Positions 1 to 60,972 of a DNA stretch of 60,972 nt are shown in pieces. Each line of letters begins with the position of its first letter. Position 1 is the first letter of the stretch. The position numbers were made by a program, and so were the translations under genes. The notes below the pieces were generated by a model. That model worked only from the letters and a program-made list of their open reading frames with translations. It searched no databases and had not been told where the DNA came from. The DNA is from Lachnospiraceae bacterium. Its GTDB lineage: Bacteria > Bacillota > Clostridia > Lachnospirales > Lachnospiraceae. Where the stretch lies: positions 1-60,972 of the forward strand of contig JAEEZH010000025.1 of NCBI GenBank assembly GCA_016288495.1, read 5' to 3'.

Positions 1-263
1 ATGCCTATAGTCCGATCCCAAAACTGCTCCATAAAAAGCTGGGTCTGGCTGGTCAGCCTCTCATCCTCTTCAAAACACGGAATACCGGGACTTTTAATGA
101 CATAGTCATAATCATCTATGTCAAAATCCTCCCTTTTCCCTTCAAACACAGTTATACGGCTGCCGGGACAATGCTCCTTAAGGAAAGCTTCAGTAGACTT
201 TCCTTCACGACCGTATCCCCAGATTAATAAACTTTTATCATTCAATTTTTGAAGTATTCCCAC
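1..263 (-). CDS. MurD-like Mur ligase, N-terminal part (runs off the window edge)
   Basis: Not in the ORF track. Minus-strand reading from GTG at 263: VGILQKLNDKSLLIWGYGREGKSTEAFLKEHCPGSRITVFEGKREDFDIDDYDYVIKSPGIPCFEEDERLTSQTQLFMEQFWDRTIGI. GYGREGKST and the VIKSPGIP motif are typical of MurD N-termini. The neighbouring murL-type gene suggests the MurD2 type. Confidence 0.75.
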   Translation of the reverse strand, partial: MGILQKLNDKSLLIWGYGREGKSTEAFLKEHCPGSRITVFEGKREDFDIDDYDYVIKSPGIPCFEEDERLTSQTQLFMEQFWDRTIG

Positions 264-396
264 TGTTTTACCTCACTTAACACCATTTCCAATTCGGCTT
301 TACACCACCGGCGTTTCCGGCACTTCTTCTATTTCCATATTCTGTTTTAAGCAACACTCTGCACCCCACATTACTTTTAATTCACCCATAATATCA

Positions 397-1731
397 TCAG
401 CCAAGTGCACTTCTCAATTCTTCGGCAAAATCATCCGGCAGGTTATTCTCGTCATTCCATCCGTTTAAGATAGTGTCGATATCCTCCTTATCCGAAATCT
501 GATCACTGTACTTATCCGTCAGATACGAATGACCGCCTTTTTTGATGAAAGCCCCGAGGCTCGCAAGCACCTCTGACCGGGTGCCCACGCATTCAAAGGG
601 CTTCACCTCATCTATATCCGCCAGCTGTCTGAAGTAGGTTTCCATGGACTCCTTGTCAAAGAGATCCTCTCCGAAAATATCCCGCAGTTCCTCCACCGAA
701 AGAAAGGGGCTCAAAATAATATAGACAAACAGGCACTTTGGACAGTTACAACACCAGATACCCTTTTTGGAACCTGCATTACAGGATCTGAAGATTTTAT
801 GATACTTCTTCTGCTTGGAAAAGACATAAGCGATCTGTAACTCCGCCAGAGGACGCAGCAGACTGAAATAGGATATGGGCGTATCGACTATATGCGCCAC
901 ATACTCCCTGAAATCCTGCTCGAATTCAAAGCTCTTGGAATACTGATGGTTCACCTTTGAGCCCTTAACCGTAGACTCGTTGGCACTGGATTAATTTGAC
1001 AGGGCGATATACTTCATCCCGTTCAGATATGCAGTAATGACGGTGGAAAAAGCCAGCACCGCCGAAAAAGGAATATGCCCGTTAAGATATCCCTTCTGAT
1101 TCATCTCGATTATCTTTTTATCAAGAACGCGCTTTGCTTCTATAGGCTCTTCGCAGTGATCACAGACCTCCACACACTTCTTTGAAGCTTCCAGCGGATT
1201 CAGAAGATAAGGAATGATCCTTTCACCCTTCAAAGTCTCCAGGGATACCACCGAATCCTTGCCGCCGCCCACGGGAACCAGGATCCCGTCATACGCAGCT
1301 TCATCCTTCAACACCTTTACAGCTTCATCTTTCCGCGCCCTGATCTCCACCAGATCCTCTTCACTCACCTCTATGCCATTCACATACAAAAATTCCCCGA
1401 GGCCGTAATAAAAGAGCTTGCGCCACCATCTCACCTGCCACTCATCAAGCGCAGAACACTCCACCAGAATCGTCTTAGGACAGGTACACTTGTAATAGCT
1501 GATGGCTTCTGCCATTCCCAATGAAAAAATAAAGCGGTCCAATATCGCATCATCAATCACATCTGCTGCTTTTCGATCCCCCACCTTAAAATTCCATTTG
1601 GTCTCAAAGCTTTCAAGCCCGGTGATCTCATAGTGATATATAACCTTCAAAACTCCGTCTTCATAACTTTTCTCATAACGCGTGAATTTAAAATCGCTGT
1701 ATTCTTTTCTCAACTCATCAAATGAATGCAT
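397..1731 (-). pseudogene. murL: MurL-type UDP-MurNAc-L-Ala-L-Glu epimerase, split by an in-frame TAA (991-993) into ORFs 991..1731 and 397..954
   Basis: The two ORFs are in the same frame, separated by 36 nt (12 codons). The joint reads GMKYIALSN-*-SSANESTVKGSKVNHQYSKSFEFEQDF. The N-part has a PVGGGKDS motif, the C-part a cysteine cluster (CCNCPKC). Adjacent to a MurD-like ligase. Confidence 0.75.
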
Positions 1732-2434
1732 AAAGCTCCTCCAGCTTTTCTATCCTGTGATCTTCCCTCACATCTTCGAAATACGGTGCGTTTTCATATA
1801 CTCCGCCGCCTCTGATGATCCTCACCGTCTTTATGGGGATATTCCTGGAAATATAAAAATCCTTTTTCGGATTATCTCCCACATACATCATCTCACCGGG
1901 CTTGACAGCCAGTTCATCGCAAAGCAGCTCAAAGCCCTTCGCCGAAGGCTTGGCCCAGCCTTCGCCATGCTCTGCGCTTACCACTATCCCTTTTATCGCC
2001 GGGTGTTTATCCAGGCCCAGCGCTCTTATCTTGTTTCTCTGGGACACCGCGAAGCCATCGGTCAGAATGCCCGCTGCGATCCCCTTCTCGCACAGGGTCG
2101 ACAGAACATCCTCCACATCGTCATATGGCTTGTAGATCTCCCTGTCTATCTCATGTTCCCTGTACACCTTAACCAGAGAAAAAACCTCATCCTCCGTGTA
2201 CCCGTTCACACCATGCATATCCAGAAAACGGTTGAATACATTTTTGGCGCTCTCATGAAAAAGCGCCAGAAACTCCTCCCACAAAACCGCGGTATCCGAA
2301 CCTGCAAAATGCGCAAACACCCCGGTGTCACACTTTGCCAGATGTTTTGCCACAGCCGCAAATCCGCTTTTCACAAAAGAGTATTCACTTACCAGTGTAT
2401 CATCCAGATCAAAGATGATCGCCTTAGTCTTCAT
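1718..2434 (-). CDS. HAD-family hydrolase
   Basis: 238 aa; IIFDLDDTLV motif I and GDNPKKDF motif IV; overlaps the murL start. Confidence 0.85.
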   Translation of the reverse strand: MKTKAIIFDLDDTLVSEYSFVKSGFAAVAKHLAKCDTGVFAHFAGSDTAVLWEEFLALFHESAKNVFNRFLDMHGVNGYTEDEVFSLVKVYREHEIDREIYKPYDDVEDVLSTLCEKGIAAGILTDGFAVSQRNKIRALGLDKHPAIKGIVVSAEHGEGWAKPSAKGFELLCDELAVKPGEMMYVGDNPKKDFYISRNIPIKTVRIIRGGGVYENAPYFEDVREDHRIEKLEELYAFI

Positions 2435-2466
2435 TTCCGTCCTTATACTTAATCTTTTTTAACACT

Positions 2467-2548
2467 GTCATTCTGAGGTCATATAAAGATCCTTCGCTTC
2501 GCTCAGGATGACAAAAGAGCTCAGGATGACAAAAGAGCTCAGGATAAC
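2467..2548. repeat. Dispersed palindromic repeat, copy 1, with two 18-bp tandem tail units (aaaagagctcaggatgac)
   Basis: gtcattctgaggtcatataaagatccttcgcttcgctcaggatgac followed by aaaagagctcaggatgac and aaaagagctcaggataac. Confidence 0.8.
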
Positions 2549-2556
2549 AGAAGGGC

Positions 2557-5187
2557 TTAGGATCCAAGCCGGCGCTCAGCGTCCTCCACGCTCTCATAAC
2601 CGTAAAGTTTCGCAGTCTGCTCCATGGTCATATAAGCCAGATTCTTTCCCTCTCTCATAAGAGAAGTTATAAACTCTCCATACAGCGTAAGCATCATACC
2701 GGAATAAGTGGAAAGCTCTCCCCGCAGATATGTCTCATAGGATGTGTTGAAAGGAGTGTCCTCCGAGGTATGGATACTTCGCGCGTTTCCCGCAAAGGAC
2801 GGATATTCCTGCGCAAATTCCTCCATCCACTTTACCTGAATACCTACTATTGCCTCGATTATGGATTTTGTCTCCTCATCGATGACAGGAAATTCATCCT
2901 TTATCTTTTCCCATTCTTCGGGAGCCGTGCTCTCCTCCATACGGGCATATTTTTCGGATATGATATTGAGCCCGCTGCCATAAGCCAGCAGAAGATCCGT
3001 GGCAAACCTTACCAGCATCTCATGGGTCCAGTTATTATACTGGCTCAGTCTCATGATGGAAAAGGTACCCCAGTTATCCTGACACACTGCCCTGCCCCCC
3101 TCATTGGTCACCTCATCAAAAGCCGCATATTCAAGTTTGGCGATCTCCATGGGAAGATCTTCCTTCATGGCATCAAAAAATGAATAAAGCTTTTCCTCAT
3201 CCGGATATCTTTCCAGAATGTTTAAGAGTAATGCGCTTCTTTTTTCTTTTTCCATGTTTTTTCTCCGTTTTAAGCTTCTTCCTGTTGCTCCATTCATTAT
3301 CATTCCTGCCAGATCCTCAAGGTACACTTTTGTATTTTCAAAAGGGGCAGACTCTCCCGGCAAAGGAGCGGAAGCGGAAATAAATCCCGCCTCATATATT
3401 TTTTTCGCCAGATAGCAGGACAGTTCATTTACCGTGGCATCATACCCTGCAAAATCCTTTTCCAAAGGATCGGTGTTCAGCAGTTCCATTGCTTTCGCTC
3501 TTATCTCTTCCATCTTCCCGGGAATCCCGTCACCGGCATCTTTATCAGCACTTCCGTCCAATAAAGCATCACCTGCCATAATGGAAACCGCACTTGCCAT
3601 GAGCCATTTATCATGGGGCACAAATTTCCTGTTCAGATAATGACACAGCTTAAGAGCCTCCCTGAAACCATCGCCCAGTACCATTTCAAGCGAAACCTTA
3701 TCTTTTCTCAAGACCAGACGTCTCACATTATACTGGAGATTCTGCGAAAACAGAGCACAGCTCTGAGCCGTAAAGGCACGCCACAGATCATCGGGATAAC
3801 CATCCGCCACAAACCTTCTGAAGCCGCTCACATAAGCGCTCTCATCATAAAATATCTCACCGTTGACAAGGCAGCCCAATGAGATCTGGGAACAGGTACG
3901 CCACACTGTTTCAGCAGGGTCCGGACTTTTTGCATCAGAGCGCTCATTATCATAGAGTTCGATCAGCCGCTGCCCCTGTGCCTTCCCGACTATTTCCTCC
4001 ACAAAATCCTCAAAACAGAGCACGCCTGTCCTGCCCTGTCCCTGAGGCGTATTTCTTCTTTCATAACCTCTGAAGCTTTTGTCCAGAGTCTCATACCATT
4101 TTTTCAGATCCTGCGCATACAGCTCATGATCCTGCCGCCTGAGCCAGATGCACACTCCCGGTCCCCAGTCATGATCCCTGCTGTACACGTCATCAAAACC
4201 GTAACAGTCCGAACCGTACCCGAAAAGACCAAAGGCTGCTTTTTTCAAAATATCCGGATACTCTTTTTCCAGGGAAGGACGCACGACCTCTTCAAAATAG
4301 GCCCTGCAAAGCTTAAGTCCGAATCCGGCAGTCACATATCTTCCGGATCGTGACGGTCTGCCGTCATCGGTACTCCCGGTCTCATTTTGAATGAGTAGTT
4401 TTTCAACCTCATCCCTGAACTCCTTCACCCTGTAAAAATAATCAGTGCATCCGAAATTCTGATAGATGGCCGAAAGTGCCTTGTCAAAATATTCAGCCGC
4501 TCTGTCTAAATCTCCGGCTGCCTTTTCACACTCACCCAGGCCGGTCACGGCCGCAGCATAGTGGGTATCAAAAATATGTCTTCCCTCAAAAATAGCCACC
4601 GATTCATTGAGATGGGCCTTTGCTTTCTCCATATCCTTCTTTCCGTGCAGGATGGAATTACCCAGATTCGCATGGGTCACCGCCAGTTCAAAGGTATTGC
4701 CCTCACGGTGCTTTTCCACTATCTCAAGCGCTTTTTCAAGACGCAGGATCGCCTTCTCATAATCCTCCTGCTCCATATACACCAGGGACAGATTATTATA
4801 AAGGCCCGCAAAATCAAACGCGCCCGGCTCAAGCAATCTGTCATATATGGTCTCCACTTCATGATAGGCTGCAACCGCATCATCGAGAAGGCCCGCTGCC
4901 CGCTGCGCATTTGCCCGGTTGATCAGTGTCGTAGCGTACTCCTTTGTCCCGGACAGGCCCACGCTTTCCATGATGTCCAGCGTCTTATTTGAAAACAGGA
5001 TCGCTTCATCATAGCGGTTAACCTCACGGTAATATCCCACCAGCTCGTTAAGAAGGGTAAGCACAGCGCCGGTATCACCCTCGTTAACGGCAAGGGCAAG
5101 GTTCGAGGTCAGGAATTCCTCCGCCTCCCTTTCCCTGTGGTTGAGAACCATCTCATCATACTCTTTCAGGACCTTGTTGATATCCAT
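2557..5187 (-). CDS. Multidomain protein: N-terminal TPR region, central DUF4037-like nucleotidyltransferase-type region, C-terminal DUF4125-like region
   Basis: 876 aa; TPR-like helices at the N-terminus; GSDCYGFDDVYSRDHDWGPG resembles the DUF4037 catalytic-type motif; C-terminal region resembles DUF4125 from memory. Confidence 0.7.
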   Translation of the reverse strand: MDINKVLKEYDEMVLNHREREAEEFLTSNLALAVNEGDTGAVLTLLNELVGYYREVNRYDEAILFSNKTLDIMESVGLSGTKEYATTLINRANAQRAAGLLDDAVAAYHEVETIYDRLLEPGAFDFAGLYNNLSLVYMEQEDYEKAILRLEKALEIVEKHREGNTFELAVTHANLGNSILHGKKDMEKAKAHLNESVAIFEGRHIFDTHYAAAVTGLGECEKAAGDLDRAAEYFDKALSAIYQNFGCTDYFYRVKEFRDEVEKLLIQNETGSTDDGRPSRSGRYVTAGFGLKLCRAYFEEVVRPSLEKEYPDILKKAAFGLFGYGSDCYGFDDVYSRDHDWGPGVCIWLRRQDHELYAQDLKKWYETLDKSFRGYERRNTPQGQGRTGVLCFEDFVEEIVGKAQGQRLIELYDNERSDAKSPDPAETVWRTCSQISLGCLVNGEIFYDESAYVSGFRRFVADGYPDDLWRAFTAQSCALFSQNLQYNVRRLVLRKDKVSLEMVLGDGFREALKLCHYLNRKFVPHDKWLMASAVSIMAGDALLDGSADKDAGDGIPGKMEEIRAKAMELLNTDPLEKDFAGYDATVNELSCYLAKKIYEAGFISASAPLPGESAPFENTKVYLEDLAGMIMNGATGRSLKRRKNMEKEKRSALLLNILERYPDEEKLYSFFDAMKEDLPMEIAKLEYAAFDEVTNEGGRAVCQDNWGTFSIMRLSQYNNWTHEMLVRFATDLLLAYGSGLNIISEKYARMEESTAPEEWEKIKDEFPVIDEETKSIIEAIVGIQVKWMEEFAQEYPSFAGNARSIHTSEDTPFNTSYETYLRGELSTYSGMMLTLYGEFITSLMREGKNLAYMTMEQTAKLYGYESVEDAERRLGS

Positions 5188-5229
5188 ATTTTCTCCTGTA
5201 TTCCCCCCTGTCAGACCGGATGTTTGGCG

Positions 5230-5274
5230 CCCTTTAGGACGAGATTCGCTCAGAATGACAAAATGACTCAGGAT
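5230..5274. repeat. Dispersed palindromic repeat, copy 2 (degenerate)
   Basis: ccctttaggacgagattcgctcagaatgacaaaatgactcaggatat. Confidence 0.55.
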
Positions 5275-6128
5275 ATGAGCGTATCTGCCAGCCGGGCAAA
5301 CTGTGCCAGGGAAAGCACTTCTCCCCTCACATTCACATCAAGCTCCAGAGCCGACAAGGCCGAAGCCACTTCATCCTTAGTATAAGACAGCTCATTGAAA
5401 TTAGCCACTGCATTCACCAGAGTCTTCCTTCGCTGGTTGAAGGCTGCCCTTATCAGTTTAAACATCAGTTTCTCATCCTTTACCTTCACAGGTTTGTCCT
5501 CATGACAGGTGAGGGTGATCACTGCCGAATCCACGTTGGGCCTTGGTATAAAACAGTTCCTCGGCACATTCGCCGCGATGTATGGATCGGCATAATAAGC
5601 CACGGCCAAAGAAAGGGCACCGTAGTCCTTTGTGCCTTCCTTAGCCTGCATACGGTGCGCCACCTCGGACTGCACCATGACCGTTATGCTATTTAAGGGG
5701 ATCTTTTCTTCGAATAATGACATGATTATGGGGGTAGTCACATAGTAAGGCAGATTTGCCACCACTTTTATGGGCCGCCCCTGATTGTGCTCCGCTACGA
5801 TCTGATTTATGTCCAGCTTCAGCACATCCTCGTTTACCAGAATATAATTATCATACTCCGCCAGAGTCTCGTTAAGTACGGGGATCAGCATCCTGTCTAT
5901 CTCCACCGCATATACCAGGCGGGCTTTTTCACAAAGTCTCTGGGTCATGGCTCCCAGGCCGGGACCTATTTCCAGCACAAGATCATCCTCCGATATGTCG
6001 GCTGCATCAATGATCTTGTCCAGCACATGCATATCGATAAGGAAATTCTGTCCGAATTTTTTTCTTATGGAAAAATTATATTTTTGCAGGATCGCAATGG
6101 TATCCTGCGGCGTCTGTAATGTGCCCAT
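5268..6128 (-). CDS. rsmA: 16S rRNA (adenine1518/1519-N6)-dimethyltransferase RsmA/KsgA
   Basis: 286 aa; KKFGQNFLID, EIGPGLGAMT and NLPYYVTTPI motifs. Confidence 0.95.
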   Translation of the reverse strand: MGTLQTPQDTIAILQKYNFSIRKKFGQNFLIDMHVLDKIIDAADISEDDLVLEIGPGLGAMTQRLCEKARLVYAVEIDRMLIPVLNETLAEYDNYILVNEDVLKLDINQIVAEHNQGRPIKVVANLPYYVTTPIIMSLFEEKIPLNSITVMVQSEVAHRMQAKEGTKDYGALSLAVAYYADPYIAANVPRNCFIPRPNVDSAVITLTCHEDKPVKVKDEKLMFKLIRAAFNQRRKTLVNAVANFNELSYTKDEVASALSALELDVNVRGEVLSLAQFARLADTLIS

Positions 6129-6129
6129 A

Positions 6130-7644
6130 TCAGTCTATTGCCTCCTGGGCAGTGTTCTGGGCCGCAGCTTCGGCTGCAGCTATGGCGGCTGCATTTGCCG
6201 CATTAATAAGATTATTGGCCACTTCCTTGCAGTGCTCCACCGACTGGGTAGAGATGGCGGCCGACATCATGCCCGTGGCATCACCGCTTGTTCCGAAGGT
6301 TACGGTCCTGGGAACGGCCTGATAATAACTGGAATTGACCCGTACCCTTTCCTTTTCTTCACCGTTCTCTTTTACTATCTTATAATAATTTGCCGAATAA
6401 CCGGTATGCGCACTCTGGGAAGTGATATAACCCACAGGCTGGGAGGGATCCGCGATAACCTTATCCCCCTCCGGCTGCGTTTCCGAAACCACCTCGGTCT
6501 CAAAGGAAAGAGAACGGGAAGGGTCCCTGGTCTCCTTTCCGTATATGGTAAAGGTGATCTGTTTATCCTCGGAAGTGGTTCCCTGGATATATATGGGATA
6601 ATCCGTGGAATTGGTAAATTTGAAATCCTTGCTGGTGCCTGAAATGGCCGCGTCAGCCGAAATATCCACATAGGATACTATCATGGAATGATTGGAGCGC
6701 TCATCCACCTGAAGCTCTGCCCGAAGAACAGCGTTATACAGGGTAGAGGACACCTGACAGATACCTCCTCCCAAAGTCTCCACCACCAGACCCTTGCTGT
6801 AGGAACCGGCCAGATGATATCCGTTTTCTTCGGTGAAGGGACTGACACAGTTATAAACGGAAAGCTGCTGGCCGGGATACAGAAGAGTCCCGTCTATATG
6901 AGCACAGCCGTTGCGGACGTTGGCGCTTCTTCCCGCTCCGGAGGATGAAAAACCGGTGGTAAAGGTACCGAGTACATCCTTCACATTTCTGAGATCCTCT
7001 GCTGAATGCTCAGGCTCATATATCTCGGTTATCAGCTGTGTCTGTCCGTACTCATCCCTGTCCCAGAGCATCTCCATATATGTCTTTACCCTCAGAGCTG
7101 ACGCCTGGGTATTTATACGCTCTCCGCTTACGCCCTCCGTTATCTCAAAGGCGCCGCTTTTGCGTACAAGTGATGCGTCGCAGGCTTTCTCATCATAAAT
7201 GCTGCATTTTTCCTTTATTACGTTTTCTATCACGGCTTCGTCAAATTCCAGGTTTATATCAAAGATCCTGTCATGGGCAGCCAGATCCTTTTTATCCTTG
7301 TACCGGCTGATGAGATTCTTTTTATGCCCAAGGGAGTAGGCCTGATCTATTATCTCAGGGTTGGCCCAGGTCATGCCGAGCTCCGATGCCTTAAGCTCTA
7401 CGGTATTACCGCCCACAGCATCCACCTTCACTGACAGATCACCCAGTCCCCGCACATAATCCTCAATGGTCCTTTTGGCCGCAGAAGGGCTCATACCGGA
7501 CAGACATATGTCCCCGGCATAAATACCGTCGAGTATGATGTCATCATCTGCCGAAGCAAAGATCATACTGCCATGAGCAAAAATAAACACCACGGTCAGA
7601 CAGATGAGAGCATATATTTTTTTAATACTCTTTTTATATTCCAT
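6130..7644 (-). CDS. VanW family protein
   Basis: 504 aa; N-terminal membrane segment; ETLGGGICQVSSTLYNAVL is the VanW signature. Confidence 0.9.
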   Translation of the reverse strand: MEYKKSIKKIYALICLTVVFIFAHGSMIFASADDDIILDGIYAGDICLSGMSPSAAKRTIEDYVRGLGDLSVKVDAVGGNTVELKASELGMTWANPEIIDQAYSLGHKKNLISRYKDKKDLAAHDRIFDINLEFDEAVIENVIKEKCSIYDEKACDASLVRKSGAFEITEGVSGERINTQASALRVKTYMEMLWDRDEYGQTQLITEIYEPEHSAEDLRNVKDVLGTFTTGFSSSGAGRSANVRNGCAHIDGTLLYPGQQLSVYNCVSPFTEENGYHLAGSYSKGLVVETLGGGICQVSSTLYNAVLRAELQVDERSNHSMIVSYVDISADAAISGTSKDFKFTNSTDYPIYIQGTTSEDKQITFTIYGKETRDPSRSLSFETEVVSETQPEGDKVIADPSQPVGYITSQSAHTGYSANYYKIVKENGEEKERVRVNSSYYQAVPRTVTFGTSGDATGMMSAAISTQSVEHCKEVANNLINAANAAAIAAAEAAAQNTAQEAID

Positions 7645-7700
7645 GGAATTTGTTATAATAAACGCTGTGATTTTTGAAACGCCGGATCATACAGGGCCGG

Positions 7701-7814
7701 TCAAAAACCCGAAACACCCGAGATCATCAAGGGAATGATCATGGCCAGTGCCAGGATCACGATGATTATTATACTGATCACCCTGCGGTTTTTGTTTTGA
7801 AACCATTTAAACAT
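7701..7814 (-). CDS. Small single-pass membrane protein (37 aa)
   Basis: Not in the ORF track. MFKWFQNKNRRVISIIIIVILALAMIIPLMISGVSGF-stop, preceded on the minus strand by the Shine-Dalgarno-like GAAAGGATCTGTT. Confidence 0.6.
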   Translation of the reverse strand: MFKWFQNKNRRVISIIIIVILALAMIIPLMISGVSGF

Positions 7815-7842
7815 AACAGATCCTTTCTTTCAGAGGTTATTA

Positions 7843-8535
7843 ATGAAACTTCCTTTTTTAACAATATTTCTGGTATTCGTCATCATACTCACTATCAGGC
7901 TCCAGATGTCAAAGCGCAGTGAGAAGGATGTAAACAAAGAATTCTGGGACAGAGAGCTTAAGGCCAATTCAGTCCGCAGAAAAGATATCGACAATCTTCC
8001 TTACATCCCTTTTGATCCTGCCATCATCCCGGAGCATCCCGAGCTGAACGATGAGCGGGTGGACGAGTACGTCACCGAGCTCAAAGGACTCTACGGCAAG
8101 AGGATACTCAACTGTACAGGACGCACCAACACCGACCTGAAACTGGAATACGGCGCCGCAAATATCACGAAGCTCACCGAATACGATGGCAATTATACTA
8201 TTTTAGTACGTACTATTGCAAGGCTTGCGGAAAAATATCTCATCCATTCGGCCAGATTCCTGGAGGATGTTTCCACTCAGGAAGAGGGGACAGACAGCGC
8301 GGGACAGATCTCGCATCAGCAGGCATCCGTTCTCAAGGCAGACGCCGTGAAGCTTTTGGAATACGGCATATCCATAGGCACCGATGTACGCCTCAACTAT
8401 GAACTGCTGGGACAGATCTATGCGGACAACAATGATTTTGCAAAAATAGAAGGTCTCAAAACTACAGCTGAAAATCTTAAATCCCTGAGCAAAGAGCCTA
8501 TACTCAGAATGCTTGACAGACTCATGCCCGTCTGA
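7843..8535 (+). CDS. Hypothetical membrane-anchored protein
   Basis: 230 aa; N-terminal hydrophobic helix; good Shine-Dalgarno region; divergent from the VanW gene. Confidence 0.7.
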   Translation: MKLPFLTIFLVFVIILTIRLQMSKRSEKDVNKEFWDRELKANSVRRKDIDNLPYIPFDPAIIPEHPELNDERVDEYVTELKGLYGKRILNCTGRTNTDLKLEYGAANITKLTEYDGNYTILVRTIARLAEKYLIHSARFLEDVSTQEEGTDSAGQISHQQASVLKADAVKLLEYGISIGTDVRLNYELLGQIYADNNDFAKIEGLKTTAENLKSLSKEPILRMLDRLMPV

Positions 8536-8537
8536 CT

Positions 8538-9467
8538 TCACCGGCCGTTTTTCGGAAGCTTCAGCCATTCTCCCATCTTTGCATTCAGGGTCACATCATC
8601 AAACTGTGTATATCCCGACGTGGTATATAAAGTGATCTCGCCAAAATAGATCCTGTCATCCACTATATAAAAATCAACCCGAAGATGGGGATATCCTTTT
8701 GAGAGTTTTTTTGAAAGCTCCAGCAGCTCATCCAGTTTCCCGGGCTTTTGGGGAGGCTTCTTTGAAACCTTCTTTTCGTATTTTGAATATACCTCCAGCA
8801 GTTTCCAGTCCGTATCAAAAAAATATCTGGTAAAGCCTATACCCCTGTCGGAATATACAGCTATGGCCCGGGGGATCCCGTCAAAACAGAAAACCTTATA
8901 GTCCTTTATCCCTCCGCCCTTTTCTTCAAGATACTCCTCGGCGATGAGCCTCGGTTTAATATATTTATAATGCCTTTCACGACAGGAATAATAATAATTT
9001 CTCTTAAGCCGTTTTTTCAGTCTCCTGCCTTCTTCTTTTTTATCCCAGCGGGCTTTATCCTTACATATGCTGTAACCGCCGGAATCATGAGTACACTTTA
9101 AGACGAAGCGGTTCGGCAGGGTATCAAAATCGATCTCCTCAAAGCTGTCCCATACGCCTATGGTGGGAATGATATATTCCTGTCCGATCAGTCGTGCAAC
9201 ATAAGCCTTCACCTTATATTTATCAGCCATCATGGAATACTCTTTTCTGTGGTCATTGAGCTTTAACCACTGCAGCTTTTCCGTGAAAAGCTTTGGGTCT
9301 CTTAAGTTTAAGGCTGTGCCCATTTTTATTCGGTACATTAATGCCGTGTAATGCTCGTCACTGAGCAATCGGCTCAAAGGACAGGTCCTCAGCAAAAACG
9401 AAAGTACCTCACGAGGATTGGAAAGGGCTTTTTTACTGTATTTTTTAATCTTATCGGATAGCATCAC
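8538..9467 (-). CDS. TupA-like ATP-grasp family protein (polysaccharide biosynthesis)
   Basis: 309 aa; LFTEKLQWLKLNDH, ADKYKVKAYV and FVLKCTHDSGG resemble the ATPgrasp_TupA family. Confidence 0.8.
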   Translation of the reverse strand: MMLSDKIKKYSKKALSNPREVLSFLLRTCPLSRLLSDEHYTALMYRIKMGTALNLRDPKLFTEKLQWLKLNDHRKEYSMMADKYKVKAYVARLIGQEYIIPTIGVWDSFEEIDFDTLPNRFVLKCTHDSGGYSICKDKARWDKKEEGRRLKKRLKRNYYYSCRERHYKYIKPRLIAEEYLEEKGGGIKDYKVFCFDGIPRAIAVYSDRGIGFTRYFFDTDWKLLEVYSKYEKKVSKKPPQKPGKLDELLELSKKLSKGYPHLRVDFYIVDDRIYFGEITLYTTSGYTQFDDVTLNAKMGEWLKLPKNGR

Positions 9468-9508
9468 TGAAAGTATTCTCCATCTTTTTCACCCTTCTTT
9501 ATCCCGTC

Positions 9509-11011
9509 TTACTCTGTCTCCAGATATTTGATTATATCCCGGGCCAGAAGGCTTTCCATGGACATTTCCTTTGCCGCCGCATCTCCCGCGCCGGCATGAA
9601 GTGCCACTCCCAGAGCCGCCGCCTTAAATGCTCTCATGCCAGAGGCAAGCAATGCGGCTATCACGCCGGTGAGCACATCTCCGGAACCTGCCGTAGCCAT
9701 TCCCGAATTTCCGCTTAAGTTTATTATGCATTTCCCGGTGGTATCCGAGGTGATGGTCCGGGCATCCTTGAGCACGGTAACCACATCATAGCTTCTGGAA
9801 AAGTCCACAGCGGTATCTATGAGATGAGATGTGATCTCCGAAGGATTAAGTCCCGTCAGCCGGCTCATCTCACCCACATGGGGAGTGATCACGATATCCT
9901 GGCTGTGTCCCGATAAAAGTTCGGGATTCCTTGCAAGTATATTGAGAGCATCCGCATCTGCCACCACCGGTACCTGGGTCTGCTTCAGGGCAAAGTGGGT
10001 AAGATCCACGGCTGCCTTTGTCTGGCCGATCCCGGGACCTATGGCTATGCAGTCACACCATTTCAGATAATCCTCCAGCTCCTTTTTCTTAAAAGGCTCC
10101 TTCTCGGTATAGGTACCCACCATGGCTTCAGGAAAAAGCCTTATAACGGTATCCCTGTTTTTCTCATGGGTCAGGATCCTGAGCATGCCTGCTCCCATAC
10201 GCATGGCAGCCAGCCCCGATAGTACCGCAGCACCGCAGATATCCTCACTTCCGGCTATGAGAAGTATCTTACCGAAGGTTCCCTTGTTTGAATAAGCCGG
10301 TCTTTCGGGAAGCTTTATCTCATCTTCATCCAGAATATATATCTGGGAATTATCTCTCAAAAGCTGGGTCACGCCATCGGGTATCCCTATATCGTTAAAC
10401 ACCAGCTGCCCGCAGCAGCCTGCCCCCGGATAAAGAAGCTGGCCCAGCTTACAAAAACCGAAGGTTATGGTCAGATCTGCCTTTACGGCCACTCCCATGA
10501 TCTGTCCGGTGGTGGCGTGAACCCCGGAAGGCATATCCAGAGCCATGACCCTGGCGCCCTTCTCACGATACAGATTTATCTTTGACACACAGATGGCATA
10601 TTCCCCCGTGACCTCCCGGTTCAGTGAGATTCCGAATATTCCGTCCACCACTGTGGTATATCCGGTATCTTCCATCAGCTCCGTCAAAAAAGAGGCCTTA
10701 TACGCCTTCAGAATAAAGAGCTGTTTTTTAAAGGCCTCCGACCCCTTGTCCTGATCGCCGCAGATATAAATGTCGGGAACAATACCCTCCTCCATAAGTA
10801 TCCTGGCCACCGCCAGGGCATCCCCGCCGTTATTGCCGATGCCTGCCACTACCAGTACCCTTGTGAGATCGAAACCACACCCGGGCTTTCTGAGTATATC
10901 CACTCCGGCCAGCGCAGCTCTCTCCATAAGCACCAGAGAAGGCAGACCATAGGTGTCCTGTGCTGCCTTATCAGCCTTTGCCATCATTTCGCCGGTTAAA
11001 ATCCGTCTCAT
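9509..11011 (-). CDS. nnr: Bifunctional NAD(P)H-hydrate epimerase / ADP-dependent dehydratase
   Basis: 500 aa; GIGNNGGDALAVARIL (epimerase) and SGNSGMATAGSGDVLTGVIAALLA (dehydratase). Confidence 0.93.
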   Translation of the reverse strand: MRRILTGEMMAKADKAAQDTYGLPSLVLMERAALAGVDILRKPGCGFDLTRVLVVAGIGNNGGDALAVARILMEEGIVPDIYICGDQDKGSEAFKKQLFILKAYKASFLTELMEDTGYTTVVDGIFGISLNREVTGEYAICVSKINLYREKGARVMALDMPSGVHATTGQIMGVAVKADLTITFGFCKLGQLLYPGAGCCGQLVFNDIGIPDGVTQLLRDNSQIYILDEDEIKLPERPAYSNKGTFGKILLIAGSEDICGAAVLSGLAAMRMGAGMLRILTHEKNRDTVIRLFPEAMVGTYTEKEPFKKKELEDYLKWCDCIAIGPGIGQTKAAVDLTHFALKQTQVPVVADADALNILARNPELLSGHSQDIVITPHVGEMSRLTGLNPSEITSHLIDTAVDFSRSYDVVTVLKDARTITSDTTGKCIINLSGNSGMATAGSGDVLTGVIAALLASGMRAFKAAALGVALHAGAGDAAAKEMSMESLLARDIIKYLETE

Positions 11012-11029
11012 GGTTACCCCCTTTTTTTA

Positions 11030-11251
11030 CAATGTCATTAACTTAAACTTCCCACATGTCATCCTGAGTGAAACGAAGGATCTTGAAAGAGTTAAAGGTT
11101 TTAAAAAGGTCATCTTTATAAAGATTCTTCGCTGCGCTCAGAATGACATAAATTGCCTATTTTATCATCAAGTGGGAAGTTTTAGTCATTAACTTAAACC
11201 CGACATTTTGCCTGCGCGGGATATACTCTCATGCTTAAGTTAATGACATTG
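11030..11251. repeat. Nested inverted-repeat element containing dispersed repeat copy 3
   Basis: Outer arms caatgtcattaacttaa (11030-11046) / ttaagttaatgacattg (11235-11251); middle arms aaacttcccac (11045-11055) / gtgggaagttt (11172-11182); inner arms gtcatcctgagtgaaacgaaggatctt / aagattcttcgctgcgctcagaatgac. Confidence 0.85.
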
Positions 11252-11269
11252 CTTTTTTAAGCATTTCGC

Positions 11270-11749
11270 TCAGCGTATCCTTATCTCTATCTCGTCCGTT
11301 AGCTTATCAAAAGACCCTTCATATATGATATTCAGCAGCTTATCCAGACAGCGCAACGCCTTTTTCACATCCTCCAATGTAATGGAGCCGTTCTCAAGCG
11401 CTTCCTCAAACTCATCCAGATCCACCACCTTCACAAAACCGTCGGGATATACGATCACATCCGCCAGAAGGTCCCTGAATACCCATTTGTTCTCCTCAGG
11501 ATATTCCTCATAATCGATTATGTCGCAATACCAGTAGAGCAGATCCCCGTTTTCATAAAGGAATTTGCTCACCTTATAACCCTCTCTCAAAAAATAGCAG
11601 GAATAACCATGGTGAAGATCCTTTTTCGGATGAAGCGCATTCCAGGCCGTGACTATCACCCTGTCGTCAAAATACAGAAGCGTATCATCCTTAAGGGGCA
11701 CACATTCGTCCGGTATTATTCTCTTCCGATACAATCTGGGTTCTGACAT
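11270..11749 (-). CDS. DUF402 domain-containing protein
   Basis: Start at the internal Met (MSEPRLYRKR), with GGAGG upstream; HHGYSCYFLREGYKVSKFLYENGDLLYWYCDII is DUF402-like. Confidence 0.8.
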   Translation of the reverse strand: MSEPRLYRKRIIPDECVPLKDDTLLYFDDRVIVTAWNALHPKKDLHHGYSCYFLREGYKVSKFLYENGDLLYWYCDIIDYEEYPEENKWVFRDLLADVIVYPDGFVKVVDLDEFEEALENGSITLEDVKKALRCLDKLLNIIYEGSFDKLTDEIEIRIR

Positions 11750-11753
11750 ATTA

Positions 11754-12194
11754 CTACCTCCCGAACAGGACACTCAGTTTTTTCAGGGACTCCGCCGCGG
11801 CATTCAGATTTTCCAGGGATTTGTTCAATTCATCCACATCTATGGCAGCCAGCTTCTGGTTAAGCTCCACCACATCCAGATCGTTCACCGCCTGATTTAT
11901 GGCTTTCACATCCAGTGTGTTCACAGTGGTCGAAACCTGCTTCCAGTCTATATTCACTGCCTCCTGGTTAAATATCCGAAGGGCATTGTTTGCTGCCTGC
12001 ACATCAATTTTGGAAACATTATCCACTGCAGGCCCCAGGGTATCCACAAAAGCCAGCACAGGCTTGGCCTGCATAAACACTACCACAAGCGCCACGATCA
12101 GAGCGCCGGTCAGCAGCGAACTTATCATGCAGCATATCTGAGTAAACCTGAGTGACCTTGCCAGTTTCTGTAAATCTTTGTTTTCCATGATCAA
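11754..12194 (-). CDS. Hypothetical membrane protein with 12-residue repeats
   Basis: 146 aa; one TM helix followed by repeats NTLDVKAINQAV / NDLDVVELNQKL / AAIDVDELNKSL. Confidence 0.75.
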   Translation of the reverse strand: MIMENKDLQKLARSLRFTQICCMISSLLTGALIVALVVVFMQAKPVLAFVDTLGPAVDNVSKIDVQAANNALRIFNQEAVNIDWKQVSTTVNTLDVKAINQAVNDLDVVELNQKLAAIDVDELNKSLENLNAAAESLKKLSVLFGR

Positions 12195-12247
12195 TATCCT
12201 CCTCTTTCCGGTTTATGCCCTGCATAATCCCTGTTTTTATTTCCATT

Positions 12248-13348
12248 TTATATCGCAAGCGAAACAAAGGAATCATCCTTTTGTTTCACATCCGCATACC
12301 AGAAATACAGCCTGTTTATCGCTTCCTGCATATCGGTATAATCAAAATCACCAAGCTCCTCCAATATCCTTTCATTGGAAGCCGTATACTCATTATTCAT
12401 CCCGTCTTTGGCAAAGATCACAGGCTGCTTTACCAGCCGCATGATCCTGTCCTTTGTCTCTGCGTCGATATCATCATCCTCCAGCATCTGCTCACGGTAC
12501 TCCACCGCTGCTTCATTTACCATATTGCACAGCTGCTGCAGATTATATTTTTTACCGGAGACCATATTGTAGGAATGATATTTTAACTCCTCTTTGGACA
12601 AGAGCTCCAGCAGCATCCTGACAAAATCCTCCACCCACAAATAGTCAAACACCACATTCTGACGCACTTCAAAAGGCCTGCCGGACAGAGACCTTAAACA
12701 CATATCCGATATGAACCGGAATTCATATTCGTATTTTCCGAAAAGACCGAAGATACGGAGATTACAGACATTTTCAGACTGCTCTATAAGGCGGCCGCAG
12801 GTATATTTCATGAGACCGTAGGGATCGGTGGGAATGAGCTGGATGATATCCGAGCCGTTCAATATCTCGCTGGATATGCTGTCAGGATCGGAAAGAAGTT
12901 CTTCCCTGGCCGAAACGATGTCATAATTCTTATCATATTCCGCTCCGGACCCGGAATAAAACAGCCGGCCGCACAGCTTCCGATACTTGTAAAAGATCAT
13001 GAAGCTGCGGAGATTATAATCCAGGATCTTGGTCCCATCCTTATTTTTGTCCACGGCGTCGGTATATACCGCAAAGTGCAGTACTGTATCAAAACGTACC
13101 GAGCCCAGCCACTCGCACACTGCTTCTTCATCCAGCACATTGAGCTGTCCCGAGGTCGGAGCGCACAGCTCATATTTCTCCCCGTCCATTTCAAAAAACA
13201 GGGATTCGAAGGTGGAAGTAACGGTGGAGATGGTGTCGGTGATGATCCTTGACGCCGGTCTCATCTCACCGCCCAGCTTTTCCTTTATATGATCTGTCAG
13301 ATTGCGGCCCACAAAACCGGAGCCGCCTGTGAGTAATATTCTTTTCAT
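12248..13348 (-). CDS. NAD-dependent epimerase/dehydratase family protein
   Basis: 366 aa; ILLTGGSGFVGRNL Rossmann motif; SDR-type DPYGLMKY. Confidence 0.88.
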   Translation of the reverse strand: MKRILLTGGSGFVGRNLTDHIKEKLGGEMRPASRIITDTISTVTSTFESLFFEMDGEKYELCAPTSGQLNVLDEEAVCEWLGSVRFDTVLHFAVYTDAVDKNKDGTKILDYNLRSFMIFYKYRKLCGRLFYSGSGAEYDKNYDIVSAREELLSDPDSISSEILNGSDIIQLIPTDPYGLMKYTCGRLIEQSENVCNLRIFGLFGKYEYEFRFISDMCLRSLSGRPFEVRQNVVFDYLWVEDFVRMLLELLSKEELKYHSYNMVSGKKYNLQQLCNMVNEAAVEYREQMLEDDDIDAETKDRIMRLVKQPVIFAKDGMNNEYTASNERILEELGDFDYTDMQEAINRLYFWYADVKQKDDSFVSLAI

Positions 13349-13395
13349 TGATATCGTTTTTTAAAGACTTATGTTTTCTCAATCTTAAATCTATC

Positions 13396-13443
13396 AGGAT
13401 CCTTCGCTGCGCTCAGGATGACACTGTATGCGCTCAGGATGAC
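13396..13443. repeat. Dispersed palindromic repeat, copy 4, with partial second unit
   Basis: aggatccttcgctgcgctcaggatgac...cgctcaggatgac. Confidence 0.8.
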
Positions 13444-13450
13444 AAAGGCA

Positions 13451-14950
13451 TTACCACTTCTTCAGATAAGTCTTTCTCTCCATGGGATCCTGACTGTTGA
13501 TCACCGGATCCTTATAATAGGAATCCGACTTCATATGCTGGGTGGACACCTCTTCAAAAATGGCCCCTCCCTCGGAGGAAAAGCCGTGCATCTCCCCGCG
13601 CATGACGGTCTGTATGTCTCCGGGCTTCATCAGGCGGTCGCTCTGTCCTTCTATGGTCAGCTTCAGATCACCGTACAAAAGCTGGAAGGTCTCCTCCTTT
13701 ACCTTGTGGGCATGTACGGGATGGACCTGTCCGGGAAGTACGATTATATATTTTTTACAATATTCCCTGTTGATTATGTTTATGATGATGGCACCGTTTT
13801 TCCTGAAATGCTGCATGCCGTAATGATGGGATATCTCCACCTCAAAATCGCTGCCCAGGGCTATGCCCGCCTCATAGAGCATACCCTTTGCATCATGAAC
13901 TGCGGACCTGACTATACCGATTCCTGTCAGCTTTACGCTCTCCTTTATGGGCGCTCCCTCTTCGTAGTCCGCGGACGCAGTCATACCGCTCTTCAACTCG
14001 CCGGATACAGTCTGTCCCTCCTGAAGCGGCATGGCGAAAAATACATCGTCAAAAGTGATGGGATCGCCTTTTCTGATCCTGTGCTTAGCCCAAACACCTC
14101 TCTCCAGCGAATGCAGGGAATCCAGCTCAGCCTGGGAAATATATTTATCCCCGGGCTTTTTAAGGGCACAGATATTACGGGCTCGTAAAATACTCTCCAC
14201 CCACTTATCACACTGTTCGGGATTCATGGAATAGGCATTCAGCTTGATGGTATCCGTGGGCAGACCCACATGCCGCTCAAATATCCTGGCTCCCTTGGCC
14301 GCAGCCATCATGGGAACTATATTGTCATCGGGATCCTCATGTCCCGAATAACCTATGGTCACATCCCTGTAACGGCGGCTCATCCTGTCGATAAAATCAA
14401 GCTGCAGCCTGTCTTCAGGTGCCGGATATTCCGCAATGCAGTGCAGGAATGCAAAGGTCACCTTTCTGTGGGAAAAGAAATTGTATAGCTTATCTATATC
14501 CGAAAGCTTCTTTCCCCCTGTAGATATGATCACCGGTTTTCCGGACTCCTGAACCTTTTCGATCAACGGCCAGTCAAGTGCGCTGCAACTGGCCACCTTT
14601 ATGATATCCAGCCCCTGGTCCAGACACCATTCCACGCCCGTCTCGTCAAAAGGAGTACTCATGGTCAGCATACCCTCTGCCCTCACAGCCTCCACCAGCT
14701 CACAGAACTGGTCATAAGTCAGCATGGTGGATTCAAATCTGGGGATATGCTTAAGATCCGTCCTGCCCTTATAATCAGGATGGATAAAATTCGGAATATC
14801 GCGGTACTGCAGCTTCACAGCCGCTTTAATATTATGCTTTCTGGCTATCTTGCCCATTTCGCGGATTATGGCCTTGCCATGTTCCACCGATCCCTGATGG
14901 GAATTCGCCATCTCGAAAATAATAAGATCCTCAAAAATCTCCCGTCCCAT
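13451..14950 (-). CDS. NeuB-family sialic/nonulosonic acid synthase with SAF and C-terminal cupin-like region
   Basis: 499 aa; EMANSHQGSVEHG, VASCSALDWPLI, ISTGG, GYSGHE and FERHVGLP; SAF-like GVWAKHRIRKGDPITFDDV; C-terminal PGQVHPVHAHKVKEETFQLLYGDLKL cupin-like. Confidence 0.87.
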   Translation of the reverse strand: MGREIFEDLIIFEMANSHQGSVEHGKAIIREMGKIARKHNIKAAVKLQYRDIPNFIHPDYKGRTDLKHIPRFESTMLTYDQFCELVEAVRAEGMLTMSTPFDETGVEWCLDQGLDIIKVASCSALDWPLIEKVQESGKPVIISTGGKKLSDIDKLYNFFSHRKVTFAFLHCIAEYPAPEDRLQLDFIDRMSRRYRDVTIGYSGHEDPDDNIVPMMAAAKGARIFERHVGLPTDTIKLNAYSMNPEQCDKWVESILRARNICALKKPGDKYISQAELDSLHSLERGVWAKHRIRKGDPITFDDVFFAMPLQEGQTVSGELKSGMTASADYEEGAPIKESVKLTGIGIVRSAVHDAKGMLYEAGIALGSDFEVEISHHYGMQHFRKNGAIIINIINREYCKKYIIVLPGQVHPVHAHKVKEETFQLLYGDLKLTIEGQSDRLMKPGDIQTVMRGEMHGFSSEGGAIFEEVSTQHMKSDSYYKDPVINSQDPMERKTYLKKW

Positions 14951-14972
14951 TTTTTACCTCCTGACAATATGA

Positions 14973-16223
14973 CTATAACAAACTCATTATTCCATCATAC
15001 ACTCTCTTGCATGAATTAAAATCCGGGTCATCAAACATTCTCTTCCGCGATCCCTGCCTTGCCCCAAGGCACTCGTCCTTTTCAAAGGCGGCATGGATAC
15101 ACGTCATCAGCTCGTTCATATCCTTAGCCTTAAGCTCAGGCATATACTCATCCTGACTGATAAAATAGTCCCTGCTGTTTTCCTCATACTCCGCCCGGTC
15201 ATAGTCGAAGGCCACCACAGGACGGTCCAACAGCATATAATCAGTATACACCGAAGAGTAATCCGTAACAAGCATATCTGCCCATCCTAAGAAAGTATAT
15301 ACATCCACCTCATCCGGCACCGTAAGAATCCTTTCATATCCGATATCTGCCAAGGCAGTCTTTATCACCGATTTCGGATGGGGCTTTATCACAAAAAGAC
15401 AGTCCTCTGACTTCAGATATTCATTAAATCTCTCCATATCCATCACCCTCATAAAATCCTTTTCGGACGCCCTGAAGGTAGGCAGATAGGCTATGATCCT
15501 GCCCTTTGGCGAGCTTTGTCTGAAGGATAAAAGGCTCTTTTTCAGATCCTCTTCCAAAGCGGTCATCACCTTTAGCAGCTCATGCCCGGGAGATGACAGC
15601 ACATCACACCGGGGATACCCTGCATTTATTATATGTCCGCTCTTAAGCTTAAACGCCTTTTCAAAATATTCCCCCATCTCTTTTGAAGTGCAGAGCACGT
15701 AATCCGTGGGCTTCTCATCCGAAAGCCTGCGGGGAAAGGTACACCATCTTTCGTAAGCATTCTTTGGATGCCTTACCTTGTCATGGATATTATCATGATT
15801 TATGCGCTTATTTCCGACGCCGTGCCAGAGATTGACCTTTACGGCTCCCCCGGAAATCCAGAAATTTATATCCTTGGAATAATTATCGTATATGTAGACT
15901 CCGGCTCTCAAAGCCAGCCATATACCTTTTAGAGAAAGATAATGATATGCTTCCAGGCCTTTCTCATTTAAAAATGAAACGACCTCTTTTCTGTGGCTGA
16001 TCCATACGGGACGCACTGCATTTTCCTGCCCGCCCTGTCCATTCACATACAGATAAAGATATCTGGGGTTGTCCGCAAATCTCCTGCCGAAGGTACTTCC
16101 GAAAAGCCACAGCTTCTTATCCCTCGGCATCAGGAAGGATAACCAGTATAACGGCAGCAAACGAAGCTGTCCCCAGTATCCGATCTTCTCAATGACCGGT
16201 TTTACCGCATCCTTTATCACCAT
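14973..16223 (-). CDS. CDP-glycerol glycerophosphotransferase family protein
   Basis: 416 aa; NLWHGVGNKR, AYLPTFR, FVIKPHPKS and VTDYSSVYTDYMLLDRPVVAFDYD motifs of the TagB/TagF family. Confidence 0.9.
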   Translation of the reverse strand: MVIKDAVKPVIEKIGYWGQLRLLPLYWLSFLMPRDKKLWLFGSTFGRRFADNPRYLYLYVNGQGGQENAVRPVWISHRKEVVSFLNEKGLEAYHYLSLKGIWLALRAGVYIYDNYSKDINFWISGGAVKVNLWHGVGNKRINHDNIHDKVRHPKNAYERWCTFPRRLSDEKPTDYVLCTSKEMGEYFEKAFKLKSGHIINAGYPRCDVLSSPGHELLKVMTALEEDLKKSLLSFRQSSPKGRIIAYLPTFRASEKDFMRVMDMERFNEYLKSEDCLFVIKPHPKSVIKTALADIGYERILTVPDEVDVYTFLGWADMLVTDYSSVYTDYMLLDRPVVAFDYDRAEYEENSRDYFISQDEYMPELKAKDMNELMTCIHAAFEKDECLGARQGSRKRMFDDPDFNSCKRVYDGIMSLL

Positions 16224-16364
16224 TTATCTTTACCTTTACTTAATCCGTATTTCCTGCGGCACAGATCATACCTTTGCACCGCAGATCGTCCTAAAAATGA
16301 CTATGAGTCCATCCCTCCTATTGTAACATATTATATTTCCCGATTCAAAAAAGATTTATGGTGC

Positions 16365-16393
16365 TTGACAGGCATACAGTGGATGGTTATAAT
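16365..16393 (+). promoter_or_regulatory. Consensus sigma-A promoter of the fur/zur-znuACB operon
   Basis: TTGACA (16365-16370), 17-nt spacer, TATAAT (16388-16393). Confidence 0.85.
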
Positions 16394-16408
16394 TGGGAAC
16401 TGTTCTCA
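16394..16408 (+). promoter_or_regulatory. Candidate operator (near-perfect inverted repeat)
   Basis: TGGGAAC-T-GTTCTCA directly downstream of the -10 box, ahead of a Fur-family regulator gene. Confidence 0.4.
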
Positions 16409-16428
16409 TATTAGGCAGGAGGTGTCCC

Positions 16429-16842
16429 GTGAACTCACGGTCAAAATACAGAACCAGACAGAAGGATATATTGATCGAGTATCTTAAATCCGTGGAAGGA
16501 TCTCACATCACAGCAAGTGATGTATGCAGTTATTTCAAAAAGCAGGGAGAGACTATCGGACAATCGACGATTTACAGACAGCTGGAGCATCTTGTGGATG
16601 AAGGTATTGTAAATAAGTACATCATTGATATGAACAGCCCTGCCTGCTTTGAATATGTGGGTCACGACAGTCATCAGGACAGGGAAGTATGTTTTCATTG
16701 TAAATGCGAAAAATGCGGCAGTCTGATACACCTGGAATGTGATGTACTGAGTGGGATTCAGGAGCATCTTTATGAAGATCATCGTTTTAAACTTGATCCG
16801 AAAAGGACTGTTTTTTACGGATTGTGTGAAAAATGCGTCTGA
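16429..16842 (+). CDS. Fur-family transcriptional regulator (Zur-like)
   Basis: GTG start after AGGAGGTGTCCC; helix-turn-helix GQSTIYRQLEHLVDEGIV; CFHCKCEKCG...CEKC zinc cysteines; followed by znu genes. Confidence 0.85.
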   Translation: MNSRSKYRTRQKDILIEYLKSVEGSHITASDVCSYFKKQGETIGQSTIYRQLEHLVDEGIVNKYIIDMNSPACFEYVGHDSHQDREVCFHCKCEKCGSLIHLECDVLSGIQEHLYEDHRFKLDPKRTVFYGLCEKCV

Positions 16843-16878
16843 TAAAACAACTCAGAAACATGATACGGAGGTAAGATC

Positions 16879-17916
16879 GTGAAAAAGATTCTTTCGATTA
16901 TGATCGCTGCTGTTATGCTTTTGTGCAGTCTTTCAGCGTGCGGTTCGGAAATAAATATAGCAAAAGCAGATGTTCCGGGTGATAAAGAGCTCCGGATAGT
17001 AACCACTATTTTTCCTGAGTATGACTGGGTCATGAACATCTTGGGAGATAATCCGGCAAATGCAAAGGTCACGATGCTTTTGGATAACGGCGTCGATCTT
17101 CACAGCTTTCAGCCTACTGCTGATGATATTCTGAAGATATCGACTTGTGACATGTTCATATATGTAGGCGGTGAATCTGATGAATGGGTAGAAGATGCAC
17201 TCAAGGAAGCTGTAAATAAAGATATGGTGGTGATCGATCTGTTGGAGGCCCTCGGAGATTCCGTAAAGGAAGAAGAGATGGTAGAGGGAATGCAGGAAGA
17301 CGAACACGAACACGAGCACGAGGATGAACACGAAGGAGAGGACGGACATGAGCATGAAGATGAAGAGATCGAATATGATGAACATGTATGGCTGTCCCTT
17401 CGCAATGCAGCAGTATTGACAGAGATCATTTCAAATGAGCTGCAGAAAAAAGATGCGAAAAATGCACAGGTATATAAGACGAATGCTGATTCATATATAG
17501 AAAAGCTAAATGCTCTTGATAAACAGTACAGTGATGCTGTATCAAAAGCCGGGGTCAGGACGCTTTTGTTTGGAGACCGTTTCCCCTTCCGTTATCTCAC
17601 GGACGATTATGGCCTTGATTATTATGCGGCATTTGTCGGATGCTCAGCCGAAACCGAGGCAAGCTTTGAAACGATCACATTCCTGGCAGGCAAAGCAGAT
17701 GAGCTCTCGTTACATACCGTTATGACTATTGAAGGATCCGATCACAGGATCGCAGAGACGATCGTGCAAAACACTGCAGGTAAAGATCAGCAGATCCTTA
17801 CAATGGATTCTCTTCAGTCTGTAACATCAAAGGATGTTGAGAATGGTACAACATATCTTTCCGTTATGGAAAATAATCTTTCCGTCCTCAAAGAGGCATT
17901 AAAACAGGAGGAATGA
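16879..17916 (+). CDS. znuA: Zinc ABC transporter substrate-binding lipoprotein, ZnuA-like
   Basis: 345 aa; lipobox LSACGS; His/Glu/Asp-rich loop DEHEHEHEDEHEGEDGHEHEDEE; DEHVWLSLRNA. Confidence 0.92.
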   Translation: MKKILSIMIAAVMLLCSLSACGSEINIAKADVPGDKELRIVTTIFPEYDWVMNILGDNPANAKVTMLLDNGVDLHSFQPTADDILKISTCDMFIYVGGESDEWVEDALKEAVNKDMVVIDLLEALGDSVKEEEMVEGMQEDEHEHEHEDEHEGEDGHEHEDEEIEYDEHVWLSLRNAAVLTEIISNELQKKDAKNAQVYKTNADSYIEKLNALDKQYSDAVSKAGVRTLLFGDRFPFRYLTDDYGLDYYAAFVGCSAETEASFETITFLAGKADELSLHTVMTIEGSDHRIAETIVQNTAGKDQQILTMDSLQSVTSKDVENGTTYLSVMENNLSVLKEALKQEE

Positions 17917-18638
17917 TCATGGCTCTCATCACCGCGACGGATCTGTCGCTTGGATATGACTCACAGGTGATCGTCAGCAACCTAAATTTTTCCGTAAAAC
18001 AGGGGGATTACCTGTGTATTGTCGGAGAAAACGGTTCAGGTAAGACCACCCTTATAAAAACATTATTACATCTTCAGGAGCCGATAAGCGGACAGATCAG
18101 TAACGGTGACGGACTGAAAAAAAATGAGATCGGATATCTGCCGCAGCAAACGATAGTTCAAAAAGACTTCCCGGCATCCGTAAGAGAGATCGTTCTCTCC
18201 GGATGCCAGGGCCGCTGCGGTCTGCGTCCTTTTTACAATAAAGAAGAAAAGATGCTTGCAAAAAAGAATATGGAGCGGATGGGAATATCGGATCTTGCAA
18301 AGAAATGCTACAGAAACCTTTCCGGAGGACAACAGCAAAGAGTTCTTCTTGCCAGAGCGTTATGTGCGACAGGAAAGGTATTACTCCTTGATGAACCTGT
18401 GGCCGGGCTGGACCCTGTCGTTACATCACAGATGTATGAATTGATCGAAGGACTAAACAAAGAAGGTATCACTATTATCATGATCTCACATGACATAGCT
18501 TCTGCAGTCAGATATGCCAGCCATATCCTTCATATAGGTGACCGGATATTTTTCGGCACTAAAGAGGATTATCTGAAAAGTGAAGAGGGGCAATTGTTTA
18601 CGGAACAGCAGAACGGAGGTGACGTAAATAATGGATAA
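17913..18638 (+). CDS. znuC: Metal ABC transporter ATP-binding protein, ZnuC-like
   Basis: 241 aa; GENGSGKTT Walker A, LSGGQQQRVLLARAL signature, LLLDEPVAGLD Walker B. Confidence 0.92.
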   Translation: MIMALITATDLSLGYDSQVIVSNLNFSVKQGDYLCIVGENGSGKTTLIKTLLHLQEPISGQISNGDGLKKNEIGYLPQQTIVQKDFPASVREIVLSGCQGRCGLRPFYNKEEKMLAKKNMERMGISDLAKKCYRNLSGGQQQRVLLARALCATGKVLLLDEPVAGLDPVVTSQMYELIEGLNKEGITIIMISHDIASAVRYASHILHIGDRIFFGTKEDYLKSEEGQLFTEQQNGGDVNNG

Positions 18639-19473
18639 ACTTATCATGTATCTGCAATATCCGTTTGTCAGATATGCTCTGCTGGTCGGAATACTGATCG
18701 CCATGTGTTCCTCCTTGCTTGGCGTGACACTGGTACTCAGAAGGTTTTCTTTTATCGGGGACGGTCTTTCACATGTAGCCTTTGGGGCAATATCCATTGC
18801 AGCTGTTTTACATCTGACAAATAAAATGCTCATCATATTGCCTGTCACCGTGATCAGTGCGATACTGCTTCTTCGTACCGGACAGAACACAAAGATAAAG
18901 GGAGATGCAGCCATAGCCATGATATCCGTAAGCGCGCTGGCTTTTGGCTATCTTATCATGAATATTTTTTCCACATCTTCAAACCTTGCCGGAGATGTAT
19001 GCTCAACACTGTTCGGTTCAACATCCATTCTGACACTGACTTCATTGGAGGTACGGATCTGTATAATTCTGTCAATTGTGGTGTTACTGGTATTTATCCT
19101 TTTTTACAATAAAATATTTGCGGTTACTTTTGACGAGGTATTTTCCAGATCGGCCGGTGTAAAAGCCGATGTTTATAATCTGATGATCGCAATAGTGATC
19201 GCAGTCATAATCGTACTTGCAATGAACCTGGTCGGTTCGCTTTTAATATCTGCGCTTGTGATCTTTCCGGCGCTGTCGGCCATGCGGATATTTAACAATT
19301 TCAAGGCCGTTACAATATGTTCCGTCATTCTGTCGGTGATCTGTGCTTTAGGCGGGATCATTATATCCATTCTGGCAGGAACACCCGTCGGATCGACTAT
19401 CGTAGCTGTTGAGGCTCTGGTATTCGCCGGCTGCTGTATTATCGGTTCACTCACCGGAGGTGTAGATAGATGA
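18631..19473 (+). CDS. znuB: Metal ABC transporter permease, ZnuB-like
   Basis: 280 aa polytopic ABC-3 family protein. Confidence 0.92.
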   Translation: MDKLIMYLQYPFVRYALLVGILIAMCSSLLGVTLVLRRFSFIGDGLSHVAFGAISIAAVLHLTNKMLIILPVTVISAILLLRTGQNTKIKGDAAIAMISVSALAFGYLIMNIFSTSSNLAGDVCSTLFGSTSILTLTSLEVRICIILSIVVLLVFILFYNKIFAVTFDEVFSRSAGVKADVYNLMIAIVIAVIIVLAMNLVGSLLISALVIFPALSAMRIFNNFKAVTICSVILSVICALGGIIISILAGTPVGSTIVAVEALVFAGCCIIGSLTGGVDR

Positions 19474-19621
19474 AGATACAGGATTAAGAAGACATCCTGT
19501 TATATTTGCGCATAATCCTGATTTATGATAAACTGTTCTGCGTTGCGTTTTAATTTCACAAAATGGCATCGCGGCGTTTACATCTGTCAGACAGATACAG
19601 CCTGGTGCCGGACATAGAGGT

Positions 19622-21163
19622 ATGACCATGGAAAAAATATGTATCATCTTAGCGATAGTTGTTTACCTCGTGGTTCTTCTGTATCTGGGATTCAAATATT
19701 CCAGGAAAAACCTGAGCGTCAGTGACTACTATCTGGGCGGCAGAAAACTGGGTCCTTATGTGACTGCCATGAGCGCGGAGGCTTCCGATATGTCCTCCTG
19801 GCTCCTTCTGGGCTTGCCCGGCGTAGCATATGCCAGCGGTATCTGCGATGCTTTCTGGACAGCTTTGGGACTTGGGATCGGAACATATCTTAACTGGCTG
19901 CTCTGCGCCAGAAGACTTCGTCACTATACAGAGATCACCGGTTCCGTGACGGTCCCCGATTTTTTTGAGAACCGTTTCAAGGATGAATCTCACATCCTTA
20001 TGGCAGTTTCCGCTATAGTGATCGTGATCTTTTTCATTCCCTATACAGGATCGGGCTTTGCGGCCTGCGGAAAGCTTTTCTCATCGCTTTTCGGTATAGA
20101 TTATTTTGTTGCAATGATCATCTCGGCGATCATAATCGTGACCTATACGGCAGCCGGCGGCTTTCTGGCTGCTTCCACCACAGACTTTATCCAGTCGGTG
20201 GTGATGTCCGTAGCTCTCATCTGTGTGGTATGCTTCGGAGTTAAATGCTGCGGTTCTCCCGCAGCGATCTCGGATTATTCCAATTCCCTTGACGGATATA
20301 TGAGCATCACATCCATGTTCTCCGATTCCGGTGCCGTCGCTTACGGTCCCATAACCGTTATCTCTACCATGGCCTGGGGACTGGGATATTTCGGTATGCC
20401 CCACATCCTCTTAAGATTCATGGCTATAGAGGATCCCAAAAAGATCAAACTGTCACGCCGTATCGGTACCGTATGGGTGTTCATCGCCATGTCGGTAGCC
20501 ATTATCATCGGAGTGATCGCCAGATGCATGTCCCATGTGGGTGTTCTCGGCGGCGGCAGCGACAATTTCCTTGCAGATCCCGAGACCGCAGTCATCGAGA
20601 TCGCGAATCTGCTTTCCACTCACGGTGTGATCCCCGCCCTTTTGGCCGGCGTGATCATGGCCGGCATTCTGGCCTGCACCATGTCCACCTGTGATTCGCA
20701 GCTTCTGGCTGCTTCATCTTCCATTTCAGAAAATATCCTGGTTTCAGTTCTGGGTGTCAAAGTAGATGAGAAGAAAAAGATGATAATCGCCAGAATAACT
20801 CTGGTGATCATTTCAATAATCGGAATGGTGATCGCAAAGGATCCCGCCAGCTCGGTTTTCAAGATCGTATCCTTTGCATGGGCAGGCTTCGGCGGCGCCT
20901 TCGGTCCCGTCATGCTGCTGGCTCTTTTCTGGAAGAGGACCAATGCTCCCGGCGCCATCGCCGGTATGATAAGCGGCGGTGTTATGATCTTTGTGTGGAA
21001 ATTCCTGGTAAGGCCTATGGGCGGTGCACTGGACATCTACGAGCTGCTTCCCGCATTCATCGTGAGCCTTGTCTTCACCGTAGTGGTGAGCCTTCTTACC
21101 AAGGAGCCTGATAAAGATATCATCAGGGAATTCGATAGAGTAGATTCTCTGTGTAAGGGATAA
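19622..21163 (+). CDS. putP: Sodium/proline symporter (SSS family)
   Basis: 513 aa; SDYYLGGRKLGPYVTAMSAEASDMSSWLLLGLPG. Confidence 0.92.
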   Translation: MTMEKICIILAIVVYLVVLLYLGFKYSRKNLSVSDYYLGGRKLGPYVTAMSAEASDMSSWLLLGLPGVAYASGICDAFWTALGLGIGTYLNWLLCARRLRHYTEITGSVTVPDFFENRFKDESHILMAVSAIVIVIFFIPYTGSGFAACGKLFSSLFGIDYFVAMIISAIIIVTYTAAGGFLAASTTDFIQSVVMSVALICVVCFGVKCCGSPAAISDYSNSLDGYMSITSMFSDSGAVAYGPITVISTMAWGLGYFGMPHILLRFMAIEDPKKIKLSRRIGTVWVFIAMSVAIIIGVIARCMSHVGVLGGGSDNFLADPETAVIEIANLLSTHGVIPALLAGVIMAGILACTMSTCDSQLLAASSSISENILVSVLGVKVDEKKKMIIARITLVIISIIGMVIAKDPASSVFKIVSFAWAGFGGAFGPVMLLALFWKRTNAPGAIAGMISGGVMIFVWKFLVRPMGGALDIYELLPAFIVSLVFTVVVSLLTKEPDKDIIREFDRVDSLCKG

Positions 21164-21181
21164 TCCCAAGATAAGCATTCC

Positions 21182-21232
21182 AGCGAAAGCATGCTTTTCG
21201 ATCATCATTTGACCGAAAAGCATGCTTTCGCT
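21182..21232. terminator. Perfect 19-bp inverted repeat between convergent genes; probable bidirectional terminator
   Basis: AGCGAAAGCATGCTTTTCG (21182-21200) / CGAAAAGCATGCTTTCGCT (21214-21232), 13-nt loop. Confidence 0.65.
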
Positions 21233-21258
21233 AGTTGATTATTATGCGAACTTTTTGA

Positions 21259-23097
21259 TCAATCTGACTTCTTCACCTCTTCCATCAGCGTGATCCCCTT
21301 CTTAATGATCTCAAAATACTCCCGTCCGTTCCTGACTCCCGCCAGAAGTTCGGCACGTTCGTCATCTTCACTGCGATAAGCCCGGTCCATGATCTGCGTC
21401 ATTTCCTCCTGAACCAGACATTCCACATAGTACATGATGCCCCGGTCCTTTATATCGGCCGATATCTCCTGGGTCCTCTGAAACAGCTTTGAGAATCTCG
21501 GATTCCTGTATTTATTCTCTATGACCAGCTTTTCCATTTCATCATAGATCTTAAGCGCCTCTCTGACCTGCTCAGCCAGATAACCCAGTTCTCCCAGAGT
21601 CTCATCCATATATTTCATGAACCCGGCTCTCTCGTTCTCATCCATCAAAGGCTTTGCCTCTGCAAAAAATGCCTCCGCATCAAAATCCATATCACGTATG
21701 CCTTCAACAGCCTCTGCCAGAGTCATGCTGATACAGCCTTCAATGGCAGCTCCGCCTTCGGTCGCATTTATAACCTTTATATCCGGACGCGAAGCTATCT
21801 TTCGCTCAAACCACTTCCTGTAAGTGACAAACTCCCCGGAAGAACGGATCATATCACCATAGTATCCCGGAACCATACACTCATTGACAGTCAGATCCAT
21901 ATCCCATGAAGCCCTCAGACTTCCCTCGGCATGACTCTTATCACCGGTGTAAGCCAGATCCTGGCCCACCAGGATAAAATTTGTGACACCGATCTCCAGG
22001 AGAAAACTCATGGCCGTGTTAGCCACACTTCCTCCCGTCTTTAATCTGGGCAGGTTTATCCCATGATCCTTCAGATATGCTTCTATATGCGGATCCTCAC
22101 CCTTTTCAAAAAACAGCGGCGACTTTTGCCCTTCAAAAGCCACAGCAGTAGTGTTTATGTCACAGCCCATGGCTATGTTCTTGATCAGCGGATTCGTGAA
22201 GTGTCCCGGATTCTTTTTCGCATCCACACAAAAGAAAATATCCGGCATGATCCCGTGATTCAAAAGCACCGAGACCGCAGAATCCGCAGCCGCGATGATC
22301 CCATGACCCTTTGCCGCCTTAAGCTGCTCCACGTTTTTTGAAAGAGAAGGGCCGCTTGATACGATGATACCGCTCACGCCTTCCTTTAATGCCGGTTTCA
22401 GGGAATCGATGCTTCGGCTCATTGAAAGAAGCGGTGCATTGTTAAAGGCGTTTGTCACAAAACTTTTTCCGAAACGTGTCATCACATTCCGGTTTGCCCG
22501 CATATAATTTATGACCTCATTAAGTGTTGAATGAAAATACTCCCGCTCTTCGGGATAGAGCCGCCTGTAATTCATATATTCGATTATCTGCAGTATCTCC
22601 AGATCCGTATATTCCAGATTTGCCGCACTCACATAATACAGATCACCTTCAGATTCGATCACATCCTCCGTCTGGGGAAACATAATGATCACTCTCTTAT
22701 CCGAAATGATCCGGGACAGATCAAAATATTCGATCACGTATCTGAACAGCATACAATCCGGTTCATATATCAGCAGCATGGAATCCTGCGACATTCTGTC
22801 CAGGATACGATGGGCATACATTCCGTTTCCCATGCCGAACATGATATATTTGGAATTGAATTCATCATCCAGGGACTTCTCCCAGATATCCAGCAATGCT
22901 CCGGAATCATACATGGAATCCAGATTAAATACCGTATCATCCTTTATCCCGAATAAAACATGACGCCCTGCTATCTCCTCGCTTCCGAAGGACGGAAACT
23001 CGGGAAAACACTCAGAGCACCTGTTCATCAGTTCAAGGATCAGCGGACGTGACTCAAGTGCCCTCATATTTTTATCGTATACCGAATTTGAACTCAT
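21259..23097 (-). CDS. Motility-associated factor glycosyltransferase family protein (Maf/DUF115)
   Basis: 612 aa; GIIVSSGPSLSKNVEQLKAAKGHGIIAAADSAVSVLLNHGIMPDIFFCVDA and FILVGQDLAYTG are typical of Maf proteins. Confidence 0.9.
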   Translation of the reverse strand: MSSNSVYDKNMRALESRPLILELMNRCSECFPEFPSFGSEEIAGRHVLFGIKDDTVFNLDSMYDSGALLDIWEKSLDDEFNSKYIMFGMGNGMYAHRILDRMSQDSMLLIYEPDCMLFRYVIEYFDLSRIISDKRVIIMFPQTEDVIESEGDLYYVSAANLEYTDLEILQIIEYMNYRRLYPEEREYFHSTLNEVINYMRANRNVMTRFGKSFVTNAFNNAPLLSMSRSIDSLKPALKEGVSGIIVSSGPSLSKNVEQLKAAKGHGIIAAADSAVSVLLNHGIMPDIFFCVDAKKNPGHFTNPLIKNIAMGCDINTTAVAFEGQKSPLFFEKGEDPHIEAYLKDHGINLPRLKTGGSVANTAMSFLLEIGVTNFILVGQDLAYTGDKSHAEGSLRASWDMDLTVNECMVPGYYGDMIRSSGEFVTYRKWFERKIASRPDIKVINATEGGAAIEGCISMTLAEAVEGIRDMDFDAEAFFAEAKPLMDENERAGFMKYMDETLGELGYLAEQVREALKIYDEMEKLVIENKYRNPRFSKLFQRTQEISADIKDRGIMYYVECLVQEEMTQIMDRAYRSEDDERAELLAGVRNGREYFEIIKKGITLMEEVKKSD

Positions 23098-23444
23098 GCG
23101 ATCCCTGCCTCCTTTACCTTCTGTTTAAGAAGCTCAAGGTTACCCAAAAGCTCAAACTTCAAAGCATCCGCTGCCAGGAAATAATCACCTCTGCCCAGAG
23201 CATCCAGAATACGTTTAAGCTGCTCCGGCCAATAAGTCACATCATCCTTTTGATCGGACATCCTCTCGTCGGAATATACCTCCATGACCGCAGGCAGAGC
23301 CTCTGTCAGAGCAGCCGATAAGATATGCATATCTCCCACTATCCTGCTTTCGTTTGTACTCATCAGGATCAGCAGATATTCGTCTATGCTCTTTTCCAGA
23401 TTATCGATAGTCTGAATTATTTCCATGCTTTGCTCCTTTTTCAT
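23094..23444 (-). CDS. Hypothetical helical protein, flagellar-cluster associated
   Basis: 116 aa; overlaps the maf start. Confidence 0.7.
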   Translation of the reverse strand: MKKEQSMEIIQTIDNLEKSIDEYLLILMSTNESRIVGDMHILSAALTEALPAVMEVYSDERMSDQKDDVTYWPEQLKRILDALGRGDYFLAADALKFELLGNLELLKQKVKEAGIA

Positions 23445-23472
23445 ATCCTTCGCTAATGTCCTGAGGATGACA
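23444..23472. repeat. Dispersed palindromic repeat, copy 5 (variant)
   Basis: atccttcgctaatgtcctgaggatgacag; shares the 'ccttcgctaatgtcct' variant with copy 7. Confidence 0.55.
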
Positions 23473-23515
23473 GTGGGGACCGGATATCTGCTTCTCCCGG
23501 CTTATTCCACGAAAT

Positions 23516-23540
23516 AAGGGGTGTCCGAAGGACACCCCTT
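23516..23540 (-). terminator. Strong hairpin downstream of 23552..24031
   Basis: AAGGGGTGTCC-gaa-GGACACCCCTT, 11-bp perfect stem. Confidence 0.7.
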
Positions 23541-23551
23541 TGACCCCATAT

Positions 23552-24031
23552 CTAAAATTTATGATCCATATACTGTGCATCCTGTACGCTGCCCCCCGTC
23601 ATGCTCTTGTAGTAGCCGTTAGCTACCTGCATGCTGTTTCTGGACTGGCGCACCTTTTGATGCTCACTCCTGAATCTGTTTTTAAATTTAGTGTCATTAC
23701 GCCTTTCCGTAGCCTCCAGTGATGTGCCCAGATTCGTGATCTCCGTGATCAGCGTCTGCATATCCCTGATCTCTTCCACATGTGCGGACCGGTCATTCAG
23801 CAAAGTCTGTCTGGCTCTGTCATATACGGCTTCAAATCCGCTGTCCAGGAATCTCAGATCCACTATCAGCTTTGATTTCTCATCCATTATGGAATCAAAC
23901 GCGTCCATATCAAACTCCGGCTGATCCAGGATAGAACTTTGTTCCATACTTTTTCCGATGAGATCATTCAGGACTATGATCTTTTTCCTGAGGCTTTCTA
24001 TCAGAATAGCAATATAGTTTTTTGTACTCAA
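23552..24031 (-). CDS. FliT/FlgN-like flagellar chaperone candidate
   Basis: 159 aa, predicted coiled coil, directly downstream of fliS. Confidence 0.5.
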   Translation of the reverse strand: MSTKNYIAILIESLRKKIIVLNDLIGKSMEQSSILDQPEFDMDAFDSIMDEKSKLIVDLRFLDSGFEAVYDRARQTLLNDRSAHVEEIRDMQTLITEITNLGTSLEATERRNDTKFKNRFRSEHQKVRQSRNSMQVANGYYKSMTGGSVQDAQYMDHKF

Positions 24032-24044
24032 CGGTCAGATCCCC

Positions 24045-24431
24045 TTACTTACCTGCAGTTCTCATTACCTCTTTCCAGGTATCCCTCATGGTGCGAAGAT
24101 GCGTTATCGCCTCTTCCAGAGGCTCTTTTCTCTTGTAGGTATTTGCCTCCACCAGAAGTTTGCGGATATAGGTATAAACATTATCAAAATCCTGAGCCAC
24201 GGGATATTTATGATTAAGGGTGGCCCGGAACTCATCTATTATGTCCTGTGCCCTTCGCAGATTGTTATGAGCCTTCTGAATATCATTCTGCTCTATACCC
24301 GTCATGGCTACATTGCAGAATCTGATAGCGCCCTCATAAAGCATGAGCGTCAGCTCTCCGGGAGACGCAGTCATGATCTTGTTGTTCTGATACTGCTCGT
24401 AAGGATTATTCATTGCCATTTGAAAATACAC
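24045..24431 (-). CDS. fliS: Flagellar export chaperone FliS
   Basis: 128 aa; NPYEQYQNNKIMTASPGELTLMLYEGAIRFC. Confidence 0.95.
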   Translation of the reverse strand: MYFQMAMNNPYEQYQNNKIMTASPGELTLMLYEGAIRFCNVAMTGIEQNDIQKAHNNLRRAQDIIDEFRATLNHKYPVAQDFDNVYTYIRKLLVEANTYKRKEPLEEAITHLRTMRDTWKEVMRTAGK

Positions 24432-24438
24432 TCCTTAA

Positions 24439-26517
24439 TTAATAATTAAACAATCCGGTTATGGCACTGGAGCTGTTCTGCAGCTTCGTTAAGGCAGTCT
24501 CCATCGCAGAGAATTGTTTGTAGTACTTATCCTCAATATCAGCCAGCTTCTTTTCATAATCGGAAAGAGCCGTCTTATATTTGGTATACTGGGTATTCAT
24601 AACCTTGTCATCGTAGAAGTTGCCATAGCTGCTGTTAAGGGAAGTCGAGGCCTTCTTTGACAAAGTGTTATACATGCTGTTGGTGAGCTTCGTGAAGAAT
24701 TCCTGAACTCCGTCGGGATCAGAAGCGATCATGGCTTTCAGCTTGTCCGCATTTCCGGAGGTCTCCGTATCATCGGGATCACCATCGATATGGTATACGC
24801 CCTTTTCGTTGGCACCCGACAGGAAATAGCTCATGGTCTCTATACCGAAGGAAGCGAGGGAGTATTGCTTTCCGTTGATCTCGTATGCTCCCTGCATGCC
24901 TCTCTTGAGAGTTTCGATCATGGAACCCAGGGACTCATCCCTGCGAAGCAGTGAATCCTTGATCTTTTTATCCCAGGCTTCTATTTCCTTTTCTGACACG
25001 GAAGACTTCTGCTCATCGGTGAGGATATCATAATCCGTAGCCTTATCGGCATTGTATTTTGATTCCATCTCCTTTATCAGATCATTATACTCTGTGATAA
25101 AGTTTTTGATGGTCTTGTAAATGCCGTCCGTATCCGTACCGGTGGTAAGCGTGATGGAATTATAATCCTCCGCCGTCAGCTGATCCGCTGTCTTTGTCCC
25201 GTCTGCCAGCGCAGCTCTGGCCTGATCGTTCAGTCCGGTGATACCGGTACAGTTGATGTTCAGACCGTTTATATCAAAGGTGTTTGAAGAACTCTCAAAG
25301 AAAGCTCCGTTGAGATATATCTGGGCATTCTGTCCGGTTATCCTGACAGGCGCATCCGAACCGGTAGCTGCCGAGAAACCGCCGTTTATGGCAGTCCGGG
25401 CGGTATTTACCTTTTCGTTCAGGAAGCTTAAGGTATCTGCCTCAAGTGCGGCTGTAGCCTCACCCACATTACCCTCGCTGTCAATGGATACGTAATTACC
25501 CGCTTCGTCTATCTTCGCCTGGTTGGCTGCTATATCCTCATCATATTTCGTGATAGACTCGTTATATTTGTCGATGTCCTCCTGAATCTTTGCCTTCTGC
25601 TCTTCCGTGAGGGAATCATCATCCAGCTGGGGTGTGAGCTCATCTATCTTTGCCTGGGCCTCCGCCTTTTTGTTGGCAAGATCATCCATGGCATCCTTGG
25701 CATTTACTATGGTCTCCTTATATGAGGATACTCTGGAAGCCAGCTCCTTCTCATATATACTGCGGGCAGCCTCATCGGCTATCTTGCCTTCCCCGTCGGT
25801 GGTGTTGAAATCATAGTTCGCCCACTTCTGATATTCGGCATATTCCGCACTGCCGGTGCTCACTCCGGCAAAAAGACCCAGCTTTGACAAAGCGTTCACT
25901 GCGTTCTGGCTGTCACCCATCAGCTGGAAATCGGCATCGGCACCGGAATTCTTTGCACTGACGAATATACGCTGGTTTGTAACGTCAAAATTGGCATTGA
26001 CACCCGCCTCTCCCAGATCATATACCAGGTCGGAGATCTTCGTGTTTCCATCGATCTTGATCTGCTTGGGCTGTCCGCCTTCGGAGCCCTTTACCGTGAT
26101 ACTGGTCGAACCGCCGGTATAACCCAGCTGCTCAAGAGTGGTGTTGCCGTCAGCCTTTGTCCCGTCGGTCTTTTTCAATACACCGCCGGTGAGATATCCG
26201 GCCTGGGCCTGCTGCTTTACAGCCAAAGTCTGCGTTCCCAGGACAGCCTTTGAAGAAGCTGTCACAGTAGCCTTTGAAGGATCCGAAGCCGTAGTCTTCT
26301 TAGTACTGTAGGAAGACGAAAATCTCAGGTTACTGAGAGCCTTTGAATAAAAATTCTTTATCTTTGTATTCATCGAACTCCAGGCATCCATCTTCCATGA
26401 ATACTTGGTCATGTCGTTGACTTTTTTCTGTTTTGTCCCGTTATAGGCACTCATCAGGTCTGTGATCATGGACTCAGTATCAAGACCGGATGCCATGCCT
26501 GTTAATCTTATTGACAT
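24439..26517 (-). CDS. fliD: Flagellar filament capping protein FliD
   Basis: 692 aa; MSIRLTGMASGLDTESMITDLM start; conserved C-terminus; long coiled-coil insertion. Confidence 0.93.
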   Translation of the reverse strand: MSIRLTGMASGLDTESMITDLMSAYNGTKQKKVNDMTKYSWKMDAWSSMNTKIKNFYSKALSNLRFSSSYSTKKTTASDPSKATVTASSKAVLGTQTLAVKQQAQAGYLTGGVLKKTDGTKADGNTTLEQLGYTGGSTSITVKGSEGGQPKQIKIDGNTKISDLVYDLGEAGVNANFDVTNQRIFVSAKNSGADADFQLMGDSQNAVNALSKLGLFAGVSTGSAEYAEYQKWANYDFNTTDGEGKIADEAARSIYEKELASRVSSYKETIVNAKDAMDDLANKKAEAQAKIDELTPQLDDDSLTEEQKAKIQEDIDKYNESITKYDEDIAANQAKIDEAGNYVSIDSEGNVGEATAALEADTLSFLNEKVNTARTAINGGFSAATGSDAPVRITGQNAQIYLNGAFFESSSNTFDINGLNINCTGITGLNDQARAALADGTKTADQLTAEDYNSITLTTGTDTDGIYKTIKNFITEYNDLIKEMESKYNADKATDYDILTDEQKSSVSEKEIEAWDKKIKDSLLRRDESLGSMIETLKRGMQGAYEINGKQYSLASFGIETMSYFLSGANEKGVYHIDGDPDDTETSGNADKLKAMIASDPDGVQEFFTKLTNSMYNTLSKKASTSLNSSYGNFYDDKVMNTQYTKYKTALSDYEKKLADIEDKYYKQFSAMETALTKLQNSSSAITGLFNY

Positions 26518-26543
26518 ATTGGTATCCTTTCCGACCTAAAGGT

Positions 26544-26987
26544 CTATCTCTTCTCGTCAACGAGTATTCCCGCCATCTCCCAGACTTTGGCTATCATATC
26601 CAGAGTCTTGTCGGGGGGAAGCTCCTTGATCACCTTATCTGTGTCCTTATCCACAATCTTGATCGTTACCCTGTTAGTACCCTCATGAATGCCATACTTT
26701 GCAATGGAATTGTTCATCTTCTTATTCATGTCTTCCACTGCTTTTTTCAGCTTCTCGCTGTCCTTCTGAGTGTACTCGCTGCTCTGACCTCCACTTTGTT
26801 CACCGTCCTCAGCGGCCTCATGGGCTGCCTCTACTATACTCGTAGTGGGATCCGGTCTAACGGAAATGTCCTGCATGGTCTCTCCATCCGTGGTGACCTC
26901 GGCAGCAGGGCGCGTTACGGGCTGGGGAGCCTGTACCGTAGCCATTGTCTGATATGCAGACGTGCTGCTGATTCCTTCTATAGCCAT
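26544..26987 (-). CDS. flaG: FlaG family protein
   Basis: 147 aa; VTIKIVDKDTDKVIKELPPDKTLDMIAKVWEMAGILVDEKR. Confidence 0.9.
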   Translation of the reverse strand: MAIEGISSTSAYQTMATVQAPQPVTRPAAEVTTDGETMQDISVRPDPTTSIVEAAHEAAEDGEQSGGQSSEYTQKDSEKLKKAVEDMNKKMNNSIAKYGIHEGTNRVTIKIVDKDTDKVIKELPPDKTLDMIAKVWEMAGILVDEKR

Positions 26988-27076
26988 TTATATCACCTCC
27001 TTGTAATATGGCTGATCTCATACCCGTCCCTTTATGGCAGCGCACAAACGCGGACAAGTATATGTATCTTTATGTT

Positions 27077-27103
27077 TTATCGGACAAATTCACGTAAAGT
27101 TTA
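27077..27103 (-). promoter_or_regulatory. Sigma-28-type promoter upstream of flaG-fliD-fliS
   Basis: Minus strand TAAA-N15-TCCGATAA. Confidence 0.75.
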
Positions 27104-27144
27104 ACACATTTGTGAAAAAAAGTCACAGAATTAACAAAAAAAGA

Positions 27145-27162
27145 GGCTCCCAGCCGGGAGCC
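27145..27162 (-). terminator. Rho-independent terminator downstream of csrA
   Basis: Minus strand GGCTCCC-GGCT-GGGAGCC followed by TCTTTTTTTG. Confidence 0.88.
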
Positions 27163-27186
27163 CCGTAAAATATCCTCTTAAATTCA

Positions 27187-27402
27187 TCAGAAAAGATCGT
27201 TCAGCGCGGCCACATCCGAAACCGACATGGATTCTTTATTTGCCTCCTGGATCTGCTGATAGATCTCCTTACGGTAGATAGATACCTCCCTGGGGGCCTC
27301 GATACCTATCTTTATCTGATCGCCTCTTATATCGAGGATCTTTATCTCTATATTATTGTTAAGGATAAGCGCCTCATCCTTTTTTCTGGTAAGTGCAAGC
27401 AT
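27187..27402 (-). CDS. csrA: Carbon storage regulator CsrA
   Basis: 71 aa; MLALTRKKDEALILNNNIEIKILDIRGDQIKIGIEAPREVSIYRKEIY. Confidence 0.97.
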   Translation of the reverse strand: MLALTRKKDEALILNNNIEIKILDIRGDQIKIGIEAPREVSIYRKEIYQQIQEANKESMSVSDVAALNDLF

Positions 27403-27430
27403 ATTAACCTCCCATCGAGCGACAGATAAC

Positions 27431-27904
27431 CTATTCGGCAGCTGCGGCGCTCTCTTCCTTTAATTTTTTCAGCGTCTCGTAAATAGGATATTTGATCTTG
27501 TAATCCTCGCTCTCAAGAATGATCTGGCAGCCCTTGCGGTTTGCGGAATTGATGATTATGGGTGCCTTGAGATTCACTGTCATATCCTCTATCTTGCCCT
27601 TAGGGATGGTCATGGTCACCAGGACCATCATCTCATCCGCATTCAGATCTCCGATAGGCTTTAATGCTTCGTCATCCACCTCGGGATTATATGCACTGCA
27701 GACTACCAGCGGATCTATGACAGGAAGCGCAAATGCCGGCTCATCCAAAGATAAAAACCATGCCACGCTGGCATTCTCTCTCTCACTGTTATATACGATG
27801 GCAAATTTGTTGAGATCGGGGAATCCTATTATTCCGTTGTCCATCTCGATGATCTTGTCATCTGCTATATCGATTTCCCCGAATACTTTTGTGTTAACCT
27901 TCAT
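27431..27904 (-). CDS. fliW: Flagellar assembly factor FliW
   Basis: 157 aa; NGIIGFPDLNKFAI; adjacent to csrA. Confidence 0.95.
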   Translation of the reverse strand: MKVNTKVFGEIDIADDKIIEMDNGIIGFPDLNKFAIVYNSERENASVAWFLSLDEPAFALPVIDPLVVCSAYNPEVDDEALKPIGDLNADEMMVLVTMTIPKGKIEDMTVNLKAPIIINSANRKGCQIILESEDYKIKYPIYETLKKLKEESAAAAE

Positions 27905-27982
27905 TGTACCTTCCCCTTTCTTTGTTCGATTTAAGATAATACCACCTATGATTATAACATCATTTCACCGATGCGTAAACCA

Positions 27983-29557
27983 TCAGATATAATTGAGAAG
28001 GTTCTGCTGACTGATCTTTCCGGTGGCCATCAAAGCCGCGTTGTAATTGAGCTCAGCTTCAGATACATCGATGGCTATATCCGTCAGCTCCACATTTTCA
28101 TTCTTATCGGCCAGATCCTTAGCGGTAGTCTTGAGATCCATGAGGCGGTTCTTTACCAGCTCCATTCTCTCTATCCTGGTACCTATGGTGGTTCCTGTCA
28201 GAGTCGCCTTCTCGATATATGAAGAGAAGGTGGTCAGTCCGTGTTCAAACATGCGCTGAAGCTTGTCATCCACCAAATCCTTTTCTTTTTTGGCTGCATC
28301 CAGGGAAGTCTTTATACTGTCCTTCTGTGCATCCGTCAACGCGGGATCTGCCAGCATGGACTCCAGACGGGTAACCTTGGCTTCCGCATTATTGCAATCA
28401 TCGATAGCCGTGGTGATCTCGTCTATATCCCTGCCTATTCCGTGCACATACACCTCGGAGGCGTAGGTGTTTATCTGCATCTGCTGGTTTGAGCTGATAT
28501 CGTAGCATATGGCCTGGTCATGAGAATCAAAGACCACAGTACCCGCATCCGTAGTCTGGACACAGTCAAAATAATGCTCAGGTCTCAGATCGCCGGCCTT
28601 GAAACTGCTCTTGTTGTAAACAAACTCCAGCTTATCCGTCTCGTCGAGAGCGGCTATCTGCTCTGCTATGTTTTTGCCAAGGATCAGCTCTCCGGTCTCA
28701 GGTATGAAATTCACATCATTATCGCCGGGATTGTATACATCGTCCAGATATTCATTGTAGTTCGTATAAGTTGATGCATCCTTCGTCTGATAATTCGGTG
28801 AAGGCGAAAGAGTGATGGGCTTCTTCTTATATGGATCATCGGGATCATAACCGGCCTCACCCTTTTTATAATAGTTGTACACCTGCAGCTCCAGATCACC
28901 GGCAGCCATCGCATCCAGATCATCATATGCCAGACGGATCCTGAACACACTGTTCGAATCCACAGTCTGCATAGCCGTCGAAGTATTTGCCGCATCCACA
29001 ACTGCATCATTGGACAGCTTACCGGAAATATGGGTGACCTTGTCCATATCAGCCTTGGAAAAAGTCTCGGTGATATCCGTGTATTTGAAGGTCCCGCCCG
29101 TCAGATCCTCATCCTTTACTATCAGATCCGTGCTCGTCCTGTAACCTGTGAAAAGAGAACGGCCCGCATAATCCGCATTACCGTCATCATAGATCTGCTT
29201 TGCCAGATCCTTAAGCTCGGCAAGGATGGCATTTCTGGATTCCACCGTATTTGTGCCCGTGGCTCCCGTGGTGAACTGTGCCTTCATGGATGTGAGTATG
29301 CCCTTTGTACTCTCCACCGCATCCTGGGTGGCCTGCAGCCAGGCTCCCGCATCATTGGTGTTCCTGTCATAGAACTGGGTGATCTCCGTCAGGTTCGAAC
29401 GCAGCTTCAGCGCTCTTATGGCAGTCACGGGATCATCGGAAGGTCTGGTTATCTTTTTGCCCGAAGCCAGCTGGGTGTTTAACTTATCCAGATAACCCTT
29501 ATTGGAATTGATGTTCCTCAGGGTGTTGTTATTCATCATTTTATTGGTAATTCTCAT
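27983..29557 (-). CDS. flgL: Flagellar hook-associated protein FlgL (HAP3)
   Basis: 524 aa; MRITNKMMNNNTLRNINSNKGYLDKLNTQLASGKKITRPSDDP. Confidence 0.93.
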   Translation of the reverse strand: MRITNKMMNNNTLRNINSNKGYLDKLNTQLASGKKITRPSDDPVTAIRALKLRSNLTEITQFYDRNTNDAGAWLQATQDAVESTKGILTSMKAQFTTGATGTNTVESRNAILAELKDLAKQIYDDGNADYAGRSLFTGYRTSTDLIVKDEDLTGGTFKYTDITETFSKADMDKVTHISGKLSNDAVVDAANTSTAMQTVDSNSVFRIRLAYDDLDAMAAGDLELQVYNYYKKGEAGYDPDDPYKKKPITLSPSPNYQTKDASTYTNYNEYLDDVYNPGDNDVNFIPETGELILGKNIAEQIAALDETDKLEFVYNKSSFKAGDLRPEHYFDCVQTTDAGTVVFDSHDQAICYDISSNQQMQINTYASEVYVHGIGRDIDEITTAIDDCNNAEAKVTRLESMLADPALTDAQKDSIKTSLDAAKKEKDLVDDKLQRMFEHGLTTFSSYIEKATLTGTTIGTRIERMELVKNRLMDLKTTAKDLADKNENVELTDIAIDVSEAELNYNAALMATGKISQQNLLNYI

Positions 29558-29582
29558 GCTTTACCTCCTAACGGATCCTGTT

Positions 29583-29614
29583 GTCATTCTGAGGGCTTTA
29601 GCCCGAAGAATCTT
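29583..29614. repeat. Dispersed palindromic repeat, copy 6 (degenerate)
   Basis: gtcattctgagggctttagcccgaagaatctt between flgL and flgK. Confidence 0.6.
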
Positions 29615-31618
29615 TTATACTCCCGTCTGTGTGATGAGTCTGTCATATATCTCGGTCATCACCTGGATCATCTTTGCGGAGAGATTATACGCATTCTGAT
29701 ACTTCACCAGGTTCAAGGCTTCCTCATCATTGTCCACGCCGGAAACCGACAATCTCTGGTTATCCACAGTGTCCCTGATATTTGTATAATTCTTCTGGAA
29801 GGAATTGGCTGAACCCGCATTCAGCGCTATATCTCCCAGCACACAGTTCAGAAATTCCGACGAGGTACAGCCTCTGAAGAAATTCTTCTGTCCCTTAAGC
29901 GCTTCCATCTCTTCCACCAGATCGGAAGATGACAGGTTCAGATCACCCTGTGTGGTGGTGGTGGCCATCCTGGACACATCGCTTAAAATATAATCGTTTA
30001 CCGCAAAATTAGCTGCTGTCAACTGATAATAGGAATTGGAATAGCTGCTTCTCTTCTGAACCGACAGGGAAGTCTCATCATCCGCGGTATCCGGATAATC
30101 ATATTCATCGGCAAAATTATAAATATCGCCGTCAGTCGCGCCCTGCAGATCCTTTGCCACAAAAAACGCAACCGGATCTTTATCTGACGCCGCATTTCCC
30201 GCCAGGGGATCTCCGTTCAGATCCTCGCCATTTTGCTCTATAGTGTTAAAGCTCTTTGCAAAAAGCCGGATCCACTCATTCATCTGCTCCTGATAATAAG
30301 GAATGCCCTGATATTTTACTTCCGTACCCACATTTGCCTCAGGATCCTTTCCCGTCGCCTTTATCTTGTCTATCAGGTCATACAGTCCGTCGAGAGTCCT
30401 CTTGGAACCGTTATAATCCATATACTGCTTTTCATCCTCTGTCATATGAAAGGTATATACCAGGGAATCTCCCACCTGTTCCACATCCCAGCTGTCATAA
30501 CTGTATTCCGTAACTCCCACCGTCAGAAGTCCTGTGGGATTAAGTGTACATTTGGCGGGATCCTGAAGATATTCGTCCGTTACCTTGGTCTTTATGGTGA
30601 CAGTACCCTCTGCCCTGTCATAAGAATCCACGGTCCCGTTGAAATACTCGCCGTTGTTGCCGTCCCTTATCTGTAAAAGTCCTTTAAGCTCACCGCTGTA
30701 TCTGGCATTAACGGGATAATACGTACTGCCTGTATCCTTCCAGTAAATGTCATACAATCCGTCGGCATCCGACTGGTTTACCTTGTTCCAGTTTTCCCTG
30801 GACTTAAGATCCAACGTCCTGTAATTATACCCCTCCACCAGAGTCTGGTTTCCGGATATGACTACGGTATATTTGTATGCACCGGAAAAATCTCCCGTGG
30901 GCTTCCCATCGGCGTCCAGCACATCGCTGGTGTAGATGGGATCTTCTATAACAGATACATCCACATATTTTGAAAGCTCGTCCACCAGCTGGTTTCTCTG
31001 ATCCCTCAGCTCATTGGCGGTAGTTCCCTTAAGCTCGATGATATTTATCTGGTGATTGATATTGGCGATCTTTTCACCCAGGGAATTGATCTGTTCAACG
31101 ACTGTTTTTATCTGGTCATTTGCGTCGGTCTGAAGCTTTGTCAGATTCTCCGATGCCGAATTAAAATATTCGCACAGCGCCTTTGCCTGGGATATAAAAG
31201 CCGTCCTCACCGAAGTATCCGAAGGATTGTTCTGAAGATCCTCTATCCCTTTGTAAAATCTGTCATACAAAGTGGAAAAGCCCATAACGGTCTCACCGTC
31301 ATCGTTAAAATAATTTTCGATCTGGGCGTTATACTCCGATTTGATATCATATTCCCCAAGAGAAGTGGATGCATTTCTATATTTTATATCATAATATTCA
31401 TTTCTGATCTGATCTATGGACGTGACCGTGGTGCCGGCTCCGGCCATACCGTAAGAGGTATAGGTACGCAGAGCCTGAGCCGCCGTCTGGTTCGTCACCT
31501 GACGCGAATAACCCTTGGTCTCCACATTGGAGATATTGTTACCGGTTGTATTAAGAGCTGCCTGATATGCAGTCAGGCCGCTGTATCCGATCTGCAGTCC
31601 GAAAAATTGTGAAGGCAT
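29615..31618 (-). CDS. flgK: Flagellar hook-associated protein FlgK (HAP1), paralog A
   Basis: 667 aa; GLTAYQAALNTTGNNISNVETKGYSRQ; C-terminal NLVKYQNAYNLSAKMIQVMTEIYDRLI. Confidence 0.93.
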   Translation of the reverse strand: MPSQFFGLQIGYSGLTAYQAALNTTGNNISNVETKGYSRQVTNQTAAQALRTYTSYGMAGAGTTVTSIDQIRNEYYDIKYRNASTSLGEYDIKSEYNAQIENYFNDDGETVMGFSTLYDRFYKGIEDLQNNPSDTSVRTAFISQAKALCEYFNSASENLTKLQTDANDQIKTVVEQINSLGEKIANINHQINIIELKGTTANELRDQRNQLVDELSKYVDVSVIEDPIYTSDVLDADGKPTGDFSGAYKYTVVISGNQTLVEGYNYRTLDLKSRENWNKVNQSDADGLYDIYWKDTGSTYYPVNARYSGELKGLLQIRDGNNGEYFNGTVDSYDRAEGTVTIKTKVTDEYLQDPAKCTLNPTGLLTVGVTEYSYDSWDVEQVGDSLVYTFHMTEDEKQYMDYNGSKRTLDGLYDLIDKIKATGKDPEANVGTEVKYQGIPYYQEQMNEWIRLFAKSFNTIEQNGEDLNGDPLAGNAASDKDPVAFFVAKDLQGATDGDIYNFADEYDYPDTADDETSLSVQKRSSYSNSYYQLTAANFAVNDYILSDVSRMATTTTQGDLNLSSSDLVEEMEALKGQKNFFRGCTSSEFLNCVLGDIALNAGSANSFQKNYTNIRDTVDNQRLSVSGVDNDEEALNLVKYQNAYNLSAKMIQVMTEIYDRLITQTGV

Positions 31619-31637
31619 GCTATCCCTCCTTATCTTT

Positions 31638-31741
31638 AAGATCCTTCGCTAATGTCCTAAGGAATCCACCACTTCGTGATACCCCCTTAGGACGAAATTC
31701 GCTCAGGATGACATATGCGTTTTTGCTCCGCTCAAGATGAC
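31638..31741. repeat. Dispersed palindromic repeat, copy 7 (compound hairpin)
   Basis: aagatccttcgctaatgtcctaagg...ccttaggacgaaattcgctcaggatgac plus partial gctccgctcaagatgacc. Confidence 0.8.
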
Positions 31742-31747
31742 CGGAAA

Positions 31748-33571
31748 TTATGATCCGAGTGTATTGATCAGGTGACTGAGCAGTTCATTTACCGCATTTA
31801 TGTACCGGCTGGATGCATTATATGCATTCTGGTACATGATCATGTTGTTAAGTTCCTCGTTGTCCGATACGCCCAGCACCTGCTGTCTGGCATCCTCTAT
31901 TACTTCCACGGTCATGTTCTGTGCCTGGGATGTCACATTATAAGCGTAACCGATGCTTCCCGCTTCACCCACCAGATTTTTATAATAATCCATATAATTC
32001 GCCGAGGTGTTCACATTGGGATTGAGAGTGTCAAAATCATCTGCAAATAAGGCCACCAGCTGATCTGCCATCTCACGGTTCTCATTGTTATCCGCCGTCA
32101 TGAAGCCCTTTGTGTAGGTAACGGTACCCGCATCGGGATCTATCACTCTGGCTCCGAGCTGGTTATATTCCTGAAGGAGCAGCGGATTGATCTTAAGATT
32201 GGAAGTGGTATACCAGCTTTCCTTTGCGCCCATCTTCCACTTTGCATAATCCTTATCCGTCCCGGCTTCGCCGTCTCCGTCCACATCGCTGCCGTCAAAT
32301 TCGTCCTCTACATCAGCGGGAAGATCCAGAGTCTTATGTTCGTCCAGCGTACCCTGTCTCAAAAACACACTGACGCCGGCCTGATATTTGTTTCCCGTCA
32401 CCGTCGACTCCAACACGGGATTCAACAGTTCATTTATCGAACTGGTGATACCATGTATGAGCTTGTCGAATTCCGCCATGGTATTCTGGATAAGGGACTT
32501 GTTTACGGTCTTGTTGTACTTGATAACATCCTCGTCATAAGCCGCTACCGCCTGATTGTATTCTGTCTCAGACGCTGCTGTAAGCCAGTTCCCATCCTTA
32601 TCCTGATAATCCGATATATCGGGTTTCTCCGGAATATCCACATAATAGCCCCGGTCATTTCCTCTGGCCAGGAGTATGGCTCTCAGGCTTCCCACATCGG
32701 TATTGGCCGCCGAATCAACCTCCCTCGTCAGATCAAATACGGGAACCTTATCTCCGTTCATGTCCGTATCCCGCATCCATACCACATCATAAAATCCCGT
32801 GGTAAAATCTTCCTGGGCTTCCAGTTCGCTTACATATTTCGGTGTTACGAAATCTTTGTGCTCAAACTGGACTATCACGGAACCGTCCCAGTTTTCCTCA
32901 ACCGTGACATATCCGTAAGCGGACAGCTCATCCAGCAGCTGGTTACGGGCATCCCTCAGATCGTTGGCCTTTTCCTGGCCGCCGGTCTCCACTGCCTTTA
33001 TTTTTCTGTTAAGCTCGAGGATTTTGTTACCGTAATCATTGATGATGTCTACGGTATCTTTGACCTTTTCGTTCAGAATATCCTGATATGATGCCAGACC
33101 GTTATATACAGCCTGTGCCTGTTCAAGAAAAGTGGCGCAGGTACTTACGAAGAGGCCCTGATTAGTGGAATTGGCGGGATCCTTCTGAAGCTCCTCGGCC
33201 GCGATCCAGAGATCTGAAAGAGCACTCTGGAATGCCACGCCTTCCATTTCCCCGAAAAGCGTATCCAGCTCAACTGCCGCCTGATATCCTTCTTCGTAAT
33301 ATGCAGCCCTGCCGTTTTCCACGCGATATGTGCGGTCCAGGAAGTAATCCCTCACCTGACGTACCTGTGCGTACGAAACGCCCAGACCTGTCTGCGATTT
33401 AGAGATATAGGACTCACCTACGTTGAGATATGTCCTGTCTGCCTGAACCACCTGCTGACGCGTATATCCCGTGGTATCTATATTTGAAAGGTTGTGGGTC
33501 ACGGTATGAAGGGCATTCTGACTGGTCTGAAGCCCCGACTGACCTATATATAAACTGCCCATTAATGACAT
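31748..33571 (-). CDS. flgK: Flagellar hook-associated protein FlgK, paralog B
   Basis: 607 aa; GLQTSQNALHTVTHNLSNIDTTGYTRQQV; MIMYQNAYNASSRYINAVNELLSHLI. Confidence 0.92.
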   Translation of the reverse strand: MSLMGSLYIGQSGLQTSQNALHTVTHNLSNIDTTGYTRQQVVQADRTYLNVGESYISKSQTGLGVSYAQVRQVRDYFLDRTYRVENGRAAYYEEGYQAAVELDTLFGEMEGVAFQSALSDLWIAAEELQKDPANSTNQGLFVSTCATFLEQAQAVYNGLASYQDILNEKVKDTVDIINDYGNKILELNRKIKAVETGGQEKANDLRDARNQLLDELSAYGYVTVEENWDGSVIVQFEHKDFVTPKYVSELEAQEDFTTGFYDVVWMRDTDMNGDKVPVFDLTREVDSAANTDVGSLRAILLARGNDRGYYVDIPEKPDISDYQDKDGNWLTAASETEYNQAVAAYDEDVIKYNKTVNKSLIQNTMAEFDKLIHGITSSINELLNPVLESTVTGNKYQAGVSVFLRQGTLDEHKTLDLPADVEDEFDGSDVDGDGEAGTDKDYAKWKMGAKESWYTTSNLKINPLLLQEYNQLGARVIDPDAGTVTYTKGFMTADNNENREMADQLVALFADDFDTLNPNVNTSANYMDYYKNLVGEAGSIGYAYNVTSQAQNMTVEVIEDARQQVLGVSDNEELNNMIMYQNAYNASSRYINAVNELLSHLINTLGS

Positions 33572-33634
33572 AGGACATTCCTCCCTTTATCAATCCGGCG
33601 CCCCTCATATCCATCCGGCGACAGGTTTACTTCA

Positions 33635-34153
33635 TTAGCTTTTTGAATCAAACCTGCTTGCCGATGCGGGTGCTATCCCCTGACTGTATGAGCCGCTCTT
33701 TGTGTAATCTCCCGTTTCCGGTCCCGAGGAAACTGCCTGCATAAGATTCATATCAAACTGGATCATCTCAAGAGACAACTGGATGAGACCTCTGTTCCGC
33801 TCATTTATGGTCTTCATCTCTTCCACAGTGACTTTGAGCTTCTCATATATCTGAGAAAGCGCTTCTTTTTCTTTTTCCTGACGCTCCAGCAGCTTTATCA
33901 GCTCGGGAACTTTTAGGGTTTGAACGTCCTTGTTCAGTACGGTGGCTATATCCTTGAGCACCTCTTCCCTGTGCTTATCCAGACCTGTGATACGGTCCAC
34001 AACCACCTGTTCCTCATCCGTGATCCTGGCTAATGACTCCACATCACCCTTTACTATGATGGAAGTCTTCCGGCCGGATATCTCAAGCAGCTTAGAGTAT
34101 TCCTCATTTTCTTTGTTAAGCGTATCTATAAAATCTTCTATCAGACTGGCCAC
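33635..34153 (-). CDS. flgN: Flagellar chaperone FlgN
   Basis: 172 aa helical protein between flgM and flgK; NLMQAVSSGPETGDYTKSG tail. Confidence 0.82.
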   Translation of the reverse strand: MASLIEDFIDTLNKENEEYSKLLEISGRKTSIIVKGDVESLARITDEEQVVVDRITGLDKHREEVLKDIATVLNKDVQTLKVPELIKLLERQEKEKEALSQIYEKLKVTVEEMKTINERNRGLIQLSLEMIQFDMNLMQAVSSGPETGDYTKSGSYSQGIAPASASRFDSKS

Positions 34154-34179
34154 TTAAGTATCCTCCCGTGTAATTATGA

Positions 34180-34461
34180 TCAAACCGCTGCGCTGAATTT
34201 TTCGATAAGCTTGTCAGCGAAGGATTCATTGCTGACCTCATAGGTTCCGTTCTGGATCTTTGACTTAAGGGCAGATGTGATATCGTCCCTGATATCGGAA
34301 GCTTCCTTTACAGCCTTTTTAGCGGTCTGAAAGTCCTTTCCTATACTGGAGAATTCCACTGCGTCCTTTTTGGAAACCTGTGCGGTCTGAGAAGTCTTCG
34401 CCGTCCTCTTGGTGCTGTATAACTGCTGCACCTGATTATACGCCTGAATCCTCATACTCAT
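34180..34461 (-). CDS. flgM: Anti-sigma-28 factor FlgM
   Basis: 93 aa; MSMRIQAYNQVQQLYSTK...KDAVEFSSIGKDFQTAKKAVKEASDIRDD. Confidence 0.88.
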   Translation of the reverse strand: MSMRIQAYNQVQQLYSTKRTAKTSQTAQVSKKDAVEFSSIGKDFQTAKKAVKEASDIRDDITSALKSKIQNGTYEVSNESFADKLIEKFSAAV

Positions 34462-34541
34462 TTCATCAACCTCCTTAGTGTGTCAAAAACTAAAATTCTT
34501 TAGATGATGCAAATACATTCGCTAATGCATTTACACTGTGA

Positions 34542-34568
34542 ATATCGTACAAAATCGGAAAAAACTTA
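34542..34568 (-). promoter_or_regulatory. Sigma-28-type promoter candidate upstream of flgM-flgN-flgK
   Basis: Minus strand TAAG-N15-TACGATAT. Confidence 0.6.
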
Positions 34569-34583
34569 ACCCGACGGCCAAAA

Positions 34584-34616
34584 AAAGAGACACCCTCACA
34601 AAAAGAGTGTCTCTTT
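34584..34616 (-). terminator. Rho-independent terminator downstream of dnaJ
   Basis: Minus strand AAAGAGACACTC...GGTGTCTCTTTTTTT. Confidence 0.85.
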
Positions 34617-34635
34617 CCGGCATATTTTAGTTAAT

Positions 34636-35832
34636 TTAGCTAAATAATCCTTTTTTCTTTTTCTTTGCGGCCTTCTTATCCGCCTCTTTTTCCGCTTTTC
34701 CGGCTTCCCTGGCTTTTGCATTTTCATACCGGGTCACCACATTCAGGGAATCCCCTGTCTGCTCATCGAATTCCTTCATCAGCTCTTTGGCCTTGGCATT
34801 CAGCTTGGTGGGCACCTGGACCACCAGAGTCACATAGTGATCGCCCCTCATGTTGTTATCGCGAAGATAGGGCACGCCTTTCCCTTTAAGACGGACTTTT
34901 GTATCGCTCTGGGTTCCGGGCTTCACATTGTATACTATCTTTCCGTCCACCGTATTTATCAGTATCTCCGATCCCAGCGCAGCCTGTGCGTATGTGATCG
35001 GTACCATGGAGAAGATATTCACATCCTGTCTCATGAATTCGGGATGCTTACGGATAGTCACCTCCACCAGCAGATCTCCTCTGGGACCACCGGCTTTTCC
35101 GGGTTCTCCCTTATCCCTTATCCTGATACTCTGGCCGTTATCTATGCCGGCGGGAACCGTCACGCTTATCTTCTTACGGGACGAGGTATAACCGGTACCG
35201 AAACAATCCGGACATTTTTCCTTTACCACTTTTCCTTCGCCACGACAATCGGGACAGGTTTCCACGCTCTGCATGATCCCGAACAGGGACTGTCTCTGCT
35301 TCACCACCTGACCGCGGCCGCCGCATGTGGTACAGGTCTCGGGGGATGTGCCGGGCTTTGCACCCGTACCGTTACAGGTCTTGCAGGGATCCTTCAGATT
35401 GATGGATATCTCCTTTTCACAGCCTGTAACCGCCTCCTCGAAGGTGATCTCCACGCCGGTCCGCACATTTGCACCCTGCATGGGTCCGCCGCCTCTGCTT
35501 CTTCGTCCGGTCCCGAACAGATCGCCGAATATATCTCCGAACATATCCGTGAAATCCATCCCGGAGAAATCAAATCCGCCGTAGCCTCCTGCTCCGCCCT
35601 GTTCAAAGGCGGCATGGCCAAACTGGTCATACTGACGCCTTTTATCGGCATCCGAGAGAACAGCATAGGCTTCCGAGGCTTCCTTAAACTTCTTCTCGGC
35701 TTCGGCATTACCCGGATTCACATCCGGGTGATATTTCTTTGCCAGATTTCTGTATGCTTTTTTGATCGTTGCGTCATCAGCACCTTTATCGACACCGAGG
35801 ACTTCATAATAATCTCGTTTTGTTTCTGCCAT
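34636..35832 (-). CDS. dnaJ: Chaperone DnaJ
   Basis: 398 aa; J domain with HPD and four CxxCxGxG zinc repeats. Confidence 0.97.
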
Positions 35833-35882
35833 GGCTTTTCTGATTTCCTATTTATTCCTGCTTATTTTCTCTGTATGACATC

Positions 35883-37832
<1,950 letters not shown>

Positions 37833-37885
37833 TCATGATCCCTTGGGCCTTACCCTTGGAATAATATCTGACTGATCTTGATTTT

Positions 37886-38488
37886 CTATTGCGCTACAGC
37901 CACCATACTGTGGCGGACTACCGTATCATTGTATTTATAACCCTTCTGCATCTCCTGAGCTATGACACCCGACTCGTATTCGTCAGTCTCAACCTGCATT
38001 ACCGCATTGTGCAGAGCCGGATCGAACTCACATCCCAGAGCGTCTATGGGAGTCACTCCCAGGCCCGCAAGCTCTGTCATCAGCTGGGTATAAACCTTGT
38101 CGATACCTTCGGCAAAAGGCTCTTTTTTCTGTTCCGGTGTCAGGGTCGCCAGACCTCTTTCAAAATTATCGATCACCGGAAGTATCTTTTCGATCACCGT
38201 CTTTGCGCCCATGTCATACATCTGGGTCTTTTCCTTTTCGGAACGCCTGCGGAAATTCTCGAATTCGGCCATCTGCCTCAGCAGCCTGTCATTTACCTCA
38301 TCAAGCTTTGCCTTAAGCTTGCCTCCGGCTTTGGGATCATCGTCACCGGTATCTGCTTCCTCCGATCCCTCCTCCGTCGCTTTTTCTTCCTCTTCCTTCG
38401 CCTCTTCCTTTATCTCCTCATCGGCGGCGAGTCCCTTCTTCTCAAGGGCCTCACCCTCCGGTTTTTTCTTTGTATTCTTTTTTGACAT
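37886..38488 (-). CDS. grpE: Nucleotide exchange factor GrpE
   Basis: 200 aa; RQMAEFENFRRRSEKEK; located between hrcA and dnaK. Confidence 0.95.
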   Translation of the reverse strand: MSKKNTKKKPEGEALEKKGLAADEEIKEEAKEEEEKATEEGSEEADTGDDDPKAGGKLKAKLDEVNDRLLRQMAEFENFRRRSEKEKTQMYDMGAKTVIEKILPVIDNFERGLATLTPEQKKEPFAEGIDKVYTQLMTELAGLGVTPIDALGCEFDPALHNAVMQVETDEYESGVIAQEMQKGYKYNDTVVRHSMVAVAQ

Positions 38489-38505
38489 TACCGCATCCTC
38501 CTTGG

Positions 38506-39537
38506 CTACTCTTTTTTGTATATGGTACCCAGCTGGTCCATCAGACTCTTCATGGCACCTACCACATGATCGTAATCCATCCTCTTGGGTCCCACGATAC
38601 CTATCGTTCCTTCCACACCCTCATCCAGTCTGTAGGTCGCCGTGACCACGCTGCAATCCTTCATGGACTGTATAGGCGTCTCACTTCCTATGTATATCTG
38701 AATACCGTTATTTTCATCATTGGCCTCCAGCGTATTTCTCACCAGATCCGACAGAGGCCTCTTATCCTCAAAGAAATTAATGATCTCTGATGCCTTCTGA
38801 TTATCGGACAACTCGGGATATCGCAGGATATTGTTGGTACCCGAAGTATAGATCTCCAGATCCTCATCCGCTCTTATAGCGTCGGCCACCGCATCTATCA
38901 CTCCTGCTATCAGCTGGGAATGGATGCCTGCCTTTTCCTTGAGCAGGGTGATGACTCCCAGATTGATATCCTCCATGGACATACCGCAGAGGTTCGTGTT
39001 GAGCAGTATGTTCAGCTTCAGCATGGTATCTTCACTCAGAGGCTCATCCACGTCTATTATCCGGTTTTTAATGATATTTCCCTCTACCACGATGACTGCC
39101 AGGATATGCTCATCATCCACTCTCGAAAGCTGAACGAATTTAAGCTTATTCCTATGATAGGTGGGCGCTGATACCATGGCCGCATACTGGGTATTGGCTG
39201 CCAGAAGCTTCGCTGCCTGCTTAAGGACCTGCTCCACTTTATCCGCCTTTTCCAGGACCAGCTCCATTTTTTCATCCACTTCACGGACGCGGTCTTCCAT
39301 CATGGTATCGACATAAAGCCTGTAACCTTTATCCGAAGGAATACGTCCGGCTGAAGTATGAGGCTGAAGTATATATCCCATCTCCTCCAGGTCCGCCATC
39401 TCATTGCGTATGGTAGCGGAGCTTAAATTCAGATCGGTATATTTGGATATGGTCCTCGACCCAACCGGCTCTCCCGTCTCCAGATAATTCCTGATAACGG
39501 CCTGAAGTATCTTGATTTTTCTCTCGTCCAGATCCAT
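38506..39537 (-). CDS. hrcA: Heat-inducible transcription repressor HrcA
   Basis: 343 aa; GEPVGSRTISKYTDLNLSSATIRNEMADLEEMGYILQPHTSAGRIPS. Confidence 0.97.
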   Translation of the reverse strand: MDLDERKIKILQAVIRNYLETGEPVGSRTISKYTDLNLSSATIRNEMADLEEMGYILQPHTSAGRIPSDKGYRLYVDTMMEDRVREVDEKMELVLEKADKVEQVLKQAAKLLAANTQYAAMVSAPTYHRNKLKFVQLSRVDDEHILAVIVVEGNIIKNRIIDVDEPLSEDTMLKLNILLNTNLCGMSMEDINLGVITLLKEKAGIHSQLIAGVIDAVADAIRADEDLEIYTSGTNNILRYPELSDNQKASEIINFFEDKRPLSDLVRNTLEANDENNGIQIYIGSETPIQSMKDCSVVTATYRLDEGVEGTIGIVGPKRMDYDHVVGAMKSLMDQLGTIYKKE

Positions 39538-39555
39538 ATTCTCACCTTCTTTTTG

Positions 39556-39582
39556 TTAGCACTCAACAAGAGAGAGTGCTAA
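39556..39582. promoter_or_regulatory. CIRCE element (HrcA operator)
   Basis: TTAGCACTC-N9-GAGTGCTAA, exact consensus, upstream of hrcA. Confidence 0.98.
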
Positions 39583-39646
39583 TCACTAAATGTAATGTAG
39601 CACCCTCTGAAATAAATGTCAACAGTTTTTATTATATTTTTATCAT

Positions 39647-40645
39647 CTATCCCTTGAGCATTTCACGAACATAGTCTCCAAGCTGTGAATAGATCAGCCT
39701 CTCCGGGCCGTTGTGAATATCGGTGAATTCCGAAAAAGAAAGTTTCCTGGTCTTTTCCAGGATGTCATCATATTCCATTATCTTTAGCAGAGCTTCATAC
39801 TGTTCCAGCTTTGCATAGCTCATCCCGTCGTCTTTGGTGGGCGTGTATATCCTGTCACAGAGTCTCAGGATCTCAAACAACCCGTCAACGCCTTCTCCCA
39901 GATCCAGGATCACCGTATCGTAATCACATTTTTTCAATTCTTCAAAAAAACCGAACCACTTTTCCTTTTCCACGCTTTTTATATCAAGGGGCGAAAGTGC
40001 GGGCGGAATATAATCCAGACCACCGATGCTCTGGGTTATGGAAGCCATCTTCCATATAAAATTCGGCTTTCCGCGGCTGATATAATACATAATATCCGAA
40101 AGGTCGGTCATGTACGCAGTCTTCATTATATTGTTGAACCCGGAATATTCCTCCATATTTATATACAACACCCTCTTCTCCAACGCCAGTATCTGTCCCA
40201 GTGTCAGGGCAAAAAGAGTCTTGAGGCTTCGTTTTACCGGAGAATAGACCCCTATAAAACTGATATCTCCCCCCACCTGATACAAGCCTGTGACAGGAAA
40301 GGCCGCCTCCGCATATGAATACATCACTTCCTTCAGTATGTTTTCCGTATTCTGATATTTGTATACGCATTTTTCTCCCGAAGGAGAAACAGCGGCATTT
40401 TCCTCCGACAGGATAAACACCTCTCCTGCCTCTATCGGATCCGTTTTCTTTAACAGTTCATATCTGGCCTCCTCAGACACCATCAGCACATCCGGCCTGT
40501 TATCTTTCACAAAATCCGCACACAGATCTATATCCGTAAACGCATGTACCTCAAAGGGTACGTTTTTCTTTGTACTCATATAATTGTTAAGCTGCGATAT
40601 GTATTCCACTTCAAGATCGCATAGCACAAGCATGTTCTTTTTCAT
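39647..40645 (-). CDS. TadZ/CpaE-like protein (receiver-like plus MinD-like ATPase fold)
   Basis: Start at internal Met after GAAAGGAGC; overall fold pattern and coupling to an A24 prepilin peptidase. Confidence 0.6.
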   Translation of the reverse strand: MKKNMLVLCDLEVEYISQLNNYMSTKKNVPFEVHAFTDIDLCADFVKDNRPDVLMVSEEARYELLKKTDPIEAGEVFILSEENAAVSPSGEKCVYKYQNTENILKEVMYSYAEAAFPVTGLYQVGGDISFIGVYSPVKRSLKTLFALTLGQILALEKRVLYINMEEYSGFNNIMKTAYMTDLSDIMYYISRGKPNFIWKMASITQSIGGLDYIPPALSPLDIKSVEKEKWFGFFEELKKCDYDTVILDLGEGVDGLFEILRLCDRIYTPTKDDGMSYAKLEQYEALLKIMEYDDILEKTRKLSFSEFTDIHNGPERLIYSQLGDYVREMLKG

Positions 40646-40683
40646 TTTGCTCCTTTCCGATGAGATCCTTTCGGTCAATCTCT

Positions 40684-41142
40684 TTACAGCACGGAAAAAC
40701 ACTTAAGCAGGATATACCCCGAAACCCCCGCAAATATCGCAGGCGCCATGGGCATATAATGCCTGCTGCCCTTTTTCCGGATCAGTTTCATGTCCCTGTC
40801 CTTTATTAGAATGTCGATGACGGAAAATACAAAGAACTGCAAAAGAGCGCAGACGGGTATCCCAAAAATGCACTCATAAAAAGCCTGTGAGCCCAGAAAG
40901 GCTCCTATGACAAATAACAGTTTCACATCCCCTGCCCCCAGCATATGTAAGATGTAAAACATAACCGACGGCAGAGCAGCGATCATGCCCGACAAAGTGC
41001 CTGCTATCCCGCGCCCGGACACCATACTCTGTCCGAAAGCAAGGATCAGACCCGTCAGGATCCAGGAATTGGGAATACGCCTTTTCCTGAGATCCATGAT
41101 CGCCGCCATAAAAATGTAAACGACAAGAATATAATATTTCAT
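40684..41142 (-). CDS. A24-family prepilin peptidase (TadV/CpaA-like)
   Basis: 152 aa; AAIMDLRKRRIPNSW and GAGDVKLLFVIGAFLG aspartyl peptidase motifs. Confidence 0.85.
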   Translation of the reverse strand: MKYYILVVYIFMAAIMDLRKRRIPNSWILTGLILAFGQSMVSGRGIAGTLSGMIAALPSVMFYILHMLGAGDVKLLFVIGAFLGSQAFYECIFGIPVCALLQFFVFSVIDILIKDRDMKLIRKKGSRHYMPMAPAIFAGVSGYILLKCFSVL

Positions 41143-41199
41143 TGATCATGTGAAATGAAACGCGCGATGCATGCAGCGTTTCCTGAAGTGGTAAAAGAG

Positions 41200-41228
41200 A
41201 TTATAGATTCATAATCCGGATTTGTCCA
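41200..41228 (-). promoter_or_regulatory. Candidate sigma-A promoter for the tadV-tadZ-like pair
   Basis: Minus strand TGGACA-N17-TATAAT. Confidence 0.5.
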
Positions 41229-41269
41229 TTATATATTTTTTACAAATTTTTACAAAGCAAAAGAAAAAA

Positions 41270-41308
41270 ACACCCCAAAGTCCGCTGATCCAGCGGATTT
41301 CAGGGTGT
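41270..41308 (-). terminator. Rho-independent terminator downstream of fliC-fliS2
   Basis: Minus strand ACACCC...AAATCCGCTG/CAGCGGACTTT...GGGTGTTTTTTT. Confidence 0.85.
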
Positions 41309-41325
41309 CAAAAACAGTTTTTTGG

Positions 41326-41802
41326 TCAGACCGAGAATGTGGTGCTCTTGTCGGCATTGACCACGCTCTCGTTCAATACTCCCCTTCCGTAAGTCATACC
41401 CGTGACCACATGCTGTGTGGAATCCATCATGACTCCGGAGGTATCCAGTTTAGCCAGCTCCACAAAGATCTCCCTCATATCCTTAAGGACCTTTACCGCA
41501 TCCTTGAGGCCCTTATCGGTCCTGGTGATCCTGGCGTTCAGAAGATTCTTCTTTACAAAATTGTAAAGGGCAAAGAGCTGGTTGGATATGTCTATATCAA
41601 AATTCAGTGCTTCTATGAGATTGTCCACACACTTTCTCGCCTTTGTAAGATTCTCACCGTAGGCGGTCATATCACCTTTATCATATGCATTTTGAGCATC
41701 TTCGGCATACTGCAGAGCGATGTCATATACTATGACTATCATCTCTGTTTTGCTGGCTTTGCCAATACGCTGGGTAAACTCTTCCTGTTTTGTATTTTCC
41801 AT
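41326..41802 (-). CDS. Second FliS-like flagellin chaperone
   Basis: 158 aa; TEMIVIVYDIALQYAEDAQNAYDKGDMTAYGENLTKARKCVDNLIEALNFD; directly downstream of fliC. Confidence 0.75.
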   Translation of the reverse strand: MENTKQEEFTQRIGKASKTEMIVIVYDIALQYAEDAQNAYDKGDMTAYGENLTKARKCVDNLIEALNFDIDISNQLFALYNFVKKNLLNARITRTDKGLKDAVKVLKDMREIFVELAKLDTSGVMMDSTQHVVTGMTYGRGVLNESVVNADKSTTFSV

Positions 41803-41856
41803 GGTATTCCTTTCCTGTTTCTTCCGATAAGCTCCCGCATGTTTCCGCTGATCGCA

Positions 41857-42996
41857 TTACTGCAGCAGCTGCAAAACCTGCTGAGGGAATTCATTTGCCT
41901 GGGCCAGCATGGAGGTGGCCGCCTGCGAAAGCACCTGAAGCCTGGTATATTCGGTCATCTCCTCAGCCATATCCGTATCCGTAAGAGTGGAGTACGACGA
42001 ATTCAGACTCTCCACCGTCACATCCAGACTGGCACCTGCATGCTCCAGACGGTTCTGATATGCTCCCAGCTGGGATCTGACTGCGCTGGTATAATCAAGA
42101 GCATTCTGGATACTTTCTATGGCATCCTTCGAGCCCTGCTCGGTCGACAGGTCTATTTTATCTATGCCCATCTTCTTAAGGGATATCTCCGGGATGTTCA
42201 TCTCTATCACATCACCCTCGTGATCCCCCACCTGCACTCTCATGGCGCCTTTTCTCTCCAGAGTCAGCGCCAGATCACCGGATATGCCGGTACTGCCGGA
42301 AAGCCCCAGGGTCAGCTTTGTGCCATCCTTTCCCGTGATGGTCAGCACATCGTCTTTTATCTCCCCCTCTATTCCGACACACAGTTCATTGGGCGCAGAA
42401 GCATCTGTCTTCGTCGCTATGGAATTCAAAGTGTATTCATATGAGACCTCCCCCGTATCGGGATCAGTCACAGCACTGGCGGATACATCGAGAGCCAGCA
42501 GAAAATCACCGATCTTTGTCTCCTGATTGTAACCCAGGACCTTTACATCCGCATTATCGGTATATCCCCTGAATTCATAATTACCATCCAATATGTTGCT
42601 GTCATTAAAATTGGTATCGGCAGCGATCCTTTCGATCTCTTTGGACAGCTGCTTTGCCTCCTCATTGATCGCGAACCGGTCCTCATCGGTCATGGTGCCG
42701 TTTGCTCCTTTTACTGCCAGCTCGTTCATACGCTGAATTATCTCATGAACCTCCTGAAGCGCACCATCTGCGGTTATGATAAAATCCGTAGCTGTATCCG
42801 TATTGTCACAGGCCTTTTCCAGAGATTTGATCTGCGCCTTCATCTTTGAAGAAAGCGCGTAGCCCGAAGGATTATCGCTTGCATTGTTTATCTTATAACC
42901 GGAAGAAAGCTTCTTGGAAGAATTACTCAGCATGTTTTCCGCACGGGTCAGATAGTTTCCTGTTATTACCGCTGTTCCGTTACTGTTTATCCTCAT
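41857..42996 (-). CDS. fliC: Flagellin
   Basis: 379 aa; LSSGYKINNASDNPSGYALSSKMKAQI N-domain; MAEEMTEYTRLQVLSQAATSMLAQANEFPQQVLQLLQ C-domain. Confidence 0.95.
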   Translation of the reverse strand: MRINSNGTAVITGNYLTRAENMLSNSSKKLSSGYKINNASDNPSGYALSSKMKAQIKSLEKACDNTDTATDFIITADGALQEVHEIIQRMNELAVKGANGTMTDEDRFAINEEAKQLSKEIERIAADTNFNDSNILDGNYEFRGYTDNADVKVLGYNQETKIGDFLLALDVSASAVTDPDTGEVSYEYTLNSIATKTDASAPNELCVGIEGEIKDDVLTITGKDGTKLTLGLSGSTGISGDLALTLERKGAMRVQVGDHEGDVIEMNIPEISLKKMGIDKIDLSTEQGSKDAIESIQNALDYTSAVRSQLGAYQNRLEHAGASLDVTVESLNSSYSTLTDTDMAEEMTEYTRLQVLSQAATSMLAQANEFPQQVLQLLQ

Positions 42997-43000
42997 ATTT

Positions 43001-43017
43001 CTCCTCCTGTTAACAAC
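43001..43017 (-). promoter_or_regulatory. Candidate CsrA site overlapping the fliC Shine-Dalgarno
   Basis: mRNA GUUGUUAACAGGAGGAG just before AUG; contains ACAGGA; csrA and fliW are in the same cluster. Confidence 0.4.
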
Positions 43018-43037
43018 TGATTCTGATTGACAACTAT

Positions 43038-43064
43038 AAGATCCTTCGCTACGCTCAGGATGAC
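43038..43064. repeat. Dispersed palindromic repeat, copy 8 (near-perfect) in the fliC leader region
   Basis: aagatccttcgctacgctcaggatgac. Confidence 0.85.
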
Positions 43065-43095
43065 AAACGGCAGGTATTATTCACTGATCAACGAT

Positions 43096-46086
43096 CTATA
43101 TCACCTGCAAGAATACCTTTGCTATCCTGTACAGCCGCTGTGATGAGATCCTGTTTTCTCCGGGCGTCTCATCCTCCGCCTGCGATCTGCCGCTTTGCGA
43201 TGTTTCGGCTTTGGCTTCTTTCCGGATCCCGGTGTTTCCGGCAGTTCCTGTTTCGGCGCCTGTCAGAGACAGTCCCGGATTTCTCATGATACCGAAATTC
43301 TCCGACAGGGATTCACCGACAGCCGCAAAGGCTTCCTTAAGCTGTGCCTTCTTTTCCTGCAGGAAAGCCTCGCCCCATCTGTTATGTGCGATCATATATC
43401 CATTTATATCGTCACCATCCGGCTCAAACGTAACCTTAATGGCTCCATATTCTTCGGTTTGTGTGCTTATCTCCACGGAACTTTGCCCTGTACCCTTTAT
43501 CACCTTCAGGGAAACCGACGTCATTTCCCCGTCTATCTCCATCGGCACTTCATAATGCTCGGACCGGGACATTTCCCTTATCACCGAAATCTGCTCCTCC
43601 ATGAGCATAAGGGAACGAAGCTTCATCGAAGTCATATCGGCGCTTTCCATGGCAGCCTCTATATCCTTCCCTGCATCGTCAGTCAGATCCTCTATGGCTT
43701 TTTTGGCACCGTCCTCCGTTTCAAAATCCTCTATCATCTCTGCTATATTCAGCTGCCTGCCCATATCCGCCAGTCGCTTAAATACATCCCCTCTGTTATA
43801 AAGCAGTTCCTTCATGGCCGAAAGCGCCATGGGATTTGCTTCTATACCCGATGCTTCCAGGGCTTTAAGCACGCCCTCGTCCGTATCCATTGCCCTGCGT
43901 ACAAATTCAGATTCCTCTTTAAGGGCGGCTCTTTGGGCATCCAGATCTTCCTTTGCCGTGGCCGCTTCCCGGGATATCTCCCACATACCCTCCAAAGAAG
44001 TCTCCATGGTCAGCTCTCCCGACTTAAGGGCGTCCTTTATCTGACCCGGTTCCAGATCCTCCAGTATCTGACGGTTCTTATGTCTGTAATATTCGGGAGA
44101 AGAAAAGGCTGTGGAGATCTGGGCATCTATCTTCCGGATCCCCTCCGGGATCACCCTCTCTATTGAACCGAAATCATCATCCACATTATATTCCATACCG
44201 CCCTGCATCCTGCGGTTTCTGACAGAGGTCACCAGATTTTTGACGGAAAGCTCCGCCCCCTGATTGATAAGACTGCCTATGACCGCACCATCGGACTTCT
44301 CCACCTGTCTGAACAGCCGGTATATACCTATAAAACTCTCTTTTTCCTGCTCTGTTATGGAATTATTATGCTCCAGCTTTACCAGAAATCTGGCGTAACT
44401 TTCATTAAGGGATCCGGATTCATCATTATATTCATCCAGCCTGGACCTGAGACTGTCAATGCTCATGTTCAACGGATTTTCACCGGCTCTTATAAGCCTG
44501 AGCACCGCTCCCGGAGTAAGAGACTGCAGAACCCCCTGAACTTTCTCATCCGCCTGACGCATCCTGGAAATATTTTCCCCCGTGATCTCGGTATTATTAT
44601 AACCCAGGATCCTGACTGCCCTGCGATTTGATTCATTAAGCTCCTGTCCCAGATCCGAAAGTATATCATCCACATTGCCAAAGGCCTTTTTGATGCTGTC
44701 CCCCAGATCCCTGCGCACCTGCGTGCCCACAGCCTCATACGTTTCCTGTGCCCGCTCATATGCACCGGCACGTTGCATTCCCTTTTGATAAAGGTCGTCA
44801 AAAGTCAGATCAGACTCCGCCAGATCGGCTACCGTGTCTATGGGAACATACTCCATGACCGCTGCTCTGACCATGGTCTGCATATAAAGGGCCGGTGCCT
44901 GCTCTGCCTCACCCAGAAGCACTTTGGCGTTATCAAAGCTTTGTCCCGAATACTTTGCCATCAGGGACTCTTCCAGTTCCTTCAGGGAATCCACCCTGCT
45001 CATAATCGACTCTGTATCTATATAAAAATCACTCTTAAGCAGCAATCTGTTTGCCTCATTTGTCATCTGAAGCTGAGTCTCATAAAGCTGCCTCTCCTGA
45101 CGGATAAGGGAAAGCTCTGCGGCCTTTTTCCCTTCTGTCATCGCCTGTGCACCCATATGCAGCAGAGCGTCACCATCCGGTATGCTGAGGGCCTTTAAAC
45201 CCTCATACATGTTGAATCTGTCTGAGGTCAGCGGGATACCGTTTTTAAGAAGGATAACCGCGTCAGCCTTTGTTTCGGGATCCACTTCATACCCACTTTC
45301 CGTGATGACATTATCGATCTGGTCAACAAGCTGCGTCAGCTGGCCATCGTCCACAGACCTGCCACCGGGCACATATGAACCTGTCGACATCCGGGCCTGA
45401 TACACGTTGTACAGCGTGGGCTCCAGTTCATTATTGATCATATAGATGATACTTTGCTGCGACAGGCCGTCCCTGTTTACATCCGAAAGTCCGGCTGCCA
45501 GATCCAGCACCTCACGCAGCTGTTCTTCATTTGATGAGGTCACGGGCAGATCATTTTCCCTGAGGGCACGCTCTATACTGTCAGCGCTTACAGCAGCGCT
45601 GTCACCGGCTGCTGCCTCTATATCCGAAGAACTCAGATCATCATTATAACCTGCAATGACTGTCCCCGACTGAGCCAGTTTTGCCTTGATCTGATCCACG
45701 CAGGTGACCATTTCATCCGCATCCATGGTACCAGGGTGAAAGCCCTCCTTTTGCAGTTCCTTATAGTCTTCATCCGACATGGAATTGGACATAATGGCGT
45801 AATAATTATGCCGGACCGATGCATCCAGCATGTCGATACCCTGCAGCAGAGCGCCGCCCTGCTTTGCTTCCTCCCTGTCATCGCCGGAAAATAAACCCTT
45901 TCTGTCATACAGAGAACTGGCCGTTCCTTCGTTTTTTACCGTATGTGAATTATTCAGACTTAACGAAATACCTGAAAGCGAGGGCGACAAATGCTTTGTG
46001 CTGCCCACACTTTTATCCGATATGCCATGCTTCATTCCTTCCTCGGAAAGGGAAGGATTATTGATCCCGGAAAAATCTATCTTCAT
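43096..46086 (-). CDS. Large helical flagellar-cluster protein (DUF6240-like)
   Basis: 996 aa, no signal peptide, upstream of fliC. DUF6240 assignment is from recall of similar proteins near flagellar loci, not a search. Confidence 0.6.
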   Translation of the reverse strand: MKIDFSGINNPSLSEEGMKHGISDKSVGSTKHLSPSLSGISLSLNNSHTVKNEGTASSLYDRKGLFSGDDREEAKQGGALLQGIDMLDASVRHNYYAIMSNSMSDEDYKELQKEGFHPGTMDADEMVTCVDQIKAKLAQSGTVIAGYNDDLSSSDIEAAAGDSAAVSADSIERALRENDLPVTSSNEEQLREVLDLAAGLSDVNRDGLSQQSIIYMINNELEPTLYNVYQARMSTGSYVPGGRSVDDGQLTQLVDQIDNVITESGYEVDPETKADAVILLKNGIPLTSDRFNMYEGLKALSIPDGDALLHMGAQAMTEGKKAAELSLIRQERQLYETQLQMTNEANRLLLKSDFYIDTESIMSRVDSLKELEESLMAKYSGQSFDNAKVLLGEAEQAPALYMQTMVRAAVMEYVPIDTVADLAESDLTFDDLYQKGMQRAGAYERAQETYEAVGTQVRRDLGDSIKKAFGNVDDILSDLGQELNESNRRAVRILGYNNTEITGENISRMRQADEKVQGVLQSLTPGAVLRLIRAGENPLNMSIDSLRSRLDEYNDESGSLNESYARFLVKLEHNNSITEQEKESFIGIYRLFRQVEKSDGAVIGSLINQGAELSVKNLVTSVRNRRMQGGMEYNVDDDFGSIERVIPEGIRKIDAQISTAFSSPEYYRHKNRQILEDLEPGQIKDALKSGELTMETSLEGMWEISREAATAKEDLDAQRAALKEESEFVRRAMDTDEGVLKALEASGIEANPMALSAMKELLYNRGDVFKRLADMGRQLNIAEMIEDFETEDGAKKAIEDLTDDAGKDIEAAMESADMTSMKLRSLMLMEEQISVIREMSRSEHYEVPMEIDGEMTSVSLKVIKGTGQSSVEISTQTEEYGAIKVTFEPDGDDINGYMIAHNRWGEAFLQEKKAQLKEAFAAVGESLSENFGIMRNPGLSLTGAETGTAGNTGIRKEAKAETSQSGRSQAEDETPGENRISSQRLYRIAKVFLQVI

Positions 46087-46127
46087 AAAGTGTGTCCTAT
46101 AAATGCTTATTTTGATCTACACTATCT

Positions 46128-46154
46128 TAATCGGATATTTTCCCGATTTACTTA
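46128..46154 (-). promoter_or_regulatory. Sigma-28-type promoter candidate upstream of the 996-aa gene, fliC and fliS2
   Basis: Minus strand TAAG-N15-TCCGATTA. Confidence 0.6.
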
Positions 46155-46206
46155 ACATCTGCGTTATCTGCACATTATTCTGCCCGTCCTTATCAACACA
46201 AAAAAA

Positions 46207-46227
46207 CACCCCGGTAAAACCGGGGTG
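46207..46227 (-). terminator. Rho-independent terminator downstream of the 65-aa gene
   Basis: Minus strand CACCCCGGT-TTT-ACCGGGGTG followed by TTTTTTTG. Confidence 0.9.
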
Positions 46228-46241
46228 ATAAAAAACTCACA

Positions 46242-46439
46242 TCAAAGGGATATATCGAATTTAGCCTGCTCCAGATTCTTCTCAAATGTAAGATCCTGGG
46301 TCTGTGCATTCTGTGCCTGACGCTCCAGATAATCCATATCCCTTGTCTTTGGTGCTTTGACAGCGTCCTGATTCCTGTTTATATTGTTTGTCCTGTAAAA
46401 ATCGATAAACGGATTCGATCCTATAGGCCCGATTCTCAT
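46242..46439 (-). CDS. Small hypothetical protein (65 aa)
   Basis: MRIGPIGSNPFIDFYRTNNINRNQD...; own promoter and terminator. Confidence 0.75.
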   Translation of the reverse strand: MRIGPIGSNPFIDFYRTNNINRNQDAVKAPKTRDMDYLERQAQNAQTQDLTFEKNLEQAKFDISL

Positions 46440-46500
46440 GACTGACTCCCCAATTACTGCTTTTTTCGGTCAATAAAACTACTTGAAACCTACGTGAAAA

Positions 46501-46529
46501 ATTATACTCCAACTGTAGACAGATTTCAA
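46501..46529 (-). promoter_or_regulatory. Sigma-A promoter of the 65-aa gene
   Basis: Minus strand TTGAAA-N17-TATAAT. Confidence 0.75.
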
Positions 46530-46662
46530 GCATTTTTTTTGAAAAAAACACAATATTTAGTCTGAAAATCGAAAAAATCGATATCCGGCACCATATGTAG
46601 TATACATAACAACCGGGTATCTTTCCTTTGACCGGCCGGCTGCAGACACTCCGGGCTCAGCG

Positions 46663-48558
46663 TCAGAACTTCAGCACTACCGCTCCGTAAGGGGCCAGGG
46701 GTACATTCACTGACCAGGGTCTGTTATCCCAGGGGATCTCCTGGGCTGTATACGTTTTGGGAAGCACCTTTCCGCTGCCTCCGTAGCACTTGTCATCGGA
46801 GGAGAGCAACAGCTTATATTTAGTATTCTGCGGTACTCCTACCCTGAATTCATTCCTCTCCATGGGAGTGAAGTTTATGATGAACAGCAGATTATCCTTT
46901 CCGTTCTCACTCTTTCTGAAGAAGGTATATATACTGTTCTGGGTATCATCGGCATTGATCCATTCAAAGCCGTTGTTGTTATTGTCATTTTCATACAGAC
47001 AGGGATATTTGTTGTAGAGCTTGAGCAGCTTGCCCACATAATCATGCATTCCCCGGTGCATATCCTCGCCCAAAAGGAACCAGTCCAGCTCCCTTTCTTC
47101 GCTCCATTCCCTCTTCTGAGCAAAATCCTGGCCCATGAAAAGAAGCTTCTTTCCGCAATGTCCGAACATGAATGTATATCCTGCCCTCAGATTTGCGAAT
47201 TTATCCACCTCATAACCGGGCATCTTGTTCAGCATGGAACACTTCAGATGAACCACCTCGTCATGTGACAGCACCAGGATATAATTCTCCGCACCGTTGT
47301 AACTCATGGCAAAGGTCATCTTATAATGACTGCCCTTTCTGAAAAAGGGATCCAGCTTCATATAATCACAGAAATCATGCATCCAGCCCATGTTCCACTT
47401 AAAGGTGAAGCCCAGACCGTTGTCCTCGGGAGGAGCGGTCACCTTAGGCCAGGCAGTAGACTCCTCGGCTATGGTGATGGCACCGGGAACCCTGGTCCTT
47501 ATTATGGAATTCAGATGCTTAAAGAACTCTATAGCCTCCAGGTTTTTATTCTCACCGTATTTATTTGCTACCCACTGACCGGAATTCTTGCCATAATCCA
47601 GATACAGCATGGATGCCACGGCATCTACCCTCAGTCCGTCCACATGGAACTCGGTCAGCCAGAAAAGTGCATTGGCGATGAGGAAATTCTTCACCTCATT
47701 TTTTTCGTAATCAAATATCTTCGTGCCCCAATCGGGATGCTCTCCCTTTCTGGGATCCGCATATTCATACAGCGGCTCTCCGTCAAAATCGGCCAGTCCG
47801 TGTACGTCTCTGGGGAAGTGGGCAGGTACCCAGTCCAGAATTACGCCGATCTTTGCCTTATGAAGGGAATCCACCAGATACATAAAGTCTTCCGGAGTCC
47901 CGTATCTGGAAGTAGGCGCATAATAACCCGTCACCTGATATCCCCAGGACCCGTCATAGGGATATTCCGCTATGCCCATAAGCTCTACATGAGTATAATT
48001 CATCTGCTTAAGATACTCTATCAGCCTGTCGGCAAAAAGACGATAATTGTAAAAGCCCTCGGCCTCCGGAACAGGATGTCTCATCCAGGAACCGATGTGG
48101 CACTCATATATAGCCATGGGGATCTTCTGGACATCCTTTTTCATACGGTCAGACATCCACTTTTTATCACCCCATTTATAACCGGTGATATCGGTGACCC
48201 TGGATGCCGTGCCGGGACGCAGTTCCGCCTCATTACCATAGGGATCGCTCTTATATATGCCCTGACCCTTTGAACCGATAACAAAATATTTATACAAAGC
48301 TCCCTTTTTTACACCGGGAATAAATATCTGCCAGATCCCCACAGGCTCCAGCCTCTCCATGGGATGCACATCGGTCTGCCATTCGTTAAACTCACCCACC
48401 ACGCTCACATACTGGGCATGGGGAGCCCAGACAGCAAAATAGACACCGTCCTCTCCATCCTGAGTGGAAAGGTGGGCGCCTAATTTTTTGTATATCTCAT
48501 AGTGAATACCTTCACCGAAATAGTACTGATCCATTTCGGATATATATACCTTTTCCAT
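46663..48558 (-). CDS. glgB: 1,4-alpha-glucan branching enzyme
   Basis: Start at MEKVYISEMDQ after CGGGAGGGATC; GH13 motifs DWVPAHFP, DGLRVDAVASMLYLDY, EEST and LSHDEVVH. Confidence 0.95.
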   Translation of the reverse strand: MEKVYISEMDQYYFGEGIHYEIYKKLGAHLSTQDGEDGVYFAVWAPHAQYVSVVGEFNEWQTDVHPMERLEPVGIWQIFIPGVKKGALYKYFVIGSKGQGIYKSDPYGNEAELRPGTASRVTDITGYKWGDKKWMSDRMKKDVQKIPMAIYECHIGSWMRHPVPEAEGFYNYRLFADRLIEYLKQMNYTHVELMGIAEYPYDGSWGYQVTGYYAPTSRYGTPEDFMYLVDSLHKAKIGVILDWVPAHFPRDVHGLADFDGEPLYEYADPRKGEHPDWGTKIFDYEKNEVKNFLIANALFWLTEFHVDGLRVDAVASMLYLDYGKNSGQWVANKYGENKNLEAIEFFKHLNSIIRTRVPGAITIAEESTAWPKVTAPPEDNGLGFTFKWNMGWMHDFCDYMKLDPFFRKGSHYKMTFAMSYNGAENYILVLSHDEVVHLKCSMLNKMPGYEVDKFANLRAGYTFMFGHCGKKLLFMGQDFAQKREWSEERELDWFLLGEDMHRGMHDYVGKLLKLYNKYPCLYENDNNNNGFEWINADDTQNSIYTFFRKSENGKDNLLFIINFTPMERNEFRVGVPQNTKYKLLLSSDDKCYGGSGKVLPKTYTAQEIPWDNRPWSVNVPLAPYGAVVLKF

Positions 48559-48590
48559 GATCCCTCCCGATATATATTTACACAAATACT

Positions 48591-51509
48591 TTATTTCACA
48601 AAATTAGATTCTCTCAAGATTATCAAATCGTTTTCATCATAACGTTTTGCAAACAGGATATTCTTGAGAAGCACGAGGTTCTTTTTATCCACGTTGTTCA
48701 TGGCGGCATCCATGATCTCCTCCACTTCCTTCGTGGTGACAAAGTGGGTAGAAGTCTGAAGCTCGTCTATCCTGGAATGAAGCGCCAGTACACCCATATC
48801 ATCTATGGTATATTCTCTTTCCAGCGCATAGTGCTTTGCATATTCCACCAGATCGTTATTTGAATATGTGGGCACTTCTATCACTGCCGGGAACATATTC
48901 GAGAAATATGATCTCATGGCTGAAAGCTTTTTGATCTCGTTCTTTTCATCCTCCAGAATGATGATCATATGTATGGTAGGATGATTCACTGCCTTGGCAA
49001 GGGTATCAAGGGAATTCACCGTCAGACGGCCGGCGTTCTCTATCACCAGAGCTCCGTTATTGAGCTTGGGGATAGCCTTTCTGATATCCTTGGAATTCAG
49101 GACATTTGCATCTATCTTTCTCATATCACCGGTGAAATCCATATCATTATTCTTCATGAATCTGGATACACCCATAGCCACTTCCAGTCTGACAGCTTTT
49201 TCATTTCCGCTGATCACCACATTACCTATGGCAGCTTTCATGTTGCACTGTGCCAGTGCGCGCTTAATACGTCCCTTAAGCTTCCTGATATGGAGCACAT
49301 CTCCGAAATCGGCTTCCAGATAGGAATCGTCTATATCAAGCTCCTGCTCCGATGCATCGGCACTGTCAGCCTCATCATCCACAGGCTCTTCTTCGGTATA
49401 AGCCTCTTCTCCCTCAAAGGCGGCGTCAAAACCGGGAAGCTCACCTGTGGCAAAATCGTCTGTGGGGATCTGTGAAGTATCAAATCTGTTCTGATCCTGA
49501 TATGCATTCTCATCAGCATAGGCCATATCCTGATCCTGATATGCGTTCTCATCAGCATAGGCCATATCCTGGTCCTGATATGCGTTCTCATCAGCATAGG
49601 CCATATCCTGATCGGGATATACATTCTCATCGGCATAAGCCATATCCTGATCCTGATATGCGTTCTCATCGGCATAGGCCATATCCTGATCCTGATATGC
49701 ATCCTCACCGGCAAAAGCTCCGACGGGCTGTTCATCCTCAATCTCGGGGATCTCCTCAACCCCCTCCTGATACTCTTCCCGGGAAATATCATATGCAGGC
49801 AGCTCCGTAGTCATCCCTCTGGAAACAAAATCCTCGGGAGCGGGAGCATCCTTCATGGCACTCATATAAGGAAGCTCACCTGTATTGTAACCTTCCTTAA
49901 GCATAGCCAGATTCTTACGGGTCTTTTCCACATCCTCCTCGGGAAGGACCACATCCTTTTCTATCTGCTCCACAGTGGGAAGCTCACCCGTTATCCTGGG
50001 AAGAATGGCTTCCAGTTCACTGGCAATATTGTTAGTCTGCTCCAGATTCTTTCGCTTGGCGTCCGCTATCCTCCGACGCTGGCTCTCTTTTCTCTGCTCT
50101 TCCCATTCACTCAGGAAACCGGACATATTTATCTGGCCCGTGATCTGTTTTTCCACGGATTCGGGCTCAGGGATCATCATACTGATCTGGCCGTCATCAT
50201 CCTGGGAAAGCATGCTGTTCACCGCATTCTCCCTGACGGGTGCGATACCGTCAGGCGCACCGGATCCAAGCACGCTGGTCTTTGTATGTCTGGTAGCTCC
50301 GGAAGGCGCATAGCCCGATACCGGCTTGACTACCGGCTGTATGTTTTCGGGGACGTTTGAAAAATAATTCTCCCCTTCATCCTCATCATAGACCATACGG
50401 CCCGTGGCCCTGATATCATTAAGAACAGCCTCATTTAAAGCGGCTGCATCCTCCTCCGCAAAAGCAAGAGCGGCAGTCCTCTCCCTGAAGAAAGTCTCCT
50501 CCTGGGTCTGCAGATCCCCCGTATTAAGGGAATCTCCGTCCTGAGACTGAAGGGTAAGTCCCTCAGGAACCTGCTCCTCCTGACTCTTAAACCACTCCTT
50601 CACATTTTCGGACAGATCAGCCTGAATGTTCATGGTGCTGAATTTGTCCCCGGAAAGCTGTTTAACCTGTATATCGTCCTCCAAAGCCGCAGCCGGAGCC
50701 TCCGTGCCCGCTGCCGCCGGCGGAGCGGTCTGTGATACCGGCGAAGGCTCATTCATATCCTCACCGGGATCCGCAATATATTCATCGCCCTCATATCCGG
50801 CATCTTCGGCTTCATCCTCATAGATCCCGGCATCCTCTTCATATCCGGCCATCTCTTCGGCAGGAAAGACCTCTCCGGACTCCAGTCTCTGGATATGCTT
50901 TTGCTTCTCCTGCTGCATGGATGTCAGGGGCTTATGCTCCTGCTTTAACTCCATGGCCTGCAAAATAGTACGGTTATCCGTGGACATCAGGATGATGTCA
51001 TCACACTCCTGAACGCACTTCTGGGCAGAGCCTACCAGATTGTACAGCTTTGCCAGTTCCAGATTCCATTTACCCGGCTCGTCCTCTACCTTTTTGTACT
51101 CTTCCAGAAGAGCAATGCGCTCTTCATAACTTACCTCTTCATACTTGTATAACAGATATTTAAGGATATAAGTCTGGGCACTGCCGGGAGCCATACGCTC
51201 ATATATCCGCTGGTAATTTACCGCATTTACCAGATCATCCAGCTTGAGGGAAAGCTTGCAGAGAGATGACACCACATGTCTGGATTCAGGATTTTTATTA
51301 TAAGCAAGAAGCATGATATCCCTGGCATCCTCGTATCTGCGGTTTGCGGCATATATCTCGCTCACCATGCAAAGAGTCCGGAGCTTCTGGACCTTACGCC
51401 AGTTAATGATATCACAAACCTCCATAGCCTCTTCGAAGCTATGCTCCCTGACCAGTGATTCTATCTGCTCTAATCTGATATTGTATTCCTTCTTATCCAC
51501 CTGTGTCAC
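48591..51509 (-). CDS. TPR protein with repeat-rich linker and C-terminal degenerate AAA+-like domain
   Basis: 972 aa; N-terminal TPR; acidic linker with (DMAYADENAYQDQ)n; C-terminal AAA-like topology with no Walker A (GNEKAVR). Confidence 0.7.
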   Translation of the reverse strand: MTQVDKKEYNIRLEQIESLVREHSFEEAMEVCDIINWRKVQKLRTLCMVSEIYAANRRYEDARDIMLLAYNKNPESRHVVSSLCKLSLKLDDLVNAVNYQRIYERMAPGSAQTYILKYLLYKYEEVSYEERIALLEEYKKVEDEPGKWNLELAKLYNLVGSAQKCVQECDDIILMSTDNRTILQAMELKQEHKPLTSMQQEKQKHIQRLESGEVFPAEEMAGYEEDAGIYEDEAEDAGYEGDEYIADPGEDMNEPSPVSQTAPPAAAGTEAPAAALEDDIQVKQLSGDKFSTMNIQADLSENVKEWFKSQEEQVPEGLTLQSQDGDSLNTGDLQTQEETFFRERTAALAFAEEDAAALNEAVLNDIRATGRMVYDEDEGENYFSNVPENIQPVVKPVSGYAPSGATRHTKTSVLGSGAPDGIAPVRENAVNSMLSQDDDGQISMMIPEPESVEKQITGQINMSGFLSEWEEQRKESQRRRIADAKRKNLEQTNNIASELEAILPRITGELPTVEQIEKDVVLPEEDVEKTRKNLAMLKEGYNTGELPYMSAMKDAPAPEDFVSRGMTTELPAYDISREEYQEGVEEIPEIEDEQPVGAFAGEDAYQDQDMAYADENAYQDQDMAYADENVYPDQDMAYADENAYQDQDMAYADENAYQDQDMAYADENAYQDQNRFDTSQIPTDDFATGELPGFDAAFEGEEAYTEEEPVDDEADSADASEQELDIDDSYLEADFGDVLHIRKLKGRIKRALAQCNMKAAIGNVVISGNEKAVRLEVAMGVSRFMKNNDMDFTGDMRKIDANVLNSKDIRKAIPKLNNGALVIENAGRLTVNSLDTLAKAVNHPTIHMIIILEDEKNEIKKLSAMRSYFSNMFPAVIEVPTYSNNDLVEYAKHYALEREYTIDDMGVLALHSRIDELQTSTHFVTTKEVEEIMDAAMNNVDKKNLVLLKNILFAKRYDENDLIILRESNFVK
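49491..49706. repeat. 39-bp coding tandem repeat, about 5.5 units
   Basis: Unit starts at 49491, 49530, 49569, 49608, 49647 and 49686 (partial); encodes DMAYADENAYQDQ. Confidence 0.95.
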
Positions 51510-51542
51510 CTCGGCAAACTACATATCTTCACAATCCATACA

Positions 51543-51571
51543 AGTTTACCACACACAACATCTTGTGTCAA
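51543..51571 (-). promoter_or_regulatory. Sigma-A-type promoter of the 972-aa gene
   Basis: Minus strand TTGACA-N17-TAAACT; spacer region holds the inverted repeat ACACAA-N4-TTGTGT. Confidence 0.65.
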
Positions 51572-51631
51572 AGAAATTATTACCTAACTACATATAAGTT
51601 TCCGGATCCGTCGGATTTTTCTTTTCAGGTA

Positions 51632-51703
51632 TTATTTTGTACCGAAGATCCTGTCTCCGGCGTCTCCCAGACCGGCAGCATCAGCCGCCGGCTTCGATCG
51701 CCC
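51632..51703 (-). pseudogene. upp: 3' remnant of uracil phosphoribosyltransferase (upp)
   Basis: Minus strand GRSKPAADAAGLGDAGDRIFGTK-stop; GLGDAGDRIFGTK matches the invariant UPRT C-terminus; a stop (TAG) immediately precedes the remnant in frame. Confidence 0.8.
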
Positions 51704-51745
51704 CTAAAGATACACTCATTTCTTTTCTCCGGATAAAACCACACT

Positions 51746-53380
51746 TTACATTCTGCGCTTGATCTTTTTTGACGTAGTCTTTTCAAAAGGCGTATCGCGG
51801 AATTCCACTTCGTTTATTCTCTTGTATACGGCAAGCTTCAGATTCAGGTTGTATATGCCGTCCTTTACGGTCTGCTGGGGATCATCGATGCCGTTTTCCC
51901 TGACATAATCCTCATTGATGAATACCTGGGCGGTGATCTTGCTGTTCTTATCATATACCACGACTTCGCCCACCGCCTTTATCTTCTGATATATCATACT
52001 CTCTATTTCCTCGGGAGACACGTTTTCACCGTTGGCAAGTATGATCAGATTCTTTATCCTGCCGCAAACATAAAGATGATCCTCATCATCTATCCAGCCC
52101 TTGTCTCCGGTATGGAACCATCCGTCTGTAAGTGCCTTTTTGTTTTCTTCTTCGTTTTCAAAATATCCCAACATGACCGTGGGACCCTTGGCACAGATCT
52201 CTCCGTATCCGTCCTCATCGGGATCTTCGATACGTATCTCAAGCGAAGGAATGACCTTACCCACCGATTCCGGGATATTATTGTCTATGGGATTGACCGC
52301 CAGGACAGGAGAACACTCCGTGATGCCGTAGCCGTTCAGCACCGTGATCCCCAGATCACGAAAGCCCCTGTAGGAATCCATATCCAAAGGTGCGCCGCCG
52401 GAGACTATCCTTGTGAGCCTGCCACCGAAAAAGGCCAGCACATCCGCAAACATCTCCCTCTTCTCTTCATCGCTCACATTACCCTTCTGCCTGTTCTCTT
52501 CTATCATGGTATCGATCATGGCATCGACTCCCTTTGCCTTAAGGAATCTTCTGAATCCGGCATAAAGAGTCTGGACAAAAAGAGGCACAATAAAAAGGAT
52601 ATCCGGCTTCGCAGCCTGTATATCGCTCATCATATAGCGCATATTTGAATTCACCGTAACAGTATTGTTACTGATTATGGTGATGAGCAGCGCAGATCCG
52701 AGACCGTAAATATGATTGAGCGGCAGAAGATACACTGAATTTCCGGTAAAATCGGTATTCATGGCAGCATAATGAATATTACCTACCGTATTCCTCTGAC
52801 TGAGCATTACGCCTTTGGGCTCACCCGTGGTACCTGATGTGTACATAAGGATCGCCGGTGCATCAGGGTCCGTTTCAATAGCTCCGGTATCGGGCAGGCT
52901 CTCTCCTTGTGCCGCATATTTTTCTATATCCTCCAGCCTGTACAGCACCAGATCATACGCCTTTGCCAGAGCCTCGGCTTTTTCGGCAAAAACTTTGGAA
53001 TAGAAAAGAACACTGCTCCTGCTCTTTTTTACTATAAAATCAAGAGAGGGCAATTCCAGACCCTTATCAAGGGTTACCAGCACATTATCACTCATGATCA
53101 CTGCAAACATGGTGAGGATCCATTCATAGGAATTATCCCCAAGGATCGCGATATGTGACCTTTTGCAGCCCTGTTTTGAAAACCACCTGCCCAGATTATC
53201 TATGGTATGAAGAAATGCGTCGGGAAACACCTCCCTTTTCTGGCCGTTTTCATTCTCCGTAAAGGAGAACATGGGAACCTCCGGCACTTCCTTTATGCGG
53301 TTAAGGATCACGGTGCGATAATCAAAGGCTGTTTTTTTGTTTTCCGGTACCGGAATAAAAGTATGATCTTTCATAAGCAA
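51746..53380 (-). CDS. AMP-dependent acyl ligase (class I adenylate-forming)
   Basis: 544 aa; AILMYTSGTTGEPKGVMLSQRN, NGYGITECSP, GWFHTGDKGWIDDEDHLYVCGRIKNLIILANGENVSPEEIE. Confidence 0.9.
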   Translation of the reverse strand: MLMKDHTFIPVPENKKTAFDYRTVILNRIKEVPEVPMFSFTENENGQKREVFPDAFLHTIDNLGRWFSKQGCKRSHIAILGDNSYEWILTMFAVIMSDNVLVTLDKGLELPSLDFIVKKSRSSVLFYSKVFAEKAEALAKAYDLVLYRLEDIEKYAAQGESLPDTGAIETDPDAPAILMYTSGTTGEPKGVMLSQRNTVGNIHYAAMNTDFTGNSVYLLPLNHIYGLGSALLITIISNNTVTVNSNMRYMMSDIQAAKPDILFIVPLFVQTLYAGFRRFLKAKGVDAMIDTMIEENRQKGNVSDEEKREMFADVLAFFGGRLTRIVSGGAPLDMDSYRGFRDLGITVLNGYGITECSPVLAVNPIDNNIPESVGKVIPSLEIRIEDPDEDGYGEICAKGPTVMLGYFENEEENKKALTDGWFHTGDKGWIDDEDHLYVCGRIKNLIILANGENVSPEEIESMIYQKIKAVGEVVVYDKNSKITAQVFINEDYVRENGIDDPQQTVKDGIYNLNLKLAVYKRINEVEFRDTPFEKTTSKKIKRRM

Positions 53381-53385
53381 AACTC

Positions 53386-53649
53386 CTAAATACTGACATT
53401 TTTCTTTTTGAGCATGTCAAGGAAATCATCAACCGTAACTATACTCATAAGCTCATCATCTTCGAATCTTACCGAAAAGCGCTCCTCGGCATCATTTACC
53501 ATTTCAAAAAGAGTCAGGGAATTAAACCCCAGATCTGCGATAAGCTGCATCTTTCCGTCGAGCTCCTCAGGAAGAGGATCCGCATATTCACTCATCAGTT
53601 CACGTACCTTCTTAAGCTGTTCTGTCATTTTTTTCCTCCTTTGTAACAT
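53386..53649 (-). CDS. Acyl carrier protein
   Basis: 87 aa; LIADLGFNSLTLFEMVNDAEERFSV, with NSL in place of the usual DSL. Confidence 0.85.
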   Translation of the reverse strand: MLQRRKKMTEQLKKVRELMSEYADPLPEELDGKMQLIADLGFNSLTLFEMVNDAEERFSVRFEDDELMSIVTVDDFLDMLKKKNVSI

Positions 53650-53672
53650 GTATTGATCTAAATACCGTTTTT

Positions 53673-54704
53673 TTACAACACTTCCCCGGGATCCATGGCC
53701 ACCCTCAATGCATCACCCAGCCGGTTGCAGCAGACCATGGTCAGCACCATGATGATGACCGGCGGCACCAAACGGTGAGGATGCAAAAAGAAATTGAGCA
53801 ATCCGCTCTGGATCATAAGTCCGAGAGAGACCTCACCCGACGAGATGCCCAGTCCCATCACCGAAAGAGTGGATTCCATAAAGATAGCCGAAGGAATAGT
53901 CACCATGATCTGTGTGATCACAGGGCCCGTTATATTCGGCAGTATGTTTCTGAACAGGATAAAAAAACTGCCTGCTCCCAGAGTCCTGGACGCCAGAACA
54001 AATTCCGCCTCCCTCATCCTCAGGACCTCTGCTCTGGTTATCTGGCTCATGCCAATCCAGCCTGTTATCATAAAAGCTATTATAAGGGTTAATATACCCG
54101 GTTTCAATACAAGGACCAGCAGCGTCAGCACCACCATCTGGGGAATAGACCCCCAGATATCGACAACACGCTGCATGCACATATCCACGGCTCCGCCGAA
54201 ATATCCGGATATCATCCCGTAGGTGAGACCGATCAGTACATTTACAAGTGTGGATACTACGGCTACAAACAAGGATATCCGAAGTCCCCGGAAGCACCGG
54301 CAAAACACATCCCTGCCCATAGCGTCCGTTCCGAAGAAATGATACTGGGCTATTCCCTGCTCAATATAGGGATTGGATACTTCCCGTCCCGTAGTTTTAT
54401 TGATCACACTCTTTCCGTCAAAGATACCCAGCTGCTCGATCACCGGTATCCTGGGAGTCAGATTGGGATATTCCAACTGCTGAGCGTTATATTTATAACC
54501 CGAAAGCCACGGTCCGATGATCGCAAGGACTACCAGCAGTAAAAGAACCACAAGCGCAGCCACATTGATCTTTTTGCTTACAAATTTTTTATATACCGAT
54601 CTCCAATAGCCCTCTGTTCCGTAAGAGCTGTTGTCTTTTATCTCTTCACCGTTTCTTTCTATGAAACGAAAATCTTCTGCTTTAGGCTCATAACCCATGA
54701 TCAT
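53673..54704 (-). CDS. oppC: Oligopeptide-type ABC transporter permease (OppC-like)
   Basis: 343 aa; HFFGTDAMGRDVFCRCFRGLRISL; EAA loop. Confidence 0.9.
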   Translation of the reverse strand: MIMGYEPKAEDFRFIERNGEEIKDNSSYGTEGYWRSVYKKFVSKKINVAALVVLLLLVVLAIIGPWLSGYKYNAQQLEYPNLTPRIPVIEQLGIFDGKSVINKTTGREVSNPYIEQGIAQYHFFGTDAMGRDVFCRCFRGLRISLFVAVVSTLVNVLIGLTYGMISGYFGGAVDMCMQRVVDIWGSIPQMVVLTLLVLVLKPGILTLIIAFMITGWIGMSQITRAEVLRMREAEFVLASRTLGAGSFFILFRNILPNITGPVITQIMVTIPSAIFMESTLSVMGLGISSGEVSLGLMIQSGLLNFFLHPHRLVPPVIIMVLTMVCCNRLGDALRVAMDPGEVL

Positions 54705-54723
54705 GCCTCTTTCTTTTTATCCC

Positions 54724-55659
54724 TTATTCTGCCTTCCCTGCTATTCTGATCCTGGGATCCAGGATACCGTATATCAGATCCACGCCCAGCATCACCACCA
54801 CATAGATCATGGCGTAGATGAAACTCAGAGCCAGGACAACATTATAATCATTTTCAAGAATGGCCTCTCCCATAAACGAACCGATCCCGGGAACGGCGAA
54901 CATATCCTCTATTACCAGGGTACCCGTCAAAAGTGAGACCACAAGGGAACCCATCACCGTTACTATGGGAAGAAGCGCATTTCTCAGAATATATCCAAAG
55001 ATCAGGGTCTTTTTATCCATACCCTGACATCTGGCAAAAAGCACATAATCCGACTGCATCACCCTCAGGGTCTCATCCCTGGTAAATCTGCTGATCACGG
55101 ATAAGATCATCACCGATGACGCCAGAATGGGAAGGGCAGCCGAAGACAACGGCGCTCTCAGATCATAGATCAGAGGAAACAGGCGCCATTTAAAGCCAAG
55201 ATAATAACAGAATAATACCGCAAAAACGTAAGCCGGTGCCGCAAGTCCCAGTATCGAGATACCCATAGCCAGATGATCCGGGAAACGTCCCTCCCATACC
55301 GACGCCATGAGCCCCAGTGCAATACCGGCTACAGTCCCCAGCAACAGAGAGCAAAAACCTATACCCACAGATACTCCTATCCTGCCTGTCAACAGCTCCG
55401 ACACGGGAATATCGCGGGCCAGCACATAGCTTACCCCGAAATCCCCTTTTAAAACATTTTTCATATATATGAGAAGCCTGGTGAAAACAGGCTTGTCCAG
55501 GCCGTATTTTGCCGCCAGCACAGCTTTCTGGGCCGCATCCAGCTTCTCATCGTTAAACGGCGAACCGGGCATCAATGTCAGTAATAAAAACAGGATCACC
55601 ATCATAGCGATCAGGGAACAGGCTGATATCAATATCCGCTTTAAGATATATTTTTTCAT
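54724..55659 (-). CDS. oppB: Oligopeptide-type ABC transporter permease (OppB-like)
   Basis: 311 aa; LLTLMPGSPF; GTLVIEDMFAVPGIGSFMGEAI. Confidence 0.9.
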   Translation of the reverse strand: MKKYILKRILISACSLIAMMVILFLLLTLMPGSPFNDEKLDAAQKAVLAAKYGLDKPVFTRLLIYMKNVLKGDFGVSYVLARDIPVSELLTGRIGVSVGIGFCSLLLGTVAGIALGLMASVWEGRFPDHLAMGISILGLAAPAYVFAVLFCYYLGFKWRLFPLIYDLRAPLSSAALPILASSVMILSVISRFTRDETLRVMQSDYVLFARCQGMDKKTLIFGYILRNALLPIVTVMGSLVVSLLTGTLVIEDMFAVPGIGSFMGEAILENDYNVVLALSFIYAMIYVVVMLGVDLIYGILDPRIRIAGKAE

Positions 55660-57314
55660 TTTGCCACCTGCTTTTTGTATTTTGCATTTTTAAAGCCGAT
55701 TTCAGGAGTTAAGGGAAGAAAAAGGATCCCCGGCACCTCATCCGACACCAGACAGGCACTTCCCTGACAATAAATGGGGATAATAACAGCTTCCTCCATC
55801 AGATAATCCTCCGCTTCATGGAGCTTCTCAAATCTTTTTGCAGCGTCCAAAACCAGGGGTTCACTGTTTGCATCTTTCATTATCTTATCATAGACCCGGG
55901 AACTGAATCCGGGACAATCCCATTTTGCACCTGTCACAAACAAATTCAGATAAGATACGGGATCCCCGTAATCCGCAGCCCAGGCAAACAGGCACAGATC
56001 ATAATTGCCATTAAACATTTCCTGATGAAAAACATTGGGCTGGACCACCCTGTATTTAAGCTTAAAGCCCGGAAGCTTATTTTCCCATTCCTCCTTTAAA
56101 ATATCCATAAAGGTATTTGTCTCCGAAACAGTCAGTAACTCGAACTCCGCCCCGCTTTCACCGAGCTCCTCAAGACCCTTTTCCCAATATTCCCGGGCTT
56201 TTTCGGGATCATAGCCGCATACATCCTTATACCGGTCCGTTTCTCCTCCGAAATCCGTCCCATCCGGTTCAATACAGATCTTTTCGGGGATCAGCCGTGT
56301 CATCACCGTATTCCCTGCTCTCAACAGATTTTTCTGAAGCATTTCCCTGTTAACGCAAAGATTCAAAGCCCTGCGTATATTCCGGTTTGCCAGAGCTTTA
56401 TTGTTGAAATTCTGCATTACATACCATACCATCACTCCGCTGACTTCATTCAGTCTCGGATCTCCTTCCGAAACCTCCAGCTGCTCCCCGGAAATGGGGA
56501 TACACTCGGCGGCTCCTGTTTGAAAGCTCATTATCAGCTGCTGCTGGTCGGCAAGCAGCTGCAGATTCACCCCCGCAAGCTCCACTTTATCCGCATCATA
56601 ATAGTATTCATTTTTTCTGAGATGGATCTGTTTTCCCCTGGGCTCATAGTAATCTATAGTAAAGGGACCGCAACTTAGGATATTATCCCCATTCGCAAAA
56701 TATCTGTCCTCATGACTGTAATAGTACCGGCGGTTACAGGGACTCATAGTCGGTGCGGCCAAAAGATCGGTGAAAAATGGACAGGGATTCTCCAGTTTTA
56801 TCTCCAAAGTATGGTCATCTACTGCCCTGACCCCAAGTGAATCAACGGGTGCACGACCATAAAAAATATCCTCTGCCCCACATACCTTCACATATTCGGT
56901 GATCATTATCGCAGCATCGGATGCATTTTCCGGATCTACCAGCCTCTGGAAAGCAAAAACAAAATCATCCGCCGTAACCTCTGTCCCATTATCCCAGCGG
57001 GCATCCTCCCTAAGATAAAAGGTATAAATTCGACCATCTTCAGACACATCATAGCTCTTTGCGATACCACAGACAGCATTTCCCTTCTCATCCCTGGTCA
57101 TAAGCCCTTCCAGGAACATTCCCTGTATTTTTATATTTTCCGCATAGAACTGCTTCTGCGGATCAAGATTAACGGGTGGATTCAAGACATAAAAATCTAT
57201 CTCATTTTCCGGATCCGTCGAAGGAATGGATGAAACGCATCCGCAAAGTAAGGACGCCACCGACGAAAGCACAGTTAATATACTTATCACTCTCACAAAG
57301 CCGCGTCTCATCAA
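55656..57314 (-). CDS. oppA: Oligopeptide-type ABC transporter substrate-binding lipoprotein
   Basis: 552 aa; SLLCGC lipobox-like; SBP_bac_5 pattern. Confidence 0.9.
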   Translation of the reverse strand: MMRRGFVRVISILTVLSSVASLLCGCVSSIPSTDPENEIDFYVLNPPVNLDPQKQFYAENIKIQGMFLEGLMTRDEKGNAVCGIAKSYDVSEDGRIYTFYLREDARWDNGTEVTADDFVFAFQRLVDPENASDAAIMITEYVKVCGAEDIFYGRAPVDSLGVRAVDDHTLEIKLENPCPFFTDLLAAPTMSPCNRRYYYSHEDRYFANGDNILSCGPFTIDYYEPRGKQIHLRKNEYYYDADKVELAGVNLQLLADQQQLIMSFQTGAAECIPISGEQLEVSEGDPRLNEVSGVMVWYVMQNFNNKALANRNIRRALNLCVNREMLQKNLLRAGNTVMTRLIPEKICIEPDGTDFGGETDRYKDVCGYDPEKAREYWEKGLEELGESGAEFELLTVSETNTFMDILKEEWENKLPGFKLKYRVVQPNVFHQEMFNGNYDLCLFAWAADYGDPVSYLNLFVTGAKWDCPGFSSRVYDKIMKDANSEPLVLDAAKRFEKLHEAEDYLMEEAVIIPIYCQGSACLVSDEVPGILFLPLTPEIGFKNAKYKKQVAK

Positions 57315-58258
57315 TCCTCACCTCCCAAAAGCTCATTATTTCCCGTCCACTTCTTGAATTCCGTATCAGTACACCATACCTTATGTGTGCCTTCAAGCAG
57401 ATGCCAGCTTCCGTTATCATAATACACGCCATCCTTCTCCACATCATAATATTCCCGTTCTCTGAGCTGTACCAGAGGATTAGGAGACGGGATGGCAGAT
57501 ATCAGACTCCTGGTATAAGGATGTATCGGATTGTTAAAGATCTCCTCGGACGTCCCGCTCTCAAGTAAAAACCCCAGGTGCAGAACGCCTATCTTATCGG
57601 ACAGGTAACGTACCATTGAAAGATCATGGGAAATGAACAGAAAAGAAGTGCCCAGCTCATTTTTTATCCGGCGCAGCATATTTACCACCTGAGCCTGGAT
57701 GGACACATCAAGAGCTGCTATACATTCATCCGCGATAACAAGTGAAGGCTCCATGACAAGCGCCCTTGCAATACCGATGCGCTGTCTCTGACCTCCCGAA
57801 AACTGGGCAGGATAACGTCCCGCCTGTTCAGGAGACAGGCCCACCATGGAAAGGATCCTGAGTATCTTTTCCTTTCTCTCCTCACGGCTTTTATAAAGAT
57901 GATGTATATCCAGCCCCTCTCCCACGATCTCCTCAGCAGTCTTCCGGGGATTCAGCGACGACATGGGGTCCTGAAAGATCATCTGGATATTTTTATACAA
58001 AAGTTCCTTTTTTTGTTTATCAAGTGTACCCGAAATGTCCTCACCCTTTAAAAATATCCTTCCCGAAGTGGGATCATACAAACGGATCACACAACGCCCG
58101 ATGGTGGATTTACCTGAACCGGACTCTCCCACCAGACCATAGGTTTCACCCTTATTTATCTCAAAACTCACATTCTGGGCTGCGCGTATCACATGTTTTT
58201 TTGAAGAAAAATACATACACAGCTCTTCCACTTTTAACAGAGGTTCCTTAGCCGACAT
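57311..58258 (-). CDS. oppF: Oligopeptide-type ABC transporter ATP-binding protein (OppF-like)
   Basis: 315 aa; [24 protein letters not shown]. Confidence 0.93.
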
Positions 58259-59336
58259 ATTCTCTGGTCTCCTCTCTGAGCCGTCTTATCCTCTTTTCCA
58301 GACTGTCGGGACGCTCTACCTTAGGCGCGCGCTCATCCAAAAGCCAGGTTGCGGCAAAGTGTGATTCGGATATCTTAAACATAGGGGGTTCTGCCTTGAA
58401 ATCGATCTCCATGGCATAGGGATTTCTGGGAGCAAAAGCATCTCCCACAATATGATTTCTCAGATCCGGAGGCGTACCGGGGATGGAAAACAGCTCTGCC
58501 CCTTCGGAATCCACATCCGGAATGGAAGAAAGCAGACCCCAGGTATACGGATGCCTGGGATCGTAAAAAATATCTATTATTGTCCCCGATTCCACCACTT
58601 TACCGGCATACATCACATTTACGTAGTCAGCCATATTTGCAACCACGCCCATATTATGAGTGATAAAGACCACCGACAGTTCTCTTTCTATCTGGATACG
58701 TCTGATGAGCTGGAGTATCTTTTCCTGAACAGTCACATCCAACGCCGTGGTAGGCTCATCGCAGATCAACACCTGGGGATCACAGGACAGGGCAATGGCG
58801 ATCACCACTCTCTGTCGCATACCTCCCGAAAGCTGATGAGGATACTGCTGCATCCTGCTTTCCGGATCGGTGATACCCACTTCACCCAGCAGACGAAGCG
58901 CCTTGGAAAAAGCTTCCCTGCGGCTTATTTTATAATGGGATAGGATCGCAGCCTCCAGCTGAGACCCTATCTTCATGGTAGGATTTAAAGACGTCATGGG
59001 ATCCTGAAAAACCATGGCTATCCGCCTGCCGTTTATATTGCTCTCACGCCAGGATCTATCCTTTTTCAACAGATCTTCCGTATGCTTTTTTTCATCAGCA
59101 TCCATATAAGTGAAAAGGATCTCACCACTGTTTATGACCGTATTTTTTGCCAGGATACCCATTACGGCACGCATGGTTACGGATTTCCCTGATCCGGACT
59201 CTCCCACCACAGCCAGCGTCTCGCCCCTTCTGAGCGTCATATTCACTCCCCTTATTGCATGGATCAATCCGGCCGGTGATCTGAAACTTATATCCAAGTC
59301 ACGTATATCCAGCACTGTTTCCGCTCTGTCAGCCAT
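58248..59336 (-). CDS. oppD: Oligopeptide-type ABC transporter ATP-binding protein (OppD-like)
   Basis: Start at internal Met (MADRAETVLDI) after [33 protein letters not shown]. Confidence 0.93.
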   Translation of the reverse strand: MADRAETVLDIRDLDISFRSPAGLIHAIRGVNMTLRRGETLAVVGESGSGKSVTMRAVMGILAKNTVINSGEILFTYMDADEKKHTEDLLKKDRSWRESNINGRRIAMVFQDPMTSLNPTMKIGSQLEAAILSHYKISRREAFSKALRLLGEVGITDPESRMQQYPHQLSGGMRQRVVIAIALSCDPQVLICDEPTTALDVTVQEKILQLIRRIQIERELSVVFITHNMGVVANMADYVNVMYAGKVVESGTIIDIFYDPRHPYTWGLLSSIPDVDSEGAELFSIPGTPPDLRNHIVGDAFAPRNPYAMEIDFKAEPPMFKISESHFAATWLLDERAPKVERPDSLEKRIRRLREETREYVG

Positions 59337-59445
59337 TTTTCCTCCGATTAATTCTTCGTCACAAGATTTTTCAAACATCACCGACGGTCATTCCGCCCAA
59401 TATTATATCACAACCATATCCGGAAACACTACAATTATCTTAATC

Positions 59446-59473
59446 TAAACTTTTATTTATTACCTGCCGATAT
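59446..59473 (+). promoter_or_regulatory. Sigma-28-type promoter upstream of the EF-hand-like protein gene
   Basis: TAAA (59446-59449)-N16-GCCGATAT (59466-59473), both boxes exact consensus. Confidence 0.7.
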
Positions 59474-59588
59474 TGATTTTGTGACAGGCAAAGGAATGCA
59501 CATCGTCTCAACGGATTGAGAGGCTCGCTGTGACGGTGTGTTTTTTTTACGCTTTTTTTCAATATCAGATAATAAAAGGAGGAAACAA

Positions 59589-60599
59589 ATGAAGATCCAA
59601 AGCAGTTCAATAAACATGAGATCAAACAGTCTCTACACCAAAGTAAGCGGCTATAATATCAAGAGCAGCCGCTTCTCTCAGGGCCTGAACATACAAAAGA
59701 ATCTGCAGGGAAAAAATACAGGCGGCACATCCTATGGCACAAATGCACAGGTTTCATCAGGTACATCCATGTACATAGGTAAAAATGACACGGGTATGTC
59801 TCCCTCAGATGAGCTCCATATGCAGATCCGGCTTTTCAGATACCTGCTGGATCTGATCCTCAAAGGCGGCAGCCACTGGAAGCGCAGCAACAGTCAGATA
59901 GGACAATTTAATCCCGGCGAAAACTACTCTGTCTGGAAGAAAACCGAAAATACGGAATTCTGGAGCGGCGAATTCGAGGAGACGTCCTTCGAATCCAAAG
60001 GTCTTGTCAGGACAGAGGATGGAAGAGAAATTAATTTTAACGTCAGTTTTTCCATGTCTTCCGCCTTTGTTGAAGAGTTTAAAATAGAGACCACCGTACC
60101 CTACGTAATGGCAGATCCTCTGGTGATCAACCTGGGTTCATCCGTCACCTCGGTCAGCGATCAGAAATTCCTTTTTGATCTTGATTGTGATGGTAAAAAA
60201 GAAGAGATCTCCTTCGTAGGAGAAGACTGCGGGCTTATCGCGCTGGACAAAAACGGAGACGGGATCATCAATGACGGAAGAGAACTGTTCGGCACAAAAA
60301 ACGGAGACGGATATTCGGATCTGGCCCGGTACGACGATGATCACAACGGATGGATAGATGAAAATGATGATGTATTCACCCGGCTTAAGGTATGGACAAA
60401 AAACTCAGCCGGAGATGATGTGCTTTTGGATCTGAAAAGCGCCGATGTGGGAGCAATATATCTGAAAAACGTATCCACGGAGTATTCACTTCGGGATGAT
60501 AACGGAGACTTTGCGGGAATGCTCAGAAAAAGCAGTATCTACCTGCATGAAAGCACAGGACAGGCCGGCATAACCGGTCATGTGGATCTGGCATATTGA
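59589..60599 (+). CDS. EF-hand-like calcium-binding protein, no signal peptide
   Basis: Start after AAAGGAGGAAACAA; FLFDLDCDGKKEE, ALDKNGDGIINDGRELFGTKNGDGYSDLARYDDDHNGWIDENDDVFTRLKVW. Confidence 0.8.
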   Translation: MKIQSSSINMRSNSLYTKVSGYNIKSSRFSQGLNIQKNLQGKNTGGTSYGTNAQVSSGTSMYIGKNDTGMSPSDELHMQIRLFRYLLDLILKGGSHWKRSNSQIGQFNPGENYSVWKKTENTEFWSGEFEETSFESKGLVRTEDGREINFNVSFSMSSAFVEEFKIETTVPYVMADPLVINLGSSVTSVSDQKFLFDLDCDGKKEEISFVGEDCGLIALDKNGDGIINDGRELFGTKNGDGYSDLARYDDDHNGWIDENDDVFTRLKVWTKNSAGDDVLLDLKSADVGAIYLKNVSTEYSLRDDNGDFAGMLRKSSIYLHESTGQAGITGHVDLAY

Positions 60600-60617
60600 A
60601 AAAAATATAAAAGGGCA

Positions 60618-60748
60618 AAAAAAAATGCCCGGTTCTGCAAAAACGGACATGAAAAATGCCCAGTTCTGCAAAAACGTCCAGTGGACGTTTTTGGGGAGCG
60701 ATTATGAGCGCCATGCGCGAATGCGACCTGCAGAACCAGAGACACGAG
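60618..60748. repeat. Composite inverted/direct repeat with similarity to the adjacent tRNA-Phe 3' part
   Basis: Two copies of aatgccc[g/a]gttctgcaaaaacg; arms ggttctgc (60631-60638) / gcagaacc (60730-60737); aaccagagacacgag shared with tRNA-Phe. Confidence 0.75.
60670..60692 (+). terminator. Hairpin, probable terminator for 59589..60599
   Basis: AAAAACGTCC-AGT-GGACGTTTTT, 10-bp perfect stem ending in T-run. Confidence 0.6.
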
Positions 60749-60788
60749 TGATTTTAAGTACATGAACAATGAAAAAGAGCACAAAAAA

Positions 60789-60861
<73 letters not shown>

Positions 60862-60868
60862 ATTTAAG

Positions 60869-60942
60869 TAGCGGGGACAGGATTTGACCCTGTGACCTTC
60901 GGGTTATGAGCCCGACGAGCTGCCTAGCTGCTCCACCCCGCG
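60869..60942 (-). tRNA. Initiator tRNA-fMet (CAT)
   Basis: Minus strand CGCGGGGTGGAGCAG...CGTCGGGCTCATAACCCGAAGG...TCCCCGCTA; GGG/CCC anticodon stem and unpaired C1 typical of the initiator. Confidence 0.95.
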
Positions 60943-60972
60943 TCATTATATTACGAGGAACTATAAAGGCAA

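What the first reader, a model, noticed from the sequence alone, without database searches (positions are those of the whole stretch)
397..1731. murL-type epimerase interrupted by one in-frame TAA at a conserved-looking motif
The two ORFs are exactly in frame, with 12 codons between them, and the joined protein is continuous (IALSN-*-SSANESTVKGSKVNHQYSK). A single G-to-T change (GAA to TAA) would restore one reading frame of about 443 residues. MurD2/MurL is a known alternative route for placing D-Glu in peptidoglycan (MurD2 adds L-Glu, MurL epimerizes it), so a break here would matter unless a MurI racemase exists elsewhere. Options are a real recent pseudogene, a sequencing/assembly error, split complementing fragments (the downstream ORF has a GTG start at 954) or read-through.
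Basis: partly seen in the sequence, partly recalled or inferred. Interest (0 to 1): 0.72.

Follow-up and report, generated by a model that had tools for sequence, protein, structure and literature searches.

The report
MurL gene with one stray stop
The bacterium carries the known cell-wall enzyme gene murL, which in this draft genome is cut by one stop codon at a residue that never varies in relatives; since the cell appears to have no other way to make this part of its wall, the stop is most likely an assembly error or a rare variant rather than biology.

Summary
[quoted passage not shown] Both halves match the MurL model, and the frame shows no other damage. The codon is Glu in all 80 named public relatives and in the 14 family relatives examined, inside the near-invariant motif SNExSxNE. 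MurL genomes of this family lack MurI (0 of 14, against 168 of 186 MurL-less genomes). The window's genome has no detectable MurI, second MurL or other MurD, so a fixed null would be expected to be lethal. The half after the stop is as constrained as the neighbouring genes (dN/dS 0.08). The window is one whole contig of an incomplete draft genome, and the stop lies 1 kb from the contig end, which also cuts murD2. The best reading is a consensus error or a minor-strain allele in an otherwise ordinary gene. A very recent real nonsense mutation is the main rival. Split function, read-through and code reassignment are disfavoured. Only the reads can decide.

The parts
994..1731 (-). murL, part before the stop (246 codons, ATG at 1731; GGGKDS motif at residues 155-160)
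   Evidence: NF041275 E 2.3e-27; GGAGGAG-type ribosome site ahead of the ATG
991..993 (-). in-frame TAA in place of a Glu codon (residue 247)
   Evidence: Translation; Glu in 80 of 80 named loci and in 14 of 14 family loci
397..990 (-). murL, part after the stop (197 codons and TGA); Cys residues 317, 327, 330 and 333 invariant
   Evidence: NF041275 E 1.3e-41; dN/dS 0.08 to G002
952..954 (-). first in-frame start codon (GTG) after the stop; an ordinary Val codon in the intact relative
1..263 (-). murD2, first 87 codons, cut by the contig end
   Evidence: 85% identical to the N-terminus of the G002 MurD2 homologue; contig ends at window position 1
1718..2434 (-). HAD-type hydrolase gene upstream, overlapping the murL start by 14 bases
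   Evidence: Pfam PF00702 E 8e-20; same gene order in G002 and G003

Best explanation
The gene is an ordinary MurL in the HAD-murL-murD2 gene row of a Lachnospiraceae bacterium. [quoted passage not shown] The TAA is not a fixed property of the organism: it is a consensus base error or a low-frequency strain allele captured in a draft contig near its end. In the living population the frame is read as one protein of about 443 residues. Shown here: homology, the invariant Glu, absence of a detectable MurI, second MurL or other MurD in the assembly, lack of decay, and the contig-end position. Inferred: that the stop is not fixed.
For: Glu at this codon in all relatives. One MurL, one copy of this DNA, no MurI and no other MurD/MurD2 in the genome. 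MurL and MurI exclude each other in the family (Fisher p 4e-13). No further lesion; dN/dS after the stop 0.08, as in neighbouring genes. Fragmented draft genome, 81.7% complete; stop about 1 kb from the contig end, which also cuts murD2. Spurious internal stops in draft assemblies are documented and rise at low coverage (PMC11017572).
Against: No reads could be inspected. The assembly is not visibly error-rich: 0 of 60 ABC-domain matches contain a stop, and the other genes scanned on the contig give full-length domains. About 18% of the genome is missing and could hold another D-Glu route.
Confidence: 0.7

Rival explanations
1. A real, very recent nonsense mutation: this strain has lost MurL and survives by another D-Glu route that was not assembled, or the mutation sits in a failing lineage.
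For: A single base difference from a Glu codon is enough; no general excess of stops in the assembly; a sister genome of the same genus uses MurI instead, so the route can be exchanged.
Against: No MurI, and no canonical MurD that could use D-Glu, was found; the MurL-bearing sister genomes G002 and G003 lack MurI too. MurD2 of X. oryzae uses D-Glu very poorly (PMC8788868), so scavenged D-Glu would not easily rescue.
Confidence: 0.22
2. The two fragments are both made (restart at GTG 954) and together form an active split MurL.
For: A GTG with a weak TAAGG ribosome-site-like stretch upstream exists; downstream constraint is intact.
Against: The second fragment would lack E247, S249, N251 and E252, invariant or nearly so in 80 loci. 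The GTG is a normal Val codon in the intact relative. No split MurL among the relatives.
Confidence: 0.03
3. The TAA is read through or means an amino acid in this organism.
For: The frame continues exactly, and downstream constraint is intact.
Against: TAA ends 22 of 47 ORFs of 100 aa or more called on the contig. None of the tRNAs found has a UUA anticodon (29 matches, set incomplete). No relative has a stop at this site.
Confidence: 0.03

Closest known systems
MurL (XOO_1319) with MurD2 (XOO_1320) of Xanthomonas oryzae (Feng et al. 2017, reviewed in PMC8788868)
   Same: Homologous over almost the full length; next to a murD-like gene whose G002 orthologue has Glu and Arg at the two L-Glu-specifying positions; no MurI in the genome
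   Different: Distant (252 bits against a Xanthomonadales-specific cut-off of 700); Lachnospiraceae host; one in-frame TAA here
Spurious pseudogenes of draft assemblies (Cooley and Wright 2024, PMC11017572)
   Same: Single internal stop in an otherwise intact, constrained gene of a draft genome
   Different: Cause not shown here, since reads were not available
PP-loop ATPases such as TtuA
   Same: GGGKDS motif; profile match to TtuA (E 0.003) and weak fold matches of the predicted model of the intact relative, consistent with AMP-forming activation
   Different: Below firm significance; membership is not claimed

Membership tests
[quoted passage not shown]
   Both halves match NF041275 over consecutive ranges; joined 252 bits, E 4.8e-75
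MurL, broad family | Neighbouring MurD2 with L-Glu-specifying residues | tested here: inconclusive
   murD2 is cut by the contig end before those residues; the G002 orthologue has Glu and Arg where E. coli MurD has D182 and K348 (residues as in PMC8788868)
MurL, broad family | Genome without MurI | tested here: met
   No TIGR00067 match in G000, with the caveat that the genome is 81.7% complete
MurL, broad family | Intact open reading frame | tested here: not met
   One TAA at 991-993; so the gene is filed as MurL-derived, not as a proven working MurL
MurL, broad family | ATP-dependent epimerase activity | not testable with these tools
   Needs enzyme assay
NCBIfam equivalog NF041275 (Xanthomonadales MurL) | Score over the curated cut-off of 700 bits | tested here: not met
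   252 bits; no genome of the family or class sample reaches the cut-off
Decayed pseudogene | Further disabling changes or relaxed constraint after the stop | tested here: not met
   No other stop or frameshift; dN/dS 0.08 after the stop, equal to neighbours

The most novel reading that the evidence does not exclude
A living Lachnospiraceae strain truly carries the stop in its only detectable D-Glu-making enzyme and still builds a wall, by read-through, by a split MurL or by an unknown route.
Probability: 0.06. Interest if true: 0.65.

Novelty: not a real feature. Interest (0 to 1): 0.15.

Why it matters
If real, loss of the only detectable source of D-Glu would point to a hidden wall-building route. 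As judged here, the use is a caution: a single stop in an essential gene of a draft genome should be checked against reads before it is called gene loss. The by-product, that MurL-MurD2 is widespread in gut and rumen Firmicutes and Bacteroidales and alternates with MurI inside one genus, is of more biological interest than the stop.

Tried and rejected
Genetic-code reassignment: rejected, because TAA is the commonest stop on the contig. Ochre-suppressor tRNA: none among the tRNAs recovered. A second intact copy on another contig: none. A canonical MurD or the rest of murD2 elsewhere: the MurD-model matches look like MurC, MurF, MurE and a second MurE-like protein (my reading of their sequences), and no MurD2 remainder was found. 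Elevated error load in this assembly: not seen, which slightly weakens the artefact reading. Solved structure of MurL: none found by sequence. A predicted model of the intact relative is confident (pLDDT 90.5), but its fold matches are weak and only suggest a PP-loop-like core. One search failed on a wrong frame and was repeated correctly.

Full report
OBSERVATION. The minus strand of window 397-1731 holds one reading frame of 443 sense codons plus an internal TAA (991-993) and a terminal TGA (397-399). The part before the stop has 246 codons and the part after it 197; the first start codon after the stop is GTG 952-954, 12 codons on. Both parts match the NCBIfam MurL model over consecutive ranges, and a six-frame search of the genome reports one match with '1 TAA' inside.

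WHERE IT LIES. The window is the whole of contig C63 of a fragmented genome: 2.66 Mb, 236 contigs, completeness 81.7%, contamination 6.3%. The stop is about 1 kb from the contig end, and the end itself cuts the next gene, murD2, after 87 codons. The upstream HAD-type gene overlaps the start of murL by 14 bases. The order HAD-murL-murD2 is the same in G002 and G003, with intact murL.

THE CODON. In 14 orthologues from the same family and in 80 named public loci from Lachnospiraceae, Bacilli, Clostridia, Oscillospiraceae and Bacteroidales the residue is Glu without exception; in the 80 it is written GAA (54) or GAG (26). The two sets overlap, since some of the 14 are the same genomes as some of the 80. 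The residue lies in the motif SNExSxNE, directly after a predicted strand of a core that carries the invariant GGGKDS motif. Weak matches to TtuA and other PP-loop ATPases fit the AMP-forming chemistry reported for MurL (PMC5808125). A role of this Glu in the active site is an inference.

IS THE FUNCTION NEEDED? In the published pathway MurD2 adds L-Glu and MurL epimerises it, in bacteria without MurI (PMC8788868). In 200 genomes of the family, none of 14 with MurL has a MurI over the curated cut-off, against 168 of 186 without MurL (Fisher p 4e-13, not corrected for kinship). G000 has no MurI, only one MurL and one copy of this DNA, no other MurD or MurD2, and only a weak transaminase match. 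MurD2 of the nearest relative carries the Glu and Arg that specify L-Glu in X. oryzae (PMC8788868). A fixed loss of MurL should therefore be lethal unless the missing 18% of the genome hides another route.

HAS THE GENE DECAYED? No. There is no second stop or frameshift. Pairwise dN/dS to G002 is 0.11 before and 0.08 after the stop, against 0.075-0.083 for three neighbouring genes (HAD, TPR gene, ksgA). This speaks against an old pseudogene but cannot exclude a very recent mutation.

BASE RATE. Only the window's copy has a stop among the MurL genes of the class survey (16 positive genomes of 391). Spurious internal stops in draft assemblies are well documented and rise at low coverage (PMC11017572). 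Against a bad assembly in general, none of 60 ABC-domain matches in G000 contains a stop. One isolated false stop in a 2.7 Mb draft genome is still unremarkable, and this case was picked by a reader looking for oddities.

ALTERNATIVES. A split MurL restarted at GTG 954 would lack four residues that are 99-100% conserved, and the GTG is an ordinary Val codon in the intact relative. Read-through or a changed code is disfavoured because TAA ends 22 of 47 long ORFs called here and no UUA-anticodon tRNA was found (tRNA set incomplete).

VERDICT. A gene of a known kind in a known pathway, with a stop that is most likely a consensus error or minor allele (0.70), less likely a very recent true null (0.22), with small probabilities for split function or read-through. 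'Not a real feature' refers to the interruption, not to the murL gene. Reads at position 993 decide.

Noticed in passing
genomes G000-G003 (same genus): G000, G002 and G003 have MurL and no MurI; G001 has a full MurI (E 1e-80) and a transaminase-like match (E 3.6e-62) but no MurL: the route to D-Glu differs inside one genus.
   Followed up: partly
L036-L115: MurL homologues are common in gut and rumen Lachnospiraceae, Bacilli, Clostridia and Bacteroidales (406 confirmed stretches), groups not listed among the MurL bearers in PMC8788868 or PMC5808125.
   Followed up: partly
L083 (ORF of 892 aa): A natural MurL-MurD2 fusion in one frame, in an uncultured Bacilli genome. G225 has its MurL match in a 1019-aa open frame, perhaps another fusion.
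   Followed up: partly
L023:16878-18392 (+): The G002 MurD2 homologue carries a C-terminal CPCC cysteine-rich domain, not tested in the others.
   Followed up: no
window 2560-5187 (-) against L023:11732-14634: The TPR/DUF4037/DUF4125 gene is one 876-aa frame in the window but split in two frames in G002, so the relative has a break of its own.
   Followed up: no
G000:C38 and G000:C152: Two different MurE-like ligases, each directly preceded by a similar protein of 530-550 aa; a duplicated pair, or contamination of the genome.
   Followed up: no
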